DNA of 64,000 nucleotides from NCBI GenBank assembly GCA_021731025.1, contig JAKFYD010000007.1, positions 62,001 to 126,000 on the forward strand, given 5' to 3'. Under the pieces are notes generated by a model, which was not told the origin of the DNA, made no database searches, and was given only the letters and a program-made list of their open reading frames with translations. The translations under genes were made by a program, and so were the position numbers. Positions within the stretch are counted from its first letter, which is position 1. Each line of letters starts with the position of its first letter. Positions 1 through 64,000 of this stretch are shown one piece after another. This stretch comes from Pseudobdellovibrionaceae bacterium. GTDB taxonomy: Bacteria; Bdellovibrionota; Bdellovibrionia; Bdellovibrionales; Bdellovibrionaceae.

Positions 1-398
1 AACTGAGTGGTCCTTACGTAAGGCATTGGTTCAATCAGCGAATTTTCCCCAGCAGTTTCTAAGGTCCACAGTCGAACGATGTTGTGTTTGTAGCCCGCAA
101 TAAAATCTAAGACGCGATTGTAATCAATCATAGGAACAGGTCGTGAAGTAGAATCATTCTGAAATAAATAAAAATCATAACTGCCGGAAAGGTAAACAGC
201 TTTTCCTGAGTTATCGGTAAAGTATCGCGGATTCACCGATGAAACACGCAGGCGCCCTTCAATGGCTTTCTGCATTTCAATCCCGTTGGATAAGGAAGTA
301 ATTTCAGCTTTATTTTGTTCACCGGATGGAGAGCAGGCTGATAGCAGTAATCCCAAGGTAAAGACAAAAAGAAAATGAAAAGAGTTTCGCGGTCTCAT
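1..398 (-). CDS. Lipoprotein, glycoside-hydrolase-like N-terminus (partial)
   Basis: The start ATG is at 398 and the frame runs off the left edge of the window, so only about 132 N-terminal residues are visible. Residues 1-22 form a lipoprotein signal peptide with a good lipobox (LLLSAC), so the product is probably anchored to a membrane. From about residue 52 the motif NPRYFTDNSGKAVYLSGSYD is followed by a DYNRVLDF..HNIVRLW stretch. This resembles the first beta-alpha unit of DUF4038/DUF6298-type glycoside hydrolase-like TIM barrels. The family is assigned by resemblance only, and the catalytic residues lie outside the window. Confidence 0.7.
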   Translation of the reverse strand, partial: MRPRNSFHFLFVFTLGLLLSACSPSGEQNKAEITSLSNGIEMQKAIEGRLRVSSVNPRYFTDNSGKAVYLSGSYDFYLFQNDSTSRPVPMIDYNRVLDFIAGYKHNIVRLWTLETAGENSLIEPMPYVRTTQ

Positions 399-464
399 TT
401 TATACCCCCGGTTTGTTTACAGACCTTGCTAGTGTAAGGAAATTTGAATTAATTTCCCAATTTT

Positions 465-701
465 TTATTCTTGAAAGCCAAAATGAGACGAATTTATTTT
501 AAAATTAAACTTAGGCTGAACACCGAATGAGCAGGCGTAAAACTTTTGTTCGTATTTGTTTAATGCATGAATCAAAAAAAAGGCGCCCACAAGGAAGCCT
601 CCACCAATATCTTCAAGGCGGAACAGCTGGTTGTCTGCAGCATCGCAAGTCGACTGCATAAATTGAGTTCCATTCGTGGTGTTCGGTGAAGGCAAGGTCA
701 A
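465..701 (-). CDS. Doubtful ORF with weak ricin-lectin resemblance
   Basis: A 78-codon frame opens at TTG with no clear ribosome binding site. The stretch around AADNQLFRLEDIGGG resembles one repeat of a ricin-type beta-trefoil lectin (Q-x-W/F strand), but only about one repeat is present and there is no signal peptide. Its last codons lie in a 25-bp element that recurs at 755-779. It is either a decayed lectin fragment or not a gene. Confidence 0.2.
   Translation of the reverse strand: MTLPSPNTTNGTQFMQSTCDAADNQLFRLEDIGGGFLVGAFFLIHALNKYEQKFYACSFGVQPKFNFKINSSHFGFQE
481..505. repeat. 25-bp direct repeat, copy 1
   Basis: This 25-bp element matches 755-779 with three mismatches in the same orientation. 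The core is AAATGAGACGAATTT, an imperfect version of the perfect palindrome seen in copy 2. Confidence 0.5.
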
Positions 702-983
702 ACTTTCCTAACTCATCCAGCGCGTTTCCAAATTAGGTAGTGCGAACATAATTAAAATGCGACGCATTTATTTTAAGATCAGGACATCCTGAAAAACAAC
801 TTAAACGCTCAAGAAAAAATTCTTCTCGCAAACTATTATAAAGTCTAGACTTAGGGACGTGGCGAAAATACACTCAACCGAGGTCGTTTTAACCTCAAAA
901 ATTTTAATTCTTTGCTCATGATATTCTATATCCTCTCTTAAGTACTGGCGGGCATCTTGCTTTGTCTTCTTTCAGGAGGATCT
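702..983. other. Intergenic region before the hemerythrin-like gene
   Basis: Apart from the palindromic repeat at 755-779 and the ribosome binding site AGGAGG just before 984, I see no convincing gene here. On the minus strand a 46-codon GTG frame (about 751-888) ends in a stretch similar to the end of the 465-701 frame (KINASHF against KINSSHF). The region may therefore hold two decayed copies of one sequence. Confidence 0.3.
755..779. repeat. 25-bp direct repeat, copy 2, with perfect palindrome
   Basis: Positions 755-769 read AAATGCGACGCATTT, a perfect 7+1+7 inverted repeat followed by ATTTTAAGAT. Copy 1 is at 481-505. The element could be an operator or a relic of duplicated sequence. Confidence 0.5.
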
Positions 984-1583
984 ATGCCTACAAAGAAAAA
1001 AAATCGTGGTACTCAAGCTAAGAAGAAAACAACCAGTTCGCCAAAGTCGAAACGCCCCAGTCAGCGTGCAGAGCAAGAGGGGACTGACATAATTAACTTA
1101 ATTCTGAAAGATCATACTCCATTAAAAAAATTAATTAAAGTTATGAAAGATTCGGATAAAGAGTTTTCAGAGCGCCATGCTGCTTTTGAAGAGTTCTGTC
1201 CTTTGCTGATCACTCATGCTAAGGCGGAAGAACTTGTTCTCTACACTCATCTGAAAAAAGACTCAGAAATGAGAACAGAAGCTTTAGAAGGCGATGTCGA
1301 GCATCAGTTAGCTGATCAAATGGTTGAAGAAGCTCAACGGACCAATGATGAAGATCTGTGGTCAGCAAAAGTTAAAGTTTTAGCTGAACTTGTTGAACAT
1401 CATATCAAAGAAGAAGAAGGCGAACTTCTTCCCGAATTCAAAAAAGATTCTGATAAAAAAGTTCGTGAAGATTTAGGTGAAGAGTTCTTAAGAATGAAAG
1501 AAAACATTAACGAAAATGGAACTGAAAAGAATCCTAGCTTGCTTCCCGAAGACGTCGACGAAGAGACGGTTGCAAGACATTAG
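984..1583 (+). CDS. Hemerythrin HHE cation-binding domain protein
   Basis: The 199-residue protein has a lysine-rich, low-complexity N-terminal tail (residues 1-35) followed by an all-helical domain with the histidine and carboxylate spacing of HHE hemerythrin-like proteins (LKDHTPLKKL, LLITHAKAEE, HQLADQM, LVEHHIKEEEGELLPEF). Such domains hold a di-iron centre and bind oxygen or NO, or act in iron and redox stress. There is no signal peptide, so it is probably cytoplasmic. I chose the ATG at 984 over the upstream in-frame codon at 957 because AGGAGG lies six bases before it and the extension would run through that site. A hairpin terminator follows, so it is probably monocistronic. Confidence 0.85.
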   Translation: MPTKKKNRGTQAKKKTTSSPKSKRPSQRAEQEGTDIINLILKDHTPLKKLIKVMKDSDKEFSERHAAFEEFCPLLITHAKAEELVLYTHLKKDSEMRTEALEGDVEHQLADQMVEEAQRTNDEDLWSAKVKVLAELVEHHIKEEEGELLPEFKKDSDKKVREDLGEEFLRMKENINENGTEKNPSLLPEDVDEETVARH

Positions 1584-1597
1584 AAATATTTTATGAC

Positions 1598-1622
1598 GGC
1601 GCACGGGATGTGCGCCTTTTTT
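1598..1622 (+). terminator. Rho-independent terminator after the HHE gene
   Basis: A perfect 7-bp stem, GGCGCAC / GTGCGCC, with a five-base loop is followed at once by six T. It lies 15 bases after the stop at 1583 and just before the next gene's ribosome binding site. Confidence 0.85.
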
Positions 1623-1635
1623 CTAAGGAGATTTT

Positions 1636-2445
1636 ATGGAGTCAGAAATTGAAATTTCAGGTCGTCCCGTGGCGGTGATCACCGGGGCCTCAAGCGGAAT
1701 TGGTTATGAATTAGCCAAAGTGTTTGGTAAAAATAATTTTGATCTTATCGTTACAGCCGAAGACCCGGGAATTTTTGAAGCTGCTAATATCTTTCGGTCG
1801 CTCGGTGTCGAAGTTAAAGTCATTCAAACGGACTTGGCGACAACGGATGGCGTGGATTCTCTCTATAAAGAAATCGAACCTCATTATAGTCGTTTGGATT
1901 CAGTCGCTTTAAATGCCGGAGTCGGTATTGGCGGTGAATTTATAAATACAAATCTTGAAGAAGAACTAAATGTAATTAACTTAAATATAACTTCCACGGT
2001 GCGACTGGCTAAAAAAATTCTTCCTGAATTTGTGCGCCGAGGTCATGGTCGAATGTTATTCACCTCATCGATTGCAGCCGATATGCCTGGGCCTTACTTC
2101 GCGGTCTATGGGGCCTCAAAAGCTTTCGTGCAATCTTTCTCTCAGGCGCTTCGGGAAGAGGTCAAAGATAAAGGTGTGACGATCACATCTCTGCAGCCTG
2201 GCGCGACCGACACGGACTTCTTTGCTAAAGCTCATATGTTGGATACAAAAGTTGCTAACGAGAAAAAAGATGATCCCTCAGTGGTCGCCGAGCACGGCTT
2301 CAAAGCCTTAATGGATGGAGAAGACCATGTGGTTGCCGGCTCATTCAAAAATAAAGTTCAGTCGGTTGTTGGTAAATTAATGAGTGAACCTGCAGGTGCA
2401 AAAATGCAGGCCCGAGAAACTAAGCCGGGCAATGTTCAACATTAG
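1636..2445 (+). CDS. Short-chain dehydrogenase/reductase (SDR)
   Basis: This is a classical SDR of 269 residues. It has the cofactor motif TGASSGIG at residues 17-24, the NAG motif near residue 94, and the catalytic Y158-x3-K162 in YGASK, with a serine pair (TSSIA) upstream. It should be a cytoplasmic NAD(P)H-dependent oxidoreductase; the sequence does not show the substrate. AAGGAG lies six bases before the ATG. The C-terminal 30 residues (ending in GNVQH) extend beyond the minimal fold. A terminator stands on either side, so it is transcribed alone. Confidence 0.9.
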   Translation: MESEIEISGRPVAVITGASSGIGYELAKVFGKNNFDLIVTAEDPGIFEAANIFRSLGVEVKVIQTDLATTDGVDSLYKEIEPHYSRLDSVALNAGVGIGGEFINTNLEEELNVINLNITSTVRLAKKILPEFVRRGHGRMLFTSSIAADMPGPYFAVYGASKAFVQSFSQALREEVKDKGVTITSLQPGATDTDFFAKAHMLDTKVANEKKDDPSVVAEHGFKALMDGEDHVVAGSFKNKVQSVVGKLMSEPAGAKMQARETKPGNVQH

Positions 2446-2467
2446 CCTCTGCTCTCTAATTTATTTT

Positions 2468-2504
2468 ATGCCGCGCGAATCCTCTTGGCGCGGCATTGTT
2501 TTTT
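2468..2504 (+). terminator. Rho-independent terminator after the SDR gene
   Basis: A 9-bp perfect stem, ATGCCGCGC / GCGCGGCAT, with an 11-base loop is followed by TGTTTTTT. It lies 22 bases after the SDR stop. Confidence 0.85.
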
Positions 2505-2522
2505 AGTAAGATCAGGATGCTT

Positions 2523-3563
2523 ATGGTGAAAAAGATTAGCCTCGCACTCATTCTTTTGATTTCCTTACCATCTGCAGTTTATGCGCTTAAAGACGAAATC
2601 GTCTATGAAGGCCAGCAGGTTATCTGGGGTTTTGATTTTGTTAATCAAGACGAAATTTTATTCACCGAAAGAAACGGACAGATTAAACATTTAAAGTTAT
2701 CGACAAAAAAAGTGACCGAACTCAAGGTTCCCTTAGACGTTTTTAAAGAAGGGCAGGGAGGCTTGTTAGATTTGAACCTGCATCCTGATTTCCAGAAAAA
2801 CAAATTGGTCTATTTTACTTACAGTAAAAACCTAGGAAAGAACATTTACACCACGGCGCTGGCCAGTTTTCAGTTCAATCAAACCAGAGCGGAAAATTTT
2901 AAAGATGTCTTCGTCGCGAAAGCTGAAGGAAAAAATGATATCCATTTTGGTTCGCGTTTTGTCTGGGATAAGAACGGAAATCTTTTTTTAACTGTAGGCG
3001 ATCGCAACGAGCGAGATAAAGCTCAGGACCTCAAGTTTCACAATGGAAAAATCATTAAGTTGGATAAAAAGAACCAAGCTGAAATTTGGTCCTATGGTCA
3101 TCGAAATCCTCAAGGGATTGGAATTCATCCTGCCTCAGGAGATTTATATGAAGTTGAGTTTGGTCCTCGCGGTGGGGATGAGGTCAACCTGATTGAAAAA
3201 GGTAAGAATTATGGCTGGCCGGTGATCACCTATGGCCGAGAATACAGTGGACCAAAAATTGGCGAAGGAACTGCAAAAGCAGGAATGGAGCAACCAATCA
3301 TTCATTGGACTCCTTCGATTTCTCCGTCAGGCATGGCCTTTTACCAGGGCGATAAATTCCCACAGTGGAAAAATCATTTGTTCTTAGCTTGTCTATCGGG
3401 TTTGCATTTGAGACGGCTTCAAATTGATCAGCGCAAGGTGGTGAGCGAAGAAAAACTTCTTGCTGATAAATCTTGGCGGATCCGACAAGTTCGCTCTGGG
3501 CCTGACGGCTATCTTTATATTTCTACCGATGCAGGGAATTTAGTGCGATTAAAGCCTGATTAA
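2523..3563 (+). CDS. Secreted PQQ-dependent sugar dehydrogenase family protein
   Basis: A signal peptide (MVKKISLALILLISLPSAVYA) precedes a six-bladed propeller of the soluble glucose/aldose dehydrogenase (YliI/Asd) family. Family hallmarks are GGLLDLNLHPDF, a GDR motif, YGHRNPQGIGIHP with the catalytic-type histidine, GPRGGDEVN and NYGWPVITYG. Family members oxidise aldose sugars in the periplasm with PQQ and calcium. At about 346 residues the length is normal. An upstream TTG at 2496 would lie in the preceding terminator, so I start at the ATG at 2523; the ATG at 2517 is also possible. It converges on the lipoprotein genes at 3560 with a four-base overlap of stops. Confidence 0.85.
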   Translation: MVKKISLALILLISLPSAVYALKDEIVYEGQQVIWGFDFVNQDEILFTERNGQIKHLKLSTKKVTELKVPLDVFKEGQGGLLDLNLHPDFQKNKLVYFTYSKNLGKNIYTTALASFQFNQTRAENFKDVFVAKAEGKNDIHFGSRFVWDKNGNLFLTVGDRNERDKAQDLKFHNGKIIKLDKKNQAEIWSYGHRNPQGIGIHPASGDLYEVEFGPRGGDEVNLIEKGKNYGWPVITYGREYSGPKIGEGTAKAGMEQPIIHWTPSISPSGMAFYQGDKFPQWKNHLFLACLSGLHLRRLQIDQRKVVSEEKLLADKSWRIRQVRSGPDGYLYISTDAGNLVRLKPD

Positions 3564-3877
3564 GGAACGCAGAGCCCCTGCATTTCAATGATGTTTGTCC
3601 ACGAAAAGAAACCGTGACTGGTTGAATATTGAGTCGTGATTCCCTGAACGTTGCCCTTGGGACATTTACTCATCAGTTGATAGTAGGCTTGATCGACATA
3701 ATCAGTCTGGCCGACAAAACCCATGACGGTGAATTGCTCTGTTTTTGCAAAAATCAATTCGCCTTCAGTGTATTTCTTAAAGGTCGGTGAAAAATCGCTG
3801 ACATGAGCCACGTGAAGGCTATGAGTGCAGGCAGAAAGTAATAAAAGTAAAGATAAACAAAATGTTGTTTTAATCAT
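3560..3877 (-). CDS. Small lipoprotein, third of a tandem paralogous set
   Basis: The 105-residue lipoprotein has the lipobox LLSAC at about residues 13-17. It shares the pattern F-x-x-D/Y-V-x-x-A followed by KCPKGNVQGI and a C-terminal ..GLCVP with the two genes upstream (3880-4269, 4269-4697), so the three are paralogs. The conserved cysteines in CP-x-G and in the C-terminal YC/LC could pair. The start is three bases after the previous stop, so it is translated as part of the operon. The function is unknown. Confidence 0.75.
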   Translation of the reverse strand: MIKTTFCLSLLLLLSACTHSLHVAHVSDFSPTFKKYTEGELIFAKTEQFTVMGFVGQTDYVDQAYYQLMSKCPKGNVQGITTQYSTSHGFFSWTNIIEMQGLCVP

Positions 3878-3879
3878 TT

Positions 3880-4269
3880 TTAGAGCTCGGGGTTGGAAGG
3901 TGCTTCGTCAGCAGATGCTGCACCTCGAGTTTTAGACTTCATCGTATTCATAGCCGTGGTGTGAGGAAGGCAATACCCCGTAGCAGTGACTTGTTTTTTC
4001 CAAACGAAAAATAAAAAGTACATAATATTTTCGTCTTTAGTCAGCAAGCCCGTTACTTTTCCATTAGGGCATTGTCGTTTCAAATCTTCGATGGCGTCCT
4101 CGACAAAATCATTATCGAAATTAAATCCTAAAAAAATGACTTTGCCTTTTTCCGTTCGAACCTGATGTTTGCGCTCAGAGGGGATGGGAGTTAAAGAGAC
4201 GCTATTCAGGGAGACGCAAGCCGATAGCATCATCGCCAAGGTGATAGTGATTAAAGAATAAATTTTCAT
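3880..4269 (-). CDS. Small lipoprotein, second of the tandem set
   Basis: This is a 129-residue lipoprotein with the signal MKIYSLITITLAMMLSAC and the shared motif RQCPNGKVTGLLT followed by ATGYCLP. The start used is the ATG whose A is the last base of the upstream gene's stop (TAATG), which implies translational coupling. A longer frame would start inside the upstream gene and spoil the signal peptide. The C-terminal 20 residues (after YCLP) are an extra tail absent from the other two paralogs. The function is unknown. Confidence 0.75.
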   Translation of the reverse strand: MKIYSLITITLAMMLSACVSLNSVSLTPIPSERKHQVRTEKGKVIFLGFNFDNDFVEDAIEDLKRQCPNGKVTGLLTKDENIMYFLFFVWKKQVTATGYCLPHTTAMNTMKSKTRGAASADEAPSNPEL

Positions 4270-4697
4270 TAGGAGCCCTTTCTCAGTAAGCAATAACCAG
4301 TGATATGAACGATCTCGCCAGAAACAATCGGGTATTTTCGTGATTCACGAATCGACATTAAGCCCGTCACTTTTCCCGAAGGACATTTTTCGTAGATCAA
4401 TTGGATTAAGTTTTTTGCGTAACCTTTGACGTAGACGGGATTTCCGGTTCGGGGTCCCATTTGAAATAGGCCGATAATACCGGCGACGGCTTTAGCGTCA
4501 TCACCATGTTTTTTATCCAGGACGGCCGCAGCGGTTCCGGCAGCTTCTTGAATGTTAACTCCGGACTCACTCAGTTTAATATCAAAGGGCTTGGCCACAA
4601 AGTCAGGATGACTGGTCACGTCTCCCAACTGAACATGGTGAAGTTGCGCGCAAGAAAATAGATAAACCGAAATTGAAAGTAATAAAAGTTTTCGCAT
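4269..4697 (-). CDS. Small lipoprotein, first of the tandem set
   Basis: This is a 142-residue lipoprotein starting MRKLLLLSISVYLFSC, with the cleavage cysteine at about residue 16. It has the shared signature EKCPSGKVTGLMS..HITGYCLL. An in-frame start at 4733 would put 12 non-hydrophobic residues before the signal peptide, so the ATG at 4697 is preferred. The insert with AAGTAAAVLDKKHGDDAKAVAGIIGLF, described by position at about residues 55-85, is specific to this copy. It is the leading gene of the three-gene operon. The function is unknown. Confidence 0.75.
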   Translation of the reverse strand: MRKLLLLSISVYLFSCAQLHHVQLGDVTSHPDFVAKPFDIKLSESGVNIQEAAGTAAAVLDKKHGDDAKAVAGIIGLFQMGPRTGNPVYVKGYAKNLIQLIYEKCPSGKVTGLMSIRESRKYPIVSGEIVHITGYCLLRKGS

Positions 4698-4927
4698 GAA
4701 CCTAGCCGACCACAGAAAAGGGGGCCTGGTCAAGGAGGTCTGTTAAGAGATTTTGATTATTTGTAAACTTCAAGTCTACGAATTCCTTGCAAATGGGTAT
4801 GTCTCATTTTCGCTCAACTGATTAATGGTCGTGATTGAGAGGCTTTTTAATCGCTTTTAGAATCGTATTTTTTATTGTTCTTGAGAAAGTCCCCCACGTA
4901 ACCGAAACTGTAGAGACGGGGAAAATC

Positions 4928-6097
4928 ATGAAAGCTGCAATTAGACTTGGTTCTATGGTTATTGGATCTTACATTTTAATACTCTCTTTTCAGAACTGCA
5001 GTTCTTATCATGGTGCCGATTTTACAAATTCGTTTTCGCTCGACCAATCCTCATTAAATTCGCCCTCGCCCAATTTGAATCCCAATCCTTTTCCAAATCC
5101 TGGTCCTACCCCTGGAAATCCCCCGCAAAATGACAGTAAAGATTCAGGGGATACGGGAATTGGCAGTGCTGGTATCGCCAGCAAATATCCTGGTGATGCC
5201 AACATCGCTAGTGATCCTGATGTTGTTTTTGCGGAAAATTTTGAAAATGGAAATTGGGATGATATTCGAAAACGCTGGGATAATACCTGCAGCAGTACGG
5301 ATCCAAACCATTTTTGTTATAACTGGCACAACAATATGCAGTTTAGCAGTGATGTTCCTCCAGGCTCTGCGGGCAAGCGTTCGTACTACTCGAATGGTTC
5401 CTCAGATATGTACAAAATGTTAAAACCTAAAGATGGTAAGCCTGGATTTGAGCGTCTGTTTGTACGTTTCTACGCAAAGATCACCAACAGTGCTCAATGC
5501 TCGCAAATCCATCACTGGCCTTGGATTGGTGGGCACGATCCACCAACTTCATTCCCCTGGCCACGAGCGGGGACAACTCCAAACTCGGAAGATCCCAATG
5601 TCAATACCGCTGGACGCTTTTCAACAGGGGTTGAAACTTCGGCGACGGCCTGGACCTGGGATTTTTATTCCTACTGGCCTTCGATGTTAGCGGGTGGCGA
5701 CAATATGTGGTGGGGCAATACTTTCAATGCTTACAACACCAGCGGCTTTATCCAAAAATTTCCAGTTCAACGTCAGCAATGGGTTTCGATCGAGCTTATG
5801 ATTAAACTGAATGAGTTTGGAAAAGTGAATGGCGAGCAAGCCTTTTGGATTAACGGCGAATTAAAATCTTATGTGGGATCTGCAGCAGGCCGACAAATTC
5901 GTGGAGTGTCTAAAGGCGGGAATTTCGTCAGCGATCCGAACGGGCCCCTTTACCCTGGAATTGAGTGGCGTAAGACTCGTCCTAATCTGATGATCAATTA
6001 CTTTTGGCTCGAACACTTTGTCGATACCGATCCCGATTGCGTGGCTTGGTTTGACGATGTTGTTGTCGCTAGAAAGTACATCGGCCCGATCAAGTAA
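4928..6097 (+). CDS. Lipoprotein with a ConA-like/polysaccharide-lyase-type domain
   Basis: The start at 4928 gives a hydrophobic leader ending LILSFQNC-SS, an unusual lipobox with N before C. A Pro/Asn/Gly-rich linker follows (residues 40-65: NPNPFPNPGPTPGNPP). The rest, about 300 residues, opens with VFAENFENGNWDDIRKRWD and contains FERLFVRFYAKI, W-rich segments and a final WFDDVVVARKYIGP strand. This is typical of concanavalin-like jelly rolls in secreted polysaccharide lyases and laminin-G-like domains. It probably binds or cleaves polysaccharide at the cell surface; the catalytic class cannot be called. The longer frame from 4835 would bury the signal peptide. Confidence 0.65.
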   Translation: MKAAIRLGSMVIGSYILILSFQNCSSYHGADFTNSFSLDQSSLNSPSPNLNPNPFPNPGPTPGNPPQNDSKDSGDTGIGSAGIASKYPGDANIASDPDVVFAENFENGNWDDIRKRWDNTCSSTDPNHFCYNWHNNMQFSSDVPPGSAGKRSYYSNGSSDMYKMLKPKDGKPGFERLFVRFYAKITNSAQCSQIHHWPWIGGHDPPTSFPWPRAGTTPNSEDPNVNTAGRFSTGVETSATAWTWDFYSYWPSMLAGGDNMWWGNTFNAYNTSGFIQKFPVQRQQWVSIELMIKLNEFGKVNGEQAFWINGELKSYVGSAAGRQIRGVSKGGNFVSDPNGPLYPGIEWRKTRPNLMINYFWLEHFVDTDPDCVAWFDDVVVARKYIGPIK

Positions 6098-6177
6098 GGA
6101 AAAGCTGTTTAATTTTTTGACAGCTGGTGACGGGCTTGAGTTTTTTATTAGTTCTTACTTCAAAATATCTATCTTAA

Positions 6178-7683
6178 ATGCTTAATAATTTAGAAGAGCT
6201 GCGGCGTTTTTTGCATTCTGATCAAGATATGAATTCCAATCAGAATTTTAACTTTTTTCGTAAGCCGATTTTAGCTTTCCTAACACTTATTCTGTTGGTT
6301 GCTATAAATTCAAATGCCTGGGCATGGCCTCCGACCTATGGAGCAGAATTCGAAGTGACCAAACAAGGCCTGAAACCATTTAATGCTGCGATAGACATAC
6401 CTTCGGAAACAAATGTCAAAGAAGCCCAGATGCTGTTCGTAAATGAAATGAAAAAGCGTTGTGAAATCTCAAAATGCAAAATTGAAAAAATCAAAGAGAG
6501 TTGGGATTACGATTATAAAGTTATCTATCCTGATGGCTGGTGGTTTCAGATCAGTTATGATCCTGGTTGTGTCGAATTTAAATTTAAGCCTTCGACGCTC
6601 GAGACTCTCCAGCAAAAGGCAGCTCTGATTAATGATCAGATTTTTAAAACAGCGAAAGACTTGGGATTTAAAGTCACCGAGACCGAAGCAGGACATTTTA
6701 ATATTGGTGTTCGTTCGGCTTTTGGCGATGACCCCAAAAGATTTCTCCGTTTCTTCGTTGATTATGCGAACCACGCCGATCTGGCCTTAGGAAGTCTGGG
6801 TAAGGATCTTAACAATGCTCCACCACTTTCGGTTCTGGGCGCAAATCAGCGACAAGCTTTGCAAGTGTTAGTTGATGAAGTTAATTCCGGCAAAATAGCC
6901 ACGATTGAAGAAGTGGCACAAGCAATACAAGATCGTGTTTATACCAAGTCTTACTATGAACCCTGGGGGAGTCCTGAACACTATCAGGCCATCGGAATAA
7001 AATATCTTTACGATGCTGATCTTAAAAAGAAAGATGTTCCCATGGAGCTTCGATCCATGTGGGGTCAGGGGAGCGCTGAAAAGTTTAATTTGATAGCCAA
7101 ACTTATGGAAGGCCGGATTCGATATCTCAATAATCAAAAAGGCCCCATCGTCTACACGGCCACTGACAAAAAGGAATTCACACCAGCTGAATTGAAAACC
7201 CGCTTCGCAATTTACGCTGATGAAGCCGACTTAGATTATGAAGAATTTGTTAGTCTTCTTCCCGAAAAGGTCCGGAAAGCTGAATTTAATGATTTTATTC
7301 GTAACGATGTTTCTATCGATCGACAGATGAAGGATGTTGAAAGGTACTGGGATCTTATTCCTGCATCCGAATGGGTTCGCGACCGAATCGTTGATATCTT
7401 ATCGCATCCTTCTTCCTTCGCACATCCGCAAAGGGCTGAATTGCTTGAAAAGATGAAGCAAATTGTATTTGTGAAAAAAACAAATGCGGTCTTAAGTTTT
7501 ATGTCAGGCATCGCCGATTATTTCAGAACAAAAGACTCGGGTTACTCTCCGGAAGCGTTGGAAAATTTCCGAAGGTTAATTGCGAGAATCGAAACGCCAG
7601 CGACTCCATCGTCGCAACCTGGAAAGCCTGCAGCACTTGATGTAAAGTTTTATAATCAGTGTTCAGATGTCTTTGCCTTGTAA
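6178..7683 (+). CDS. Exported hypothetical protein, possible amidoligase-like fold
   Basis: The frame codes for up to 501 residues; the ATG at 6229 (residue 18) would give a more usual signal peptide (RKPILAFLTLILLVAINSNAWA). The mature protein begins WPPTYGAEFEVTKQG and has EAGHFNIGVRSAFGDD followed by RFLRFFVDYANH and LNNAPPLSVLG. The E-x-E start, an H-x-N strand and a later NAP loop recall carboxylate-amine ligases of the glutamine-synthetase/GCS fold (amidoligases), but this is a weak resemblance. No transmembrane segment is seen after the signal. A 22-bp dispersed repeat lies 14 bases after its stop. Confidence 0.6.
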   Translation: MLNNLEELRRFLHSDQDMNSNQNFNFFRKPILAFLTLILLVAINSNAWAWPPTYGAEFEVTKQGLKPFNAAIDIPSETNVKEAQMLFVNEMKKRCEISKCKIEKIKESWDYDYKVIYPDGWWFQISYDPGCVEFKFKPSTLETLQQKAALINDQIFKTAKDLGFKVTETEAGHFNIGVRSAFGDDPKRFLRFFVDYANHADLALGSLGKDLNNAPPLSVLGANQRQALQVLVDEVNSGKIATIEEVAQAIQDRVYTKSYYEPWGSPEHYQAIGIKYLYDADLKKKDVPMELRSMWGQGSAEKFNLIAKLMEGRIRYLNNQKGPIVYTATDKKEFTPAELKTRFAIYADEADLDYEEFVSLLPEKVRKAEFNDFIRNDVSIDRQMKDVERYWDLIPASEWVRDRIVDILSHPSSFAHPQRAELLEKMKQIVFVKKTNAVLSFMSGIADYFRTKDSGYSPEALENFRRLIARIETPATPSSQPGKPAALDVKFYNQCSDVFAL

Positions 7684-7697
7684 AACATATGGCTGAA

Positions 7698-7719
7698 AAA
7701 ATTCGCGGCGCCGAGAAAA
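7698..7719 (+). repeat. GCGGCGCC dispersed repeat, copy 1
   Basis: A 22-bp word with core TTCGCGGCGCCGAGAA, flanked by four A on either side, is repeated exactly at 43384-43405 and, inverted, over 20 bp at 42485-42504. The core contains the palindrome GGCGCC. Here it lies between two convergent genes. Confidence 0.7.
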
Positions 7720-7755
7720 TTCTGCAGAAACGCATTCGGTGATAGAGGGATTGTC

Positions 7756-9567
7756 TTAGCGATTCCCGCCGGCATCATAACCCATGCGGCCCTGAGCCGA
7801 ATTCACTCCCAAAGCTCGACAGCGTTTTTCGCCGACTTCACTTCGTGAGCTTCCACAACACATTCCCACTTCAACCATCAGCCGCTGCTGATGTTGGGTG
7901 GCGTTCAAAGTCCCACCAACGTAGTCGATAGGACTTCCACTGCGAAGTTTTTGTCCCACGGGATACTCCGAGTAATAAGTGGGATCATTGTAATTCGAAA
8001 TGCGCTGTTCAAGTTTTTCATTATTAAGTAGTCCTGTTTTTCGTTTCAGCGAAGTTCCCAGATCTAACTTTTTGTAACGGACTTGCTCGGGGATTCCGTT
8101 CTGGTAGCTGATATAAAAACCGCCTTTGGGTAAAACATCTTTTTCGGGACCTTTGACATCCCAAATTGTTTCTCGAAGTTCTCCAGTGGGAGATGTCTTT
8201 GTACGAATGTTAACGCTCGAAGTGTAACCCGCCGGTTGATCAATTTCGAAACCCTCATCGGAACATTTCACGCCCCTTTTTGGTTCAACGTAAGTTTTAA
8301 AAACCGAACTCATTTTAAAACAAAGATTCGGATCCGCATCCAATTCTTTTTTCTGATCTTCCCAATCCAAGCCTAAAAAATCTTTAGTTTTAGGAGTCAC
8401 TTCCAATACGGGCCGACCTTTATCATCGCAATCGACGTAGGGTGATCCTTTAAGGCAATCTTTATGGCTCTTGTAGTAGTAGGCCATCGAGCTCACATCA
8501 TAGACATCATAAGCGACCGCTGCCGGGGCGTTGACGAAATGGGAAGCGACTCGAGTTCCTGCCTTACCGACGGCCCATCGCGCGCCAGAAAGGCCGGCAT
8601 GGTAAGCCCGCCGCGCATTCATGGATCCTGTCGTGTTTATGACTGGAACCATGGCATGTGCCATTGACCGAGTTTTCGATGAAATGGTTCCATAATCCTT
8701 TGCCGCCAAGTCCTGAAGACGTTTCGCTTGTTCTAGGCTCGGAGCTCTCTGACCCACTTGGTAGTGGAGCTTTTTCATTTCAGCTTTTAATTCGTTAAGT
8801 TTTTTCAATTTATAGTCTTTGCTGGGATCAGTTTTAAGTTCGATGTGTTTATTGACAGAATCGATCTCAGACTCGCGAAATCCTGCATTTAAAAAGATTT
8901 GTTTATCGTCGAGAGAGATCTTTTTTTTGCTCGTTACAGCCTCTTCCAACTGTTTGTAAAGAGTATCAGTGTAACTTTGTCGAGCTTCAAATTTTTTAAT
9001 TCCGGGCGAGTCTCCGAATTCTTGGCGCAGTTTTGAAAAATGTTCTTGCTCAATTTTACGAGCCCAATGAGCTTTCTTTTCAGGATCAGTTTCTCTCGCG
9101 TAGGTGTCCGCATATTTTTTAAAACTTTCATCGGGAAAGCCAGTTTCATTCAGGAGTGCAAGGCGACGATCGAATACGATTTGGGACTTTCGGGTTTCAT
9201 TAGTTAAAAATTCTGGCTTAACTCTTTGATGCTCAGCAATTTGATCTTCAATATCTTTTTCTGCTGATTTCAAGAGTGGATCGTACTGTTCTTTGAGAAG
9301 CAAATTGGAATTCGCTTCATTAATATTAATTCCGCCCCACATTTTTCGAGCAGCTTGTGAGCCCAAGCGATTGCCAACGCGTTCACCAATTTTGTTTTCA
9401 CTGAGTAGCCCTAAAACCGATTTGCAGTTATTCAAATTTTCACTGGATTCGCAAACCACAGCCTGACTGATTTGTTCGAGCTGTTCTTTGTTTAAACGGC
9501 ATTCTTCAGCCCAAGCGAAGAAACCCATCTGCGAAATGAAGAAGGCTAAGTTAATCAATTTCACCAT
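7756..9567 (-). CDS. Large secreted protein of unknown family, TIGR02147 locus 1
   Basis: The product has 603 residues with a signal peptide ending FFAWA before EECRLNKEQL. Residues 60-300 are charged and strongly helical, probably coiled coil (SAEKDIEDQIAEHQRVKPEF, LKKLNELKAEMKKLHYQVGQ). A small hydrophobic segment lies around residues 320-350 (ARWAVGKAGTRVASHFVNAP), followed by a cysteine-containing beta-rich part (CLKGSPYVDC, CFKMSSVF, GVKC, GMCCGSS). It overlaps the end of the upstream secreted gene by seven bases and belongs to the operon headed by the frameshifted TIGR02147 regulator. I do not recognise the family. It could be an effector delivered outside the cell. Confidence 0.7.
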   Translation of the reverse strand: MVKLINLAFFISQMGFFAWAEECRLNKEQLEQISQAVVCESSENLNNCKSVLGLLSENKIGERVGNRLGSQAARKMWGGININEANSNLLLKEQYDPLLKSAEKDIEDQIAEHQRVKPEFLTNETRKSQIVFDRRLALLNETGFPDESFKKYADTYARETDPEKKAHWARKIEQEHFSKLRQEFGDSPGIKKFEARQSYTDTLYKQLEEAVTSKKKISLDDKQIFLNAGFRESEIDSVNKHIELKTDPSKDYKLKKLNELKAEMKKLHYQVGQRAPSLEQAKRLQDLAAKDYGTISSKTRSMAHAMVPVINTTGSMNARRAYHAGLSGARWAVGKAGTRVASHFVNAPAAVAYDVYDVSSMAYYYKSHKDCLKGSPYVDCDDKGRPVLEVTPKTKDFLGLDWEDQKKELDADPNLCFKMSSVFKTYVEPKRGVKCSDEGFEIDQPAGYTSSVNIRTKTSPTGELRETIWDVKGPEKDVLPKGGFYISYQNGIPEQVRYKKLDLGTSLKRKTGLLNNEKLEQRISNYNDPTYYSEYPVGQKLRSGSPIDYVGGTLNATQHQQRLMVEVGMCCGSSRSEVGEKRCRALGVNSAQGRMGYDAGGNR

Positions 9568-9944
9568 TGTTTATCATTCCTACACTTGACGAGATCTCGT
9601 CGTTTTCCCTTAAACTGAGTTAAAAAAGTCTTTGCCACGCAGGCTCCAACATTCCGACCCAGTTCCATTCCTTCTTCGGGCCATTGTACTATTTTGGGAA
9701 TTTTAGAACTTTTTAAACAATTAAAAGTGAGCGGTTTTACTAAGCGAAGACATTGTTCGCGGTTCGGGATATAACACTCGTAAAAATAATCACCTTGTTT
9801 GCAAAACTCGTTGGGATAGGTATTCAAAAAAAGTTTTTGCCACTCGAGGGATTTCATTCTTTCGGGAAAGACTTGAGCTTTCCCTGCGTATCCAGGTAGG
9901 GCCATCAAGCTGAAAAACAAAATGCTCGCTAAGATTTTGATCAA
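9561..9944 (-). CDS. Small secreted cysteine-containing protein, TIGR02147 locus 1
   Basis: This 127-residue protein has a signal peptide (MIKILASILFFSLMALPGYA) and six cysteines in the mature part (FCKQGDYFYEC, QCLRL, FNCLKS, GACVAK, VKCRN), which suggests three disulfides and periplasmic or extracellular stability. It begins at TTG, overlapping the TGA stop of the upstream TIGR02147 gene (TTGA), with AAAGGG upstream. The same start/stop arrangement is seen at 28416. The family is unknown. Confidence 0.7.
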   Translation of the reverse strand: MIKILASILFFSLMALPGYAGKAQVFPERMKSLEWQKLFLNTYPNEFCKQGDYFYECYIPNREQCLRLVKPLTFNCLKSSKIPKIVQWPEEGMELGRNVGACVAKTFLTQFKGKRRDLVKCRNDKQW

Positions 9945-10718
9945 GCTGGACCCTTTGTCAGAGGGAAAAGAGAGATGCTCATCAGGTAAAGCTCTTTGCA
10001 GTTTCCACCTGTTTTCAAAAGTCGACTCATATCGCGACGAAACTTTTGAGTTAACAGTCGAGCCTTCGGCAAGTTCTTGAGGTCAGTGGCCATCACCATG
10101 GTGGATTGCTCCCGTCGCTCGATGGGAACTTCATCCATGGCGGTAATGGCTTTGCGTAAGAATTGTTTTTGATTCTCGCGACGTTCCGCTGAAGTTTGCC
10201 CTGGCTGATAGTTAAGACCAAGATACAGGTCGAACCATCGAGCTCTTTTTCTGGGCGCTCGGAGGAAGATTGATGATCATGCCACTGGATTGCAAAGAGG
10301 AAAGAGCTTCGCTCGCTTGAGTCAGCGAGATATCCAGTTTTTTTGCGATCCACTCGGGCACGGGTTGAAATCCACGGAGCAGGGGAAGCTCGATGATGGC
10401 AGCGTAGTACCAATGATGCATTCTACGAAGTTGAGCTTCGTCCATGACTTTGTACAGCTCGCCAGGTCTTTTCCCCCGTCGATTCGATAATTTGATTTTT
10501 TGGATCCACTCATCGCCCAAATTGAGTTTCTTTCCCAAAACAACAAGTCGAGCACGGCTTAGTCCTTTTTTGCCGCGAATAAATTTATGCAGATGAGAAG
10601 CATCGATATCAAGATGGCGGGCATAGGCCCTTAAACTGTAGTTTTTGTTTCTATTGTATCGTTTTGTATACTCATGGTTAACGGCTTCAATAAGCTCATG
10701 TACTAATGTTGCTTCCAT
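9941..10718 (-). pseudogene. TIGR02147/DUF4423 regulator, frameshifted
   Basis: The N-terminal frame (10718 down to about 10250) carries a helix-turn-helix-like part (NKNYSLRAYARHLDIDASHL) and the family's middle segment (MHHWYYAAIIELPLL), then stops early at 10212. The family's C-terminal part continues one frame over (RARWFDLYLGLNYQPG, REQSTMVMATDLKNLP, YLMSISLFPLTKG) and ends at 9941. The two halves join if one A is removed from a run of five A (T-run 10246-10250 on the plus strand): 778 bases then become exactly 259 codons, the normal family size. It is either a recent pseudogene, a phase-variable gene or a sequencing error. Proteins of this family are predicted transcription regulators, numerous in Bdellovibrio and Fibrobacter. 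Confidence 0.8.
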
Positions 10719-10786
10719 ATCTTAATTGTCTCCTAGAAACAGGGGCCTGCAAGTGTTTTTGTTTAAAGTCAAATGGGTCTAACTTT

Positions 10787-10826
10787 ATCTGTGGTCTAGA
10801 ACAAGAAGAGTTTTTGGACCACAGAT
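10787..10826. promoter_or_regulatory. 10-bp inverted repeat in the divergent intergenic region
   Basis: The arms ATCTGTGGTC (10787-10796) and GACCACAGAT (10817-10826) are perfect inverted copies 20 bases apart. They lie between the divergent TIGR02147 gene and the Ig-domain lipoprotein gene. The site could be an operator pair or a leader hairpin; no T-run follows. Confidence 0.5.
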
Positions 10827-10847
10827 TTCTTTCAGACTAATTTCTAA

Positions 10848-10868
10848 AGTGTTTCAAATTGAAACACT
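10848..10868. promoter_or_regulatory. 21-bp perfect palindrome overlapping a likely -35
   Basis: AGTGTTTCAA-A-TTGAAACACT is a perfect 10+1+10 inverted repeat. Its right arm supplies a -35-like TTGAAA (10859-10864), with TAAATT at 10883-10888 as a possible -10 (18-base spacing) for the lipoprotein gene at 10929. A dimeric repressor bound here would block that promoter. The bound factor is unknown. Confidence 0.6.
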
Positions 10869-10928
10869 GGTCCTTTGTTTAGTAAATTATTTTGTAATTC
10901 GTGTTATTATAACATGGGAGCGGGCTAA

Positions 10929-12755
10929 ATGGAACGTCAGGGGGGCGGATTGCGCACAATTAAAATTGTCATATCGGTTGTAGTGTTTTCTCTAGGCTTA
11001 ATTGCCTATCAAAGCTGTGGTCCCTCTGGATTTCAAACGAAAAGTTTCAGTAGCTTCACAGGTGACTCTTCGCTCAATGGGCAGCTTGAAAGTAAATCTT
11101 TTGACGAAAAAGAATTTTTAAATTCGATTGGAAAAAACGAGATTGATTTAAATGATTACTTTTTCAATGGGCAAATGAATAAAACTATTAACCAGTGCCA
11201 GCAGCTCAACGCTCAGGGCTCAAGTTTAAGTAAAAAGTACCTTGGGATTGGCAAATCGGGAACCCTTTATGGATTTGTCGTCGATCCTTGCAGTTCAGAA
11301 AGCCCTCAAGTGCAAATTGAAATTTTTAACAATGCGACGAACGCAGCTGAAGTAAAGGCTGCTGAAATTATTCCTATTTATTTCGATATGACTACTCAAA
11401 AAATATTTTATTTATACCGGTACAATCTTGCAAAAAATTATCTTGCTGGAAGTTTTTTGCCTGAAGCCCAAAAAGAAAGAATTAATTTTGATTTCACTTT
11501 AGGAAATGACCCGCCTCCAGAGTTACCACCCCGAATTCTAAAGTCCTTGAAAAGCATTTCCATGACCCAAGGCCAGGAATTAAAAGAGGGGGATTTTTGT
11601 ATTATAGTCTCCGGATCGAATCTGTCTTATCGTTGGGAGAAGAACGGCCAAGGCACTTCTGCTAATAGAGAGTGTTATTCTGTTGCAAGCGTTAAGGATT
11701 CAGATGCTGGCGATTACAAAGTTTATGTCAAGAATGATCTTGGTGAAATCACAGTTACAGCAAAGATCGAACTCAATGTGCCACCAGTCATTGTGTCTCC
11801 ATTAAAGTCTATCGGAAGACTAGCTCAATCGGCAGTTAAAGACGATGAATTTTGTGTTGAGGCGCGCGGGACGGGGACGCTCACTTATGAATGGTTTTTG
11901 AATGGCAATAAGGCCCCCTTCAGCTCCGACAAAAGATGTTATCTCATTGCTAGCGCGATCTTAACCGATTCAGGCACCTATGAAGTCCGCGTTTCCAATT
12001 CTTTTGGACAAGCTAAATCAAGTGCAAATATCAATGTGGGTTTAGAATCACCGAAAATCATTAAAGGCCTTTCTAATATAACTGTTGATGAAAAAGCGGG
12101 CTTAAGTTCCGAACAGTTCTGTGTGACGGCGACGGGACAAAATGTAACTTACGCATGGGTAAAGGACGGAGTTGCAGCTCCTTATAATTCCAATAACAGG
12201 TGTTACCTGATCCCTTCAGCTAAAATTTCTGATCAAGGAAATTATATTGTCACTGTGGCAAATAGTGGTGGCGCCACCACCTCGCAGGCGTTCTTAGCGG
12301 TAAGATCTTTGACTTTAAGCCGAACAAATTCAACGGCAGTTTCTGTCGGTTATAAACAATCCGTCGATCTTACGGTGAGTATGCCTGAGGCCCCGAATGG
12401 GCGAGAACTAGATATTGTTGTAGATCTTGCTTATTCAAGCGCAGGGTGCTCCGAACAGTTATTTAAGTACTGTCCTGGATTTACTGTCGATGTTTATCCT
12501 CCAGCAGGAACACTCGCTGGGGCTCGCAATTCCTCTTATGAAAGCCTCTACTGCAGCAATTCATTTTCAAATAACCCTGCAGATGCAAATGGCACCCTTA
12601 CGACTTTATTAAGCTCAAAAGTTCAGAATTGCGGTGGTCCGTATGTCTACCCGCTATTAAAAGCAGGTAAAGTAGCAGGAGAGTGGACGCTTCGTTTTAC
12701 TGGAGGAGTAAATACGTCGCTTATCATCAAGTCTTGGACGTTAACGTTTAAATAG
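10929..12755 (+). CDS. Surface lipoprotein with three Ig-like domains and a P-domain-like end
   Basis: This 608-residue protein has an N-terminal leader ending LIAYQSC-GPSG, another atypical lipobox. Three Ig-like domains follow at about residues 200-285, 287-372 and 376-460. Each has a cysteine in the B-strand (DFCIIV, EFCVEA, QFCVTA), a tryptophan (YRWEKNG, YEWFLNG, YAWVKDG), and a second cysteine in a CYLI/CYSV strand before DSGTYEV-type motifs. Residues 460-608 form a jelly-roll ending GEWTLRFTG..LIIKSWTLTF, as in proprotein-convertase P domains. It is probably an adhesin or surface binding protein. It is divergent from the TIGR02147 locus 1 operon, and the shared intergenic region carries two strong palindromes. 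Confidence 0.75.
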   Translation: MERQGGGLRTIKIVISVVVFSLGLIAYQSCGPSGFQTKSFSSFTGDSSLNGQLESKSFDEKEFLNSIGKNEIDLNDYFFNGQMNKTINQCQQLNAQGSSLSKKYLGIGKSGTLYGFVVDPCSSESPQVQIEIFNNATNAAEVKAAEIIPIYFDMTTQKIFYLYRYNLAKNYLAGSFLPEAQKERINFDFTLGNDPPPELPPRILKSLKSISMTQGQELKEGDFCIIVSGSNLSYRWEKNGQGTSANRECYSVASVKDSDAGDYKVYVKNDLGEITVTAKIELNVPPVIVSPLKSIGRLAQSAVKDDEFCVEARGTGTLTYEWFLNGNKAPFSSDKRCYLIASAILTDSGTYEVRVSNSFGQAKSSANINVGLESPKIIKGLSNITVDEKAGLSSEQFCVTATGQNVTYAWVKDGVAAPYNSNNRCYLIPSAKISDQGNYIVTVANSGGATTSQAFLAVRSLTLSRTNSTAVSVGYKQSVDLTVSMPEAPNGRELDIVVDLAYSSAGCSEQLFKYCPGFTVDVYPPAGTLAGARNSSYESLYCSNSFSNNPADANGTLTTLLSSKVQNCGGPYVYPLLKAGKVAGEWTLRFTGGVNTSLIIKSWTLTFK

Positions 12756-12888
12756 GATCTGTTGCGGGCATTAGAACTTTTGGGCCATCGTTAATCAGTA
12801 AATTTAAATTTTAAAAGGTAAATTCTTTCGAGATTCATGCTATTTTCAAACACGAATGAACTAACTCCATCTTGACGAGGCCCAAGCC

Positions 12889-13551
12889 ATGAAAGTTTAC
12901 GTCTTCAAATCCTTACCACCATTTCTCTGGGGCTACACGCGGGACATTCGTGCGATGTGGGCCCTCGAAGAGTGTGGAATCGCCTACGAAACTGTCGGAC
13001 TGGATTGCGGGCCAAATGGCCTTCAGGATGAAACTTGGTTCGAGTCGTTTTCCCCTTTCAAACAAATTCCGGCGATTGATGATGATGGATACATCCTGAC
13101 AGAGTCTGGCGCGATTCTTCTTTACATCGCAGAAAAATCAGGAAAATTAATTCCGCTAGATTTACAGGGGCGTGCGCAAGTGTATCGCTGGTTAATCACT
13201 TCGCTGAATAACATTGAGCCCTTTGCTCTCCCGATTTTATTTGCCGATCTTCAAGGCGATTCGAATCCCCACATGCAGGCCTTGCGTCCTTGGCATGTCG
13301 AGATACTTGGGCGATTTTTCCCGACGATCGACAAAATGTTGAAGACTCAATCTTTCGTGACGGGTGCTGATTTCACCGTCGCCGACATTGCTTTGACCTG
13401 CGTGCTGCGCGAACTTCGTAAGGCTAAGCTTCTGCCCCAGTATCCAAACATCGAGAATTACCGCCGTCGCTGCGAAGAGCGGCCTGCATTCGTGAAAGTT
13501 CTTAACGCCTACGAAGACCGCCTGGGTATCGCTCGAGGAAGTGCTCGGTAA
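12889..13551 (+). CDS. Glutathione S-transferase family protein
   Basis: This 220-residue cytoplasmic protein has the two-domain GST fold. The thioredoxin-like N-terminal domain (residues 1-80) carries the cis-proline and Glu-Ser motif (FKQIPAIDDDGYILTESGAILLYIAE) and the helical C-terminal domain contains GADFTVADIALTCVLREL, the N-capping box motif. GSTs conjugate glutathione to electrophiles or act as thiol reductases; the substrate is unknown. It is a single gene with its own upstream space, and its stop is followed closely by a DJ-1 family gene remnant on the other strand. Confidence 0.88.
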   Translation: MKVYVFKSLPPFLWGYTRDIRAMWALEECGIAYETVGLDCGPNGLQDETWFESFSPFKQIPAIDDDGYILTESGAILLYIAEKSGKLIPLDLQGRAQVYRWLITSLNNIEPFALPILFADLQGDSNPHMQALRPWHVEILGRFFPTIDKMLKTQSFVTGADFTVADIALTCVLRELRKAKLLPQYPNIENYRRRCEERPAFVKVLNAYEDRLGIARGSAR

Positions 13552-13581
13552 TTCACTAAGGGCAAGTTCGCGCTATCGCAA

Positions 13582-13677
13582 TCACACGACGGTAAGGTTC
13601 CAGCCGATAACGTCGATAAAAGCGCTGGCTTCGTAAATTTCGAAGCCATTTGCTAGAAGTAAAAGAACTTTTTTCAT
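13582..13677 (-). pseudogene. Remnant of a DJ-1/PfpI family gene (N-terminus only)
   Basis: An ATG at 13677 opens 31 codons beginning MKKVLLLLANGFEIYEAS and ending near FIDVIGWN, then a stop. This matches the start of DJ-1/PfpI class I amidotransferase-like proteins (first beta strand, GFE motif, first helix). The rest of the fold, including the nucleophile-elbow cysteine, is missing and the following 30 bases run into the GST gene end. It is probably a truncated relic, perhaps left when the GST gene region was rearranged. Confidence 0.6.
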
Positions 13678-13742
13678 ATTGAGGTTGTATGGAATTTTAT
13701 CGTTAAATGCAATGGTAACCACAAGCCCGATTTAATTGAAGG

Positions 13743-14051
13743 CTACAGGCACGCAAAACAATTGCGTTCTGTGATATGTCCGTCTATTCGACTACCTTCT
13801 CTAAACTCTGTAACCTGAAAACACTGATATCCATTAGTCTCGGCAGCTTCCCTGCAATCAATTACAGTTTTACCTTTCAACAGTCCCAAAAAATCGCAAG
13901 TCCCTTGTGGAACATCTCGTTCGACAAAATTAAAGTGGCGATACTCTTTGTATAAAACCTCGACTGTTGTTCTTTTGTTGCAATTAGGAATTTTCGCTGA
14001 TGCCAGTCCAGAAACCGAAAGTAGGGCGGCTATCAATAAAATATTTTTCAT
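13743..14051 (-). CDS. Small secreted cysteine-rich hypothetical protein
   Basis: This 102-residue protein has a clear signal peptide (MKNILLIAALLSVSGLASA) and a short mature domain with six cysteines (PNCNKR, GTCDFL, IDCREA, YQCFQV, NCFACL), so it is probably disulfide-stabilised and exported. I do not recognise the family. It stands alone, with AT-rich sequence upstream (14052-14277) in which I see no gene. Confidence 0.6.
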   Translation of the reverse strand: MKNILLIAALLSVSGLASAKIPNCNKRTTVEVLYKEYRHFNFVERDVPQGTCDFLGLLKGKTVIDCREAAETNGYQCFQVTEFREGSRIDGHITERNCFACL

Positions 14052-14277
14052 AAATTTTCTCTCTTTTCTATTTTTTATTAATCGAAGGAACCTACAAGAG
14101 AGTAGCTGAGCTTAATAGATTTTTTTTATTAATTATAATCTAAAAACTTTATTTGAAAATAAACTTATATTTAGTACTTAACGGCTCGAAAGTAATCTGG
14201 GCCTTTTGATTTTTCAAATAAATTAAAAGGTAAAATTAATTCAGTGATTTCCTAAGAGCGTCTTGATCATCGTAGAG

Positions 14278-15195
14278 TCATGCGGCTGGTTTATTTTTAG
14301 GCGATTCTGCAATTTGCCTAGCCTCAGGAGTTTGTTGAACTTGCGGTGGCTGGTTTCCGGGCGCTTGTGGTTCAATTTTCTTTCTTCTTGTTTTTCTAAC
14401 AGCTCTTTTTTGTGACTTTACATATTTTTGAAGTTCAGATGCTTTTGTTTCATTCCACCCACTAACTGCTTCGTTTAGACCTAGTTCTAATAAACTAAAA
14501 ATTTTATCGGCTAGGACTTCTGAGTTGGCTTTGTAATCATGTTCACCACGAATAGATTTACCGATGTATTTGACAACGTCAGCAGATAAAATTGCTTTTG
14601 CTAGCGAATCGGGAGAAAATGCGGTCGCTTCTTTAGCAAGCTCATGCCATAATTCTTGGCTGTAGCTTTGCTCATGAAAATCAAACATATCGTAACAAAG
14701 TTCTTCTGCAGATTTTTTATCTATTGCAAAAGTGTCACCCTCACCTGATTTTAAATCAAATCGAGCCATTTCGATTCCACCGTATTGAAGGTTAGAAAAA
14801 TCGTAAAGTTTCCATTCACAGCCGTTCGTCAACATTCCAAATTTTACTCCACCTGCAGCATTGAGATATTGGCTCAGTTGAATTTTTCCTGATCTGAAGT
14901 CCGATTTATCAAAATCAAAGCCCATCTTTTTCACTTCGATTAAAAATAAAGGCTTATCGTTTTTTAAGACTACAAGATCAGGGCGTAATTTCCCTTTAGT
15001 TTCTTGCGATCGAACTGAATATCCAGAGGAAGCAGTATAGCCGAGGCAACTTTTAATAAAGCTGGAACACCATTTCTCGACATCAGACTCTTTTGTCTGC
15101 GGATTTGAGTCCAAATTTTTGATTTCGTGCAAATGTTCTGTTACTTGATCGATCATTCCACGAACGGCTCTATCTTGTTTCGTCTCTCGTGCCAT
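14278..15195 (-). CDS. Orphan PD-(D/E)XK nuclease-like protein (HsdR N-terminal type)
   Basis: The 305-residue protein carries a restriction-endonuclease fold like the N-terminal domain of type I HsdR (HSDR_N). It has RPDLVVL with D73, then FLIEVKK with E87 and K89 on the next strand, followed by LSQYLNAAGGVKFGMLTNGCEWKLYD, the usual Q-Y helix and 'TNG-x-x-W' strand. The C-terminal third is helical and ends in a Lys/Arg- and Pro/Gln-rich tail. There is no methylase, specificity or helicase gene next to it, so it is probably a solitary defence or DNA-repair nuclease. AGGAG precedes the ATG. A 28-bp perfect palindrome lies about 83 bases upstream. Confidence 0.75.
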   Translation of the reverse strand: MARETKQDRAVRGMIDQVTEHLHEIKNLDSNPQTKESDVEKWCSSFIKSCLGYTASSGYSVRSQETKGKLRPDLVVLKNDKPLFLIEVKKMGFDFDKSDFRSGKIQLSQYLNAAGGVKFGMLTNGCEWKLYDFSNLQYGGIEMARFDLKSGEGDTFAIDKKSAEELCYDMFDFHEQSYSQELWHELAKEATAFSPDSLAKAILSADVVKYIGKSIRGEHDYKANSEVLADKIFSLLELGLNEAVSGWNETKASELQKYVKSQKRAVRKTRRKKIEPQAPGNQPPQVQQTPEARQIAESPKNKPAA

Positions 15196-15277
15196 ACATT
15201 CTCCTGACTAAATAGATCTTCGTTTATTGCATCGGTATTTAATTCTTTTACTTAAATTTTTGATCTTTAGTCTCCTT

Positions 15278-15305
15278 AACAGCCGAAGTATATACTTCGG
15301 CTGTT
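15278..15305. promoter_or_regulatory. 28-bp perfect palindrome upstream of the nuclease gene
   Basis: The centre is CCGAAGTATATACTTCGG, extended on both sides to AACAG..CTGTT, so all 28 bases read the same on both strands. On the minus strand the core contains TATACT, a good -10 for the nuclease gene starting at 15195. The site is a likely operator for a dimeric or tetrameric regulator. It could also be a transcript hairpin, although no T-run follows on either strand. Confidence 0.6.
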
Positions 15306-15412
15306 GTCCGCATTTTTTAACTTGCGAAAAAATTGGATATTTCAATCTAAATGCTTAAGTACTAAAATGCTTTTATAATGAGCAGAATTCTGGGGGATCA
15401 GAATTTATGGGT

Positions 15413-15539
15413 TCAGTGTACAGTACGGTATTCAGGATACAGTACTGAATTCAGGATACAGTACTGAATTCAGGATCAGTATTCAGCATTCTGGATTCCG
15501 TATTCTGAATACCGAATGCGGAATTCAGAATCCTGATTC
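15413..15539. repeat. Degenerate GAATTCAGGAT repeat tract next to the tRNA
   Basis: Two exact 19-bp units (15430-15448 and 15449-15467; unit ATTCAGGATACAGTACTGA) are followed by five or six degenerate 13-14-bp units built on ATTC(A/C)G-type words up to 15539. The units are partly self-complementary. There are no spacers of constant length, so it is not a CRISPR array. Confidence 0.7.
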
Positions 15540-15560
15540 TTTTTCGCCCAGCGAAAAAGT

Positions 15561-15636
15561 TGGAGCGGGAGACGGGGCTCAAACCCGCGACCTTCGCCTT
15601 GGCAAGGCGACGCTCTATCAACTGAGCTACTCCCGC
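15561..15636 (-). tRNA. tRNA-Gly (GCC)
   Basis: On the minus strand the 76-base sequence begins GCGGGAG and ends CTCCCGC-T-CCA, a perfect 7-bp acceptor stem with the CCA end encoded. The D arm has AGCTCAGTTGATAGAGC, the anticodon loop is TTGCCAA (anticodon GCC) on a 5-bp stem, and the T arm has GGTTTGAGCCC. It decodes GGC and GGU. Confidence 0.97.
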
Positions 15637-15705
15637 AACGTGTGATTTGCGAAAAACGAAATTAAACTTGCGACTTATCCAAGTCAATGGGAAATCTAAA
15701 AAACA

Positions 15706-15861
15706 ATGAAACGAATTATTGTCCGTCGCTTAAGAAAATGGCTTTACCTGATTTTATTGGGACTAAGTATGTACATTTTAGGCTATGTGGTTGCTCAGAT
15801 GGAAATAATTAACCGCGATCAGCAAGCTTCAGCGAGTGATCACTTTAATCAATTCAGTTGA
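15706..15861 (+). CDS. Small single-pass membrane ORF (51 residues)
   Basis: The frame encodes MKRIIVRRLRKWLYLILLGL, a basic N-terminus leading into one hydrophobic segment (about residues 12-30), then a polar tail ending FNQFS. It has the composition of a small inner-membrane protein. There is no strong ribosome binding site, and its last 33 bases overlap a convergent small ORF, so it may not be expressed. Confidence 0.35.
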   Translation: MKRIIVRRLRKWLYLILLGLSMYILGYVVAQMEIINRDQQASASDHFNQFS

Positions 15862-15984
15862 GCTCTGCTGAAATGAATTCACCAATTGCTTGTTTCGCTT
15901 AGAATGAGTTAAGCCCAAAGCGCAGCACACCAGAAATGCAATGAAGATCCACATCCAGCTGTTGGGCACGTAATACTGAATCAC
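15829..15984 (-). CDS. Small membrane ORF coupled to pgsA (51 residues)
   Basis: A GTG start overlaps the pgsA stop (GTGA) with AAGGGG six bases upstream, which is good evidence for translational coupling. The product begins MIQYYVPNSWMWIFIAFLVC, one transmembrane segment, and ends in a polar tail (KRNKQLVNSFQQSSTELIKV). Its function is unknown; by position it might act with PgsA or the inner membrane. Confidence 0.5.
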   Translation of the reverse strand: MIQYYVPNSWMWIFIAFLVCCALGLTHSKRNKQLVNSFQQSSTELIKVITR

Positions 15985-16595
15985 AGCAGCCCCTTCGCCG
16001 ATTTACTTTCGCGCTTAAAGATCTGAAAGTACTCAAAGCCACTGATAAGACTTAGAACGACGGAAAACCACAGAATAAAGTAGCCCAGCCATCCTAAAAG
16101 AATCAAATAGCTGCGCCAGTCCGAGGCCGAAAGATTTGAGCAGCAATAACTTGTCAGATGATAATCAGAAAACATAATGGCGGGAATTGCACTCATTTGG
16201 AGGCCTGTTTTCCATTTTCCTGAAGCCTTTGCAGCGATAACGATTTGATCGGCAGCGGCAGCACTGCGGATGCCACCAATGAAAGTGTCACGAATCAGAA
16301 GAATGATAACCAAGTAAGGATCAACCTTTCCTTGAGACAACAAAATGATCAAAACGCTGGTCACTAGAATCTTATCAGTCACTGGATCAATAAATTTGCC
16401 TAAATTACTAACAGCATTGTACTTTCTCGCGAAATACCCGTCGTAGTAATCAGTGATTGAAGCCAAAATAAAAACCGCGGCAGCTGTAAAGTTGTAAGCT
16501 AAAGTTTGCGGCAACATCAGTAGAATCAATGGGGGAACGATATAAACCCGGCTCATCGAAAGTTGCATTGGTAGTTTTTTGCGCCAATCGGTCAT
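15981..16595 (-). CDS. pgsA: CDP-diacylglycerol-glycerol-3-phosphate phosphatidyltransferase
   Basis: PgsA makes phosphatidylglycerol phosphate, the committed step to phosphatidylglycerol and cardiolipin, in the inner membrane. The CDP-alcohol phosphotransferase signature D-G-x2-A-R-x8-G-x3-D-x3-D is visible (DYYDGYFARKY..NLGKFIDPVTDK), with several membrane segments. An in-frame ATG at 16631 would add 12 residues (MTSDAVCLKCIP) not expected in the family; I use the ATG at 16595, but neither start has a strong ribosome binding site. A segment of about 15 residues before the last helices (LTSYCCSNLSASDW) looks like a local insertion. A 51-codon ORF is coupled downstream. Confidence 0.85.
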   Translation of the reverse strand: MTDWRKKLPMQLSMSRVYIVPPLILLMLPQTLAYNFTAAAVFILASITDYYDGYFARKYNAVSNLGKFIDPVTDKILVTSVLIILLSQGKVDPYLVIILLIRDTFIGGIRSAAAADQIVIAAKASGKWKTGLQMSAIPAIMFSDYHLTSYCCSNLSASDWRSYLILLGWLGYFILWFSVVLSLISGFEYFQIFKRESKSAKGLL

Positions 16596-16675
16596 GGGAA
16601 TGCATTTAAGACAAACAGCGTCGGATGTCATGAAAAAAGAAGGACCTTAAAAAGAATATAAGGCAAAAATAGCTT

Positions 16676-17080
16676 ATGCGATCAAAACATTTGGTGCAAT
16701 TTTATGAAACAGATTTGATGGGGATCGTTCATCATTCGAATTACCTTCGCTTTTTCGAAGAAGCCCGGGTTCAGTGGGCCCATCACCACGGTTTTATTGA
16801 CTATCAAAAGCCAGAATCCGCCAGCCACTTTGCCGTTTTGGAAACGCGAGTGGTGCACAAAAAGCCGGCGAAATTTGGTGATCAATTGGAAATTGAAATT
16901 CAGGGGCGAATCGAAGGCATTAAGCTGATTTTTCAATACCGGCTTTGGCGGGGTCAGGAAATTTTGGCTACCTGCGAGACTCGGCATGTCTCTTTGGATA
17001 AAAGTTTTAGACCTCAAAGATTAAGTTCCGCTATTGTCAATTTACTGGAGAAAAATGCATGGAAAGAAATCTGGCTTTAG
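16676..17080 (+). CDS. Acyl-CoA thioesterase, YbgC/4HBT family
   Basis: This 134-residue hot-dog-fold protein has the 4-hydroxybenzoyl-CoA thioesterase signature YETDLMGIVHHSNYLRFFEE, which carries the catalytic aspartate, near the N-terminus. Family members hydrolyse acyl-CoA thioesters; YbgC is linked to phospholipid metabolism and the Tol-Pal envelope system. Here it sits between pgsA (divergent) and glpX, which it overlaps by 22 bases, so the two are co-transcribed. No tol or pal gene is in the window. Confidence 0.88.
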   Translation: MRSKHLVQFYETDLMGIVHHSNYLRFFEEARVQWAHHHGFIDYQKPESASHFAVLETRVVHKKPAKFGDQLEIEIQGRIEGIKLIFQYRLWRGQEILATCETRHVSLDKSFRPQRLSSAIVNLLEKNAWKEIWL

Positions 17081-18024
17081 AGTTTGTGAGAATCACCGAG
17101 GCCGCAGCACTGGCTTCGGCAAAATGGATGGGCCGAGGTGACGAAAAGGCTGCCGATCAGGCCGCGGTCGATGCCATGAGAAAAGCTTTCGATAGCGTCG
17201 CCATCGATGGAACTGTGGTCATCGGAGAAGGCGAGCGAGATGAAGCTCCCATGCTTTATATCGGGGAAAAAGTAGGTCGTCGCAGTGAGGGAGCTCCAGC
17301 CATCGATATTGCTTTGGATCCTTTGGAAGGAACTACAATTTGTGCGAACGGGGGAGTGGGTTCCATTTCCGTGATCGCTGTTGCTGAGCATGGAAATTTT
17401 CTGCACGCACCTGACACCTATATGGATAAAATAGCCTGTGGTCCTGAAGCTAAAGGACAAATTGATATTGATCTCAGTCCCACAGAAAATATCAAGCGGG
17501 TGTCGGCGGCTTTAAGAAAACCTGTAGGTGATGTGACCGTTGTTATTTTAGATCGACCTCGACATGCTGATTTGATTGCTGAGGTTCGACGAACGGGAGC
17601 CCGCATCCAGTTGATCGGCGATGGAGATGTCTCGGCGGCGGTTGCGGCGGCTTGGCCAGAAAGTGGAATCGATCTTTTGATGGGAATCGGTGGGGCTCCT
17701 GAAGGCGTTATCTCTGCGGCGGCGATGCAATGTTTAGGCGGCGATTTTCAAGGCCGTCTTAAGTTTCGCAATGAAGAAGAAAAGGCCCGAGCTAAAAAAA
17801 TGGGCATCACGGATCTCAATAAAAAATACACCATCAGCGAGTTAGCTCAAGGTTCAGTGATGTTTGTGGCGACCGGTGTGACTGATGGGCCCTTTCTAAA
17901 AGGTGTTAAGACTTTGCCGGGGCGTATGGCAAAAACTTATTCCGTGGTGATGCGTTCGAAGACGGGCACCATTCGCAATGTTGAAGCTCATCACAATCTC
18001 AGTGTTAAACCGATGAATTTTTAA
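17059..18024 (+). CDS. glpX: Fructose-1,6-bisphosphatase, class II
   Basis: This 321-residue GlpX-type enzyme hydrolyses fructose 1,6-bisphosphate to fructose 6-phosphate for gluconeogenesis. Metal- and substrate-binding signatures of the lithium-sensitive phosphatase fold are present: IDGTVVIGEGERDEAPML, IDIALDPLEGTT, and GDGDVSAAVAAAWPESGIDL with GIGGAPEGVISAAA. The length is normal. It overlaps the thioesterase gene and is followed nine bases later by a small zinc-ribbon protein gene. Gluconeogenesis would suit an organism living on amino acids from prey, which is an inference. Confidence 0.95.
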   Translation: MERNLALEFVRITEAAALASAKWMGRGDEKAADQAAVDAMRKAFDSVAIDGTVVIGEGERDEAPMLYIGEKVGRRSEGAPAIDIALDPLEGTTICANGGVGSISVIAVAEHGNFLHAPDTYMDKIACGPEAKGQIDIDLSPTENIKRVSAALRKPVGDVTVVILDRPRHADLIAEVRRTGARIQLIGDGDVSAAVAAAWPESGIDLLMGIGGAPEGVISAAAMQCLGGDFQGRLKFRNEEEKARAKKMGITDLNKKYTISELAQGSVMFVATGVTDGPFLKGVKTLPGRMAKTYSVVMRSKTGTIRNVEAHHNLSVKPMNF

Positions 18025-18032
18025 GGACAACG

Positions 18033-18332
18033 ATGGCCGTTACTTTCAAGTGTTTTCAGTGCCAAACAGAACTCAGTTACATGGATCGAGTGGGGCTTCG
18101 CGAAGAATGCCCCAAATGTCGATCGGATGTGCATGTTTGCCGCAATTGTCAGTTCTACGATCCTAAAGTTTACAATGAATGCCGTGAAAACCAAGCCGAG
18201 CGTGTGAGTGAACGCGATCGCGCCAATCGCTGCGACTACTTTTCGGCGGGTGCAAACTCGGCGGGGTCAGGACTTTCAAAAGCCGATCAGCTCAAGGCTG
18301 CGGCCGAAGCTTTGTTTAAAAAGAAAGATTGA
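18033..18332 (+). CDS. Small zinc-ribbon protein
   Basis: This 99-residue protein has at least eight cysteines in CxxC-type pairs (FKCFQCQTEL, EECPKCRSDV, VCRNCQFY) and then YNECRENQAERV..NRCDYF. It looks like one or two treble-clef or rubredoxin-like zinc sites. It is probably cytoplasmic; the role is unknown. AAGGAC lies before the ATG and the gene follows glpX closely, so it belongs to the same operon. The last 35 residues are Ala/Lys-rich. Confidence 0.75.
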   Translation: MAVTFKCFQCQTELSYMDRVGLREECPKCRSDVHVCRNCQFYDPKVYNECRENQAERVSERDRANRCDYFSAGANSAGSGLSKADQLKAAAEALFKKKD

Positions 18333-18407
18333 ATTTTTAGAGGGGCGAAATCACCTGCGTTAAAAGTCAATTTGACAAGTCCCTTCTTTTCCGAAAAGCT
18401 AAGGACT

Positions 18408-18833
18408 ATGGCAAAGGCATCCACAACTGAAGTATTCAAATGCACTGTCGAAGAATTTCACAAAATCATTTCGGATTACGAAAAGTATCCGCAATTTTTA
18501 AGTGAGGTTAAAAATTGCACCGTCTTAAAATCCGAGACGAACAAAAAGCTTATTGAGTACGAAGTCTCAGTGATTAAAAGTTTTAAATACACTTTGTGGA
18601 TGACCGAAACTCCGCAAATGATTTCTTGGGAATTTAATTCAGGCGATATTTTTAAAACGATGAAGGGGTTTTGGAAGCTCGAGGACGAAGCCGGAAAATG
18701 CCGCGCGACTTACTCGGTGGAAGCGACCTTCGGAGTTTTTGTGCCGGGTCCAATTGCCAACGCTCTGGTCAGTGTGAATCTTCCCAACATGGTTAGCAGT
18801 TATCACAAACGAGTTCAGCAGCTTTACGGATAA
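18408..18833 (+). CDS. COQ10/RatA-like START-domain (SRPBCC) protein
   Basis: From the ATG at 18408 (AAGGA upstream) the 141-residue product begins MAKASTTEVFKCTVEEFHKI and contains DYEKYPQFLSEVKNCTVL, the hallmark of the COQ10/RatA branch of the SRPBCC fold, with a C-terminal helix LPNMVSSYHKRVQQLYG. Homologs bind ubiquinone or act on ribosome subunits; the sequence does not separate these. A longer frame from 18372 has a non-standard start and adds no family sequence. The next gene starts three bases after its stop. Confidence 0.8.
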   Translation: MAKASTTEVFKCTVEEFHKIISDYEKYPQFLSEVKNCTVLKSETNKKLIEYEVSVIKSFKYTLWMTETPQMISWEFNSGDIFKTMKGFWKLEDEAGKCRATYSVEATFGVFVPGPIANALVSVNLPNMVSSYHKRVQQLYG

Positions 18834-18836
18834 TTT

Positions 18837-19190
18837 ATGGCAACAGATGATAAGTCAGACGACTCTTCGCAAGAGTTGAACGAAGGTAGATCTCTCATTG
18901 GTGAAACTTTGAAAAAGGTTTTTGCCACGGGGGTGAGTGCCGCTTTTATGACCGAAGAAAATATTCGCTCTTACCTGAGCGAGTTGAAACTTCCTAAAGA
19001 AGTTCTCAATCTCATTGTCCAAAGTGCTAATAAATCCAAAGACGAAGTCACCCAGCGAGTTTCCAAAGAAATCACGCAAATCATGCAACGAATTGATTGG
19101 GTGAAAGAAATTTCCCGCTTTGCTGAAAGCCATAAATTCCGAATTTCCGCCGAAATTGATATCATTAAGAAAAAAGACGAAAAGCCGTAA
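18837..19190 (+). CDS. Hypothetical helical protein, phasin-like
   Basis: This 117-residue, highly charged helical protein has no signal peptide. After a disordered first 25 residues it has IGETLKKVFATGVSAAFMTE and LPKEVLNLIVQSANKSKDEVTQRVSKEI, which resembles the amphipathic helix pattern of poly(hydroxyalkanoate) granule-associated or phasin-like proteins found beside COQ10-type genes in Bdellovibrio relatives. This is a weak resemblance. It stands between the COQ10-like and aldehyde dehydrogenase genes, with gaps of three and six bases. Confidence 0.6.
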   Translation: MATDDKSDDSSQELNEGRSLIGETLKKVFATGVSAAFMTEENIRSYLSELKLPKEVLNLIVQSANKSKDEVTQRVSKEITQIMQRIDWVKEISRFAESHKFRISAEIDIIKKKDEKP

Positions 19191-19196
19191 GGTTTT

Positions 19197-20567
19197 ATGG
19201 GATATCAAACCGTCAATCCAGCGACAGAAACTGTTTTGAAAACCTACAGCTATCTTCATGATAAAGACATCGAGATTAAATTGGACCGCGCTGTCCAGTG
19301 TTTTGAAGTCTGGAAAAATTCAAAATTCCCCGAGCGACAAGCCCTACTGCGAAGATTGGGCGAAGTCCTGCGAAGTAAAGAAAAATATCTAGCAGAAGTG
19401 ATCACTCAGGAAATGGGAAAACCCCTTGTTGAATCCTTGGCGGAAATTAAAAAATGCGCCGACACCTGTGATTATTATGCTGAAAATTTTCCAGCGATGC
19501 TCGAGAAACGGGAAGTTCAAGCTCATTATCAAAAATCTTTTATCTCGTTTCAACCCTTAGGTCCTCTGCTTTCGATCATGCCGTGGAATTATCCGTTCTG
19601 GCAGATGTTTCGCTTTGCCATTCCGGCTTTGGCGGCGGGAAATGTGATTCTGTTAAAACATTCGGATATCACTTCGGGCTGTGCGGAAGAAATTGAAAAG
19701 TTATTTTATGAAATTCAAAGTCATACTCATCTTTGTCAGAATTTGCGAATCAATCATGATCAAGCCGCGAAGGTGATTTCAGATCCGCGAATTTTTGGAG
19801 TCACTTTTACGGGAAGCACTCGCGGTGGAAAACAAGTGGCCCAAGTGGCAGCGACTTATCTTAAAAAAGTGGTCCTCGAGCTTGGCGGCTCGGATGCTTA
19901 CATTGTTTGCGAGGACGCTGATATTGAAAAGGCGGCCGCGACCTGCGTGAAGGCAAGACTCGTTAACAATGGGCAAAGTTGCGTGGCCGGAAAAAGATTC
20001 TTGATTCATAAGAATGTGATGTCGAAGTTTCAAGAAATTTTTATTCACGAGATGAATTCCTATGTCCTAGGTGATCCTTTAGATATCGATACAAAGTTGG
20101 GACCTTTGGCTCATCGTCGTTTTGTTAAAAGCCTGCAGGATCAGGTGAATATTTTCGAAACGCTGAAAATAAAAAGGATTGAAACAAAACACAAACTACC
20201 ACCGAAGGGAGCTTACATTCGGCCGGGGATGTTGTTGTTTGATAAACCTTCTGCGCAATTTTTTACTGAGGAAATTTTTGGTCCCGTGGCGATGGTGACG
20301 GCTTTCGAGACTCTTGATGAAGCGATTCATTTGTCGAATCGATCTTCTTATGGCTTAGGTGGAGGCATCTTTACATCTCGGCCCCAAGAGGTTGTAGAAA
20401 TTCTAGAAAAAGAACTGCAAGTGGGAATGATCGCTATCAATGATTTTGTTCGTTCGGATGCGCGCTTACCTTTTGGGGGAATCAAAAATTCGGGTTATGG
20501 TCGCGAGCTGGGATCCTCTGGAATTTATGAATTTGTGAATGTAAAAACCGTCGGAATTTCGGGATGA
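19197..20567 (+). CDS. NAD(P)-dependent aldehyde dehydrogenase (succinate-semialdehyde type)
   Basis: This 456-residue ALDH-superfamily enzyme has the oxyanion asparagine in MPWNYPFWQ, the cofactor motif FTGSTRGG, the general base in ELGGSDAYIV and the nucleophilic cysteine in NNGQSCVAGKR. The overall pattern, with VNPATET at the N-terminus and FGGIKNSGYGRELG at the C-terminus, fits the succinate-semialdehyde dehydrogenase/GabD subgroup. It oxidises an aldehyde to its acid in the cytoplasm; the physiological substrate is not certain. Its stop overlaps the tilS start by four bases (ATGA). Confidence 0.92.
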   Translation: MGYQTVNPATETVLKTYSYLHDKDIEIKLDRAVQCFEVWKNSKFPERQALLRRLGEVLRSKEKYLAEVITQEMGKPLVESLAEIKKCADTCDYYAENFPAMLEKREVQAHYQKSFISFQPLGPLLSIMPWNYPFWQMFRFAIPALAAGNVILLKHSDITSGCAEEIEKLFYEIQSHTHLCQNLRINHDQAAKVISDPRIFGVTFTGSTRGGKQVAQVAATYLKKVVLELGGSDAYIVCEDADIEKAAATCVKARLVNNGQSCVAGKRFLIHKNVMSKFQEIFIHEMNSYVLGDPLDIDTKLGPLAHRRFVKSLQDQVNIFETLKIKRIETKHKLPPKGAYIRPGMLLFDKPSAQFFTEEIFGPVAMVTAFETLDEAIHLSNRSSYGLGGGIFTSRPQEVVEILEKELQVGMIAINDFVRSDARLPFGGIKNSGYGRELGSSGIYEFVNVKTVGISG

Positions 20568-21484
20568 AGCAACACTGGTCTTCCTTGGATCACCATGTTT
20601 GGAAAACTTTAAAAGCTCACGATCTAACGAATAAAAAAATTCTGGTCTGTGTTTCTGGTGGGGCGGACTCGATGGCTCTGCTGAATGTTTTGCTTAAAGT
20701 TCATAAAAAGGAACTGCTCTCTGTTTTTCATTTTCACCATGGACCCGGGAAAAATCAACCCTTTCGAGATATGTCTTTTAGCTTTGTTCAGGACTTTGCT
20801 TTAAAAAATGAAATCCCTTTTCTTTGGAAAAAATCGAAACTTCCACTGAACAGTGAAACCGAGTGTCGCCAGGCTCGACGTCAGGCTTTAAAAGATATTT
20901 GGAAAACGGGGCAGTTGATTGCCACTGGACACCATGAACAGGACCTTTTGGAAACTCGTCTAATCCGCTTACTGCGGGGAACGGGGGCGCAAGGATTGCC
21001 TGCAATGAAAGAATATCAAAAGCCGTGGTTAAGACCTTTACTTCAAGTGCGTCCTAAAGACTTAAAGCATTACTTGAAGTCCTCTAAACTTTCTTGGCTT
21101 GAAGATCCCACAAACCAAGAGGCAAATACGCTTAGAAATTGGTTGAGGTTGTCTTGCTTACCTTCACTGGACCAGAAGTTTCCGGGGAGCCAAAAAGCAT
21201 TAGCGCGTTCTCTCGAGAATTTAGCTTCTTTATCAGAGCTGACGCAGTTGCAAGTTCCTGCAGGAAATAAATTATCACGAACTTACTATATGACCTGCAA
21301 CGCTTCTGAACAAAGAGAACTTCTGTCCCGCTGGTTTTATCAACAGGGACTTCGAGATTTTTCGCGAGCGCAAATTGAAGAGCTGCAAAAACAGTTGGAC
21401 AAAAGACACAACAAACTGCGGTTAAAAATTGGTGAAGTCCGATTGAGTGTTAACGCACAGCAAATCCTTTTGATTCGCTCATGA
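20564..21484 (+). CDS. tilS: tRNA(Ile)-lysidine synthase
   Basis: TilS attaches lysine to C34 of the AUA-decoding tRNA-Ile(CAU) using ATP. The PP-loop SGGADS is at residues 31-36, followed by HFHHGPGKNQ, ATGHHEQDLLETRLIRLLRGTG and WLEDPTNQ, all family landmarks. At 306 residues it is at the short end and appears to keep only a reduced C-terminal tRNA-binding region. The start overlaps the aldehyde dehydrogenase stop. It lies just upstream of ftsH, a very common gene order (tilS-ftsH). Confidence 0.93.
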   Translation: MKQHWSSLDHHVWKTLKAHDLTNKKILVCVSGGADSMALLNVLLKVHKKELLSVFHFHHGPGKNQPFRDMSFSFVQDFALKNEIPFLWKKSKLPLNSETECRQARRQALKDIWKTGQLIATGHHEQDLLETRLIRLLRGTGAQGLPAMKEYQKPWLRPLLQVRPKDLKHYLKSSKLSWLEDPTNQEANTLRNWLRLSCLPSLDQKFPGSQKALARSLENLASLSELTQLQVPAGNKLSRTYYMTCNASEQRELLSRWFYQQGLRDFSRAQIEELQKQLDKRHNKLRLKIGEVRLSVNAQQILLIRS

Positions 21485-21503
21485 GAGTGATACCCTGATC
21501 AAA

Positions 21504-21541
21504 CAGATAAAGGCTGACTTTCTATTTCAAAAATTTATCTG
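21504..21541 (+). promoter_or_regulatory. Inverted repeat in the ftsH leader
   Basis: CAGATAAA (21504-21511) and TTTATCTG (21534-21541) are perfect inverted copies 22 bases apart, ending just before the ftsH ribosome binding site (GGAAAGGA). The hairpin could modulate ftsH translation, but the arms are A/T-rich and short. Confidence 0.3.
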
Positions 21542-21552
21542 GAAAGGAACTC

Positions 21553-23505
21553 ATGAAATCGACTCAAAAAGTATTCGCGTTCTGGTTTGCGATGGTGATC
21601 TTTGCAATTATCTTTTTGCAGTTCTACCAGGCCAAGCATCAAAAACTGATTCAGGATTTTGATTTTAACAAGTTTATGGCCGCAGTCGAGCGTCAGGAAA
21701 TTTCGCCCGAGAAGCTGACGATCCGAATTGATACCGGAGAATTTCTAGGGGAAGTGAAGCCCGAGTTTGAAAAAAAATACGGCGGGACTCAATTTTCTTT
21801 CATCGGAAATCCCGGAGACAAAGTTTACGAAGATCTTCGTAAAAGTGGAATCACTCCTCGCTATGAACGTGCCGACAGTGGAAATGCTTTAACGACTTTC
21901 CTAACCAGTTGGCTTCCTTTGTTAGTCATCGTGGGTTTAGCCTTATTGATCATGCGACAAATTCAAGTGGGTGGTGGTCGCGCCATGAGCTTTGGTAAAA
22001 GTAAAGCTCGACTCTTAACTGAGCATAAAAATCGCGTTACTTTTAAAGAAGTTGCCGGTGTTGAAGAAGCTAAAGAAGAACTTCAAGAGATCGTGGCTTT
22101 CCTTAAAGATTCCAAAAAGTTTACACGACTGGGCGGTCGAATTCCAAAGGGTGTTCTTTTGGTTGGTCCTCCAGGAACGGGTAAGACTTTGTTAGCTCGT
22201 GCTGTTGCCGGTGAAGCCGGAGTTCCTTTCTTTACAATCTCAGGATCTGATTTCGTGGAAATGTTCGTTGGGGTCGGTGCCAGTCGGGTGCGTGATCTTT
22301 TCGAGCAAGGAAAGAAAAATGCTCCTTGTTTGATTTTCATCGATGAGATCGACGCGGTCGGAAGACATCGCGGCGCTGGTATGGGCGGTGGTCATGACGA
22401 GCGCGAGCAAACTTTGAATCAATTATTGGTCGAGATGGATGGATTCGAGTCGAATGAAGGTGTGATCCTTATCGCAGCAACGAATCGTCCTGACGTTTTA
22501 GATCCTGCACTTTTGCGCCCGGGTCGTTTCGATCGACGCGTGGTCGTTAATAAACCAGATTTAAATGGTCGCGAACAAATCTTAAAAGTTCACGTGCGAA
22601 AAACTCCAATGGGTCCTGATGTGGAAATTACTAAAATCGCTCGGGGAACTCCCGGTTTTTCGGGTGCTGATTTGGAAAACTTGGTGAATGAAGCCGCACT
22701 GATTGCAGCTCGTAAAGATAAAAAATATTTAGAGATGGAAGACTTTGAAGGCGCTAAAGATAAAGTGTTGATGGGTGCCGAAAGAAAATCCATTGTGATT
22801 TCCGAGGAAGATCGTCGCATGACGGCTTTCCATGAAGCGGGACATACTCTTGTTGGTAAAAAAATCGTTGGTCTAGATCCCATTCATAAAGTGACAATTA
22901 TTCCTCGAGGAATGGCTTTGGGGACCACTCAAACTTTGCCCGAAAAAGATTCGGTGAGTTTTTCAAAATCCCAAGCGGAAAATATGATTGCCTTTTTATT
23001 CGGTGGTCGAGCTGCTGAAGAAATTATTTTTAAAGATGTCACCACAGGCGCCGGCAATGATATCGAGCGTGCGACTGAACTTGCTCGTCGTATGGTTTGC
23101 GAGTGGGGGATGAGTGAAAAATTAGGTCCTCAGGCTTACGAAAAACGTGAAGGTCCGGTCTTTTTGGGAATGCAGAGTTCAGGAACCCATCGCGCCTATT
23201 CGGATTCTAAAGCCAATGACATTGACGTTGAAATTTCCGATATCATTTTGACAGGCTACAAGCGAGCTCTGAAAATCTTAAATGATAATAAAGATGCTTT
23301 GGATCGCATCGCTGCGGCTCTGTTAGAGTACGAAACCATCGATGCTGCTGAAGTGGAAATGCTGGTCAACGGAGCAGCCGTGAAAGAGATCGAGAAAGTT
23401 CGTAAGAATAAAAAAGATGGTGGTGGTCTTGGAGGACCTGTGGTTGATGGTGAAAAGAAACCTTCAGGCGATCCCATTGGAAATACCGGCCCAGTTACGG
23501 CTTAA
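21553..23505 (+). CDS. ftsH: ATP-dependent zinc metalloprotease FtsH
   Basis: FtsH is the inner-membrane AAA+ protease that degrades membrane and short-lived cytoplasmic proteins. An N-terminal membrane helix (residues 9-25) and a second near residues 115-135 bracket a small periplasmic domain. The AAA module has Walker A GPPGTGKT at about residues 205-212, Walker [13 protein letters not shown], and the second region of homology ([16 protein letters not shown]). The protease domain has the zinc site HEAGH at about residues 427-431. At 650 residues the length is normal. The C-terminal tail is Gly/Lys-rich. Its TAA stop shares its last A with the cdaA start. Confidence 0.97.
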
Positions 23506-24320
23506 TGAATATTAAAAATATTTATGACAATGCCACGATTCTGCTGACCCAGTTAAGACTGCAAGATGTCTTGGACATGGTTTTGGTTTGGATCGTGGTT
23601 TATCGAATTCTGATCCTGATCCGTCGAACCGGTACGATTCAGATGCTTTCCGGTTTAGGTATTTTGGCCGTTGGTTATATCATCAGTATTTCTTTAGAGC
23701 TTTTTACTTTCAATTGGCTTTTGGAAAAGTTTTTTTCAAATCTCTTCGTGATCATCGTTATCTTGTTCCAGGCAGAGATCCGTCGGGCCCTCGCACATAT
23801 TGGCAGTAATCCTTTCTTGACGGGAGGAACGGGAATTCTAGAAACCCAAATGATCGAAGAGATTGTGAAGGGCGTTACTTTATCCTCAGAGCGAGGATAT
23901 GGGGCCTTGATTGTTCTCGAGAAAGAAATTCTTGTCGATTACCATATCGAGATGGGCACTGAACTCGATTGTTTAGTCACATCCGAGTTAATCACTTCGA
24001 TCTTTCATCCTGATGCCCCTATGCATGACGGAGCTATCCTGATTCGCAACGGTCGGGCCCACTCGGCAGGAAGTTTTTTGCCCCTCAGTAAAAATCCAGC
24101 CTTAGATAAAAACTTGGGGACACGTCATCGTGCGGCCCTGGGTTTGACCGAAGAAAGCGATGCCTTGGTCGTTGTGGTCAGCGAAGAAAGTCGCAGTGTG
24201 GGATTGGTGCACGCGGGTCAACTTCGACCTAACGTTACTTCCAGCGAAATTCGCCAAGCCCTTTACGAGCACTTCAATTTGAAATATAAAACCTATATGC
24301 AAAACGAAATGTTGTCATGA
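23505..24320 (+). CDS. cdaA: Diadenylate cyclase (c-di-AMP synthase)
   Basis: CdaA condenses two ATP to c-di-AMP. Three hydrophobic helices in residues 20-95 anchor it to the inner membrane. The DAC catalytic domain carries DGAILIRNGR at about residue 175 and GTRHRAALG at about residue 207, the two signature motifs. It begins at TAATG overlapping the ftsH stop and is followed by cdaR and glmM, the canonical cdaA-cdaR-glmM arrangement best known in Firmicutes. GlmM and CdaR are known to modulate CdaA there, so the same regulation is plausible here. Confidence 0.95.
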   Translation: MNIKNIYDNATILLTQLRLQDVLDMVLVWIVVYRILILIRRTGTIQMLSGLGILAVGYIISISLELFTFNWLLEKFFSNLFVIIVILFQAEIRRALAHIGSNPFLTGGTGILETQMIEEIVKGVTLSSERGYGALIVLEKEILVDYHIEMGTELDCLVTSELITSIFHPDAPMHDGAILIRNGRAHSAGSFLPLSKNPALDKNLGTRHRAALGLTEESDALVVVVSEESRSVGLVHAGQLRPNVTSSEIRQALYEHFNLKYKTYMQNEMLS

Positions 24321-24739
24321 GCCGAAAGTTTCGCGAAATATTCACCGAAAATTTGAGCGCTAAATTCGTGGCCCTATTTATTTCATTTATACTGTGGGTG
24401 ACCATTCTGGGGCGTCGTGATTTTGTTCAGACAAAAGAAGTCGATGTTGAACTGCTGACGTCCTCGGATTATCAGGTCTCTCAGCAGGACATTGAAAGAA
24501 TTCGGGTGCGGGCTTCAGGGCCGCGGGCGGCTTTGCGAAAATTTATGGAAAACCAAGGTTCTCATACTCTGCTGATCGATATCTCGACTTTGAAAGACGG
24601 AAAGTTTGAAATTAAAGTTCCTGCGAAAAAAATCGAAACCCCTTTGGGAGTGAAGGTTTTAAGTGTAAGACCATCCCAAATTCACGCCACCGTAGTTAAA
24701 AAAGAGAAACCTGATGGAAAAGAAAACGACAACGACTAA
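24317..24739 (+). CDS. cdaR: CdaR-like protein with a YbbR domain
   Basis: This 140-residue protein has one N-terminal membrane helix (KFVALFISFILWVTIL) and one YbbR-type domain outside the membrane (VDVELLTSSDYQVSQ..RVRASGPRAALRKF..VLSVRPSQIHATV). In Firmicutes CdaR has three or four YbbR repeats and regulates CdaA; this version is much shorter. Its start overlaps the cdaA stop (ATGA) and its end overlaps glmM by 26 bases. Confidence 0.8.
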   Translation: MSRKFREIFTENLSAKFVALFISFILWVTILGRRDFVQTKEVDVELLTSSDYQVSQQDIERIRVRASGPRAALRKFMENQGSHTLLIDISTLKDGKFEIKVPAKKIETPLGVKVLSVRPSQIHATVVKKEKPDGKENDND

Positions 24740-26144
24740 AAGTGCTGATCAAGACAAAAAAAGCCGCCGTCTTTTTGGAACGGATGGAATACGTGGAACC
24801 GCGAATGTCTATCCCATGACTCCCGAAACGGTTGTGCGCATTGGGCAGGCCATCGGTTACATGTTGCAAAAACAACAGATCAAAGGCGTTGGTGCAGCGG
24901 CTGCCGCTTCCCGCGTGCAAAAAGTTGTCATCGGTAAAGACACGCGACTATCGGGTTACATGATAGAGCAGGCACTTTCCAGTGGATTGAACTCGATGGG
25001 TGTTTACGTTCAGTTGGTGGGTCCTTTGCCGACCCCAGGAATTGGTTATCTAACCCGCACCATGAGAGCTAATGCCGGCATTGTGATTTCAGCCTCCCAC
25101 AATGCCTACCAAGACAATGGAATTAAAATATTTGGACCTGATGGTTATAAAATTTCTGAAGAGCAAGAAAAAGAAATCGAAGCCTTAGTAGCTTCGGGCG
25201 AGCTCACTCAGTTTCTGCCGCCGTCCCGTGAAGTGGGTCGCACAAAAAGGATTGAGGATTCTCAAGGGCGTTACATTGTCTATGCGAAGGGAACTTTTCC
25301 CTTGGAATACACTCTGGATGGTTTACGCATTGTGCTTGATACAGCCCATGGTGCTGCTTACAAAGTCGCGCCCGCAATCTTTGAAGAGCTTGGAGCGGAA
25401 GTGATTCATATCGGAAATACTCCGAATGGGACAAACATCAATGACAAGGTGGGTGCTCTTTACCCGGCAAAACTTTCTGAAGATGTTTTGCATTACCGCG
25501 CTGATGTCGGCATCGCCCTGGACGGAGACGCGGATCGCGTGGTGATGGTTGATGAAAAAGGCGAAATCATGAACGGCGACCACATTCTGGGGATCTGCGC
25601 ATTGTTCATGAAAGATCGCAAGCTGCTTGAAAATAACACTCTGGTCGTCACCCAAATGAGCAATTTTGGTTTGCATAAAAAGATGAAAGAAAACGGCATT
25701 AAGGTCGTAAAGACGGATGTGGGTGATAAGTTCGTCGTCGATGAAATGAGAAAAAACTCTTACAATCTTGGCGGAGAACAATCAGGTCATATTATTTTTC
25801 TGGATCACAGCACAACGGGCGATGGTTGTGTGGCAGCTCTTCGAGTTTTAGCGGTGATGAAGCAGACTGGGAAAAAGATGAGTCAGCTGAACAAATTGAT
25901 TGTCGATGTCCCACAAATCCTTATCAACTGTCGGGTTAAAAAAAGAACCGATCTGGAAGAAATTCCGGGTTATTCCGCCTTGATTAAAAAAATCGAAAAT
26001 CAACTGAGCGATGACGGCAGGGTCTTTGTGCGGTTTTCAGGAACAGAACCCGTCGTGCGCGTTTTAGTTGAAGGAACTGATCGTTTGCAAATCAGTGCTT
26101 ACGCCAACGAAATTGCTCAATTTCTCGAAGGGGCACTCAGTTAA
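24714..26144 (+). CDS. glmM: Phosphoglucosamine mutase
   Basis: GlmM converts glucosamine 6-phosphate to glucosamine 1-phosphate for UDP-GlcNAc, the precursor of peptidoglycan and LPS. FGTDGIRGTAN follows a 20-residue Lys-rich extension. The phosphoserine loop is in VISASHNAYQDNGIK (serine near residue 128), the metal loop is DGDADRV, the sugar-binding loop is GGEQSGHI and the phosphate-binding loop is RFSGTEPVVRVL. At 476 residues it is longer than usual because of the N-terminal extension and an Ala/Gln-rich insertion near residues 50-65. It shares a stop/start A with pdxJ (TAATG). Confidence 0.96.
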   Translation: MEKKTTTTKSADQDKKSRRLFGTDGIRGTANVYPMTPETVVRIGQAIGYMLQKQQIKGVGAAAAASRVQKVVIGKDTRLSGYMIEQALSSGLNSMGVYVQLVGPLPTPGIGYLTRTMRANAGIVISASHNAYQDNGIKIFGPDGYKISEEQEKEIEALVASGELTQFLPPSREVGRTKRIEDSQGRYIVYAKGTFPLEYTLDGLRIVLDTAHGAAYKVAPAIFEELGAEVIHIGNTPNGTNINDKVGALYPAKLSEDVLHYRADVGIALDGDADRVVMVDEKGEIMNGDHILGICALFMKDRKLLENNTLVVTQMSNFGLHKKMKENGIKVVKTDVGDKFVVDEMRKNSYNLGGEQSGHIIFLDHSTTGDGCVAALRVLAVMKQTGKKMSQLNKLIVDVPQILINCRVKKRTDLEEIPGYSALIKKIENQLSDDGRVFVRFSGTEPVVRVLVEGTDRLQISAYANEIAQFLEGALS

Positions 26145-26872
26145 TGATAAGACTTGGAGTGAATGTGGATCACGTGGCTACCCTAAGGCAGCTCCGGGGA
26201 GGGACAACTCCTTATCCTGATCTTTTGTATTTTGTGAAAGAATCGATTCGTGCTGGCGCCGATCAAATCACCATTCATTTGCGCGAAGATCGTCGGCATA
26301 TTCAGCTGGAAGATTTAAAATTACTTTCAAAGTTTTGCTCGGTGGATCTTAATCTTGAAATGGCGACCAATCGTTCGATGTTGAAGTTAGCGCAAAAATA
26401 TAAACCTGCCTGGTGTTGCTTCGTTCCCGAAAAGCGCGAAGAATTAACCACCGAAGGTGGTCTGAATGTTTCTAAAAATGAAACTTTGATTAAATCCTAC
26501 GTTGAAAAACTGCAAAGCATTGGCATTGAGATATCGATGTTTATCGAGCCTAGCTTGCAGCAAGTGGAAAGTTCTTACCGCGTGGGGGCTGATGCCGTGG
26601 AATTTCACACGGGCAAATGGGTTTTGCTGAAGGGCACAGCCAAGCAAAAAGAATGGCAACGTTTGATTAAATCCGCTCGCAGAGCTCATGATTTAGGAAT
26701 GAGAGTCCATGCGGGGCATGGATTAGATTTATTACACACTGAAAAAATAAAAGCTCTCCCTTATCTTGCCGAGGTTAATATCGGACACTTTTTAGTTTGT
26801 GATTCTTTAAAGGATGGACTATTGGCCTCGGTACGGCGGATGAAATCAGTTTTACGAAAAGGAAAAAAATGA
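26144..26872 (+). CDS. pdxJ: Pyridoxine 5'-phosphate synthase
   Basis: PdxJ condenses 1-deoxyxylulose 5-phosphate with 3-amino-2-oxopropyl phosphate to make pyridoxine 5'-phosphate in the DXP-dependent vitamin B6 pathway. The conserved LGVNVDHVATLRQLRGG, ITIHLREDRRHIQ and VHAGHGLDL segments of the TIM barrel are present, and the length (242 residues) is normal. It is coupled to glmM upstream (TAATG) and tsaE downstream (ATGA). No other B6 gene is in the window. Confidence 0.96.
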   Translation: MIRLGVNVDHVATLRQLRGGTTPYPDLLYFVKESIRAGADQITIHLREDRRHIQLEDLKLLSKFCSVDLNLEMATNRSMLKLAQKYKPAWCCFVPEKREELTTEGGLNVSKNETLIKSYVEKLQSIGIEISMFIEPSLQQVESSYRVGADAVEFHTGKWVLLKGTAKQKEWQRLIKSARRAHDLGMRVHAGHGLDLLHTEKIKALPYLAEVNIGHFLVCDSLKDGLLASVRRMKSVLRKGKK

Positions 26873-27327
26873 CAAAAATCAGAGTCATCTTACCTCGACA
26901 GGATGTTAAAGAATCGGACTTAACCATTTGGGTTCAGCAGATTGTTGAAAATCTGACTGATAAAACAGTGCTGCTTTTATCGGGGGATGTTGGAGCTGGA
27001 AAAACCACTTTGGTTCGAGCCTTAGCTCAAGTTTTGAATTTGAGTGACGTTGCATCTCCATCATTCGCTATTCATCATCGCTACGAAAATTCGCGAGGAA
27101 CTTCATTAGATCATGTCGACTTGTACCGCTTAAAAAGTTTTGACGATCTTGAAAGCACCGGCTTTTGGGATTTGTTCCAACAGCAAAAAGGTCTTATCGT
27201 TATTGAATGGGCAAATATGTTGAATCCTGAACTTCTGCCGATGGATTGGAAAGCGATCGAAGTTTATCTTCATAAACAAAACAACTGCCGAAGTTATGAG
27301 GCAATGGAAATCATCCGCGACATATGA
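26869..27327 (+). CDS. tsaE: tRNA threonylcarbamoyladenosine biosynthesis ATPase TsaE
   Basis: TsaE is the ATPase partner of TsaB-TsaD in making t6A37 in ANN-decoding tRNAs. Walker A is GDVGAGKTTLVRALA at about residues 41-55, then SPSFAIHHRYE and DHVDLYRLKSFDDLESTGFWDL, the family's diagnostic stretch, and IVIEWANML. The length (152 residues) is normal. It is the last gene of the ftsH-cdaA operon; after its stop comes a structured intergenic region. Confidence 0.94.
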   Translation: MTKIRVILPRQDVKESDLTIWVQQIVENLTDKTVLLLSGDVGAGKTTLVRALAQVLNLSDVASPSFAIHHRYENSRGTSLDHVDLYRLKSFDDLESTGFWDLFQQQKGLIVIEWANMLNPELLPMDWKAIEVYLHKQNNCRSYEAMEIIRDI

Positions 27328-27368
27328 CGGACTACTCCTAATAAACCCGGGTCCTTCGTTGCTTAGCC

Positions 27369-27489
27369 GGGGCTTCCATAAAGCCTAAAGCTCCGCGTTC
27401 TCCTCCCTCGAGCTCCCTGCGACGCCCATGAAGGGCGCCTCAGTCGCCTCGGTCGTGCGGCCTTGATCTTTAGGCTTTCTGAAAGCCCC
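27369..27489. repeat. Structured inverted-repeat element
   Basis: Two 22-bp arms (27369-27390 and 27468-27489) are near-perfect inverted copies; both contain AAAGCCTAAAG or its complement and end in GGGG/CCCC. The 77 bases between are GC-rich and hold smaller hairpins (CGCCCATGAAGGGCG; GCGAC and GTCGC around it). It could fold as one long branched hairpin on either strand. No ORF with coding character spans it. Confidence 0.65.
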
Positions 27490-27522
27490 TCTGTTTCACT
27501 TTTTAGATTATTCTTTGTATCC

Positions 27523-27541
27523 CATTTTACAATGTAAAATG
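27523..27541. promoter_or_regulatory. Palindrome upstream of the TIGR02147 locus 2 regulator
   Basis: CATTTTAC-AAT-GTAAAATG is a perfect 8+3+8 inverted repeat 57 bases before the regulator's ATG, a plausible operator for that gene's own product or another dimeric regulator. Confidence 0.5.
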
Positions 27542-27597
27542 AAAAAAATTCCAAGGTATTGTTTTTACAGGAAAATGGGTGTTAGTTTCGATTTTAT

Positions 27598-28419
27598 ATG
27601 GAATTGCAGAAGTCTGAAAAAATTGAACGGCCGGTGTTGGCTAACTTTGATGATCCTATCGATTTTTTGCGGGCAATGGCTGATTACCTTAAGCAGATTG
27701 AGAAAGATTTTACGATTGTTAAAGGGACTCGGAACTTAAGAAAAGTTTCGCCGGCTTTAGTGACTTTGGTGCTGCAGAAAAAACGTCAGCTGACTTTGGA
27801 TCGCGTTGATGAATTTTCTAAGCTTTTTCGATTAACCGCCGCCGAAAAAAGTTATCTTCGCTTGTGGTTAGAAAAACGACTCAAACCGGAAGAGGGGATA
27901 GAAGCCAAACCGAATTTATCTAAAAGTAGAAAAGAAGTTTCAGCTCATATTCTTAAAGATTGGATCAATGTTTACGTTAAGGATTGCTTCCAAATCCCGG
28001 AAATCCAAGCTCAACCTGATCTTGTTTACCGACAACTTGCAAATTTAGCCCAGCCCCAAAGAATAGCTAAAGCCATTGATTTTCTACTTCGTGAAGGTCA
28101 TCTTCGAAAAACTTTAGAGGGTAAAATCGTTACGGAAACTCCACTCACGGTCACCGATCCGCAAATTTCTAATGACAAAGTTCGCAAATTTCACGCGGGA
28201 GCCTTGTCTTTAGCGAAAACGGCTTTGGAAAGCCATCCTGCTTCGGAACGCTATGCAAATACTTTTATTATGCCTTTGAATGAAGCTCAGTACCAAGAGC
28301 TCGTCCAGTTGATTCAGGAGTTCTCGGAAAAAATAAAAGACTTTGCAGCACAAACCGAGGGCCATCGTTTGTATCAGCTCATTGTCAATGTCAGCCCAAC
28401 CGGAGGGAAGTTCGTTTGA
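27598..28419 (+). CDS. TIGR02147/DUF4423 family regulator, locus 2
   Basis: This 273-residue intact member has an N-terminal region (DDPIDFLRAMADYLKQIEKD, then LRKVSPALVTLVLQKKRQLT) that fills the place of the family's helix-turn-helix part. The conserved C-terminal domain has LLREGHLRKT, KFHAGALSLAKTALESHPASERYAN, MPLNEAQYQELVQLIQEF and the final YQLIVNVSPTGG. Family members are predicted regulators with no defined ligand. The TGA stop overlaps the TTG start of the next gene (TTGA), so regulator and exported protein are made together. Confidence 0.85.
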   Translation: MELQKSEKIERPVLANFDDPIDFLRAMADYLKQIEKDFTIVKGTRNLRKVSPALVTLVLQKKRQLTLDRVDEFSKLFRLTAAEKSYLRLWLEKRLKPEEGIEAKPNLSKSRKEVSAHILKDWINVYVKDCFQIPEIQAQPDLVYRQLANLAQPQRIAKAIDFLLREGHLRKTLEGKIVTETPLTVTDPQISNDKVRKFHAGALSLAKTALESHPASERYANTFIMPLNEAQYQELVQLIQEFSEKIKDFAAQTEGHRLYQLIVNVSPTGGKFV

Positions 28420-29594
28420 AAAAATTGATTTTAATCTTTTTACTAGGATCCTTGCAGTCCAACGCATCAACCTTCGTGGGAAACGGCGGGCATGCGGGTG
28501 ATATTGAAGCACAGGTCGCTTTTAAAATCATTCAGGAGACTCTTCGTCAGATCCATGAAAACTCTTCGGCTGGTGATAAATTGTGTGTTTGCTTCCCTGA
28601 TTTAGAAGGACATTCCATTTGCGACACTCTGAAAAAATTAAATGAATCGCAGGGCAAATACTGCTCGCAACAGCTCCGGGAAAACGCTGCGGGTTTATTG
28701 TTAACGACTCAAAAAATTTCCAGTCAGGGATTTCTTTTTACTCGAGATCGAATTCAAGTCGAAAGTCGTAAATCCAAGTATCGCGATGCTGATGCCGTAG
28801 CCAACTTTCATCAGCAAACTCTGATCCTGAATCAAGATCGCTTTACGCAGATGCAAGATTACGAAAAGGTTTTTCTTTTGGTTCACGAGCTCGGTCATTT
28901 GCATTCCTGGAAAGGCGAATCCATTAAAGACGATCAATCTTTGGGGCCTTTCACAGGGGACGAGGGGGGGCGGCAATTTTTAAATTCCGTAGCCGCGGCT
29001 GTCACCATGCAAGCTCTGGAATACCGTACGTTTAACAACTATAAAGATATACTTGAGCGTTCCCAAGGACACAAAGTTCATTGGCTGGAGCTCTCGTCCA
29101 GAGGTACTGAAAACAAAAAGGTTCAATTAGGAGTCAATAAAACTACCGGCTCTTCTTTTTCTTACCGCTATCAGTTCAGCGAACCTTGGGGTGTTTCCTT
29201 TCATCTTGCGAACCAGAATGGTTCGCAAGGTCATTTGACCTCAACTACGGCGAAAGAATTTGTTTCAGCGCAAGGGGTTTTACTGAGCTATCGACTATTT
29301 CCATTTAAGGATCCACTCCGCTATTTTGGGCAATCCCACTTTATTTTTTCGGCAGGCCTGGAAGATTTAGGCGGCCGTTACGAAGTCACCGATACTTACA
29401 CTCCGGCAGAAGCGCGTGCGAATTCCCTTTCATGGAGTGTGGGAGCTAGCTATTACCTTCCGATCAAGTACAATTTCTGGGTGACCTTTAACTGGTCAAA
29501 GCAAGGCCATGACTATTCTTATAAAATTCCTTTTCGTTCGATCGATGTGAAGTCGGATTCCACTTTTAATTTGGGAGTTAGCTATGGATTTTAA
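28416..29594 (+). CDS. Exported HExxH peptidase-like protein with a C-terminal barrel
   Basis: This 392-residue protein has a short signal peptide (LKKLILIFLLGSLQSNAS) and a Gly-rich mature start (FVGNGGHAGD). A helical domain contains the zinc-type motif VHELGH near residue 154-158, with acidic residues after it (GPFTGDEGGRQF). Residues from about 215 to the end alternate in beta-strand pattern with aromatic girdles (SFSYRYQFSEPWGVSFHL, WVTFNWSKQGHDYSYKI) and end in SYGF, the terminal phenylalanine typical of Bam-inserted outer-membrane proteins. So it looks like a peptidase tethered to an outer-membrane barrel. The start is TTG, coupled to the regulator. Activity is inferred from the motif only. 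Confidence 0.7.
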   Translation: MKKLILIFLLGSLQSNASTFVGNGGHAGDIEAQVAFKIIQETLRQIHENSSAGDKLCVCFPDLEGHSICDTLKKLNESQGKYCSQQLRENAAGLLLTTQKISSQGFLFTRDRIQVESRKSKYRDADAVANFHQQTLILNQDRFTQMQDYEKVFLLVHELGHLHSWKGESIKDDQSLGPFTGDEGGRQFLNSVAAAVTMQALEYRTFNNYKDILERSQGHKVHWLELSSRGTENKKVQLGVNKTTGSSFSYRYQFSEPWGVSFHLANQNGSQGHLTSTTAKEFVSAQGVLLSYRLFPFKDPLRYFGQSHFIFSAGLEDLGGRYEVTDTYTPAEARANSLSWSVGASYYLPIKYNFWVTFNWSKQGHDYSYKIPFRSIDVKSDSTFNLGVSYGF

Positions 29595-30798
29595 GCTGTG
29601 TTGTTTACTGTTGACGCTCACGACGACAGTCTCTTGCGTTCGGCAAATTGATTTTACCAAAGGTGATGAAAATATCATTGGCGTACGTCTGGACAAAATG
29701 TCTTCGTTAGTCAATTTTGAAGGTCAAGAGTCCGAAGAGATCACCATCTTCGATGAAAAAAAACGACGCATCCACCAGTTTCAGCTTTCTGATATGGCTC
29801 ATCTGCGCACTTTGAAAGTTCGCGAGCCTGAACAGAAGCACGTGGTGGTCGCCCATGAAAAAGGTCACTTTGTTGTGGATCTTTTTGACCAGCATCTTTC
29901 GGTCTTTGGTAAACAAGGGCAGGTTGAGCATGATCCATTGCAGTTTTCGGGAAATCCCGTGTCGGTGGCTTTTCGTTCAGAGCTGAATTTATTTATTATG
30001 TATGATGATTTAAATTCCGTGGGAATAATGAAATTGGACAATTATGGAAATATCTTAAAGCGATGGGTTGGTGGTCCTGTGTTAAAAGATGACAGCACCA
30101 TCACTTCGGGCGATCTTTTGGCGAATGGAAATATGGCTCTCGGTTTGAGCAATGGAAATATTGCCCTTGTCGACATTGAACAAAGCCTGTTGCTGGAAAA
30201 ATGGAAATCAACAGAGTTTAATCCTTCATTGGGAAAAATTTCGTGGGTTGGGCCGGTGCGGGATAAGCCGAACCAAATTTTTGTTAAAGCCGGTAATGAA
30301 ATCGCTCTGATTGACGTCGTAGCACAGATTAAACTGGATTCGGTGGTTATTTCGGGAGCTAATTTTGAAAAGCTATCGAAAACTTTTGATCCCCACATTG
30401 TCGTGAGAACTTCGGGATGGCAGGGAGAAATTACGGTTTACTACCCGCAAAATTCAAAAATTGTGAAACGCGCTTTGCAAAAACAAGATTTCTATCTTCT
30501 TTCCTCGCAGCTGAATCTGACCAGCGATCGTTGGAGTTTTGTCGAGAGCGATCAGAAAACAGATTGGTTTGATAATTCAGTGAACACCGTGAAAAACACT
30601 CGCCGAGTGAAAATGTTTCGCCTGAGCGATATGGCGGCTTTAAAAAGAATGGATGTGGCCGCAGAAGCTCAAGTTTTACTTTCGAGCTCGTCTTTATTTG
30701 CGCTTTTTCCTTCGGACTTTGGTTATGCGGCTAAATTTGATTTACTGACGGGGGTAGCTAAGGAAGCCAGAATGTTTAACGTGAAAGACATGGATTGA
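29584..30798 (+). CDS. Lipoprotein, probable beta-propeller, TIGR02147 locus 2
   Basis: The 404-residue product starts inside the end of the upstream barrel gene (11-base overlap). The N-terminus MDFKLCCLLLTLTTTVSC is a lipoprotein signal with a TTVSC box. The rest is a series of short beta repeats (KRRIHQFQLSDMAHLRTLKV, SGNPVSVAFRSELNLFI, LLANGNMALGLSNGNIALVD) consistent with a seven-bladed propeller; the motif SDMAxLK(T/R)L occurs near both ends, suggesting blade closure. No catalytic residues are recognisable. It probably acts with the peptidase/barrel protein encoded just upstream. It converges on the next gene with one base between stops. Confidence 0.65.
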   Translation: MDFKLCCLLLTLTTTVSCVRQIDFTKGDENIIGVRLDKMSSLVNFEGQESEEITIFDEKKRRIHQFQLSDMAHLRTLKVREPEQKHVVVAHEKGHFVVDLFDQHLSVFGKQGQVEHDPLQFSGNPVSVAFRSELNLFIMYDDLNSVGIMKLDNYGNILKRWVGGPVLKDDSTITSGDLLANGNMALGLSNGNIALVDIEQSLLLEKWKSTEFNPSLGKISWVGPVRDKPNQIFVKAGNEIALIDVVAQIKLDSVVISGANFEKLSKTFDPHIVVRTSGWQGEITVYYPQNSKIVKRALQKQDFYLLSSQLNLTSDRWSFVESDQKTDWFDNSVNTVKNTRRVKMFRLSDMAALKRMDVAAEAQVLLSSSSLFALFPSDFGYAAKFDLLTGVAKEARMFNVKDMD

Positions 30799-30799
30799 G

Positions 30800-31999
30800 T
30801 TAAGCGACATTCGCGTCGATAATTGCAGAGAGGCTTTGACCTAAATCTCTGCAAGCGTTCTCCATGAACTTCATGACAGCGTAACTGCTGCAAGATTTTT
30901 CACCGACGGCCAAGATCATTCCGGCAATGCGGGAATTGATGATCAAAGGTATGATGGTGATATGAGCGGGAATTACACCTTGGTTCCAATCATCGAAAAA
31001 CTTTTCGTTAATCGGGTTAACGACGATGGGGCCATGAAAGGGTTTCTGGGTCACATTAACAATTTTGAAAACACTGGCATCTTTCAAGGGAATGGTGTTG
31101 TCGGAAGCCGATCCACTGACAAAGCGATTGTCCCAAAAGTGGGGATGAAGAATTTGTTCCTCGGCATCCAAGCTTAGAATCATGGTTTTTTCAAAATGAG
31201 ACTGAAGTTTAAAAAAGAGCTCTTCGCATTTGACCCGGAAAGCGCTTGAGTGAGGATCAAAAAGCAAATTCAATAAATACTTCGACTGACCTTGAGTGCT
31301 GGCCTTGATGCTCGTATGCAGTGTTTGTGTGCGAGTGTCTTCTTTCAGGCCTTGGACGACAGGCTGTTGTTGTCCACTGGACTGAGTTTTTGTCAGATAT
31401 GAAAAATCTTGGGTGCTTTCACCCTGCAGGCCTTCGGGGATTTCTAGGTCTTCCTCTGTTGGTGCTGGTGGCAATTCGATTTCATCTTCATCCAGCAAAA
31501 TCATTTCAGGACTATCCGAAATATTCAGTTTGCTGCTGGGAGGTTTGATCGAGGGTTTGGGATTCGCTGAACCCAAAAGATTGCTTTTGGCATCGTGAGG
31601 TTGAGTTCGAAGCTGCCATAAATTTTCCAGGCTTTCAAAATCACAAAGTAAGAAAATAGGTTTTAATTCTAAGGGAAAATTGATGGGAATTTCCAAACAT
31701 CCCACGATCAGATGTTCTTCCCATTGTCCAATGGGTTGAACTTCCGTGGTCCAAGCGTAAATATTTTTCCAACCTAACCACTCGATATGGTCATGAACCT
31801 TCTTTTGAAAAAAATCTTTTTTGATAGTGGCTAAAAGATAGTTGTCCTGCGCCCAGGTCAGATATTCCGCTGAGCTAATGACGTTATTTTTCAGGGCAAA
31901 GCCTAAAAGACTTATCCCTTGTGGTGCCTCTTGCTTGAAATTATCTTCAAGTTTCGCAACCTTATCTTTAAAAAATTCGGTCCAAGTTACGCTGCTCAT
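30800..31999 (-). CDS. Hypothetical cytoplasmic protein with a GAF-like C-terminal domain
   Basis: This 399-residue protein has no signal peptide. Residues 1-145 are mixed alpha/beta (FGFALKNNV..AEYLTWAQDN, reminiscent of the N-terminal domains of deltaproteobacterial signalling proteins). Residues 150-235 form a low-complexity acidic/Ser/Gln linker (LLDEDEIELPPAPTEEDLEI). Residues 240-399 look like a GAF or GAF-like sensor (FFKLQSHFEKTMILSLDAEE..ITIIPLIINSRIAGMILAVGE..FMENACRDLGQSLSAII). It may be a signal-receiving adaptor. The ligand is unknown. Confidence 0.65.
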   Translation of the reverse strand: MSSVTWTEFFKDKVAKLEDNFKQEAPQGISLLGFALKNNVISSAEYLTWAQDNYLLATIKKDFFQKKVHDHIEWLGWKNIYAWTTEVQPIGQWEEHLIVGCLEIPINFPLELKPIFLLCDFESLENLWQLRTQPHDAKSNLLGSANPKPSIKPPSSKLNISDSPEMILLDEDEIELPPAPTEEDLEIPEGLQGESTQDFSYLTKTQSSGQQQPVVQGLKEDTRTQTLHTSIKASTQGQSKYLLNLLFDPHSSAFRVKCEELFFKLQSHFEKTMILSLDAEEQILHPHFWDNRFVSGSASDNTIPLKDASVFKIVNVTQKPFHGPIVVNPINEKFFDDWNQGVIPAHITIIPLIINSRIAGMILAVGEKSCSSYAVMKFMENACRDLGQSLSAIIDANVA

Positions 32000-32204
32000 T
32001 CCTTTTTCTTATCGGCCAAAAACACAGTGACCTGAGGGGAATGGCTAAAAGCCGGGCCATGGCCCAGGGTAAAATCGAGGGTATTTGGCCTGGACCGGTG
32101 AAAATCTTACAAAAAGTGAAGTTATTTCGAGGGGTTTTAAGATTTGATCTGCTTTAACCTTGGAGTGTTTTGTGGTAAGGATATCGCGACGAAAGAATTA
32201 AAAA

Positions 32205-33383
32205 ATGAACTTATCCGAAATGATCTATTTGGATCACAATGCCACGACACCAGTGGCCCAAATTGTGAGCCACAAAATTCCATCTTTTCTTGAAGGTTGG
32301 GGCAACCCCAGCTCGATTCATTGGTGTGGTCGCGAGCCTAAAAATTGGATTCGTCAGGCGCGACAAAATTTAGCAACAGCCTTGAGTGTCAGCCCCTTAG
32401 AAATTATTTTTAATTCGGGCGGCAGTGAAGGAAATAGCACCATCATTCTTGGTGTTTTTGATCTCTTTCGTAAAACTAAAAATCATTATCTGTGTTCTGA
32501 AGTTGAACATCCCAGTGTGATCCAAACTTTTCGGTATCTGGAAACTTTAGGCGCCCGAGTTGACTACATTCCGGTCAATCGCCAGGGTGCCTTAGATATC
32601 GATTTTTACGAAAAACATCTCAGTGAAGATACCGCTTTAGTTTCAATCATGATGGGCAATAATGAAACCGGCACCATTTTTCCAATTCAAGAATTAGCTG
32701 TGAAGGCTCACCAAGCTGGAGCCCTTTTTCATTCCGACTGCGTTCAGGCTTTAGGAAAAATTCCACTAGATCTTAAAAAATTGGATATCGATTACGCTAC
32801 TTTTTCAGCTCACAAATTTTATTCGCTGAAAGGGACAGGAGCTCTTTACGTAAAAAAAATGGCTCCCTTTCAAAAATCCATTTTTGGTGGTGGTCAAGAG
32901 CGTGGTCGCCGGGGTGGTACTGAAAATACTTTGGGTATTGCGGCTTTTGGAATCATGATTCCTGAACTGGTTCAGACCAATGAAAAAGCTCAACAGATGG
33001 CTGAACTGCGCAATCATTTAGAAACACGTCTCTTGAATGAAATCTCTGGGGTGCAAGTCACTGCGGCCGAACAGCCGCGTTTACCGAACACCTCAAGTTT
33101 AGTTTTAAAAAATATCGATGGGGAAACACTGCTGATGAGTTTAGACCTTAAAGGTTTTGCGGTCAGCACTGGCGCTGCTTGCAGCAGTGGAAATCCAGAA
33201 CCAAGTCCTGTCCTTTTAGCGATGGGCTTATCCCGTGAAGAAGCGCAAAGCAGTTTGCGACTCAGTCTAGGTTGGTCGACGACTCGTGAACAGGTGGATC
33301 AATTCATTGAAACACTGAAGGCCGTGGTTGTGCGTCTGCGAAATTTGGGTGGGGAAACAGAACAGAAAGAGCTTTCTCGATGA
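32205..33383 (+). CDS. Cysteine desulfurase (IscS/NifS family)
   Basis: This PLP enzyme of 392 residues takes sulfur from cysteine for Fe-S clusters and tRNA thiolation. Visible landmarks are [11 protein letters not shown] at the start, GGSEGNST, the Schiff-base lysine in [32 protein letters not shown], and the sulfur-carrying cysteine in [10 protein letters not shown]. The next gene, mnmA, uses the sulfur and overlaps by four bases (ATGA), which indicates that this desulfurase feeds tRNA 2-thiolation. The start could instead be the ATG at 32220; neither has a strong ribosome binding site. Confidence 0.93.
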
Positions 33384-34489
33384 TTCAATCTGAAAATAAA
33401 AAATCTACGCGACGACCCCGTGTGCTTGTAGCTATGAGCGGAGGCGTTGACAGTTCGGTGGCTGCGGCTTTGTTGGTTGAACAAGGTTATGATGTCATTG
33501 GTGCAACCATGCAGGTTTGGGATTACAGCTCTTGCAGTATTGACGAAGGCAACGGCACCTGTTGTTCAAGTCTTGACGTCGATGATGCTCGCAGCGTTGC
33601 CGATCGCTTGGGTATTCCTTTTTATGTTTTGAATTGCGAAGCTAAATTCAAAGCCAAAGTGATAGATCCTTTTTTAAAATCGTATTTGGAAGGCCAAACG
33701 CCGCTTCCCTGTGTGAACTGCAACACCTTTCTGAAATTCGATCATCTCATTCAAAAAATGAAAGAGCTGGAATGTGATTACTTGGCCACGGGTCATTATG
33801 CACAAGTCAAAAAAGATGAGCAGGGGAATAGCGCCATTTACACCAGCACCGACGATTGGAAAGACCAAACCTACTTTTTGTTTACCCTAGATCCCGCAGT
33901 TGTTCCGCATCTGCTTTTTCCTATCGGTGCCATGAAGAAACCCGAAGTCCGTGTTATTGCTGAACAGAAAGGTCTTACGGTCGCAAAGAAAAAAGACTCA
34001 ACAGGAATTTGTTTTGTTGGCAATGCAGGTTATTCAAAATTTATTGAATCCCAAGTGGATGCCAATATTCTTCGCCAAAAAGCGGGGGAAATTCGTCGTC
34101 TGCCTTCGGGCGTCTTGATGGGAAGACATGAAGGAATTCATTTGTACACTTACGGGCAAAGTAAAGGCATTGGGCTAACTCATCATGAAAAACTTTTTGT
34201 CGTGAAGATTGATGCTGAAACGAATACGGTTTGGGTGGGAGATGAAGAGTATCTTTACTCCCAACGTGCCGACATCGTTGATCCTCATTGGCTTACGGAC
34301 TGGAATGAAGATGAAATTTTTCAAGTTAAGATCCGCTATCAACATAAACCAACACCCGCAAAGTTAAAAAAGACAGGTCAAGGTTACAGCATCGAGTTTT
34401 TAGAAAAGCAACGGGCGATCACACCGGGGCAAGCGGCCGTTATTTATCAAGGGCAAAAGTTAGTGGGAGGCGGATGGATCACGATGTAA
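33380..34489 (+). CDS. mnmA: tRNA-uridine 2-sulfurtransferase
   Basis: MnmA thiolates U34 of Lys, Glu and Gln tRNAs using ATP and persulfide sulfur. The PP-loop SGGVDSS is near residue 20, the first catalytic cysteine is in [14 protein letters not shown], and the second in DSTGICFVG. The C-terminal beta-barrel ends ..[23 protein letters not shown], as in the family. The length (369 residues) is normal. It overlaps the desulfurase gene upstream and mtaB downstream by 16 bases, forming a tRNA-modification set. Confidence 0.97.
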
Positions 34490-35847
34490 CAGCAGCGTCT
34501 CACTCGCCAAGTCCGTTTAAAGTTCATACCTTTGGTTGTAAGGTGAATACTTACGATTCAGGGTTGATCGAAAAAAATATTTTGAAATCGAAACCCGCAG
34601 CGGAAGTGACCAGTTCAATTCATGTGCTGAACACCTGCGCGGTAACTGCGGAAGCGACGAAAGAAGCTGTGCGCACCATTCGTCGGTTAAAATCTAAGGA
34701 CCCACTGTGCACGGTGGTCGTTACGGGCTGTGCGGCTCAGGTCGATACCGGTGCGTTTGAAAATTTGCCCGGTGCTGATTTAGTTGTGGCGAATTCTCAC
34801 AAAATGCAAATCCCAGAAATCTTAGAAGATTTTTTCAAAGGTAAAATAAAAAATAAAGTTTTTAAATCCAATATTTTTCGTAAAGATGATCTGGAAGCAG
34901 GTGGTGGTCTAGAAACCAGTCACACGCGATCCTTTTTAAAGATTCAAGATGGCTGCAATAGTTTCTGTACCTTTTGCGTGATTCCCTTTGCTCGGGGTAA
35001 GAGCCGAAGCTTGTCCATTTTCGATCTTGTGAATCGAGTGAACGAGCTTCATCGGAAAGGCTTCCAAGAAGTTGTGCTAACAGGGGTTCACATTGGGGAC
35101 TACGAAGATGACAGTCAGGAAACTAAAAAATATTTAGAGGATCTTGTCGAAACGCTTCTCTTGCGTACAAAGATGCCTCGCTTCCGTTTGACATCTTTAG
35201 AGCCTATCGAGCTGACAGGTCGTCTTTTAGATCTTTATGCAGATCCTCGAATGTGTCCTCACTTTCATATGAGCATTCAAAGTGCAAATACCGAAGTTCT
35301 CAAAAACATGAAACGAAAATACACCCAAGCTGAAGTTGAAGATGCTTTTTCCCGAATTCATCAACGCTTGCCAAAGGCCTTTGTGGGTCTCGACGTCATT
35401 GCGGGCTTCCCCACGGAAACTCACGAACAATTTGAAGACACTTACTTAAGTTTAGCTCGAACTCCTTGGACACGATTGCATGTTTTTCCTTACAGTGAAC
35501 GTCCAGGGACGAAAGCCATCTTGTTTTCGGAAGCGGTCCCTTGGGAGGAACGACTTCGTCGGGCTTCGCGCTTACGCGAACTTTCTAGTCATCGTGTTGC
35601 TGAAAGAGCCAAAGAACAGCTTGGAACCACCAAAGAAATTATTCTCCTTAAGAATTCAAAAAATCGAATTCAGGGATTAAGTCGCGATTTTTGGAACGTG
35701 CAAATTGAAGGCGAACTTTCTGAAGCTCAGCTCCAGTCGCAGCACGAAATTAAAGTGTTCATTTCTTCTGTCGATGTTCAAAGCCAACTTTCTAAAGAAA
35801 TTATCCTTAAAGGAAGCTCTGTTTCAGCGGTCGAGGTCTTTGCGTGA
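34474..35847 (+). CDS. mtaB: tRNA (t6A37) methylthiotransferase MtaB-type
   Basis: This radical-SAM methylthiotransferase of 457 residues probably converts t6A37 to ms2t6A37. The N-terminal MTTase domain has [17 protein letters not shown] and VVTGCAAQ, the three cysteines that ligate the auxiliary cluster. The radical-SAM cluster is CNSFCTFC within a [18 protein letters not shown] stretch, followed by [20 protein letters not shown]. The MtaB rather than MiaB branch is suggested by FGCKVN-x-Y. A TRAM-like C-terminal domain is present. It complements tsaE at 27 kb, which helps make the t6A substrate. Confidence 0.9.
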
Positions 35848-36533
35848 AAATTCTTGAGAATAAAATGAAATATGAATTTGCGGACAAAAAACTTCTCGCA
35901 AAAGCTCTGACTCACAAAAGTTTAGCCAATGAATCGCAAGCCGAGAATGAACATAATGAGAAATTGGAATTTTTAGGAGACGCTGTCTTGGATTTAGCTT
36001 TGGGCGAGCTCCTCTACGAATATTTTCCCCAAGACAACGAGGGCGACCTTTCGAAAAAAAGGGCGAGCCTGGTTAATGAAGAGCATCTCTCGATTCGCGC
36101 ACAGAGCATTGGCTTGAACGAATACATTCGCCTGGGAAAAGGTGAGATCATGAGCAATGGCGGTCAAAAGCCCCGATTGCTGGCTTCCTGTTACGAAGCA
36201 CTGATTGGCGCTTTGTATCTGGATGGCGGGTGGGACAAAGCACGGGATTTTATCCGCCAGGAATACTATCCACTGCTTCTGAACTTCAGTGAAGAGTCTT
36301 TTCAAAGAGACTACAAAACTCGATTGCAAGAAAAAATTCAGAGCGAACACCGCGAAACTCCCACTTATGAATTGGTGAAAGAGGATGGGCCTCCTCACGA
36401 GAGAATCTTCCAAGTGCAGATTCTTTTCCGAGAGCGAGTTTTAAGTTCTGGTGAAGGTAAGAGTAAAAAATCGGCAGAACAAAACGCCGCTAAATTGGCT
36501 TTAGAAAAATTTGAAAAGGGAGAACTCCTATGA
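35844..36533 (+). CDS. rnc: Ribonuclease III
   Basis: RNase III cleaves double-stranded RNA in rRNA and mRNA maturation. The signature NEKLEFLGDAVLDLALGELL carries the metal-binding residues, with a second acidic site in ASCYEALIGALYLDGG, and the C-terminal dsRNA-binding domain runs from about residue 152 (DYKTRLQEKIQSEHRETP..SKKSAEQNAAKLALEKF). The start used is GTG at 35844, overlapping the mtaB stop; an ATG at 35865 is also possible. The rnc-era order with four-base overlap is widely conserved. Confidence 0.96.
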   Translation: MKILENKMKYEFADKKLLAKALTHKSLANESQAENEHNEKLEFLGDAVLDLALGELLYEYFPQDNEGDLSKKRASLVNEEHLSIRAQSIGLNEYIRLGKGEIMSNGGQKPRLLASCYEALIGALYLDGGWDKARDFIRQEYYPLLLNFSEESFQRDYKTRLQEKIQSEHRETPTYELVKEDGPPHERIFQVQILFRERVLSSGEGKSKKSAEQNAAKLALEKFEKGELL

Positions 36534-37450
36534 ATTCCTATCGCGCCGGTTTTATCGGCCTTATCGGTCAGCCCAATGCCGGGAAAAGCACCCTGATGAA
36601 TTTTTTAGTGGACCAAAAAGTTTCCATCGTGACGGCAAAACCGCAAACCACACGTCGAAGGGTCATGGGCATTCACAGTTCTAAAGAAGGACAAATTGTT
36701 TTCGTGGATTCTCCGGGCTTGATCCAGGCGGACCGAGGACTCAATGGGTTTTTAGCTCAAGAAGCCGAAGACGTGATGAGAAATGTGGATGCCTTGTGGG
36801 CCATCGTCAGCGTTGATGAAGAAAAAGCGGAAGATGCAAAGAAAGTGATCGAACTTGTGTCCTCACAAAAAAAACCGTGGATTGGGATCGTTACTAAAAC
36901 GGATCTGCAAGAAAAAGCTCATCGTGTTTTGATTCTCAAAGATCTTATCGAGAAAAAAGGTGGTAAAGCCTTTGCCATTTCCAGTGTGGATCCCGATGAA
37001 GAGGAAAAAAGTCTGCGTCAGGATCTTCTGCAAGAAGCGCTCAAGCTGATTCCAGAATCGCCGGCGCCTCTTTATGATGTTGAACTTTTCACTCCCGAGA
37101 GCGCGCGGAATTTAGCGGCGGAAGTCGTGCGGGAAAAATGTTTTGAACATCTTCACCATGAACTTCCTTATAATCTTGCTGTGCGTATCATAAAATTTGA
37201 TGAAGTCGCAAAAACAGTTCCTCATTTGAGCATTGAAATTATCGTGGCGAAAGAGAGTCACAAGGGAATGGTCATTGGTAAAGCTGGATCCGTTCTTAAA
37301 AAAATCGGTTCGGATGCTCGTAAAGAAATTGAAAAAATCATGGGCGAGAAAATATTTTTAGATCTTAAGGTTTCCTGCCGTGAAGATTGGTTTTCCAACA
37401 ACAGGTTAATGAAGGAGCTAGGTTATGTCGTCACTGATTCCAAGGATTGA
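36530..37450 (+). CDS. era: GTPase Era
   Basis: Era binds the 3' end of 16S rRNA in small-subunit assembly. The G domain shows GQPNAGKST (G1), the switch-region TTRRRVMG, DSPGLI (G3) and TKTD (G4). The KH domain is at the C-terminus with VIGKAGSVLKKIGSDARKEIE and the ending CREDWFSNNRLMKELGY. The length (306 residues) is normal. It is coupled to rnc (ATGA) with GGAG upstream and overlaps der by 26 bases. Confidence 0.97.
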   Translation: MNSYRAGFIGLIGQPNAGKSTLMNFLVDQKVSIVTAKPQTTRRRVMGIHSSKEGQIVFVDSPGLIQADRGLNGFLAQEAEDVMRNVDALWAIVSVDEEKAEDAKKVIELVSSQKKPWIGIVTKTDLQEKAHRVLILKDLIEKKGGKAFAISSVDPDEEEKSLRQDLLQEALKLIPESPAPLYDVELFTPESARNLAAEVVREKCFEHLHHELPYNLAVRIIKFDEVAKTVPHLSIEIIVAKESHKGMVIGKAGSVLKKIGSDARKEIEKIMGEKIFLDLKVSCREDWFSNNRLMKELGYVVTDSKD

Positions 37451-38774
37451 TAATCCTAAGGTGGCGATCATAGGTCGCCCCAACGTGGGGAAATCCACAC
37501 TATTTAATATTATCACTGATACTCGGAAGTCGTTGGTGAAAAACCAGCCCGGCGTTACTCGCGACATCATGATTCATCCCGTAAACATCTGGGGTAAAAA
37601 TTTCGATCTTCTAGACACTGGCGGAGTGACTGAATCTGCGGATTTAGTTTCACAGATGATTCGCGAGCAGGTGAAAGATTTCTTGCAGACCGTAGATCTC
37701 ATTGTTGCGGTGATGGACGGGCGCAGCGGGCTTTTGCCTGAAGACCGAGACATCATTCGTCTGGCGAAACAGACGGGCAAAGATTTTTTATTGGTCATCA
37801 ATAAAGTCGATCGTGTTCACGAAGAAGAAATTGCTAAAGCTGATTTTTATGAATTTGGTGTGGATCTTGTGTCAGCCTCTTTCGAACAGCGTCGCGGTCT
37901 TTCTGATATTCTCGAGTGGATAACAAATCGTCTGCCTGAATCCCAAAGTGTCGAACGCGAAGCTTTGACCTTAACTTTGGTGGGGAAACCCAACGTCGGT
38001 AAAAGCTCCATTTGCAATGCGCTGCTAGGCTCGTCACGAATGCTTGTCAGTCCCATGGCAGGAACGACAGTAGATGCAGTGGATACACCCTTCGAGTGGA
38101 ATGGAAGCTCTTATGTGTTGGTGGATACCGCGGGATTACGCCGGTCCTCGCGTCGAGAAGAAGGTTTGGAAATCATTTCTGCTTTTAAATCCCAGGAAGC
38201 CATTCGACGATCTGATTTAATTTTACTGGTGATCGATGCGAATATGGGTCCCACCGATCAAGACGCCAAAATCATGCAAGCTATATTGGAAGATCATAAA
38301 GCGGTTATCCTGGTGGCTAACAAAACGGATATCGCAGCGAAAGAAATTCCTGAGTTTCGCAAAAAGTTTCAGGAAAAAGTGGATGAAACTTTCCACTTTT
38401 TCCCTGACGTGCACTTCGTATATACCAGCGCGACCACAGGCTATGGACTCGAAGACTTGTTTCAAAAAATCGAGCAGGTGAAAAAACAGATGAACATGAG
38501 GATCTCGACTTCAGATCTGAATGATTTCTTTTTCGATGTGATTCGTAAGGCTCCGTCGCCAGTTTATGCGACAACGAATGTGAAATTTTATTATCTGACT
38601 CAAACTTATCAAAAACCGCCAGCTTTTATTGCTTTCGCGAATCATCCTGACGGGGTTACAAATGCTTATCGAAGATTTTTAACAAAAAATCTAAAAGAGC
38701 GATTTGGTTTAATGGGAATGACTGTGCGAATCTTCTGTATGAAATCGCGACGAGATTCGAGCCGAACGGATTGA
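37425..38774 (+). CDS. der: GTPase Der (EngA)
   Basis: Der has two tandem G domains and acts in 50S ribosome assembly. The first P-loop is GRPNVGKST near residue 18-26 with DTGGVTE, the second is GKPNVGKSS near residue 187 with DTAGLRRSSR, and NKVD and NKTD are the base-recognition motifs. A KH-like C-terminal domain follows (DLNDFFFDVIRKAPSPV..FFLTKNLKERFGLMGMTVRIF region). The length is 449 residues. AAGGAG lies before the ATG. The stop overlaps the next gene's TTG start. Confidence 0.97.
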   Translation: MSSLIPRIDNPKVAIIGRPNVGKSTLFNIITDTRKSLVKNQPGVTRDIMIHPVNIWGKNFDLLDTGGVTESADLVSQMIREQVKDFLQTVDLIVAVMDGRSGLLPEDRDIIRLAKQTGKDFLLVINKVDRVHEEEIAKADFYEFGVDLVSASFEQRRGLSDILEWITNRLPESQSVEREALTLTLVGKPNVGKSSICNALLGSSRMLVSPMAGTTVDAVDTPFEWNGSSYVLVDTAGLRRSSRREEGLEIISAFKSQEAIRRSDLILLVIDANMGPTDQDAKIMQAILEDHKAVILVANKTDIAAKEIPEFRKKFQEKVDETFHFFPDVHFVYTSATTGYGLEDLFQKIEQVKKQMNMRISTSDLNDFFFDVIRKAPSPVYATTNVKFYYLTQTYQKPPAFIAFANHPDGVTNAYRRFLTKNLKERFGLMGMTVRIFCMKSRRDSSRTD

Positions 38775-40144
38775 CGAACCGAAGTTGGAGAACCCGCTAC
38801 GGGTTTTATTTTTTAGCGGTTGGATCGGCTTTTGGTTTGGGAAACCTTTGGCGATTTCCCTATGTTGTTGGTGAAAACGGGGGCGGCGCCTTTGTTTTGC
38901 TGTACATCTTTTTAGCTCTGACTTTAGGTTTACCCATGTTGATCGCAGAAATGATGTTGGGTCGTCTCACGCGGCAATCGGTGGTGATGGCCACACGAAA
39001 AGTTTCACTGACCAGCGGCAAAGATTTTAAATTCCTAAGCGCGCTTCCGGTCATTTTAAGTTTAGTGGTGCTTTCCTATTATTCAGTGATCAGCGGATGG
39101 GTTTTGCATTTCATCATGCAATTTGTCTTGAGTCTTTTTGGTTCGACGCAAATTGGATCCAGCAGCATGGTCTTGCTCCTGAAAAACGGCGGATTGCAAT
39201 TTGGTTTGGCTTCGGTGCATTTGTTGATCACTTTGATTGTCGTTGTGAAGGGAGTTCAAAACGGTTTGGAAAAGTGGATCGGTTGGACCATGCCTTTCTT
39301 TGCTTTTTTGGTGGTGTTTTTAATTTGGAAGTCCACTTCACTGTCGACAACAGATGATGTTTTGCGATTTTTATTTTATCCCGACTTTTCGAAATTAACT
39401 TTGTTTTCCTTGAATCACGCTGTTGGCCACGTGCTTTTCACCTTGTCGGTAGGCTTTGGGACAATGGTGACCTTTGGCAGTTACGTGCGTGAAGATCAAC
39501 ATGTTCCCACGGCGGGCTTAAGGGTTTCCTTGTTTGATAGCATTGTTTCCCTGGGTTCACTTTTTATTATTTTTCCCTTGGTGTTTAAAGCTTCTAATCG
39601 AACGATCACGGATCCCGCATTGATGTTCGACGTTTTACCACAATTTTTTATCGAGATGAAAGGGGGACTGCTCTTCGGTCTTGCTTTCTTCGTCTGTCTT
39701 TATCTTGCGGCTTTGAACGCAAGCATGGGTTTGTTAGAAACGGTCGTCTCGAACATTTTGGATATTTTTAATAAAAAAATAAATCGCAATCAAGCCGGCT
39801 GGGCAACGGGAGCGCTGGCCTTGTTGCTCACTTTATTGCCATCACTCTCGGGTAGTTTTTTTCGTGAAGCTCGCCTAGGAGAGAAGGGACTCATCGAGTT
39901 GATTGACTCGATCCTGATCAACGGATTTTTACCTTTAGTCGCTTTAGGTCTCTCCTACATTTTCTTTAAGGGAGTTTCTTTAAAGGACAAAGAAAGACTC
40001 TTCGTCGATAAGGAGCGGTTTGTGAGTTATTCGATGTTTCCTCAATGGATCTTTGCTTTACGGTGGTTTGCTCCTTCAATCATTATTTTGGGTTGGTTGT
40101 TGCACCTTTTTGGTTTGTTGAAGATAATTTGGCAGAATGACTAA
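38771..40144 (+). CDS. Sodium-dependent neurotransmitter-symporter (NSS) family transporter
   Basis: This 457-residue inner-membrane protein has about 11-12 hydrophobic segments. The NSS signature is near the start: WRTRYGFYFLAVGSAFGLGN and LWRFPYVVGENGGGAFVLLY, with the sodium-site residues of TM1. Bacterial NSS proteins (LeuT, TnaT, MhsT) import amino acids with sodium. The start is a TTG overlapping the der stop (TTGA). The end overlaps lspA by eight bases, so it is in the core operon. An amino-acid importer suits a predator that feeds on hydrolysed protein, which is an inference. Confidence 0.9.
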   Translation: MTNRSWRTRYGFYFLAVGSAFGLGNLWRFPYVVGENGGGAFVLLYIFLALTLGLPMLIAEMMLGRLTRQSVVMATRKVSLTSGKDFKFLSALPVILSLVVLSYYSVISGWVLHFIMQFVLSLFGSTQIGSSSMVLLLKNGGLQFGLASVHLLITLIVVVKGVQNGLEKWIGWTMPFFAFLVVFLIWKSTSLSTTDDVLRFLFYPDFSKLTLFSLNHAVGHVLFTLSVGFGTMVTFGSYVREDQHVPTAGLRVSLFDSIVSLGSLFIIFPLVFKASNRTITDPALMFDVLPQFFIEMKGGLLFGLAFFVCLYLAALNASMGLLETVVSNILDIFNKKINRNQAGWATGALALLLTLLPSLSGSFFREARLGEKGLIELIDSILINGFLPLVALGLSYIFFKGVSLKDKERLFVDKERFVSYSMFPQWIFALRWFAPSIIILGWLLHLFGLLKIIWQND

Positions 40145-40619
40145 AAATCAATTTAATTATTTTCTGGTCGCCTTGATATTTATCTTAGATCAATCGACAA
40201 AATTTTTAGCGCGAAAATATCTCGAGGCTCGCGAGCCAATTGAAATTTGGACGGGTCATATTCGTCTTCAGCTGGTTCATAATACGGGAGCATTCTTAAG
40301 CATGGGTGCTGAGTGGCCCGGCTATTTGCGATGGACGGTGTTGATTGCTTTTGTTTTCTTTTTCCTATTTTTTCTATGGCGTTTGATGATCAAAGAAAGC
40401 AGCACGCCGAAACAAAAAACTTGTTACGCCATAGTTTTGGGCGGTGGTTTAGGAAATCTGTTAGATCGTTTGTTGATGGGTGAAGTGACTGATTTTCTTT
40501 GGTTAGGAGCTGGTCCTGTACAGACAGGAGTTTTTAATTTAGCCGATGTCGCGATCTTGTTTGGAATCTTGGTCTTGCTTCTAGAAGTTCATCCCAAGAA
40601 TAACAAGGATGTCGTATAG
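40137..40619 (+). CDS. lspA: Lipoprotein signal peptidase (signal peptidase II)
   Basis: LspA cleaves prolipoproteins before the lipidated cysteine. This 160-residue protein has four membrane segments and the family's conserved blocks: DQSTKFLARKYL, VHNTGAFLSMG, and the two catalytic aspartates in GGGLGNLLDRL and FNLADVAIL. It serves the many lipoproteins in this window. The last 39 bases overlap the convergent outer-membrane barrel gene. The protein ends in a short KNNKDVV tail. Confidence 0.95.
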   Translation: MTKNQFNYFLVALIFILDQSTKFLARKYLEAREPIEIWTGHIRLQLVHNTGAFLSMGAEWPGYLRWTVLIAFVFFFLFFLWRLMIKESSTPKQKTCYAIVLGGGLGNLLDRLLMGEVTDFLWLGAGPVQTGVFNLADVAILFGILVLLLEVHPKNNKDVV

Positions 40620-41339
40620 GTCTCCGCTGACCTTGTAGTTGAGCTTTTCTTGACCCGAGCCTGTGTTCAAAAAATCTTTATTTTCGTCGGCAAAATTAAT
40701 GTAATGATAAGTGGCTTGAAGCCCCAAGAAAGCTTTTCGACGCATCAAAGGAATTTCTAAGCCGGCACCGATATCAGTTCCCATAACACTTTCACGAGTC
40801 GTAATGTCCAGCTCGGGAAAATTATAGCTGCGGTAGTGTTGAGAGAATCCTCCCAAGATATAAGGATTAAGATCGGCTAAACCTTTGGTCACATTTTGAG
40901 TGTTCAAGAAATACTTTAAGTTAAAGCTGGTGGTCGTGAACGAAACACTTCCCGAATAATTTTTAACCAACGTCGAAAGCGTGGCCGAATTATCGCCAGT
41001 CATCAGGCCCAAACTGAAAGCAAGTCTCATGTCGAAAAAATAAGAAATCAACAAACCGAAGGTGGGACCTTGGCCATAGGCTTTCGCCATATTTTCCGTG
41101 AACATTCGTGGTCCTGCAGCAAGACCTACAGTGAAGAAACGCCCATTACGAAAAAAGTTAATATCAGCTTCTTCATCAGACGCTTCGTCAAATTCACTGT
41201 AATCTGTGAATGGATCGTAAGACTCGTCGGGGTCAGTTTGTGCCAATGCCGAGGTCACAGGCGCAGAGATGAAAAGAAATGAAAACATCAATAGAGTAAA
41301 AACTTTTTTAGAAAAAATAAAATATCGGTGAGCCTTCAC
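40581..41339 (-). CDS. Outer-membrane beta-barrel protein
   Basis: The start chosen is GTG at 41339, preceded by GGGGGAA, giving a signal peptide KKVFTLLMFSFLFISAPVTSALA. After an acidic stretch (DPDESYDPFTDYSEFDEASD), about 190 residues alternate as amphipathic strands (FFTVGLAAGPRMF, TFGLLISYFFDMRLAFSLGL, AFLGLQATYHYINFA) and the last strand DILVILGMNF ends in F, as in barrels recognised by BAM. Eight strands are likely. An upstream ATG pair at 41357 adds six residues without a better ribosome binding site. The function is unknown. Confidence 0.7.
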   Translation of the reverse strand: MKAHRYFIFSKKVFTLLMFSFLFISAPVTSALAQTDPDESYDPFTDYSEFDEASDEEADINFFRNGRFFTVGLAAGPRMFTENMAKAYGQGPTFGLLISYFFDMRLAFSLGLMTGDNSATLSTLVKNYSGSVSFTTTSFNLKYFLNTQNVTKGLADLNPYILGGFSQHYRSYNFPELDITTRESVMGTDIGAGLEIPLMRRKAFLGLQATYHYINFADENKDFLNTGSGQEKLNYKVSGDLYDILVILGMNF

Positions 41340-41629
41340 ATTTCCCCCATACATCAATGATGTATAATGTTTTCTGAAAAGAAAAGAAAAAGAATCATTT
41401 CAAAGCGAGATGATCATTTTGAGAAAACTCCTGTTTAGAGAATGAAAAAGTGTTTAATGTCTAAACGAATCTTCAATTGCCGAAACATATTGAAGGCTTA
41501 GGCGAAACTATAACAGTATTTCACAAAGCCTGTTCTAAAAATGATTCATTTTCTCTGCTTAAATCAAACCCATAGGTTTTTGAAATGGCGTGATTTGTGA
41601 ACCTCAGTAAAGCAATTGGGGGCCTTTTC

Positions 41630-42472
41630 ATGCGACGCTTTATTAGCGGTCTCGATGTGAGACAGCGCAAATTCATGACCGACATTTCATCATTCCTGAT
41701 GATGTTTTTATTTTTCACCAGCTGCGGTCAGGTGGGCGAGTTGAATCTGGCTTCAAAGTCGAAGGGCGATATTGTCGGCACCGATGAGTTTGTTCTAGAG
41801 AATGTGGAAGCCTGCGAAGAAATGACGAACACGGGTCAAATGCAAAAGGCTCAGCAAAAAATCACATTTCAAGATACAAGAGTTGAAACCGGCTTAGCCT
41901 CGATCTGCCCCTTCACTTCCGGAGGCGAAGATCGCGATGGAAATTTAAGCATGGAAGAAGGGCAAATGCGCGCTCGCTATGAGCAAAGCCAATCTCTGCA
42001 GTTGCCAGCAAATGCGGTAATTTGCGATGTTCAGTTGAGCAATAACTTGCAAAGATTCCGCTACGATGACGTTTTCTTTTTAACTTTCAATAACTATGTT
42101 CTAGCGACAAACAACAAATCATCCCTGCGTCGAAGATTAACTCCCATGCGTGTCGGCGCTATGGAAGCGGGTGGGACTTACGACCTTTTCAGTTACGATT
42201 GGAAGTCTTTGCGAACAGCGCCTTTCGAGAATGTCGTGGACGACTTTTGTTTAGGCAAAGAAGCAGGTCTAGGAGCTTGCACTTGGCCCATCACAGAACA
42301 AGCCGGTAAAATCCAATTCAAATGGGAGCCCGAAGTTTTTATTCGCCTGACAGCAAATTCCAGCCAGAAGCAGACGTTTAAATTTATCATTACGGGTGAT
42401 AATGATAAGGGAGTCGATTGTTATCATGAAAAGCTTGAGCTTGATGTTCATGTTAATTATTATTTGAAGTAA
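41630..42472 (+). CDS. Hypothetical lipoprotein
   Basis: With the ATG at 41630 (GGGGGCC upstream) the product has 280 residues; a GTG at 41597 or an ATG at 41675 are alternatives. The leader ends FLMMFLFFTSC-GQVG, an acceptable lipobox. The mature part is mixed alpha/beta with cysteine-bearing segments (EACEEMTN, LASICPFTSGGEDRDGN, AVICDVQLS, DDFCLGKEAGLGACTWP, DKGVDCYHEKL) and closes in ELDVHVNYYLK. I do not recognise the family. It is transcribed away from the barrel gene at 41.3 kb. Confidence 0.65.
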   Translation: MRRFISGLDVRQRKFMTDISSFLMMFLFFTSCGQVGELNLASKSKGDIVGTDEFVLENVEACEEMTNTGQMQKAQQKITFQDTRVETGLASICPFTSGGEDRDGNLSMEEGQMRARYEQSQSLQLPANAVICDVQLSNNLQRFRYDDVFFLTFNNYVLATNNKSSLRRRLTPMRVGAMEAGGTYDLFSYDWKSLRTAPFENVVDDFCLGKEAGLGACTWPITEQAGKIQFKWEPEVFIRLTANSSQKQTFKFIITGDNDKGVDCYHEKLELDVHVNYYLK

Positions 42473-42751
42473 TCAATACGGAAATTCTCGGCGCCGCGAA
42501 TTTTATTTTAATCAGAAAAATCTTGACATCCTATTTAGTGATTTTTTCGCTCGGGATTTTCATTGAGGAAAATAGCTTTAAATACGGTATTGTTTACGTC
42601 AGCTTTGTCTATCCCGTGTTTATTTTCAAAATCTATCAACAGTTTTGCAGAAATAATTTCTCTTCGTCGTAGCTCAAATCTAAACCAAAAACTCTGATTT
42701 TAAACCTATGCTAAATTCATCTCGGAATCTATTTTGCAGAAGAGGTTTATT
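42473..42751. other. Intergenic region before the HNH gene
   Basis: Besides the inverted dispersed repeat at 42485-42504, I see a -35-like TTGACA at about 42524 with no matching -10. On the minus strand an open stretch of about 47 codons without a good start reads protein-like (ELRRREIISAKLLIDFEN.., HGIDKADVNNTVFKAIF) and stops near 42533. It may be a gene relic. No confident gene. Confidence 0.3.
42485..42504 (-). repeat. GCGGCGCC dispersed repeat, inverted copy
   Basis: These 20 bases are the reverse complement of 20 of the 22 bases at 7698-7719 and 43384-43405. This copy lies 248 bases before the HNH gene's start, in opposite orientation to the copy inside that gene. Confidence 0.7.
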
Positions 42752-43651
42752 ATGAATTTAAAAAATATCACTGATAGCGAATTAATTAAAAAGACCGAAA
42801 ATCTTGTCCGCACCGAGCGAGAAACATTAACGGTACTTCTTCATCACTTGCGTGAAGTTCAAAGGCGAAGGCTATTTTCTACTCTAAAATATAAATCCTT
42901 ATTTGATTTTACAGTACGCCATTTGAAGTATCCTAAAGATCAAGCTTACCGGCGTATTGCTGCGATGAAACTTTTAAATGAGCTTCCTGAGGTCGAAGAG
43001 AAAATTAATTCCGGAGCAATTTCTTTAACTCACATTGGTCTTGCTCAGTCCTTTTTTCGTCAAGAGGAAAAGTTTACTGATAAAGAACTCACCACAGATC
43101 AGAAGAATGAAGTTTTTGAAATGATTGCAGGAAAATCCGTGAGAGATGCGGAACGCATTACGCTAGCTCTTGCTTCAAATCCTGTTGAAATAAAACCAGA
43201 TCGAGTAAAGGCGGTTTCTGCAAATCGCATTGAAGTTAAATTTACGGCTACTTGCGAAGTTGAGAATAAAATTGAAACGCTCAAGGGCTTACTTGCGCAT
43301 AAATTTCCTTCACTCACAATTGGTGAGTTATTTGATAAACTCTGTGATCTTGGTATCGAAGCTTGGGACCCCGCCGCGAAAGCAAAATTCGCGGCGCCGA
43401 GAAAAACTTCAACCGAGCGAAAAAAAATCTCTCAGGCTGAAATTCGCCGAAATATCTTCCGTAAAGCTCAAAACAAATGCGAAAACTGCGGGTCAACTTA
43501 TGCCCTTGAAATCGACCACTGCGAGCCCAAAGCCTTAGGGGGTGACTCTACGAAAGAAAACCTCCGCTTGCTCTGTCGTTCCTGCAACCAAAGAGCAGCG
43601 ATAAAAGCCTATGGAATAATCAAAATGGAGAGGTATCTCGATGGATCATGA
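42752..43651 (+). CDS. HNH endonuclease family protein
   Basis: This 299-residue protein starts at the ATG at 42752 (AGAGG upstream). A helical N-terminal part (residues 1-215; TLTVLLHHLREVQRRRLF..SLFDFTVRHLKYPKDQAYRRI) is followed by a Lys-rich linker and an HNH domain: CENCGSTYALEIDHCEPKALGG, then NLRLLCRSCNQ, with four zinc cysteines and the D-H catalytic pair. The same architecture is common in Bdellovibrio and in 13E12-like proteins. It cleaves or nicks DNA if active. A copy of the dispersed GCGGCGCC repeat lies inside its coding sequence. Confidence 0.85.
   Translation: MNLKNITDSELIKKTENLVRTERETLTVLLHHLREVQRRRLFSTLKYKSLFDFTVRHLKYPKDQAYRRIAAMKLLNELPEVEEKINSGAISLTHIGLAQSFFRQEEKFTDKELTTDQKNEVFEMIAGKSVRDAERITLALASNPVEIKPDRVKAVSANRIEVKFTATCEVENKIETLKGLLAHKFPSLTIGELFDKLCDLGIEAWDPAAKAKFAAPRKTSTERKKISQAEIRRNIFRKAQNKCENCGSTYALEIDHCEPKALGGDSTKENLRLLCRSCNQRAAIKAYGIIKMERYLDGS
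43384..43405 (+). repeat. GCGGCGCC dispersed repeat, copy inside the HNH gene
   Basis: Exact 22-bp match to 7698-7719. Here it encodes KFAAPRK in the linker before the HNH zinc-binding domain. Confidence 0.7.
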
Positions 43652-43788
43652 GCAGCCTATAGAGGCAGGCCCACTTCACGAGTGAAAAGCGCGATGCGTC
43701 GATCATCTTAAATTCTCTCTCTAGTGGACGAAACTCTGTTTTCTACGTTAGGATCGCTGGCGAACCCCTCAATTAAGAGAGAAGATTC

Positions 43789-44802
43789 ATGACGAATTCC
43801 TCGCAGTACCAGAAGGCCGGCGTCGACGTTGAAGCGGGTGACGCTCTTGTGGATTGGTTGCAGAAAAGCGAAAATCAAAAGCAAATACACAGCGAAAGAA
43901 TTCTCTCGGGCATTGGCGGTTTTGCTTCTGTCTTCAATATGCAATTTCCTGAAATTAAAAAACCTTGTTTGGTAACTTGCACTGATGGAGTCGGAACCAA
44001 AGTGAAATGGGCTGCTCAGTTTCAAAAGTACGAGGGAATTGGTCAGGATCTCGTCGCAATGTGCGTGAATGATCTGATCTGTACGGGTGGACGGCCTCTC
44101 CTGTTTCTCGATTATTATGCAACTGGAAAACTCGACATAAAAGCGGCGCAACTTTTTCTTCAAAGTATTAGAAAAGCCTGCGCTGATTCTTCAATGGCCT
44201 TGGTCGGTGGTGAAACAGCTGAGATGCCTGGAGTCTATCACGAAACTGATTTCGACTGCGCGGGATTCGCAGTTGGAATTGTAGATCAGGATAAAACCCT
44301 CGGCCCACATCGAGTGCGAGTGGGAGACGTGATGATTGGCCTGGCAAGTTCAGGTTTTCATAGTAATGGCTACTCTTTGCTGCGAAAAGTTTTTGCGGAC
44401 GATGCGAAGAATTTCATCAATGAACTGATGACGCCAACAAAACTCTACGTCGACATCATGATGGAATTACAAAAGAGCGGCATCGAGATCCATGCAGCAG
44501 CTCACATTACAGGCGGTGGTCTAGACAATATCCCGCGAGTCTTACCTGAAAAAACAGCCGCTCAAGTTAAACCTTGGACTTTCCCCAAATTATTTGCAGA
44601 AGTTCAAAAGCGCGCAGGAATGTCTTCCAAAGAAATGCTTTCGACTTTAAATTGCGGGCTGGGCTTTGTGATTGTCGCTCCAGCTAGTTCAGCTCAACAA
44701 ATCCAACAACTGGCGAAAAAATTTAATCATGAAGCCTGGGATTTGGGTCAGGTGACTTCCTCGCCCAATGACCCCGATTGGTTCATGGAGGGAGTAAAAT
44801 GA
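43789..44802 (+). CDS. purM: Phosphoribosylformylglycinamidine cyclo-ligase
   Basis: PurM (AIR synthetase) closes the imidazole ring in purine synthesis, using ATP. Landmarks are YQKAGVDVEAGD, GIGGFASVF, the ATP-binding CTDGVGTKVKWA, GQDLVAMCVNDLICTGGRPLLFLDYYA, GGETAEMPG and HITGGGLDNIPRVLP. The length (337 residues) is normal. It is the first gene of the purine operon. Its stop overlaps the purN start (ATGA). The 137-base gap upstream must hold the operon promoter; TGGACG near 43725 with TAGGAT 18 bases on is a weak candidate. Confidence 0.97.
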   Translation: MTNSSQYQKAGVDVEAGDALVDWLQKSENQKQIHSERILSGIGGFASVFNMQFPEIKKPCLVTCTDGVGTKVKWAAQFQKYEGIGQDLVAMCVNDLICTGGRPLLFLDYYATGKLDIKAAQLFLQSIRKACADSSMALVGGETAEMPGVYHETDFDCAGFAVGIVDQDKTLGPHRVRVGDVMIGLASSGFHSNGYSLLRKVFADDAKNFINELMTPTKLYVDIMMELQKSGIEIHAAAHITGGGLDNIPRVLPEKTAAQVKPWTFPKLFAEVQKRAGMSSKEMLSTLNCGLGFVIVAPASSAQQIQQLAKKFNHEAWDLGQVTSSPNDPDWFMEGVK

Positions 44803-45371
44803 AAACTTCGCGAGCCCACAGAAGTTTTGAAAATTCTCGGCTTGCGGTTTTTGTTTCTGGTCGTGGTTCTAATTTGCAGGTGATGCTCAATCAACCTGAT
44901 GACTTTCCGGTAGCTCTTGTTGTCAGTAACCGTAAAAACGCCGCTGCGATACTGAAAGCCAAACGCGCTGGTGTTCCTTGCTTCCTGATGAATGCTAAAA
45001 CCGAATGGTCTGAAGTCACCGCTCAGCTGAAAGCTCACCGTATCAATTTAATTTACCTTCTTGGTTTTATGAAAATCCTTCCGGAAAAAGTTTGCCAAGA
45101 GTGGAGGGGGAGAGTAGTCAACATTCACCCTTCGCTTTTACCGCTGAATCCTGGTCTGGAAGGTTTTGAAAAAAGTTTTTCACAAAAGCAAGGTCTCGGA
45201 GTCAGTCTTCATGAAGTCATACCCGAAATGGATGCAGGCCCACTGATTTTCCAAAAAGAATTTTTCTCTTCACTGAATTTCAAAGACGATACGGACATCG
45301 AGAAAGAGCGAGTGGCTTTGAGTTTCACTGAACATCGCTTAGTCCGAGAAAGTGGGCGCCGGTGTTTGTGA
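44799..45371 (+). CDS. purN: Phosphoribosylglycinamide formyltransferase
   Basis: PurN transfers formyl from 10-formyl-THF to GAR. The start is the ATG overlapping the purM stop, with GGAGGG upstream; a longer frame from 44778 lies inside purM. Substrate-binding FVSGRGSNLQVML, the catalytic stretch VNIHPSLLPLNPGLEGFEKSF (Asn/His) and VIPEMDAGPLIFQKEF (Asp) are present. At 190 residues it is a little shorter than average and its C-terminus (EHRLVRESGRRCL) is diverged. The next gene starts ten bases before its end. Confidence 0.92.
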   Translation: MKTSRAHRSFENSRLAVFVSGRGSNLQVMLNQPDDFPVALVVSNRKNAAAILKAKRAGVPCFLMNAKTEWSEVTAQLKAHRINLIYLLGFMKILPEKVCQEWRGRVVNIHPSLLPLNPGLEGFEKSFSQKQGLGVSLHEVIPEMDAGPLIFQKEFFSSLNFKDDTDIEKERVALSFTEHRLVRESGRRCL

Positions 45372-46651
45372 ACGAATACGATGTTGTTTTAGTTTCGGCT
45401 TTCAGAAATTGTTATTGGCTGGCTTCAGAGTTACGCCGACAAAAGCTGAACGTCTTAGTGATTGACCTCAGCAGTAAATTAGGAGTGTGGCCTGCTGAAG
45501 ATGTCGAAGGACCTTTTGGACTGTTTAAAACAGAAACTCTCAAAGGAAGTTTGCTCGAAGGACTGTGGGCTGAAGATGCTTTTCACGAAGTGGAAAATGG
45601 TTTCACCTTGTGGTTGGATTCGGGGCCTTTGGAATTCAAGGGACCACTCACTCGTTACCAAATTGGAATGTCAGGACTTGACCCCAAACTTTTCGAAACT
45701 TTAGGACGGCAAACGGGGATTCAGGCTCAAAGAAATTTTCGTGCTGATTCTTTGAATTTTGAAACTCACTGGCTGGTTCCTTTTTCTTGTCAGTTAGCGA
45801 GCACAACCTTTTCCAGTGCTCGCAAATCGGTCGGCCTTCCCAAAGCGCTTCCTCTAGCAGCGAGTTTTCACGTTCGATGGGCCAATCGCAACACCAATGA
45901 AAAAGCCGCACAGTGGTTGAAGTCTCGGGGCATTGCCTTCTCTGAAAAAACGGACATCATCGATCTGTCTTTTGAAAATCGTCGTAAAGTCACTGGCGTC
46001 GAATTAAAAGGTGAGATCTCGGGATTGGTTCGATGCAAAGCTTTAGTTTGGGGATTGACCAGCGAAGAAAGCTATTTTTACAACTCGGTTTTAGGACAAG
46101 AAATATTTCCTTTGGGCCCGCTGGAAAGCGAATGGTCTTGGATCCGCTACCGCGTGAAAATCAAACCCAATATGCAAACTCGTCTGTGGCCTCTGCATTT
46201 TTGTTCCTTTCAGGACAAAGATTCGCCATGGACTCATGAAAATATGATTCTGTGGCAAAAAACGTCTTTGGATGAATTCATGGAAGCTTGGGTGCGCATT
46301 CCAACAGTGCAAAGATTTAATAAAAACTATTTAACTTTGATTGGCGAGCGCATTCTGAAAAATATCAATGAGCGCATCATGGGGTTGAATGCTGAAATTC
46401 AAAATCATCCTCAAGAATCCACTTACACTTATCATCAGTTGGGTCCTTCACGATTTCCTGTGTACCGGGCCAACTCGATGGGACGTCGTCAGAAAACAAA
46501 TGGAGTTCGCAATTTCTTTAATCAAAGTCACGAGCGACTGGCTTTGTACAGTCATGAAGATCGACAAGAACTTGCTGAAGAAAATTTGAAACACATATTG
46601 CATTGGTTGGTCGAGTTAGAAACGAAACGAAGGAAGGAAGCGACGGCGTGA
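45362..46651 (+). CDS. Conserved hypothetical protein with a Rossmann-like N-terminus, in the purine operon
   Basis: The 429-residue product starts at GTG (45362, or GTG at 45368) and overlaps purN. The N-terminal DVVLVSAFRNCYWLASEL and KLNVLVIDLSSKLG keep the beta-alpha-beta shape of an FAD/NAD(P)-binding domain, but the usual GxGxxG glycines are replaced (SAFRNC), so nucleotide binding is doubtful. The middle (WLVPFSCQLASTTFSS, FHVRWANRN) and the long helical C-terminus are unrecognised. Placed between purN and purB with stop/start overlaps on both sides (GTGA at the purB start), it is co-expressed with purine synthesis. I cannot assign a function. Confidence 0.7.
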   Translation: MFVNEYDVVLVSAFRNCYWLASELRRQKLNVLVIDLSSKLGVWPAEDVEGPFGLFKTETLKGSLLEGLWAEDAFHEVENGFTLWLDSGPLEFKGPLTRYQIGMSGLDPKLFETLGRQTGIQAQRNFRADSLNFETHWLVPFSCQLASTTFSSARKSVGLPKALPLAASFHVRWANRNTNEKAAQWLKSRGIAFSEKTDIIDLSFENRRKVTGVELKGEISGLVRCKALVWGLTSEESYFYNSVLGQEIFPLGPLESEWSWIRYRVKIKPNMQTRLWPLHFCSFQDKDSPWTHENMILWQKTSLDEFMEAWVRIPTVQRFNKNYLTLIGERILKNINERIMGLNAEIQNHPQESTYTYHQLGPSRFPVYRANSMGRRQKTNGVRNFFNQSHERLALYSHEDRQELAEENLKHILHWLVELETKRRKEATA

Positions 46652-47937
46652 TAGACAGATACACCCGCCCAGAGATGGGAGTTTTGTGGGACTTGGACCA
46701 TAAATTTGGAAAGATGCTGGAAGTCGAAATGGCCGTGGCCGAAGTGCAAGCCACTTTAGGAATTATTCCCCGAGCCGCCGCGAAATCCATTCGCAAATTG
46801 GGAAAATTCAACGTTAAGCGCATTAACGAAATTGAAAGAGAAACAAAGCACGACGTGATCGCTTTTGTTTCCAATGTCGCTGAAAATGTCGGAGATCATG
46901 GGAAGTTTATTCACTTCGGAATGACCAGCTCCGATGTTCTCGATACCGCTTTCAGTCTGCAAGTTAAAGAAGCGGGAGAAGTGCTTTTAAAATCGATTGA
47001 TCTTTTGGAAAAATCTCTCAAGAAGCAATGTCGCGAACATGTAGCGACGTTATGCGCAGGTCGCACTCACGGAATGTTTGCCGAGCCAACAACTTTTGGT
47101 TTAAAGATGGCGGGCTACTTGGCAGAGCTCCAACGAAATCACCGTCGAGTCGAAGCGGCCTTGGATCAAATGATGATCTGTAAGTTGAGTGGTGCAGTGG
47201 GAACTTATTCAGCTCAAGCTCCTGAAGTTGAAACGAAGGTCGCGAAAAAATTAGGATTAAAACCGGAAGTTATTGCCACCCAAGTTGTGCCCCGCGACCG
47301 GCATGCTGAAATGATTTTGTCATTGGCGCTTTTAGGAGCAGGTCTGGAAAGACTATCCATTGAACTTCGACATTTGCAGCGAAATGAAGTGAGTGAAGTC
47401 ACTGAAGGCTTCACGCGAGGGCAAAAGGGATCTTCGGCGATGCCTCACAAAAAAAATCCCATCAGCGCTGAAAATATTACGGGCGCGGCGCGCTTACTGC
47501 GAGGTTACGCCTTTTCAAGTTTTGAAAACATCGCTTTGTGGCACGAAAGGGACATCAGTCATTCTTCGGTCGAGCGAGTTATCTTCCCTGATGCTTTTAT
47601 CATTGCTGACTATGCAGTGAATCGCATGGCCATCCTGCTGAATGGTCTGGATGTGAACAAAAAACGAATGCAGGAAAATATTGATCTTTCGCAAGGGCAA
47701 CTTTTCAGCTCGCACATTTTGTTGGCCTTAGTGAATAAAGGTTGGTCGCGGGAAGAGGCTTACTCTCACGTGCAGAGATTGTGTCATTCGCTGGGTAAGA
47801 ATGATCATTTGCGGAAAAAAATTCTTGAAGATCAAACTTTGAAAAACGTTTTAAAAGCCAAAGAACTTGAGGATATCTTTAGCGGCAAAAAACACCGCAA
47901 GGGAATTAAATCCATCGTGCAAAGGGTATTGAAATGA
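46648..47937 (+). CDS. purB: Adenylosuccinate lyase
   Basis: PurB splits SAICAR to AICAR and adenylosuccinate to AMP, releasing fumarate. The GTG start at 46648 overlaps the previous stop (GTGA) with AAGGAAGGAAG upstream and yields VIDRYTRPEMG, the usual family N-terminus. Signatures include HFGMTSSDVLDTAFSLQ, GRTHGMFAEPTTFG and the flexible catalytic loop GQKGSSAMPHKKNPISAEN. The length is 429 residues. The purC start overlaps its stop by four bases. Confidence 0.97.
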   Translation: MIDRYTRPEMGVLWDLDHKFGKMLEVEMAVAEVQATLGIIPRAAAKSIRKLGKFNVKRINEIERETKHDVIAFVSNVAENVGDHGKFIHFGMTSSDVLDTAFSLQVKEAGEVLLKSIDLLEKSLKKQCREHVATLCAGRTHGMFAEPTTFGLKMAGYLAELQRNHRRVEAALDQMMICKLSGAVGTYSAQAPEVETKVAKKLGLKPEVIATQVVPRDRHAEMILSLALLGAGLERLSIELRHLQRNEVSEVTEGFTRGQKGSSAMPHKKNPISAENITGAARLLRGYAFSSFENIALWHERDISHSSVERVIFPDAFIIADYAVNRMAILLNGLDVNKKRMQENIDLSQGQLFSSHILLALVNKGWSREEAYSHVQRLCHSLGKNDHLRKKILEDQTLKNVLKAKELEDIFSGKKHRKGIKSIVQRVLK

Positions 47938-48668
47938 AAATGTCTCTGGGAAAAATGATTTACGAAGGAAAAGCTAAAAAAGTCTATCAGTGGACAGAAG
48001 ATAAAAATAAAGTCTTCTTAGAGTTTAAAGATTCGCTGACGGCTTTCAATGCGCAAAAGAAGGGTTCCTTTGAAAACAAAGGTTCCATCAATCGCGATAT
48101 CGCCGTTTTAATTTTCCAATACTTAAAATCAAAAGGAATTCCTAGTCATTTCATCGAGCGTATTGAGGATCGAGGAATGTTGGTTCAGCAAGTCGAAATC
48201 ATTCCTTTCGAAGTTGTCGTACGAAATTGGTTAGCAGGATCTACAGCAAAAAAATTAGGAATTCCCGAGGGGAAAGTTCTTAAAAAACCGCTTGTTGAAT
48301 TTTATTTGAAGAACGACGAATTGGCAGATCCTTTTGTCAGTGAAGACCAAATGCTGATGCTGGAGTTAACTACGCCCAGTGAGATCACTCGTCTTAAAGA
48401 ATTAGCTTTGCAAATTAATCAGCAACTGATTCAACTTTTTGATCAAATGAATCTGACCCTGGTGGATTTCAAAGTGGAGTTTGGAAAAAACCATCAGGGT
48501 GAAATTCTTTTGGCTGATGAGATCACTCCGGACTGCTGTCGTTTATGGGATAAGACCACCCAGGAAAAATTCGACAAGGATCGTTTCCGCCGAGATCTGG
48601 GGTCCGTTAAAGAGTCGTACACTGAAGTTTTAAATCGCATGAAAAAAATCGTAGGAGGTCAGTCATGA
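47934..48668 (+). CDS. purC: Phosphoribosylaminoimidazole-succinocarboxamide synthase
   Basis: PurC joins CAIR and aspartate with ATP to make SAICAR. Landmarks are MIYEGKAKKVYQW, FKDSLTAFNAQKKG, RNWLAGSTAKKLGIPEG and DFKVEFGKNHQGEILLADEITPDCCRLW. The length (244 residues) is normal for the stand-alone bacterial enzyme. The start may be this ATG or the next, two codons in. It is coupled on both sides. Confidence 0.97.
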   Translation: MKMSLGKMIYEGKAKKVYQWTEDKNKVFLEFKDSLTAFNAQKKGSFENKGSINRDIAVLIFQYLKSKGIPSHFIERIEDRGMLVQQVEIIPFEVVVRNWLAGSTAKKLGIPEGKVLKKPLVEFYLKNDELADPFVSEDQMLMLELTTPSEITRLKELALQINQQLIQLFDQMNLTLVDFKVEFGKNHQGEILLADEITPDCCRLWDKTTQEKFDKDRFRRDLGSVKESYTEVLNRMKKIVGGQS

Positions 48669-48907
48669 AGTGGGGAGTGAAAATCATGCCACGGGAAGTT
48701 CTGTTGGATTCTCAGGGCCGTGCCGTAGAAAGTTTGCTGAAAGAAAATCAATTTCAATTGAATCATTGTCGCGTTGGTCGTTACGTCGAAATCGTGACCG
48801 AGCAAGCTCAAGAATCCAAGGCTCGGGAAGAAATCGAAAAAATGACGAAGTTTGTTTTGTACAATCCTTTGATCGAAACTTTCACGATTGAAAGGCTTGA
48901 AGCATGA
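48665..48907 (+). CDS. purS: FGAM synthase subunit PurS
   Basis: This 80-residue PurS bridges PurQ and PurL in the three-subunit phosphoribosylformylglycinamidine synthase. The pattern VKIMPREVLLDSQGRAVES, then CRVGRYVEI and a C-terminal LYNPLIETFTIERLEA matches the family. The start overlaps the purC stop (ATGA), with AGGAGGT upstream. Its presence with a short PurL shows that this organism uses the Bacillus-like three-part enzyme rather than the single large enterobacterial PurL. Confidence 0.95.
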   Translation: MKWGVKIMPREVLLDSQGRAVESLLKENQFQLNHCRVGRYVEIVTEQAQESKAREEIEKMTKFVLYNPLIETFTIERLEA

Positions 48908-49542
48908 AAGTCGGCGTGACGCGATTTCCAGGAACCAATTGTGACTTTGACGTCCACCATATGGTTGAAAACGCAGGGCATGAGCCCATTTGGCTGTGGC
49001 ACCAAGATAATTTTGATGTTCAGTCCGTTGAGGCCGTCATTATTCCCGGTGGCTTTAGCTACGGAGACTATCTTCGCTGTGGAGCTTTAGCTTCGCGAAG
49101 CCCTGTGATGAAGTCAGTCTCTGAGTTCGCTTCGCGCGGGGGCCCTGTGCTGGGAATCTGCAACGGCTTCCAAATTCTTTGCGAAGCCGGTCTTTTGCCC
49201 GGAGCTCTGCTCAGAAATGAAAATGTAAAATTCATCGATGATTGGGTCGATCTCAGAGTCGAAAACACAAATTCGTTTTTCGCCAAAGAAGCTCCTCGAG
49301 CTAAAGAATTTCGATTGCCGATAGCTCACGGCGAAGGACGCTATTTTGTTTTAAGCGATGAACTTAAAAAAATTCAAGATCGCGGGCAGGTGTGGCTCAG
49401 TTACACAAAAAATCCCAATGGTTCAGTTCACAATATCGCCGGTGTGATGAACGAGAAAAAAAATGTGGTCGGGCTGATGCCTCATCCTGAACGGGCGACT
49501 CAGTCCTGGATGGGCAGCACCGATGGAGGGCTATTTCTGTGA
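48904..49542 (+). CDS. purQ: FGAM synthase glutaminase subunit PurQ
   Basis: This class I glutamine amidotransferase (212 residues) supplies ammonia to PurL. VTRFPGTNCDFD opens the protein, IIPGGFSYGDYLRCGALA forms the oxyanion region, the nucleophile is in VLGICNGFQILCEAGLLPGAL and the His/Glu pair is in MPHPERAT. It is coupled to purS (ATGA) and to purL (GTGA). Confidence 0.97.
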   Translation: MKVGVTRFPGTNCDFDVHHMVENAGHEPIWLWHQDNFDVQSVEAVIIPGGFSYGDYLRCGALASRSPVMKSVSEFASRGGPVLGICNGFQILCEAGLLPGALLRNENVKFIDDWVDLRVENTNSFFAKEAPRAKEFRLPIAHGEGRYFVLSDELKKIQDRGQVWLSYTKNPNGSVHNIAGVMNEKKNVVGLMPHPERATQSWMGSTDGGLFL

Positions 49543-51713
49543 AAGAAAAATTAAAACATTATCGCTTGAATGAAAAAGAATACGGCTTGATCTGCGAACT
49601 CTTAGGGCGACCTCCCCAAGGGGTTGAGTGGGCTTTGTTCTCAGCTCTGTGGAGTGAACACTGCAGCTACAAAAGTTCTAAAATTCACCTTCGTAAATTT
49701 GCTTATAGAAATTCTTCGGTGATGGATGGTGAAGGCGAAAATGCGGGAGTCATCGATATCGGCTACGGAGAAAAAATTGCTTTTAAAATGGAAAGTCACA
49801 ATCACCCCAGCTTTATCGAGCCCTATCAAGGGGCAGCTACGGGAGTTGGTGGTATTTTAAGAGACATTTTCACCATGGGCGCAAGACCAATTGCACTAGC
49901 TGATTATCTTTGCTTTGGCGAACCCACAGCTCCACGGATGAAAAATCTTGTGAAGGGTGTGGTCTCGGGAATTTCAGGTTACGGGAATTGCGTTGGTGTT
50001 CCTACAATCACGGGGCAAACGGAATTTCACTCGAGCTACAATACCAATATTCTCGTGAATGCGATGGCTGTAGGTCTGATCACCGAGGGCCAAAAGATGG
50101 CGCGCTCGGCAGCAAAGGGTCCAGGAAACTGGGTGGTTTATGTCGGAGCGAAAACGGGGAAAGACGGAGTTCATGGAGCCAGCATGGCCAGTGAATCCTT
50201 TGATGAAAATAATGAAGCGAAAAAACCCAATGTGCAAATTGGAGATCCTTTTTTCGAAAAACTCCTCATCGAATCTTGTTTAGAGGTCTTGGATCAAGAT
50301 CTCGTTGTGGCGATGCAGGACATGGGTGCGGCGGGTTTAACCAGTTCCAGTTTTGAAATGTCGGCTCGGGGAGAAGTGGGTCTGGATTTGAATCTAGATC
50401 AGGTTCCCCTTCGTGATTCCAGTATGAATCCCGAGGAAATCTTGCTCTCAGAAAGCCAAGAAAGAATGCTCCTGATTTGCGAGCCAAAAAAATATCCTCA
50501 GTTGCAAAAAGTTTTTCATCGCTGGGGACTTGATGCTCAAAAAATTGGGGAAGTGACTCAGGACCCCGTGATCAAACTTCGCTGGCGAAATGAATTGCTG
50601 ACTTCGATTGATCCACGACTCATCGTCGATAAAGCGCCTCGTTACGAGAGGGAATTTCGTCCTTGGCCTCGTGGAAATAAAAAATCCACATCAAGCTTGA
50701 AGAAGAACATTAACTTATCTGAGCAACTGAAAGAGAACAGCCAAAGCATCGACTTCGCTTCGCGAGAATGGATCTATCGTCAGTACGATCAGCGCGTTGG
50801 AGTAAGAACAATACGTGATGCTTCCCATTCCGTCGGTTTCCTGCGAATGCCTTCCGATCGTGCTTTGGCGATGACTCTCGGTTGTCGCCCTGGAGTGATG
50901 AGATTAGATGCTCGTCTGGGTGGGCTGGATTCGGTCTTTTATCCCGCCTTGCAAATGGCGATTAAGGGAGCGAAAGCATTGGCAGTTACGGATTGTTTAA
51001 ACTTTGGTAATCCCGAAAAAGTTGACATCATGTCGGAATTTGTTGCCGCGGTTGAAGGGATTGCCGAAGCTTCAAAAGCTTTAGATGCTCCCGTCATTTC
51101 CGGAAATGTGAGCTTCTATAATGAAACTCAAGGGCAAAATATTACTTCGACACCAGCTACGGGTTTGATTGGAATTCGAAAAGAAGTTGAAAATATTCCC
51201 GAAGATCATTTTGTTGATTCAGAGTGTCTGGTTTATCTCCTGAGCCTTCCGATGGCGAAAGGTTTTTATTCTCTGAAGGAAAATAATTTCTTCGAAGGAG
51301 AGTTGGATGTTTCGCTCTGTGCAGAATGGATCCAATCATTGTGTGATTTAACCAATCGTGGTAGTATCCAATCTTCCCGAGCCCTTGGTCAGGGAGGACT
51401 TTTAGAGACAATTCGTCGAATGTGTCTAAAAGGTGTTGGCTTCGAAATGCAAAGTCCAGAATGGCTGAATGGAGAGTTGTCCTCCGCTCTCCAAGAATCT
51501 TTTTATGAAGTTGTCGTTGCGGTCAGATCAGAAAATAAAAACCAATTTGAAAAAGATTTGCAGCAGTTACAACCGAAATTAAAAGCAAGTTCGCTATTTT
51601 TGGGGCGCACAATTCCGGAGCGCCTGAAGTGGGGAAGCCAGATTGATCTCGCGGTCGACGAATTGAAAGGGCTTCATGAAAAAGCGTGGAGCCAACATTT
51701 GGAGTTAAGATGA
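49539..51713 (+). CDS. purL: FGAM synthase large subunit PurL (short form)
   Basis: This 724-residue ATP-dependent synthetase converts FGAR to FGAM. It is the 'small' PurL, lacking the glutaminase domain. Conserved stretches include LWSEHCSYKSSK, the metal/ATP loop KMESHNHPSFIEPYQGAATG with GGILRDIFTMGARPIAL, GKDGVHGASMASE and MQDMGAAGLTSSSFEMS. The second half repeats the fold (DCLNFGNPEK, GNVSFYNET). It starts with GTG overlapping the purQ stop and ends overlapping purF. Confidence 0.97.
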   Translation: MKEKLKHYRLNEKEYGLICELLGRPPQGVEWALFSALWSEHCSYKSSKIHLRKFAYRNSSVMDGEGENAGVIDIGYGEKIAFKMESHNHPSFIEPYQGAATGVGGILRDIFTMGARPIALADYLCFGEPTAPRMKNLVKGVVSGISGYGNCVGVPTITGQTEFHSSYNTNILVNAMAVGLITEGQKMARSAAKGPGNWVVYVGAKTGKDGVHGASMASESFDENNEAKKPNVQIGDPFFEKLLIESCLEVLDQDLVVAMQDMGAAGLTSSSFEMSARGEVGLDLNLDQVPLRDSSMNPEEILLSESQERMLLICEPKKYPQLQKVFHRWGLDAQKIGEVTQDPVIKLRWRNELLTSIDPRLIVDKAPRYEREFRPWPRGNKKSTSSLKKNINLSEQLKENSQSIDFASREWIYRQYDQRVGVRTIRDASHSVGFLRMPSDRALAMTLGCRPGVMRLDARLGGLDSVFYPALQMAIKGAKALAVTDCLNFGNPEKVDIMSEFVAAVEGIAEASKALDAPVISGNVSFYNETQGQNITSTPATGLIGIRKEVENIPEDHFVDSECLVYLLSLPMAKGFYSLKENNFFEGELDVSLCAEWIQSLCDLTNRGSIQSSRALGQGGLLETIRRMCLKGVGFEMQSPEWLNGELSSALQESFYEVVVAVRSENKNQFEKDLQQLQPKLKASSLFLGRTIPERLKWGSQIDLAVDELKGLHEKAWSQHLELR

Positions 51714-53089
51714 GTTGGAAGGAAGAGTGCGGAGTTTTTGGTATCTGGGGAGATAGTGAAAGCGCGCGCTTAACTTATTTAGGTCTGTACGCCATGCAAC
51801 ACCGCGGGCAAGAATCCGCAGGGATTGTTTCCTTAGATGAAAAAAATCATCTGAATCATAAAGGGCTCGGGTTGGTTGGTGACGTCTTTAAAGAAAATGA
51901 GTTGCTTCGTCTGAAAGGAACAGCAGCCATTGGCCATGTTCGTTATTCAACGACAGGGCAAAATCTTTTAACCAATGCTCAACCGCTTACAGCTAATTTG
52001 TTGAATGGTCCAGTGGCCATAGCTCACAATGGAAACTTCGTTAATCACAATGTCTTACGTAAAGAACTCCAAGGAAAAGGTGCTATTTTCCAAGGAAGTA
52101 ATGACACAGAAATTGTTCTTCATCTACTTTCAAAAAATTCCTCCAGCGATCTCATCCAAGCCTTGAAAGAATCCATGCAAAGACTTGAAGGCGCTTTCAG
52201 CATGGTGGTCTTATCCCATAACAGAATGGTCGCGATCAGAGATCCCTATGGCTTTCGGCCTTTAGTCCTTGGGAAAAAAATCAGGGACGATGGCAGTTGG
52301 GCCCGCGTGATCGCTTCGGAAACTTGCGCCTTTGATTTGATCGGCGCTCAGTTTGAAAGAGAAGTCGATCCCGGAGAAATCTTTTGGATCGATGAAAAGG
52401 GCGAGCACTCCGAAAAATTCGCAGAAGCTCCACGAACGGCTCACTGTGTGTTTGAACATATTTATTTTTCTCGACCTGACAGCAAAGTCTTTGGGCAAAG
52501 TGTGTATGAATCGCGAAAAAAATTTGGAGCTCAGTTAGCCTTGGAAAACCCTGTCGAGGCCGACGTCGTTATTCCCGTTCCCGACAGCGGAGTTCCCGCA
52601 GCGATGGGTTACAGCCACCAAAGTAAAATTCCTTTCGAGTTCGGTATTATTCGCAATCACTACGTGGGAAGGACTTTCATCCAGCCCACTCAAGGGATTC
52701 GCGACTTTGGAGTGAAAATTAAACTGAATCCCCAATCCGCCGTCATTCAAGGCAAAAGAGTCATCGTGATCGACGATTCCTTGGTGCGCGGAACAACCAG
52801 TAAAAAAATCATCAATCTCATTCGGCAGGCTGGCGCCAAAGAGGTCCATATGAGGATCGCTTGCCCGCCCACAGTCGGGCCTTGTTATTACGGAGTCGAT
52901 ACTCCCCATCGGGCCCAGCTTATCGCCGCCCAAAATACAGTCGAGGAAATTCGGCAATTCATAGGAGCCGACACTTTAGGATATTTGTCTCGGGAAGGGC
53001 TTTTCAAAGCGATGCAAACAGGTGAGAATAAATACTGTGCGGCCTGCTTTGATGGTCGTTACCCAACAAAATTGTACGACGTAGAGTGA
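51710..53089 (+). CDS. purF: Amidophosphoribosyltransferase
   Basis: PurF makes phosphoribosylamine from PRPP and glutamine, the first committed purine step. The chosen start (ATG at 51710, overlapping the purL stop) gives MSWKEE-CGVFGIWG, with the glutaminase nucleophile Cys7 exposed after a short propeptide. The N-terminal Ntn domain has LYAMQHRGQESAGI and the C-terminal PRPP site is VIVIDDSLVRGTTSKKII. Cysteines near the end (RIACPPTVGPCYYG, CAACFDGRYP) suggest an iron-sulfur cluster as in Bacillus PurF. purD, purH and purE/K are not in the window. Confidence 0.96.
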   Translation: MSWKEECGVFGIWGDSESARLTYLGLYAMQHRGQESAGIVSLDEKNHLNHKGLGLVGDVFKENELLRLKGTAAIGHVRYSTTGQNLLTNAQPLTANLLNGPVAIAHNGNFVNHNVLRKELQGKGAIFQGSNDTEIVLHLLSKNSSSDLIQALKESMQRLEGAFSMVVLSHNRMVAIRDPYGFRPLVLGKKIRDDGSWARVIASETCAFDLIGAQFEREVDPGEIFWIDEKGEHSEKFAEAPRTAHCVFEHIYFSRPDSKVFGQSVYESRKKFGAQLALENPVEADVVIPVPDSGVPAAMGYSHQSKIPFEFGIIRNHYVGRTFIQPTQGIRDFGVKIKLNPQSAVIQGKRVIVIDDSLVRGTTSKKIINLIRQAGAKEVHMRIACPPTVGPCYYGVDTPHRAQLIAAQNTVEEIRQFIGADTLGYLSREGLFKAMQTGENKYCAACFDGRYPTKLYDVE

Positions 53090-53090
53090 G

Positions 53091-54023
53091 ATGACCCAAA
53101 ATAAAGTTCAGTGTCTTGCCCCCGGGGACATTGTTGACATTGTAGCCCCTGGATTTGCACCACGCCCGGAAGAGGTCGAAGGTGCTGTGCAATTGTTGAA
53201 AGATTGGGGATATCAACCTCGCTTGCCTGAAGGTCTTATTGCTGAACACTTTCTTCATTCAAATTCGGATGAGCAGCGATTTCATTTTTTAAAAAAAGCC
53301 CTGACTGCGAAAGACAGTCGTTTCATTTGGTGTCTTCGCGGAGGTTACGGCAGCAATCGTCTGTGGCCCTTCCTGCGCAAAATGAAAAAACCCTCGCAAC
53401 CAAAAATTATTATTGGATTAAGTGACATCACCAGCTTGCATCACTTTGTAAATCAAGTTTGGCGTTGGCCCAGTTTGCACGGAGCTCACTTGGATCGATT
53501 GGGGCTGCGAAAAAGTCCTGCGGCTATGGTACAGGAAACTCGGGATCTTCTCGAGGGAAAAGAAACTTTGACGAAGTTTTTGGATCTAAAACCTCTGAAT
53601 GCTCGAGCTCAAAAATTAAAAAAAATCAAAAGTGTTGTCGTTGGTGGTAACTTAGTTACTTTGCAAAGCTCGATCGGAACCGTGAACGAAGTGAAGCTCG
53701 ATGGAAAAATTCTTTTCTTGGAAGACATTGGCGAGCGTGCTTACCGCATCGATCGCGTTCTTGTGCATTTACAACAGTCGGGCCTTTTGAAGAAAGCCAA
53801 GGCTGTTTTGTTCGGTGAGTTCTATCAGTGTAATGAAAAAGACGGTCGACCCCTTTATCTGGAAGTCTTGAAAAGATTTGCGGAAGATATTAAGCTTCCT
53901 GTTTTCACAGGAGTTGAAGCGGGTCACGGCGAAGTTCAGAGACCTCTTTTTTTAAATACTAATGCTGTATTGCAGGGGGGCGAGAAGGCCTCTTTGCTTG
54001 TTGAATCTGGAGTTAAAGGATGA
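53091..54023 (+). CDS. ldcA: LD-carboxypeptidase (peptidase family S66)
   Basis: S66 peptidases remove the terminal D-Ala from murein tetrapeptides during cell-wall recycling. GDIVDIVAPGFAPRPEEV opens the protein and the catalytic serine is S111 in IIIGLSDITSLHHF, with RGGYGSNRLWPFL before it. The C-terminal part has GGNLVTLQSSIGT, FLEDIGERAYRIDRVLVHL and the catalytic histidine segment GVEAGHGEVQRPL. There is no signal peptide, so it is cytoplasmic, as in E. coli LdcA. It starts one base after the purF stop, and the next two genes also look like murein enzymes. Confidence 0.9.
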   Translation: MTQNKVQCLAPGDIVDIVAPGFAPRPEEVEGAVQLLKDWGYQPRLPEGLIAEHFLHSNSDEQRFHFLKKALTAKDSRFIWCLRGGYGSNRLWPFLRKMKKPSQPKIIIGLSDITSLHHFVNQVWRWPSLHGAHLDRLGLRKSPAAMVQETRDLLEGKETLTKFLDLKPLNARAQKLKKIKSVVVGGNLVTLQSSIGTVNEVKLDGKILFLEDIGERAYRIDRVLVHLQQSGLLKKAKAVLFGEFYQCNEKDGRPLYLEVLKRFAEDIKLPVFTGVEAGHGEVQRPLFLNTNAVLQGGEKASLLVESGVKG

Positions 54024-55090
54024 AGTATTCCGTTTTGGAAAAAAACTTAATGGTTCAGTTAGAACCAAAAATTCGTGATGTGACTCCGGGAGTGATGGTT
54101 CGGGCCTATCAGAACGGGCGGCTGATTTGTAATGTTTCCGTCGGCGATACTTACGCTTATTACGATTATGCCAGCCTGACGAAAGTGATTTACACCGTTC
54201 AGGCGATGATGCTCGCCTTCGAAGATAAAAAATGGAATTTGGACACCAGACTTACCGAAGTTCTTCCGTGGATGAAAAATGCTTCACGAATTCGTTTGTT
54301 CCAACTTCTGACTCACAGTGCCGGTTATGATTGGTGGCTTCCGTTTTACCAGAAGCTCGATATGAATACGACCTGGCAGCAGCGCCGCGAATATCTTCGT
54401 CAGGAAATCTCGCAGCTGGCTCCGCTGGAAACCGACAAAAGTGTTTATTCCGATGTTGGTTTTATTATTTTGGGTTTTGTTCTGGAAGCTTTTTATCAAA
54501 AAGATTTAGTGGCAATCTGGAATGATATCAAAGATCGATTTTACAACGGAACAACTTTAGAATTTCATCCTCGCAATCAGACCACTCACAAAACAAGTTT
54601 ATTTGCACCGACCGAGGAATGCCCTTGGCGCCGGCGTTTACTCATTGGCGAAGTTCACGATGAAAACTGTTGGGCCATGGGTGGAGTTTCAACCCACGCC
54701 GGGCTTTTCGGCAGCATTGATGATTTGGGTTGGTACGTTCTTCACTTGCGCTCGCAGATGTTAGGAATAGCCCGCTATTCCATTAAACAAAAAACAGCTT
54801 TGCTGTTTGCTCAACGAGCTCGCCCTGAAGGTTTAGGGGATTGGGCCTTGGGATATATGCTTCCCACTCCGGGCACAGCCAGTTGCGGAGGATACTTTTC
54901 ACTGAATTCCATTGGGCACACGGGCTTTACGGGAACATCGGTTTGGTATGATCCCAAATCAGATCTAGCGGTGGCTATATTAAGCAATCGACTTGTTTAC
55001 GGAAGGGATAACAAATCCTTCTCTCAACTGCGTCCGCAGATCCACGATTGGATCGTTGAAGGATTGCGAAAATCATCATTCGGAGGATAA
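54020..55090 (+). CDS. Serine hydrolase of the beta-lactamase/PBP family (class C-like)
   Basis: This 356-residue protein has the catalytic S52-x-x-K55 in YDYASLTKVIY, a Tyr-Ser motif (VYSDVGFIILGFVLEA) as second element, and HTGFTGTSVWYDP as the third box region. It belongs to the AmpC/esterase group (DD-peptidase, amidase or esterase). No signal peptide is visible, so it is probably cytoplasmic. By position between ldcA and mpl (overlaps of four and zero bases), a murein-fragment substrate is likely, which is an inference. It could instead be a generic esterase. Confidence 0.8.
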   Translation: MKYSVLEKNLMVQLEPKIRDVTPGVMVRAYQNGRLICNVSVGDTYAYYDYASLTKVIYTVQAMMLAFEDKKWNLDTRLTEVLPWMKNASRIRLFQLLTHSAGYDWWLPFYQKLDMNTTWQQRREYLRQEISQLAPLETDKSVYSDVGFIILGFVLEAFYQKDLVAIWNDIKDRFYNGTTLEFHPRNQTTHKTSLFAPTEECPWRRRLLIGEVHDENCWAMGGVSTHAGLFGSIDDLGWYVLHLRSQMLGIARYSIKQKTALLFAQRARPEGLGDWALGYMLPTPGTASCGGYFSLNSIGHTGFTGTSVWYDPKSDLAVAILSNRLVYGRDNKSFSQLRPQIHDWIVEGLRKSSFGG

Positions 55091-56506
55091 ATGGATTTAA
55101 AACCCGGAGCTCACATTCACATGATGGGAATTTGTGGCACGGCCATGGCCTCTTTGGCTGGCTTACTGAAAGATCGAGGTTTTCGCATCACGGGAAGTGA
55201 TTTGAATCCTTACCCACCGATGTCGACCCAACTTGAAAAATTAAATATTCCTATCTTGAAACCTTACCGCAAAGAAAATTTAAATCCACGTCCTGATTTT
55301 GTCATTGTGGGAAATGTAATTTCCGCGAACAACGAAGAAGCTCAAGAAATGCAGCGCTTAGAAATTCCCCACACGTCTTTGCCAAAAGCGATGGGGGAGT
55401 TCATCATTGAAAATCGCCAGTGTGTTTGTGTCAGTGGCACTCACGGAAAAACAACAACGACTTCCTTAATGGCGTGGGTTTTGGATCAAGCCGGCCTGAA
55501 ACCGGGATTTATGATTGGTGGTATCCCGAAAAATTTTGCGCAATCTTTCCGCAATGCCGAGGGTGATTTTTTCGCTATCGAAGGCGACGAGTACGACACG
55601 GCCTACTTTGATAAAGTCCCCAAGTTTGTGCATTACAAACCCAAACATGTTATTTTGACTTCCATCGAATTTGACCACGCAGATATCTACAAAGATCTGG
55701 ATGCGGTAAAGGCGGCTTTTGCTCGCTTGATCCGCATGGTGCCTCGGGACGGAACTTTGATCTGTTGGGGAGAAGACTCGAACATTCGAGAGTTGATTGA
55801 GCAAAGTAATACCAAAAATCTGATGACCTATGGATTTAAGAATTCCCAATACCTGATCGAAAAGTTGAATCATTCGGGGTCGCCCACGGAAACTCATTTC
55901 CAAGTTAAAAAGGGCAGTGAAGTGCTGGGCCCTTTCGTAACCAGCATGTCAGGGGATTACAACTTATTGAATGCGACCGCAGTCGTGCTGATGGCCCACA
56001 CTCTTCAAGTGAACACCGAAAGCATTAAGACTTCCCTGCGAAGTTTCACCGGAGTTAAACGCCGCCAAGAGATTTTAGGCGAACCCGGCGGAGTTTTAGT
56101 GATCGAAGATTTTGCTCATCATCCCACAGCGGTGCGAGAAACCTTAAAAGGAATTGCCAAACAATATCCCGGAAGAAAAATCTTCGCGGTCTTTGAGCCT
56201 CGGTCAGCAACGACACGAAGAAAAATATTTCAAAAAGATTATGCTGAGGCTTTTCAATCCGCACAGGAAATTCTGCTGGCGAAGGCATTTGATCAATCTA
56301 AAATCGACGAGACAGATCGCTTTTCATCGGAAGAGCTCGTCGGGGATTTGAAAAAGAAAAACAAGGTCGCCGATGCTTTTGATTCCGCGGATCAGATTGT
56401 TGCTAACTTAAAATCCCGAGCGAAAAAAGGGGATTTAGTTTTAGTCATGAGTAACGGTGGCTTTGATGGAATTTATCAGAAGCTGCTCAGTGCATTGGGT
56501 TCTTGA
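55091..56506 (+). CDS. mpl: UDP-N-acetylmuramate:tripeptide ligase Mpl
   Basis: Mpl joins recycled L-Ala-D-Glu-meso-DAP directly to UDP-MurNAc, so murein peptides re-enter synthesis. Family marks are IHMMGICGTAMASLAGLL, GSDLNPYPPMSTQLE, the ATP loop VSGTHGKTTTTSLM (about residues 113-126), AIEGDEYDTAYFDK and EFDHADIYKDLDAV, the last two diagnostic of Mpl over MurC. The length (471 residues) is normal. GGAGG lies before the ATG. With the two genes upstream it forms a murein-recycling set. Confidence 0.95.
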   Translation: MDLKPGAHIHMMGICGTAMASLAGLLKDRGFRITGSDLNPYPPMSTQLEKLNIPILKPYRKENLNPRPDFVIVGNVISANNEEAQEMQRLEIPHTSLPKAMGEFIIENRQCVCVSGTHGKTTTTSLMAWVLDQAGLKPGFMIGGIPKNFAQSFRNAEGDFFAIEGDEYDTAYFDKVPKFVHYKPKHVILTSIEFDHADIYKDLDAVKAAFARLIRMVPRDGTLICWGEDSNIRELIEQSNTKNLMTYGFKNSQYLIEKLNHSGSPTETHFQVKKGSEVLGPFVTSMSGDYNLLNATAVVLMAHTLQVNTESIKTSLRSFTGVKRRQEILGEPGGVLVIEDFAHHPTAVRETLKGIAKQYPGRKIFAVFEPRSATTRRKIFQKDYAEAFQSAQEILLAKAFDQSKIDETDRFSSEELVGDLKKKNKVADAFDSADQIVANLKSRAKKGDLVLVMSNGGFDGIYQKLLSALGS

Positions 56507-56522
56507 GTTTGGGATTTTAAAG

Positions 56523-56555
56523 TAAAAAGCTGCTGTTCATAAAGGTTCAGCAGCT
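56523..56555 (-). terminator. Minus-strand hairpin terminator, family member A
   Basis: On the minus strand AGCTGCTG, then GAAC-type loop, then CAGCAGCT followed by TTTTTAC makes an 8-bp stem with a U-tract. It is homologous to the hairpin at 61640-61667 with a compensatory stem change. It may also serve the mpl operon, whose stop is 17 bases away. Confidence 0.65.
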
Positions 56556-56615
56556 AAAAGCGTTTTAAGAATAAAATGCAGTGTTAATAAACCAAATCCT
56601 TTTTGGTAAAAGGCG

Positions 56616-56862
56616 CTATCGGTAATCTCTTTTTTCTAACCCAGTTATTTCTCCGAAGATTTTAATATGATCACGTTCTTCCCAGGGATAGCGACTGGCA
56701 CTTTAAATTCAAAAGAAGAAAGATCTGGTAAGATCGTTGTCATCCCAAGTGAAATCAGTAAGCAGTGAAATTATCTTTATTAAATACTTGGCTGCACAAG
56801 TTCGCAGCCTGCGCAGACTGAATAAGGTTCATGCAAAAAATAAAACGAAATAAAAACCGCAA
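56616..56862 (-). pseudogene. Decayed gene for a small secreted protein
   Basis: From a TTG at 56862 a signal-peptide-like start is read (LRFLFRFIFCMNLIQSAQA, then ANLCSQVF), stopping at 56755. Downstream, protein-like segments continue in other frames (MTTILPDLSSFEFKVPVAIP; RYPWEERDHIKIFGEITGLE) and stop at 56645 and 56616, just before a minus-strand terminator. This looks like one gene broken by several frameshifts. The longer upstream frame to 57075 has no coding character that I trust. The rest of 56507-57169 holds no other gene that I can support. Confidence 0.35.
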
Positions 56863-57169
56863 CTTTTGTCGACTGAGTTCCTTGGTAGGGAGTCTAGTGA
56901 TAACTCCACAAGATGATGCAAATTTATTGCCTTCAGAATTCGCGCAAAGTAAATCATAAATAGCGAGAATCTTTAGATTGCGCCAATGAATATAATTTAA
57001 ATAGGACGACGAGGTGTCAATTGTTTTGACAGTAACCTCAATAAAACGATGAGCAGTCGGTAGTTGGGTATCCACGGCTTTATCATTGTAAAATTTAAGA
57101 TATTATAGTACAACACTTATCACTTTCAAAAGTTGGCCCATAACTTCCTAACGAACAGGTAAAAAAATT

Positions 57170-57607
57170 ATGAAATTGTTGATCACATTTTTTATGGTTA
57201 TTGGCGTGAGCGCAACAGCTGTATCATCGGAGATCTATAAAGGAAAAGTTGCCGATGCGCGAGGCTTTCTTTTTTATTCAAAATGGGACTCTTGCGAAAT
57301 TGAAATCTTTGAGAGCAAAGAAAATTTTGTTAAAGCTAAAATCAGTTTATTGAGATTAAATGATAAGGCCCGGTTTTCAACATCGATAATGCTCTTCAAT
57401 AAAGAGGGGGTTGTTCCTTTGTTAGATAAACTTTTTTGGGACGTGGGTAATACTTCTGAATCCAGAGTTCCGGGCACCCACCTTGATCAAACCACCGAGC
57501 ACCTTTTGAATTTTGATGACAATGAAATAGATTACAGTTTGCGGATTTCCCAACGTGATGGATTTTATACAACAGGAAGTTCTTTAAACTGCACGGCCTC
57601 CAAATAA
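57170..57607 (+). CDS. Small secreted hypothetical protein
   Basis: This 145-residue protein has a signal peptide (MKLLITFFMVIGVSATAVSS). The mature 125 residues are beta-rich, with two cysteines (DSCEIEIF and the C-terminal SLNCTAS) that may pair. I do not recognise the family. It is transcribed alone. A 31-bp imperfect repeat lies 100 bases downstream. Confidence 0.6.
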   Translation: MKLLITFFMVIGVSATAVSSEIYKGKVADARGFLFYSKWDSCEIEIFESKENFVKAKISLLRLNDKARFSTSIMLFNKEGVVPLLDKLFWDVGNTSESRVPGTHLDQTTEHLLNFDDNEIDYSLRISQRDGFYTTGSSLNCTASK

Positions 57608-57710
57608 GTAATGGGACTTTGACGTTATTCACACAAGCCCTTCAACGCTCTGAGTTCTTAATTGTATTGCGTGAAAGAGGTTTCTTTTAATCTCAGGATT
57701 CAGAAATATT

Positions 57711-57741
57711 TCATCAAAAATGAAGTTTGACCAAGATTTGA
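57711..57741. repeat. 31-bp imperfect direct repeat, copy 1
   Basis: TCATCAAAAA, then GTTTGA, then GATTTGA, separated by four variable bases each, is repeated with the same spacing at 59301-59331. Copy 1 ends two bases from the 3' end of the BNR lipoprotein gene. Confidence 0.5.
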
Positions 57742-57742
57742 T

Positions 57743-59143
57743 TTACTTACTTATCGGGCGATCCAAAAACATGATTTCTGATGGCGGTAGCGTTTGTACT
57801 TGGTTAAAACGGCCAGACCACTGCAACAGGGCCCTTTCTGGCTGTCCCTGAAAAGGGGCGCCAAATCCAACTTCGAGTGCTGTATTTTTTTGCTCTGGAC
57901 CGATCGCTTTCAGTAACTGTCGTTGCCATGAAGTTCCATTGTCCCGGCTGGTGTACTCTACAATTTCGTAATAAGTCGGTCCAAAAGTTGTGATGTGAAT
58001 AACAATTTTTCCATCAGCAGCAACGTGCAGAGAGGTTTCGAAAGGATTTTCGTTGGAATTCACTCGTGTTGAAACCCATGTGGTTCCATTCCATTTCCAG
58101 AGTCTAAAGAGTACTGAGTCCAAAACTACAACAGTCCCATCCTTTAAAACACCAATTGTAGGATTTCCACCTTCATTTTCTTTATGAATTACGTACTTGT
58201 CATCATAGACAGGGTAAGGAAAAGTCGAATGCCAGTTCGGATCCAGAATAGTGGTTGATGTATTAAGACCTGTGGCAGCAGAAAATGATGCTGTACCGTT
58301 AATATTGGTCCACGTCTTGCCATTATCCGTGGATTTAATCAGGTATAATCTTCGGCCGGCTCCATTTCCATTGTAAGGTGACCAAACAAAATAAATTACT
58401 CCATTATGAATCAAGGTATCTTGAATTGCTCCTGGAAGGCCAAGCGCCCCACCATTTGTTCCTTTAATAAGATTGGTAGATGTCCATACGCCATCTGGTG
58501 TTCGTTTTGCGTGATTCAGATTTCCCATGAGATGGAGAGATCCATCTGTCGTGTAGCCTCCATTAATACAATTCATAGCAATGGGCACATTTTGCTCAGT
58601 CTCCCAAGATTCAATACTGTAAGGTTTGGTACTCACTTTATAAAATGGACCTGGGTTTTTAGTAAGTAAATAGGCCGATAGCGAGCCATAGAAAACTTCT
58701 ACAAAACCAGAGGGGCCGACATAAATACTTGGTGCATTGTGACCGTCATTGCCTGAAGCTGCAGCTACTGCAACAAGGCTTTTTGTCCATTTTCCATTGA
58801 TGTAATCATACATCATGGCATAGATATTATGAGATCTGTCAGCATTGTCATTTGCCATATAAGCAATAAATATTTTGCCATTAGCAATGACAGGGCCCGA
58901 ATGCTGAAATTCCGTTGCGCCTCCATACCACCCATCTTTTGCAAGAATTTGCAGTTGGAGATTTTCAATGATAGGAGAGGTCACTAGCAACACTTGTGGC
59001 GTGGAATCTAGCTCTAAACCTGAATTCAAATTGCTATCACTTTGAGGATCTGTTTTGGGTTTAAATTCACTGCAATTGGAATATCCTAAGATAAGAAAAA
59101 AACAAAACCCAGCAATTAGGGTCCAATAAGCAGCCTTTTTCAT
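57743..59143 (-). CDS. Lipoprotein with BNR/Asp-box sialidase-like propeller
   Basis: This 466-residue protein has a leader ending FLILGYSNC-SEF, an atypical lipobox like those at 4928 and 10929. Residues 60-460 form a propeller with Asp-boxes STDNGKTWTNI and SRDNGTSWQRQL and other W-rich repeats (SHNIYAMMYDYINGKWTKSL). This suits a six-bladed sialidase/BNR fold, but I cannot find the arginine triad needed to call a sialidase. It is probably surface-exposed and carbohydrate-binding. GGGGG lies upstream of the ATG. It is flanked by a pair of 31-bp direct repeats. Confidence 0.7.
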   Translation of the reverse strand: MKKAAYWTLIAGFCFFLILGYSNCSEFKPKTDPQSDSNLNSGLELDSTPQVLLVTSPIIENLQLQILAKDGWYGGATEFQHSGPVIANGKIFIAYMANDNADRSHNIYAMMYDYINGKWTKSLVAVAAASGNDGHNAPSIYVGPSGFVEVFYGSLSAYLLTKNPGPFYKVSTKPYSIESWETEQNVPIAMNCINGGYTTDGSLHLMGNLNHAKRTPDGVWTSTNLIKGTNGGALGLPGAIQDTLIHNGVIYFVWSPYNGNGAGRRLYLIKSTDNGKTWTNINGTASFSAATGLNTSTTILDPNWHSTFPYPVYDDKYVIHKENEGGNPTIGVLKDGTVVVLDSVLFRLWKWNGTTWVSTRVNSNENPFETSLHVAADGKIVIHITTFGPTYYEIVEYTSRDNGTSWQRQLLKAIGPEQKNTALEVGFGAPFQGQPERALLQWSGRFNQVQTLPPSEIMFLDRPISK

Positions 59144-59300
59144 TCTCAGAAGTACCCCCTTATCAGAATAAAGTATCTGAGAATGAAGTGAAAGATTTTA
59201 TTGGGGTAAGTCAACTAGTTGCCTCGAAATGAAACGCAATTTATTTAACATCCAGCCACGCGCACGGACCGCTGTTATCACTCAAAATTTAGCATTATTT

Positions 59301-59331
59301 TCATCAAAAACCATGTTTGATCTGGATTTGA
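59301..59331. repeat. 31-bp imperfect direct repeat, copy 2
   Basis: Same blocks as at 57711-57741 (TCATCAAAAA, GTTTGA, GATTTGA). This copy lies 57 bases before the start of the 727-residue surface protein, where it could be a promoter or activator site; its TTTGACG may serve as a -35. Confidence 0.5.
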
Positions 59332-59387
59332 CGATTAACTAGTGTTAGGCGGGTACATCAATTTAAACTCGAAGGAGTCTTATTTTT

Positions 59388-61571
59388 ATGTATTCAAATC
59401 TAGGCCTTATAGCGTCGGCATTCTTATCCGTATTCACTTCAAGCGCGATGGCCGCAGTCACGGTTGGCGCGACGGTTTCGGCAGTTTCTCGATCAGCCAA
59501 TAATATTACAAGTCCTCAGTTTTCAACAACCACCAGCAACGAATTGATTTTAGTTATGGTTGCTGCTGATCGTAAGACAGGCGGTGGACCTAACATGACT
59601 GTGCAAAGCATTTCAGGTGCAGGGCTTTCGTGGGATCTTGTTCGGAGAGTTAATGTTCAAGCTGGGACCGCAGAAATTTGGAAGGCGATGGCAGCGACTC
59701 GAGTCACAGGGGCAACGGTCAAAGTGACACTCGCCAATAAGGCTGCCGTTTCAATAACCCTTGTCAGTTTTGCTGGAGTAGATACTTCGGGAGCAAATGG
59801 CTCTGGGGCTATTGGGGCGACTGCAGGAGAGAGCGGTACCATTGGATCACCGACCGCTTCACTAATTACTACTCGTAGTGGGTCTATGGTTTTCGCCGTT
59901 GCTAATGACAGTACGAGAGCGGTTTCGATCGTTCCTGTGACAGGGCAAAGTCTGGTCCATCAATATCAGTCGTCCAACAATTCAACTCATTGGGTTCAAA
60001 AACTAAATGGCGCTGTTCCAACTTCGGGGACTCAGGTCATCATCAAAGACACTTCGCCGGTGAATGACGCTTACAACATTACAGCGGTAGAGATTCGCGC
60101 AGCAGCCGTGGTCAGTACTTACACCGTTTCGGGTTCAATTAGCCCTGCGACAAGTGGGTCGGGATCCGTGGTGAGATTAAGCGGGGATCAATCAGCAACT
60201 GCGGTTGCTGATGCCTCGGGAAATTATTCTTTTCCAAATCTTCCCAATGGAAATTACACAATAACACCCTCTAAGGAGGGGTATGTTTTTAATCCCCCTT
60301 TTCAAACAGTGACCATCAACAATGCAAATAATGCCGTTATTAATTTTTCAGCATTAACCAATAAAATTACTCAAGACATTTCCGTATCGGCAAATCCTTC
60401 GACGGCGAGTCAGACTTTGGATAGCCCTATTTTTTCAACGAATGCGGGCCAGGAACTTCTATTGGCATTTATTGCCACTGGAAAATCGACAGCAGAAAAA
60501 ATCCAGGTTCAAAATGTTTCCGGAGCGGGTTTGACTTGGACACTTGTTAATCGAGTCAACACAGCTCCTGGCACGACGGAAATTTGGCGAGCCTACGCGC
60601 CCTCCCCACTGACCAATGTCACAGTGACCGCCGCGCTATCGCAAGTTGCACCGGCATCGATGACTGTCATGAGTTTTATCAATACAGATATCTCTAGCGG
60701 TGACGGCTCAAGTGCGATTGGTAATGTCTCTCATGGAAATGGCTCCACGGGTGCACCCACAGCGTGGATAAACACGACTAGAAATAATTCTCTTTTGGTT
60801 GCCGTTGGTAATGATACAGACCAATCCATTACCCGCACAGCAGGCGCTGAGCAAATGATTGTTAACCAAAGCTTAAGTGTTCCTGGTAATACATTTTGGG
60901 TTCAAAAAGTCAGCGCACCCGTCGCGATGGGTGGAACGCAAATTACTGTTAACGAGACTTCGACAAATTCAGATCATTGGAATCTCAACGTGGTGGAAAT
61001 TATCGCCAACAACAATCCTGTTTACACGATCTCTGGAAATATTAGCCCGAACGGGGCCAATGCTATTGTTACTTGGAATGGTGTCGGAAATTCTGGTGTC
61101 GCCACAGCAGATGCGAACGGTGACTATTCAATTAAAGTTGGCGCTAATGGAACTTACACTCTTTTAGCAAGTGCTTCGCGTTCTGTTGTAAACCCAGTGA
61201 CACAAAATGTTTCCATTAATAATGCTGGTCAGGCCGGAGTTAATTTCACAACCACAGCGGCGCCAACAGGATCGGCATTTTTAACATGGACGGCTCCGAT
61301 CAGAAATCAAGATGGAACGGCTAACCCTGATATTGCTGGCTATAATGTTTATTATGGAACTTCTTCAGGCAATTACACCACGGTACTGGATGCTGGAAAT
61401 GTAAACTACTATCGTGTGACGGGACTATCTGCGGGAGTTTATTACTTCGCTGTTACTGCTTATTCTTCGACGGATCTTGAAAGTGCGCATTCAAACGAAG
61501 CTTCTCTGGATGTACCGTTAAAATTGTCAGGCAAAATATTAACTCAGGAAATCGTTTTTCAAGTTTGGTGA
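59388..61571 (+). CDS. Large secreted protein with duplicated domains and fibronectin type III end
   Basis: This 727-residue protein has a signal peptide (residues 1-22, ending SSAMA). Its order is domain A1 (about 23-243), B1 (244-326), A2 (327-543), B2 (544-622) and a fibronectin type III domain (626-715). A1 and A2 share FSTTTSNELILVMVA / FSTNAGQELLLAFIA, SISGAGLSWDLVRRVN / NVSGAGLTWTLVNRVN and EIWKAMA / EIWRAYA. B1 and B2 are carboxypeptidase-regulatory-like folds (YTVSGSISP..ADASGNYSF; YTISGNISP..ADANGDYSI). The FN3 part has GYNVYYGTSSGNYT and YYFAVTAYSSTDLESAHSNE. It is probably an adhesin or surface polymer-binding protein. Confidence 0.75.
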   Translation: MYSNLGLIASAFLSVFTSSAMAAVTVGATVSAVSRSANNITSPQFSTTTSNELILVMVAADRKTGGGPNMTVQSISGAGLSWDLVRRVNVQAGTAEIWKAMAATRVTGATVKVTLANKAAVSITLVSFAGVDTSGANGSGAIGATAGESGTIGSPTASLITTRSGSMVFAVANDSTRAVSIVPVTGQSLVHQYQSSNNSTHWVQKLNGAVPTSGTQVIIKDTSPVNDAYNITAVEIRAAAVVSTYTVSGSISPATSGSGSVVRLSGDQSATAVADASGNYSFPNLPNGNYTITPSKEGYVFNPPFQTVTINNANNAVINFSALTNKITQDISVSANPSTASQTLDSPIFSTNAGQELLLAFIATGKSTAEKIQVQNVSGAGLTWTLVNRVNTAPGTTEIWRAYAPSPLTNVTVTAALSQVAPASMTVMSFINTDISSGDGSSAIGNVSHGNGSTGAPTAWINTTRNNSLLVAVGNDTDQSITRTAGAEQMIVNQSLSVPGNTFWVQKVSAPVAMGGTQITVNETSTNSDHWNLNVVEIIANNNPVYTISGNISPNGANAIVTWNGVGNSGVATADANGDYSIKVGANGTYTLLASASRSVVNPVTQNVSINNAGQAGVNFTTTAAPTGSAFLTWTAPIRNQDGTANPDIAGYNVYYGTSSGNYTTVLDAGNVNYYRVTGLSAGVYYFAVTAYSSTDLESAHSNEASLDVPLKLSGKILTQEIVFQVW

Positions 61572-61628
61572 CTTTAAGGAGCTCTCGAAAGAAGCGTTTT
61601 GAACGCTTTGGGTTTTTAAACTCATAAT

Positions 61629-61667
61629 TTAAAATAAAAAGCTACAGTTCGTAAAAGTTCAGTAGCT
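61629..61667 (-). terminator. Minus-strand hairpin terminator, family member B
   Basis: On the minus strand AGCTACTG pairs with CTGTAGCT around a GAAC-containing loop and is followed by TTTTTATTTT. It lies 31 bases after the stop of the gene at 61698. The sequence is homologous to 56523-56555. Confidence 0.7.
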
Positions 61668-61697
61668 CTAAAAATTTCAAGCTAAAAATCTTAGTTC

Positions 61698-62126
61698 TCA
61701 GAAAGAAAATATTCCGGCACAGTTTGTGACATATCGAAGTCCTGCAGCCATTTTAAAATGCCAGTGGTATGTTAGTGATATTCTTTTATCAACAGAGACT
61801 TGAACCACGACATCAAGTTCGGAATTTGTACTTTTATAGTTATGACGAGCAGTTCGAGTGGCCTTGTTATAGGGCACATCTCCAGCAATTAGAGCATTTC
61901 CACTGCTTGAATAGATGTTCACAGTGCGCGAATCGGGTGAAAACTCAACTGCGTAAACATCACCGTAACGATACGTCCCTGCAGAGTCATTGTAATTGGC
62001 GCAGCCCATGGCGATCATTATTTTTGAATCACTTGCTCTAGCAGGACTATAAGTTGGACTGATTGCGCGGCCATTCAATGATAACGAGACAACTGACAAG
62101 AAAAATACAAATTTCATGACATTCAT
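61698..62126 (-). CDS. Small secreted hypothetical protein
   Basis: This 142-residue protein has a signal peptide (MNVMKFVFFLSVVSLSLNGRA) and a beta-rich mature domain with two cysteines (GCANYNDSAG near the start and VTNCAGIFSF at the end). AGGAG lies six bases before the ATG. It stands downstream of the broken peptidase-like gene (75-base gap) and upstream of terminator B, so it may be the last gene of the TIGR02147 locus 3 transcript. The function is unknown. Confidence 0.6.
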   Translation of the reverse strand: MNVMKFVFFLSVVSLSLNGRAISPTYSPARASDSKIMIAMGCANYNDSAGTYRYGDVYAVEFSPDSRTVNIYSSSGNALIAGDVPYNKATRTARHNYKSTNSELDVVVQVSVDKRISLTYHWHFKMAAGLRYVTNCAGIFSF

Positions 62127-62201
62127 TTTTTACTCCTGGTTAAAATTTAATTTCATTTTGAAACGTGTTTAGGGCCGATATAAGTACCATAATTATAAAG
62201 A

Positions 62202-63126
62202 TTACAGTTTTAAATCCTCACGAATCTGAGCGAGAGTCTTTCGAATAAACTCTGTCATCGTAGCATTTTTATTTGCATAATATTTTTCAGCTGCGTTGGG
62301 CGAAAAGCCCGCGAAAAATCCAAGTCTTGGACCATCAAAAACATAAGTGTATTTTAAGTTTCGGTAGCGATCGATTATGGTGACTTCATTGATTCCATTA
62401 TAAACAGAAAGAATGATCTTAATGCGAGTATTAGGGTCCGTCGACAGAAGCAAGGTACCGTCATCTAATAATGGTTTTAAAACCGACTGACTGGATCCTC
62501 CTGGATTGCTGGATTCTCCCCACTTAGGGTATTCAGGATAAATTTCCCCGAAAGCTACCAACCAAGGAATTTTTTTGGATTTTACGGATAAGAAATACCG
62601 ACTGAGTTCTTGAGAAACTGTCGCTGGATTATACTGAGTCAATATTGATGTGATATGTTCCACAGTTTGCTCATCCTGATTCATAGGCTCTGAAAGAGTT
62701 CTGTGAAGAGCTTCGTGAATCACCATCTGCACAAGTTGTGTTGGCGAGAGTGCATTGATGAGTTTAGGATAAATACGAGTGGGTGCTCCCGGATAAAGAT
62801 CAGTAGAAGCGACTAAAAATCCTCCAATTGGATAATCGCCAGGATTTCGATTTGGCGCTATAGCTTTATCATAAGGAACAAGAATGTATTTAGAAAACTG
62901 GATTTCGTTTTTTTAAAGATTTTAATTCAGGAAAATTTACGTCGGCCTGTAAGTTAAGTTGATCAATCAGAGTTATGGCTTGATTGACTGCTACCTGCAT
63001 ATTTTCCGATTGAGCTTTATAGTCTTGAAATCCTTCAAATGAAAGAAAAAGACCACCGCCCCCTTCGCGACCAGCGACGGACAAATTTGAGATAAATAAG
63101 AGTGAAATAAAAAAAATGTTTTTCAT
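62202..63126 (-). pseudogene. Exported HExxH peptidase-like gene, frameshifted, TIGR02147 locus 3
   Basis: The first frame (63126-62890) gives a signal peptide (MKNIFFISLLFISNLSVA) and a Gly-rich start (GREGGGGLFLSFEGF). The second frame (to 62202) continues without a gap in sense (FSKYILVPYDKAIAPNRNPG, PTQLVQMVIHEALHRTLSEP) with the zinc motif HEALH and a later glutamate (DEQTVEHI). Removing one A from a run of seven (T-run 62908-62914) joins them into 308 codons. It is therefore one gene with a single frameshift. The ATG overlaps the regulator's stop (ATGA), with GGAG upstream. The mature start resembles that of the locus 2 protein. Confidence 0.75.
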
Positions 63127-63923
63127 AACTTTTCTCCTGAATTACAGTTTGATATTGGATAAAGGGATATTGCTAAATTGTAGACTTCTAAAAGATTCGA
63201 ATCGTTTTCCAAAAACTGACACATTTCACGCCGAAATTCTTTTATCCGTTCGATCGCTTCTGGAAGTTTGTTGGGGTTAATGGGCATTGTCATCGAAGTG
63301 TGATTTCTAACTGATGGTGGCAATGTCTCGAGTGCCCACAAGGATTTTTCTAAAACCTGTTTCTGCAATTTTTTGTTGGCAGCACTTGTAATGCTACTGC
63401 CGGCAATATTAGTTGAGAATCCGCTCGATGAATCAATCCATTTCCCTTTTTTATCGACTTTGATCAATCCTACGCGAAGTAATCGCTCGACAGCGGCATT
63501 CGCTTCGCTCTTTGTTATACCGAGAGACTTTGTAAGCCATGCCAAATCATTTTTGAAATTCTTTACCTTCATAAGCTCTAAGATGGCATAATGATACCAG
63601 TCAGAAATGATAGCAAAGGTATCAAGAGTGATTTGCTCGAAGGCTAAACTTGATAACTGATTTTTGTTTATGTTATTTGTATACTGACTAAGCTCAGAAA
63701 GGTTTAACCCTAAGGCTAGACCTAAGCGCTCGATACTGGCTTTTGTAATTGCTCTTTTTCCATTAAGCATGTCGGATAAGGCCGAGGGGCCTATTCCTAA
63801 AGCCCTAGCAAAAGCACGCAATGAATATTTTGGATTTCGACGACAGCGCTCGATCAACTCTTGCTGAAGCAAAAGCCTAAAGTCTTTGAAGTGTTGTTTT
63901 AAATCAGAATTCACAGTGTGCAT
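63123..63923 (-). CDS. TIGR02147/DUF4423 family regulator, locus 3
   Basis: With the ATG at 63923 the protein is 266 residues, the family norm; an in-frame ATG at 63998, at the window edge, would add 25 atypical residues. The N-terminal helix-turn-helix-like region is clear: NPKYSLRAFARALGIGPSAL, then MLNGKRAITKASIERLGLAL. The family core follows (ISDWYHYAILELMKVKNF, AVERLLRVGLIKVDKKGKW) and the C-terminal VRNHTSMTMPINPNKLPEAIERIKEFRRE, described here by its key residues, leads to YNLAISLYPIS. It overlaps the downstream exported peptidase-like gene by four bases. Confidence 0.85.
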   Translation of the reverse strand: MHTVNSDLKQHFKDFRLLLQQELIERCRRNPKYSLRAFARALGIGPSALSDMLNGKRAITKASIERLGLALGLNLSELSQYTNNINKNQLSSLAFEQITLDTFAIISDWYHYAILELMKVKNFKNDLAWLTKSLGITKSEANAAVERLLRVGLIKVDKKGKWIDSSSGFSTNIAGSSITSAANKKLQKQVLEKSLWALETLPPSVRNHTSMTMPINPNKLPEAIERIKEFRREMCQFLENDSNLLEVYNLAISLYPISNCNSGEKL

Positions 63924-64000
63924 TTGGGAAAGCAATATATTAGTTTTTTTAGGTTCACAAACATCTTTGGAACAAAGTGTACCAATCAGCTGGTACATGG

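Follow-up and report, generated by a model that had tools for sequence, protein, structure and literature searches.

At positions 27598-30798 of the window analysed here, a 64,000-nucleotide stretch of a Pseudobdellovibrionaceae genome (GCA_021731025.1, contig JAKFYD010000007.1), a gene for a TIGR02147/DUF4423 regulator runs directly into a gene for an exported protein, which raises the question of whether such genes form a single unit and what that unit might do. The locus comprises the following features:

27598..28419, forward strand: TIGR02147/DUF4423 regulator (TIGR02147 E 7e-22, DUF4423 E 9e-19)
28416..29594, forward strand: exported partner of 392 aa with a signal peptide, GNGG, HELGH and an outer-membrane-barrel-like C-terminal part
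28479..28490, forward strand: GNGG motif, partner residues 22-25, near the mature N-terminus; invariant in the 5-member window subfamily
28881..28898, forward strand: VHELGH motif, partner residues 156-161; H, E and second H invariant in the window subfamily
29130..29591, forward strand: beta-barrel-like C-terminal part of the partner (PF13505 E 5.9e-6; 27.0 bits, slightly under the cut-off of 28.7)
29584..30798, forward strand: third operon gene, 404 aa, exported and by its sequence a likely lipoprotein (TVSC), of no family

The stop codon of the regulator and the start of its partner overlap by four bases (TTGA, 28416-28419). This three-gene operon keeps its order in four genera: in three genera besides this one, the partner homologue lies between an upstream TIGR02147 gene and a downstream counterpart of the third gene, and the 11-base overlap between partner and third gene is the same in 4/4. 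Alignment of the five members of the window-partner subfamily shows HExxH in all of them and an invariant Asp172, at most a candidate for the third metal ligand. A profile of this subfamily matches the main partner family described below over the HE region (probability 91.5%, E 8.5e-7).

The sequence-only reading that singled out this locus had described the same arrangement at two further places in the window, both on the reverse strand:

9941..10718, reverse strand: TIGR02147 regulator of locus 1, as two TIGR02147 pieces in different frames, with a frameshift near 10230
9561..9944, reverse strand: exported partner of locus 1, 127 aa, NttA-like (PF24275 E 1.2e-4, below cut-off)
7756..9567, reverse strand: second exported gene at locus 1, 603 aa, with no homologue in 24 relatives
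63123..63998, reverse strand: TIGR02147 regulator of locus 3 (E 3e-35)
62202..63126, reverse strand: partner of locus 3, in two frames, with a frameshift near 62910

The four-base overlap was recovered at all three loci (TTGA at 9944-9941, TTGA in the operon above and ATGA at 63126-63123), and in 3/3 a gene with a signal peptide comes next. Two other parts of the description were borne out in part. The regulators at 27598-28419 and 63123-63998 are intact, scoring 78 and 122 bits against the TIGR02147 cut-off of 50; that of locus 1 is not one frame, as the segment 10718-10212 closes at a stop and the C-terminal part runs on in another frame to 9941, leaving no full-length open frame. Similarly, HExxH and a glycine-rich N-terminus had been ascribed to two of the three partners, which holds for the window partner. 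In the locus-3 partner a frameshift at an A7 run near 62910 breaks the gene in two: the first frame (63126-62890) carries the signal peptide and GGGG and ends after 78 aa, and HEALH falls in a second frame (62732-62202). For the frameshifts at both loci, sequencing error and real decay are indistinguishable from one genome. The locus-1 partner (9944-9561) has neither a GNGG nor an HE motif. The T2SS substrate NttA comes closest to it, at a score below cut-off, and by sequence this partner is of a different kind from the GNGG-HE partners. Downstream of the broken locus-1 regulator there are thus two overlapping exported genes, 9561-9944 and 7756-9567, and no homologue of the product of the latter was found in 24 relatives.

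To place these loci in context we searched the 3.49-Mb genome of origin with the TIGR02147 profile, obtaining 20 matches, two of which are the pieces of the locus-1 gene. By eye and by script, 13 TIGR02147 genes adjoin an exported protein with a glycine-rich stretch and a hydrophobic-HE motif. The partner lies directly downstream in eight (L002, L003, L004, which is the frameshifted locus 3, L005, L006, L011, L012 and L013), is divergent in four (L009, L010, L016 and L018) and convergent in one (L015). These 13 served as the discovery set, and the pattern was then tested on 40 regions of relatives picked by regulator alone, with neighbours not inspected and genes called by script. Adding the window, which overlaps the discovery set, gave 47 TIGR02147/DUF4423 genes from Bdellovibrionota, and 42 of them have a co-directional next gene. 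In 36 cases this gene begins within 25 bp, and 34/36 of these close followers are predicted to be exported, as compared with 35/150 background gene pairs (P 1e-15, odds ratio 56). The full signature of signal peptide, glycine motif and HE was present in 20/42 followers, 3/343 background pairs and 0/60 genes beside TetR/LysR regulators. One heuristic for signal peptides was applied to both the TIGR02147 and the control side. The earlier reading had named, as the outcome that would count against it, an overlap with exported genes equally common for other regulators; when this was evaluated, 4/13 close followers of TetR/LysR regulators were exported, against 34/36 for TIGR02147 (P 2e-5), and the claim was not refuted.

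Not every TIGR02147 gene has a GNGG-HE partner, and those without one include high-scoring genes in many genera. Five high-scoring members from several genera (L001, L033, L034, L038 and L040) have no downstream partner and instead have co-directional genes upstream; possibly such genes have a different, conserved role.

The linkage was also evaluated from the opposite direction. Named genomes were scanned, blind to the regulator, using a partner motif drawn from the closer aligned set; this found 17 partner loci, with TIGR02147 adjacent in 14/17 by gene calls and 16/17 by six-frame search. By title these loci belong to Bdellovibrio (including B. bacteriovorus kdesi), Bdellovibrionales, Oligoflexia, Silvanigrellales, Bacteriovoracaceae, Pseudobacteriovorax and a few broader labels. 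In 24 relatives a partner profile gave 67 matches, and a TIGR02147 frame lay at most 1.5 kb away in 29/30 loci fetched. Across the phylum the profile is present in 100/192 genomes, and the regulator adjoins the partner in 8/8 top loci examined. A regulator query further led to the Bdellovibrio plasmid pBdHAGR1, which carries a TIGR02147 regulator, a four-base overlap and a GNGG partner with LHELLSL; BLAST searches of plasmids and phages, with one partner query each, returned no partner homologues. Cassettes number up to tens per genome, with uneven copy number between genomes. One region (L070:3154-16147, G022) holds three TIGR02147-partner cassettes inside 13 kb.

The four-base overlap is itself dispensable, since regulator and partner are divergent, spaced or reversed in some cassettes; survival of the pairing in divergent or reversed order is as expected for a regulator that sits beside its target. 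A few partner-family genes have no nearby regulator. At L069:7825-9845 (G003), for example, two partner-family genes lie near one regulator, the second (9131-9845) with no TIGR02147 frame within 700 bp.

Could these associations reflect nothing more than compact-genome packing, with exported genes following these regulators by chance? Short overlaps are indeed common, occurring in 86/343 background pairs of these genomes. However, the odds ratio over background, the reciprocal recovery from the partner side, the motifs in common and the operon kept in four genera already contradict this, and we give the packing explanation almost no credence. Instead, evidence from both directions, against background, from numerous genera and families, and from a plasmid strongly supports the regulator and exported protein as one recurring unit, a pattern much stronger than three loci imply.

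By sequence comparison the partners constitute an unnamed family, defined by a signal peptide, a GNGG-type motif about six residues into the mature protein, an invariant His-Glu helix and variable C-terminal parts. In 21/34 coupled partners the glycine motif is found no more than 20 residues from the predicted cleavage site, as compared with 3/147 other exported proteins. Among 16 aligned partners GG, C34, D118, C129, Q133, L168, H169, E170, Y173, S186 and R190 are invariant. The position of the second histidine in 62 adjacent exported HE proteins is occupied by Y in 32, W in 9 and H in 8, and the L018 partner and one of the three at L070 have the metzincin pattern HExxHxxGxxH. The HExxH minority is probably catalytic and the HExxY/W majority reworked, in which case partners of the HExxY class would be inactive proteases. 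Most partners are 200-550 aa long, and their C-terminal parts range from barrel-like (window) to an FGE-sulfatase-type domain behind the GNGG-HE domain (L086:5471-6910; PF03781, E 5.5e-43) to none at all (L096, domain-only, 227 aa); exchange of these parts seems to be common.

An AF2 model of L096, which belongs to the main class, reached pLDDT 79 and pTM 0.80. Fold search with this model gave no PDB match at E < 0.001, the best plausible one being the minigluzincin selecase (4qhi, E 2.3), and a PDB sequence search with the partner returned nothing. Given that the zincin reading is built on the motif and weak fold matches, we use "zincin-like" as a lead. Identity with ImmA/M78 was considered and rejected (Peptidase_M78 E 0.06, below cut-off; signal peptide present).

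The regulators have an N-terminal HTH, a winged HTH and two long C-terminal helices, and DUF4423 was matched in 27/27 of those aligned. The AF2 model of the window regulator (27598-28419) had a pLDDT of 83 and a pTM of 0.57. Relatives searched contain up to 45 TIGR02147 matches per genome. No paper available as open-licence full text names TIGR02147, and one names DUF4423 (PMC12546842), where Bd3700 (DUF4423) appears in a table of proteins elevated during growth within prey. The function, partner or operator of TIGR02147 (Fsuc_second)/DUF4423 (PF14394) is not described in these papers.

The HTH of the regulator resembles HigA (PDB 2icp, E 3e-5), and this, along with the many copies, their uneven number per genome and carriage on a plasmid, would suit a toxin-immunity or addiction pair with the regulator as a HigA-like antitoxin. 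With an exported partner and a cytoplasmic regulator, direct neutralisation is unlikely, and a few partner-family genes have no regulator close by; we regard such a pair as very unlikely. Still less probable is a peptide-pheromone pair of the RRNPP type, in which the partner would give rise to a signal peptide that is taken back up. The pairing of an XRE-type HTH regulator with an exported product would fit this, and a fold search with the regulator, which produced no significant match, included weak, non-significant hits to PrgX and ComR. Against it, no TPR domain was found, the regulator having DUF4423 and a C-terminal part of winged HTH and helices, and the partners are mostly far from peptides in the length given above, with the domain-only partner predicted to fold.

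If the regulator acts on its own cassette, an operator might be expected nearby. One candidate precedes the window regulator:

27523..27541, no strand assigned: candidate operator, palindrome CATTTTACAATGTAAAATG, 75 to 57 bases ahead of the regulator start

The motif TTTAC-N3-GTAAA occurs upstream of the orthologous regulator in 4/4 genera, where median upstream identity is 28%, and in 500 shuffles any common palindrome reached a maximum of 2/4. The genome of origin contains a single copy of the exact window 13-mer, TTTACAATGTAAA, a count that fits a local operator and not a regulon. Genome-wide, TTTAC-N3-GTAAA was not enriched (12 vs 13 in the control), so we claim no wider regulon. Another cassette group has GGTAA/TTACC half-sites in 10/10 orthologues, six of them as exact GGTAATTACC, with a null maximum of 3; both groups are therefore above their null. 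Smaller orthologue groups have palindromes of the ACATTT-N3-AAATGT and GACTCCA-N-TGGAGTC types, and one of the five groups, B, has no palindrome in common. Different paralogue groups thus keep different candidate palindromes. When pooled, inverted repeats upstream of the 47 coupled regulators were not stronger than those upstream of other genes (P 0.6), which is the expected outcome if palindromes are not unusually frequent here and it is their meaning that differs; of the two tests, the orthologue-by-orthologue comparison is the stronger. At L002 the stretch from 50 to 16 bases ahead of the regulator start, where an operator would be expected, contains a long palindrome, CACTGTTAACAC...GTGTTAACAGTG.

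Regulator and partner distances are weakly and significantly correlated (r 0.21, P 0.0015), and the nearest neighbour was common to both in 12/49 cases with 1 expected; part of this correlation may reflect species relatedness. The gene arrangement, the local palindromes, this co-divergence and the pairing in divergent or reversed order together suggest that each regulator controls its own cassette, and the DNA supports local autoregulation through a cassette-specific candidate palindrome.

These data allow us to propose, with good confidence, that the window locus is one copy of a widespread Bdellovibrionota cassette of an autoregulated two-HTH regulator and an exported zincin-like envelope protein. 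The linkage, the export signals, the common domain and the conserved palindromes are direct results of the computation. From them we infer that the cytoplasmic TIGR02147/DUF4423 factor, through its HTH and winged HTH, would bind the palindrome upstream of its own gene and control a single transcript that also encodes the partner, usually by way of the stop-start overlap; the same inference extends to the sign of control and to a partner that acts in the envelope or towards prey. The partner would leave by Sec with GNGG at its start, carrying a zincin-like His-Glu domain, probably with catalytic activity where HExxH is intact and reworked to HExxY/W elsewhere, and its C-terminal parts (barrel, FGE-type fold and others) would be swapped among copies.

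A related scheme is secretion-coupled feedback, where the partner, before export, would bind the regulator and keep it in check until export or cleavage sets the regulator free. Tight one-to-one linkage, the frequent four-base overlap and some co-divergence are compatible with it, yet the regulator has no recognised secretion-chaperone-like part, translational coupling is lost in divergent and reversed arrangements, and partner C-termini vary freely; we consider it improbable. The sequence-only reading had suggested sensing or restraint through export or cleavage, or a partner delivered as an effector, and none of these drew support from the data. Likewise improbable is a broader proposal, under which the exported GNGG-HE protein would have its site of action on prey or envelope, outside the cytoplasm, and the cognate regulator would respond to the state of its own partner. 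Tens of orthogonal pairs per predator genome, each cassette with its own switch, would then constitute a new class of signalling or recognition system.

For the autoregulated cassette, the consequence is that TIGR02147 genes, whose role was previously unknown, are now linked to an unnamed exported family and to specific candidate operators. Genes that had formed a blank area in the genomes of predatory bacteria can now be treated as testable pairs, for which the conditions or prey that switch each cassette and the targets of the exported proteins can be sought, and cassettes with their own candidate control site offer a first testable role for these genes.

The cassette resembles several known systems. 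As in ImmR-ImmA, an HTH regulator gene adjoins a gene for an HExxH protein, ImmA being an M78 HExxH protease; in contrast, the cassette partner is exported and most partners have lost HExxH. Minigluzincins such as selecase, and other zincins, are similar in the His-Glu helix and weakly in fold, but the match is not significant and most partners have HExxY or HExxW. The RRNPP regulators PrgX, ComR and NprR are likewise HTH regulators linked to an exported product, whereas the cassette regulator has a winged HTH in place of a detectable TPR domain and its partner is a structured protein. The cassette regulators themselves are members of TIGR02147 (Fsuc_second)/DUF4423 (PF14394) above the curated cut-off.

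Follow-up and report, generated by a model that had tools for sequence, protein, structure and literature searches.

The window, i.e., the whole stretch of 64,000 nucleotides analysed here, carries on its minus strand an intact regulatory gene followed by two open frames that strongly appear to be the parts of a single broken gene, hereafter the partner (Table 1). The ATG of the partner overlaps the TGA of the regulator as ATGA (63126-63123), and the first frame runs from this codon at 63126 to a TAA at 62892-62890. The second frame, offset from the first by one base, is shut upstream by a TAA at 62915-62913, and the frame change is bounded by the stops of both frames to 62912-62893, an interval of 20 nt that contains five of the seven A's of a run at codons 71-73 of the partner gene. 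An ab initio frameshift scan of a 464-kb sample puts the frameshift at 62909. A T8 at the gene start was ruled out as the broken site, the frame being open through it.

Table 1. Features of the regulator-partner pair, in window coordinates
Feature	Position	Strand	Description
TIGR02147-family regulator (XRE-type HTH + DUF4423)	63123..63998	-	291 aa, intact, upstream member of the pair; TIGR02147 122 bits, E 3.1e-35, curated cut-off 50; DUF4423 E 9.2e-41, HTH_3 E 2e-8
First frame of the broken partner	62890..63126	-	78 aa; start resembling a signal peptide, Gly-rich motif; native for about 72 residues as far as the run, out of frame for about 6 more
Sense A7 run (T7 on the forward strand) at the frame change	62908..62914	-	read from the sequence; break bounded by stops
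Second frame of the broken partner	62202..62912	-	236 aa; HEALH (HExxH) and conserved downstream Glu; first start codon GTG 62732

The preliminary description had taken the two frames for a single protein joined at the T-run. The one-base offset at the run, the bounded break and the coding signal uphold that view, although the first half is without significant homology of its own. Indeed, the per-codon log-odds of the coding signal is 0.075 in the first half and 0.122 in the second, which places them at the 7th and 27th percentiles of 293 reference genes (mean 0.150, 5th percentile 0.070), the shifted frames of the same genes averaging -0.302. From the local frequency of out-of-frame stops, the chance of a 236-codon frame staying open is about 3.6e-7. 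A seven-row profile, made of six relatives and the window gene read through, matches the halves at positions 1-75 and 74-182, partly by construction, its first row being the window gene itself. When the window gene is left out, a profile of ten relatives matches the second half (E 2.2e-11) and does not find the first. Of 400 shuffles made, 242 were reported, and 95 of these reach the score of the first half alone (-2.0 bits), as do the N-termini of 99 among 469 other genes; hhalign gives a collinear match of residues 29-62 that is weak (E 0.0057 with a probability of 6%). Nevertheless, we strongly favour a single gene, by its arrangement and coding signal rather than by homology of the first half, because its start is coupled to the regulator and its signal-peptide-like and Gly-rich beginning is as in the relatives, because the length before the conserved region is similar and the second frame has no start codon before GTG 62732, and because the coding signal is continuous across both frames.

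The second half by itself finds relatives in 13 other genomes among the 143 searched, and these are read in a single frame, with a signal-peptide-like start, VGNGDDG or a similar motif, and an HExxH of the type HEALHR. When the genome contigs were scanned with the seven-row profile, 27 named loci emerged, all from metagenome-assembled genomes, mostly of Bdellovibrionales, Bacteriovoracaceae or Oligoflexia and some labelled just Deltaproteobacteria or Proteobacteria. Twenty-four of these, including the ten that built the relatives-only profile, are complete in one frame; two run off their contig (L074 and L080), and L078 stops early, without continuation in a second frame. Altogether, 53 strongly matching loci collapse to 30 distinct genes, the weaker matches L069-L071 being left out, and all 30 are read in one frame, begin at profile positions 1-16, end at 177-182 and carry an HExxH. 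Intact one-frame homologues of a gene that is split in the window, as expected for a frameshift pseudogene, are thus found in 30 of 30 cases. A scan of the genome_contigs collection with the second half alone produced 34 pattern matches and no relative. In G001, the sole other genome of the genus, which is 81% complete, no match to the gene was found, and a DNA search gave short matches to the region.

The relatives also bear on whether the full protein is still produced at a low level, through transcriptional slippage or ribosomal frameshifting at the A run, which we hold to be extremely unlikely. An A run is slippery in principle, and the coding signal is kept in both frames; but the relatives are read in one frame with no shift needed, no frame change was detected at hundreds of equally long A/T runs in coding DNA, and the case is a single instance, so that no conserved recoding signal can be sought. 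Programmed frameshifting as a trait of the family was rejected, as the relatives need none.

Regarding the product, the HExxH lies entirely within the second frame. In the alignment of the relatives, the residues H66, E67 and H70 of this HEALH are invariant, as is E81, a Glu placed 11 residues further. The gene resembles in this respect the zincins, a group of HExxH metallopeptidases, with which it shares the invariant H, E and H and the downstream Glu, but it differs from them in having neither a family model above cut-off nor a significant sequence match in the PDB. Indeed, Pfam and NCBIfam gave none above cut-off on either half; DUF6775, a probable metallopeptidase, reached 13 bits (E 0.073), below its gathering cut-off of 27; the best PADLOC match had an E of 0.055; and the best match of the relatives' profile to PDB sequences, with an E of 0.5, was not significant. 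The structure model of the second half is of low confidence (mean pLDDT 58), and a fold search with it found no match at E 0.001. The term peptidase-like, used in the preliminary description, seems apt for a gene with the HExxH and the conserved downstream Glu, though with no family model at cut-off, and the conservation of the motif suggests a putative metallopeptidase.

The coupling of the split gene to a TIGR02147 regulator, which had also been pointed out, is borne out by the ATGA overlap and by the score of the regulator. Moreover, the neighbour is kept: all 28 distinct relatives for which 900 nt or more are available upstream carry there, on the same strand, a regulator of this kind whose end lies between -11 and +92 nt of the matched start, while in the other two distinct relatives (L034 and L088) the upstream region is cut by the contig end. 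Among the weaker matches, L069 has a regulator upstream, L070 has none, and that of L071 is 440 nt from the matched part. In the own genome, 20 TIGR02147 matches correspond to 19 genes, two matches being the halves of a single one (locus 1, see below), and 11 of the 19 have an ORF close downstream. In five of them (L003, L004, L006, L007 and L012) this ORF starts at -4 to +9 nt and shows a hydrophobic start, a GNGG and an HE motif; the partners in the window and at locus 1 also start at -4 nt. In other genomes, 19 of 38 regulator loci, chosen as the best matches to the family or to the window regulator, have a downstream ORF at -17 to +11 nt with a hydrophobic start (two of the 19 being the same gene), the hydrophobicity index used for these starts being crude.

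The relatives further differ from the window gene at their C-terminus. The model of L083, an intact relative (mean pLDDT 77.9), presents helices around the HExxH and a strand-rich C-terminal part, a barrel whose best match is FapF (Foldseek E 6.8e-10). The likeness to outer-membrane beta-barrels of the FapF and autotransporter types thus belongs to that relative, the window gene being without such a C-terminal part. An action of the partner on its regulator by cleavage, considered by analogy with ImmA, was rejected, since partners begin with signal-peptide-like sequences.

A pair formed by a TIGR02147 regulator and an adjacent exported-looking, Gly-rich and often HE- or HExxH-containing protein was observed at window 63998-62202, at L022-L034, L055-L067 and L073-L099, and at L003, L004, L006, L007, L012 and L160-L169, with many copies per genome. 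Within the window, an intact module on the plus strand (27598-29594) pairs a TIGR02147 regulator with a partner of 392 aa that carries HELGH and matches an outer-membrane barrel weakly (27 bits vs 28.7). The TIGR02147 and DUF4423 models of NCBIfam and Pfam, above the cut-offs of which the upstream gene of the window lies, cover the regulator alone, whereas the coupled exported partner falls outside them. In the openly licensed full texts searched, neither a description of the module nor the term TIGR02147 was found; a protein table in one of these texts lists Bd3700 as DUF4423 domain-containing (PMC12546842). While a frameshifted accessory gene is by itself ordinary, the conserved module, of which predator-related bacteria have many diverged copies, constitutes the more interesting by-product of the analysis.

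The preliminary description went further and proposed a contingency expression of TIGR02147 modules, for which we found no positive support. In a sample of 464 kb, made up of the window and 20 other stretches (13% of the genome; 404 kb coding), there are 379 coding A/T runs of at least seven, i.e., 307 of length seven, 68 of length eight and 4 of length nine, so that 72 exceed seven and the density is 0.94 per kb. A run of at least seven is expected by chance in about 58% of the genes of this length. The density in partner genes (0.93 per kb, 8 runs in 8.6 kb) equals this baseline, and that in regulators is mildly above it, with 24 runs in 16.1 kb or 1.49 per kb (Poisson p 0.02). The split gene itself has three runs of at least seven, namely the T8 at its start, the A7 at the break and a later A7 (Poisson p 0.06). 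In comparison with ordinary runs the tract is neither longer nor enriched, and A7 runs are so frequent in this genome that such a run is no mark of a switch. As a separate observation on the same sample, sense-strand runs of A7 or longer in genes are above the codon-shuffled expectation (270 vs 172), and those of T8 or longer are depleted (5 vs 28).

Nor is the tract kept in the homologues: across the 18 codons around the junction in 13 relatives, the longest A-run is of 2 to 5 (A5 in L029), but of 6 in L034, and an A7 occurs in none of the 13, which are distant and thus provide a weak test of tract retention.

A precedent for the behaviour of such runs is the 5′ poly(A) tract of Listeria monocytogenes inlA, in which a change between A6 and A7 in a coding run throws the protein out of frame, as in the window gene (PMC2831843). 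The two cases differ in that both states of inlA are found in strains, the tract being polymorphic and its rates measured, whereas the window gene is known from one sequence, and in that the inlA tract lies near codon 8, far closer to the start than the run at codons 71-73. The same paper gives frequencies of about 5.5e-7 from A6 to A7 and of about 3.9e-8 from A7 to A6 in the inlA system, and states that most of the prokaryotic genomes it examined have an excess of A/T tracts of 3 to 7 (PMC2831843).

That the A7 run acts as a contingency tract, with slippage toggling the partner on and off in the population, is consistent with the variation of poly(A) tracts of 6-7 in inlA, with the predicted export of the product, and with the three split module genes of this genome, module genes being over-represented among the detected breaks in a post hoc comparison. 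Phase variation is thus possible, but we regard a contingency tract as improbable here, given the ordinary length and density of the runs in partner genes, the lack of an A7 near the junction in the 13 relatives, and the low frequency of the A7-to-A6 change in the inlA system. Furthermore, none of the four single-base indels that lay in genes and reached high frequency in evolving Bdellovibrio NC01 was in a homopolymer longer than two (PMC9888234). Finally, none of the 106 TIGR02147 regulators of four relatives, described below, is split over two matched frames.

The detection of breaks was weak. At a penalty of -16 the scan yielded 2 candidates, its recovery of simulated insertions being 73 of 288; a penalty of -12 combined with dear overlaps raised this to 202 of 287, at the cost of 57 calls, many of which resemble gene junctions and among which true frameshifts may hide. 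With cheap overlaps the same 4 candidates appeared at three settings, which recovered 37, 49 and 62 of 215 insertions (a sensitivity of 17-29%). One of the four (C16:45965) was dropped as false, lying inside a single 385-aa open frame, and 3 remain. From the 379 coding runs, one coincides with a detected frameshift, 9 others are near an inferred gene overlap and 37 near a coding edge.

Two further module genes are broken. The TIGR02147 regulator of locus 1 (window 10718-9941, minus strand) is split over two frames within 10276-10215. The preliminary description saw there an event similar to that of the partner; the split of the regulator stands, but the longest A/T run in the break interval is an A5. 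Its own partner, at 9944-9561, shows a weak NttA likeness (PF24275, 22.8 bits vs a cut-off of 27). At L007 (2280-2919; contig C21:58875-59514), a partner of the GNGG...HEWLWNYF type falls into two frames, the break being at five consecutive T's close to the C-terminus; this partner lies about 90-115 nt from the contig end.

Breaks are therefore present in 3 of the 11 modules that have a partner. In the sample, they were detected in 2 of 14 module genes vs 1 of 403 others (Fisher p 0.003, or 0.006 with the dropped candidate), a post hoc excess that rests on three events, on a locus picked for its break and on 14 genes counted by hand, and that is as compatible with relaxed selection on redundant paralogues as with switching. 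In the four relatives (G001, G006, G007 and G043), 0 of 106 TIGR02147 regulators, obtained by merging 128 matches by hand, is split over two matched frames; among them there are two short N-terminal pieces (G001:C6 and G043:C8), the remainder of which is maybe missing or sub-threshold, one gene with an in-frame gap and one at a contig end. The notion of break-prone modules is thus favoured by the third split gene and by the excess among detected breaks, but not by these regulators. The broader proposal, that TIGR02147 cassettes constitute a large undescribed set of regulators and coupled exported proteins in Bdellovibrionota, individual members of which would be silenced, and perhaps reactivated, when short A/T runs slip, is one to which we give very little credit; if true, the cells within a population would express differing sets of exported HExxH proteins.

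The main rival of a genuine mutation is an error of consensus or assembly in the homopolymer, the true gene being intact, which we judge unlikely, though it deserves serious consideration. The break lies at a homopolymer and the gene shows no other damage, all 30 distinct relatives are in one frame, and the other split partner, L007, is close to a contig end. The single frameshift detected among 379 coding runs of at least seven indicates that the assembly is not generally poor at homopolymers; nevertheless, given the sensitivity of the scan, a run-error rate of about 1% would be compatible with this count.

Altogether, we consider it fairly probable that the partner gene of a conserved two-gene module has been inactivated in the window by a frameshift, through a recent one-base slippage in an ordinary A7 run, the gene being one of a redundant group of exported proteins coupled to regulators. 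In the intact relatives, a TIGR02147-type regulator is followed directly by an exported protein that begins with a Gly-rich segment, contains an HExxH domain and in most cases terminates in an outer-membrane beta-barrel; the partner in the window genome is a short version devoid of the barrel. Slippage by one base in the run would have left the remainder of the gene out of frame, so that translation from the coupled start would end after 78 residues and the HExxH part would not be produced in exported form. As the preliminary description had it, the event is probably recent, because both frames are otherwise intact, with no further stop in either half and with the HEALH and the Glu retained. 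That the base change is real, that slippage was its cause and that the function was lost is what we infer from the sequence. Against this frameshift inactivation it must be considered that an assembly error would look the same, that the run may be polymorphic or phase-variable, that module genes are over-represented among the detected breaks in the post hoc count, a second partner (L007) also being split, and that no significant homology is found for the first half taken alone.

Two other genes of the region deserve mention. About 3 kb before the window, on the minus strand, a long fibre-like exported gene (L037, G000 C1:57400-58904) likewise changes frame, close to five consecutive T's. Within the window, a lipoprotein-like gene on the minus strand (57743-59143) presents weak matches to BNR (sialidase-type) repeats, just under the gathering cut-offs.
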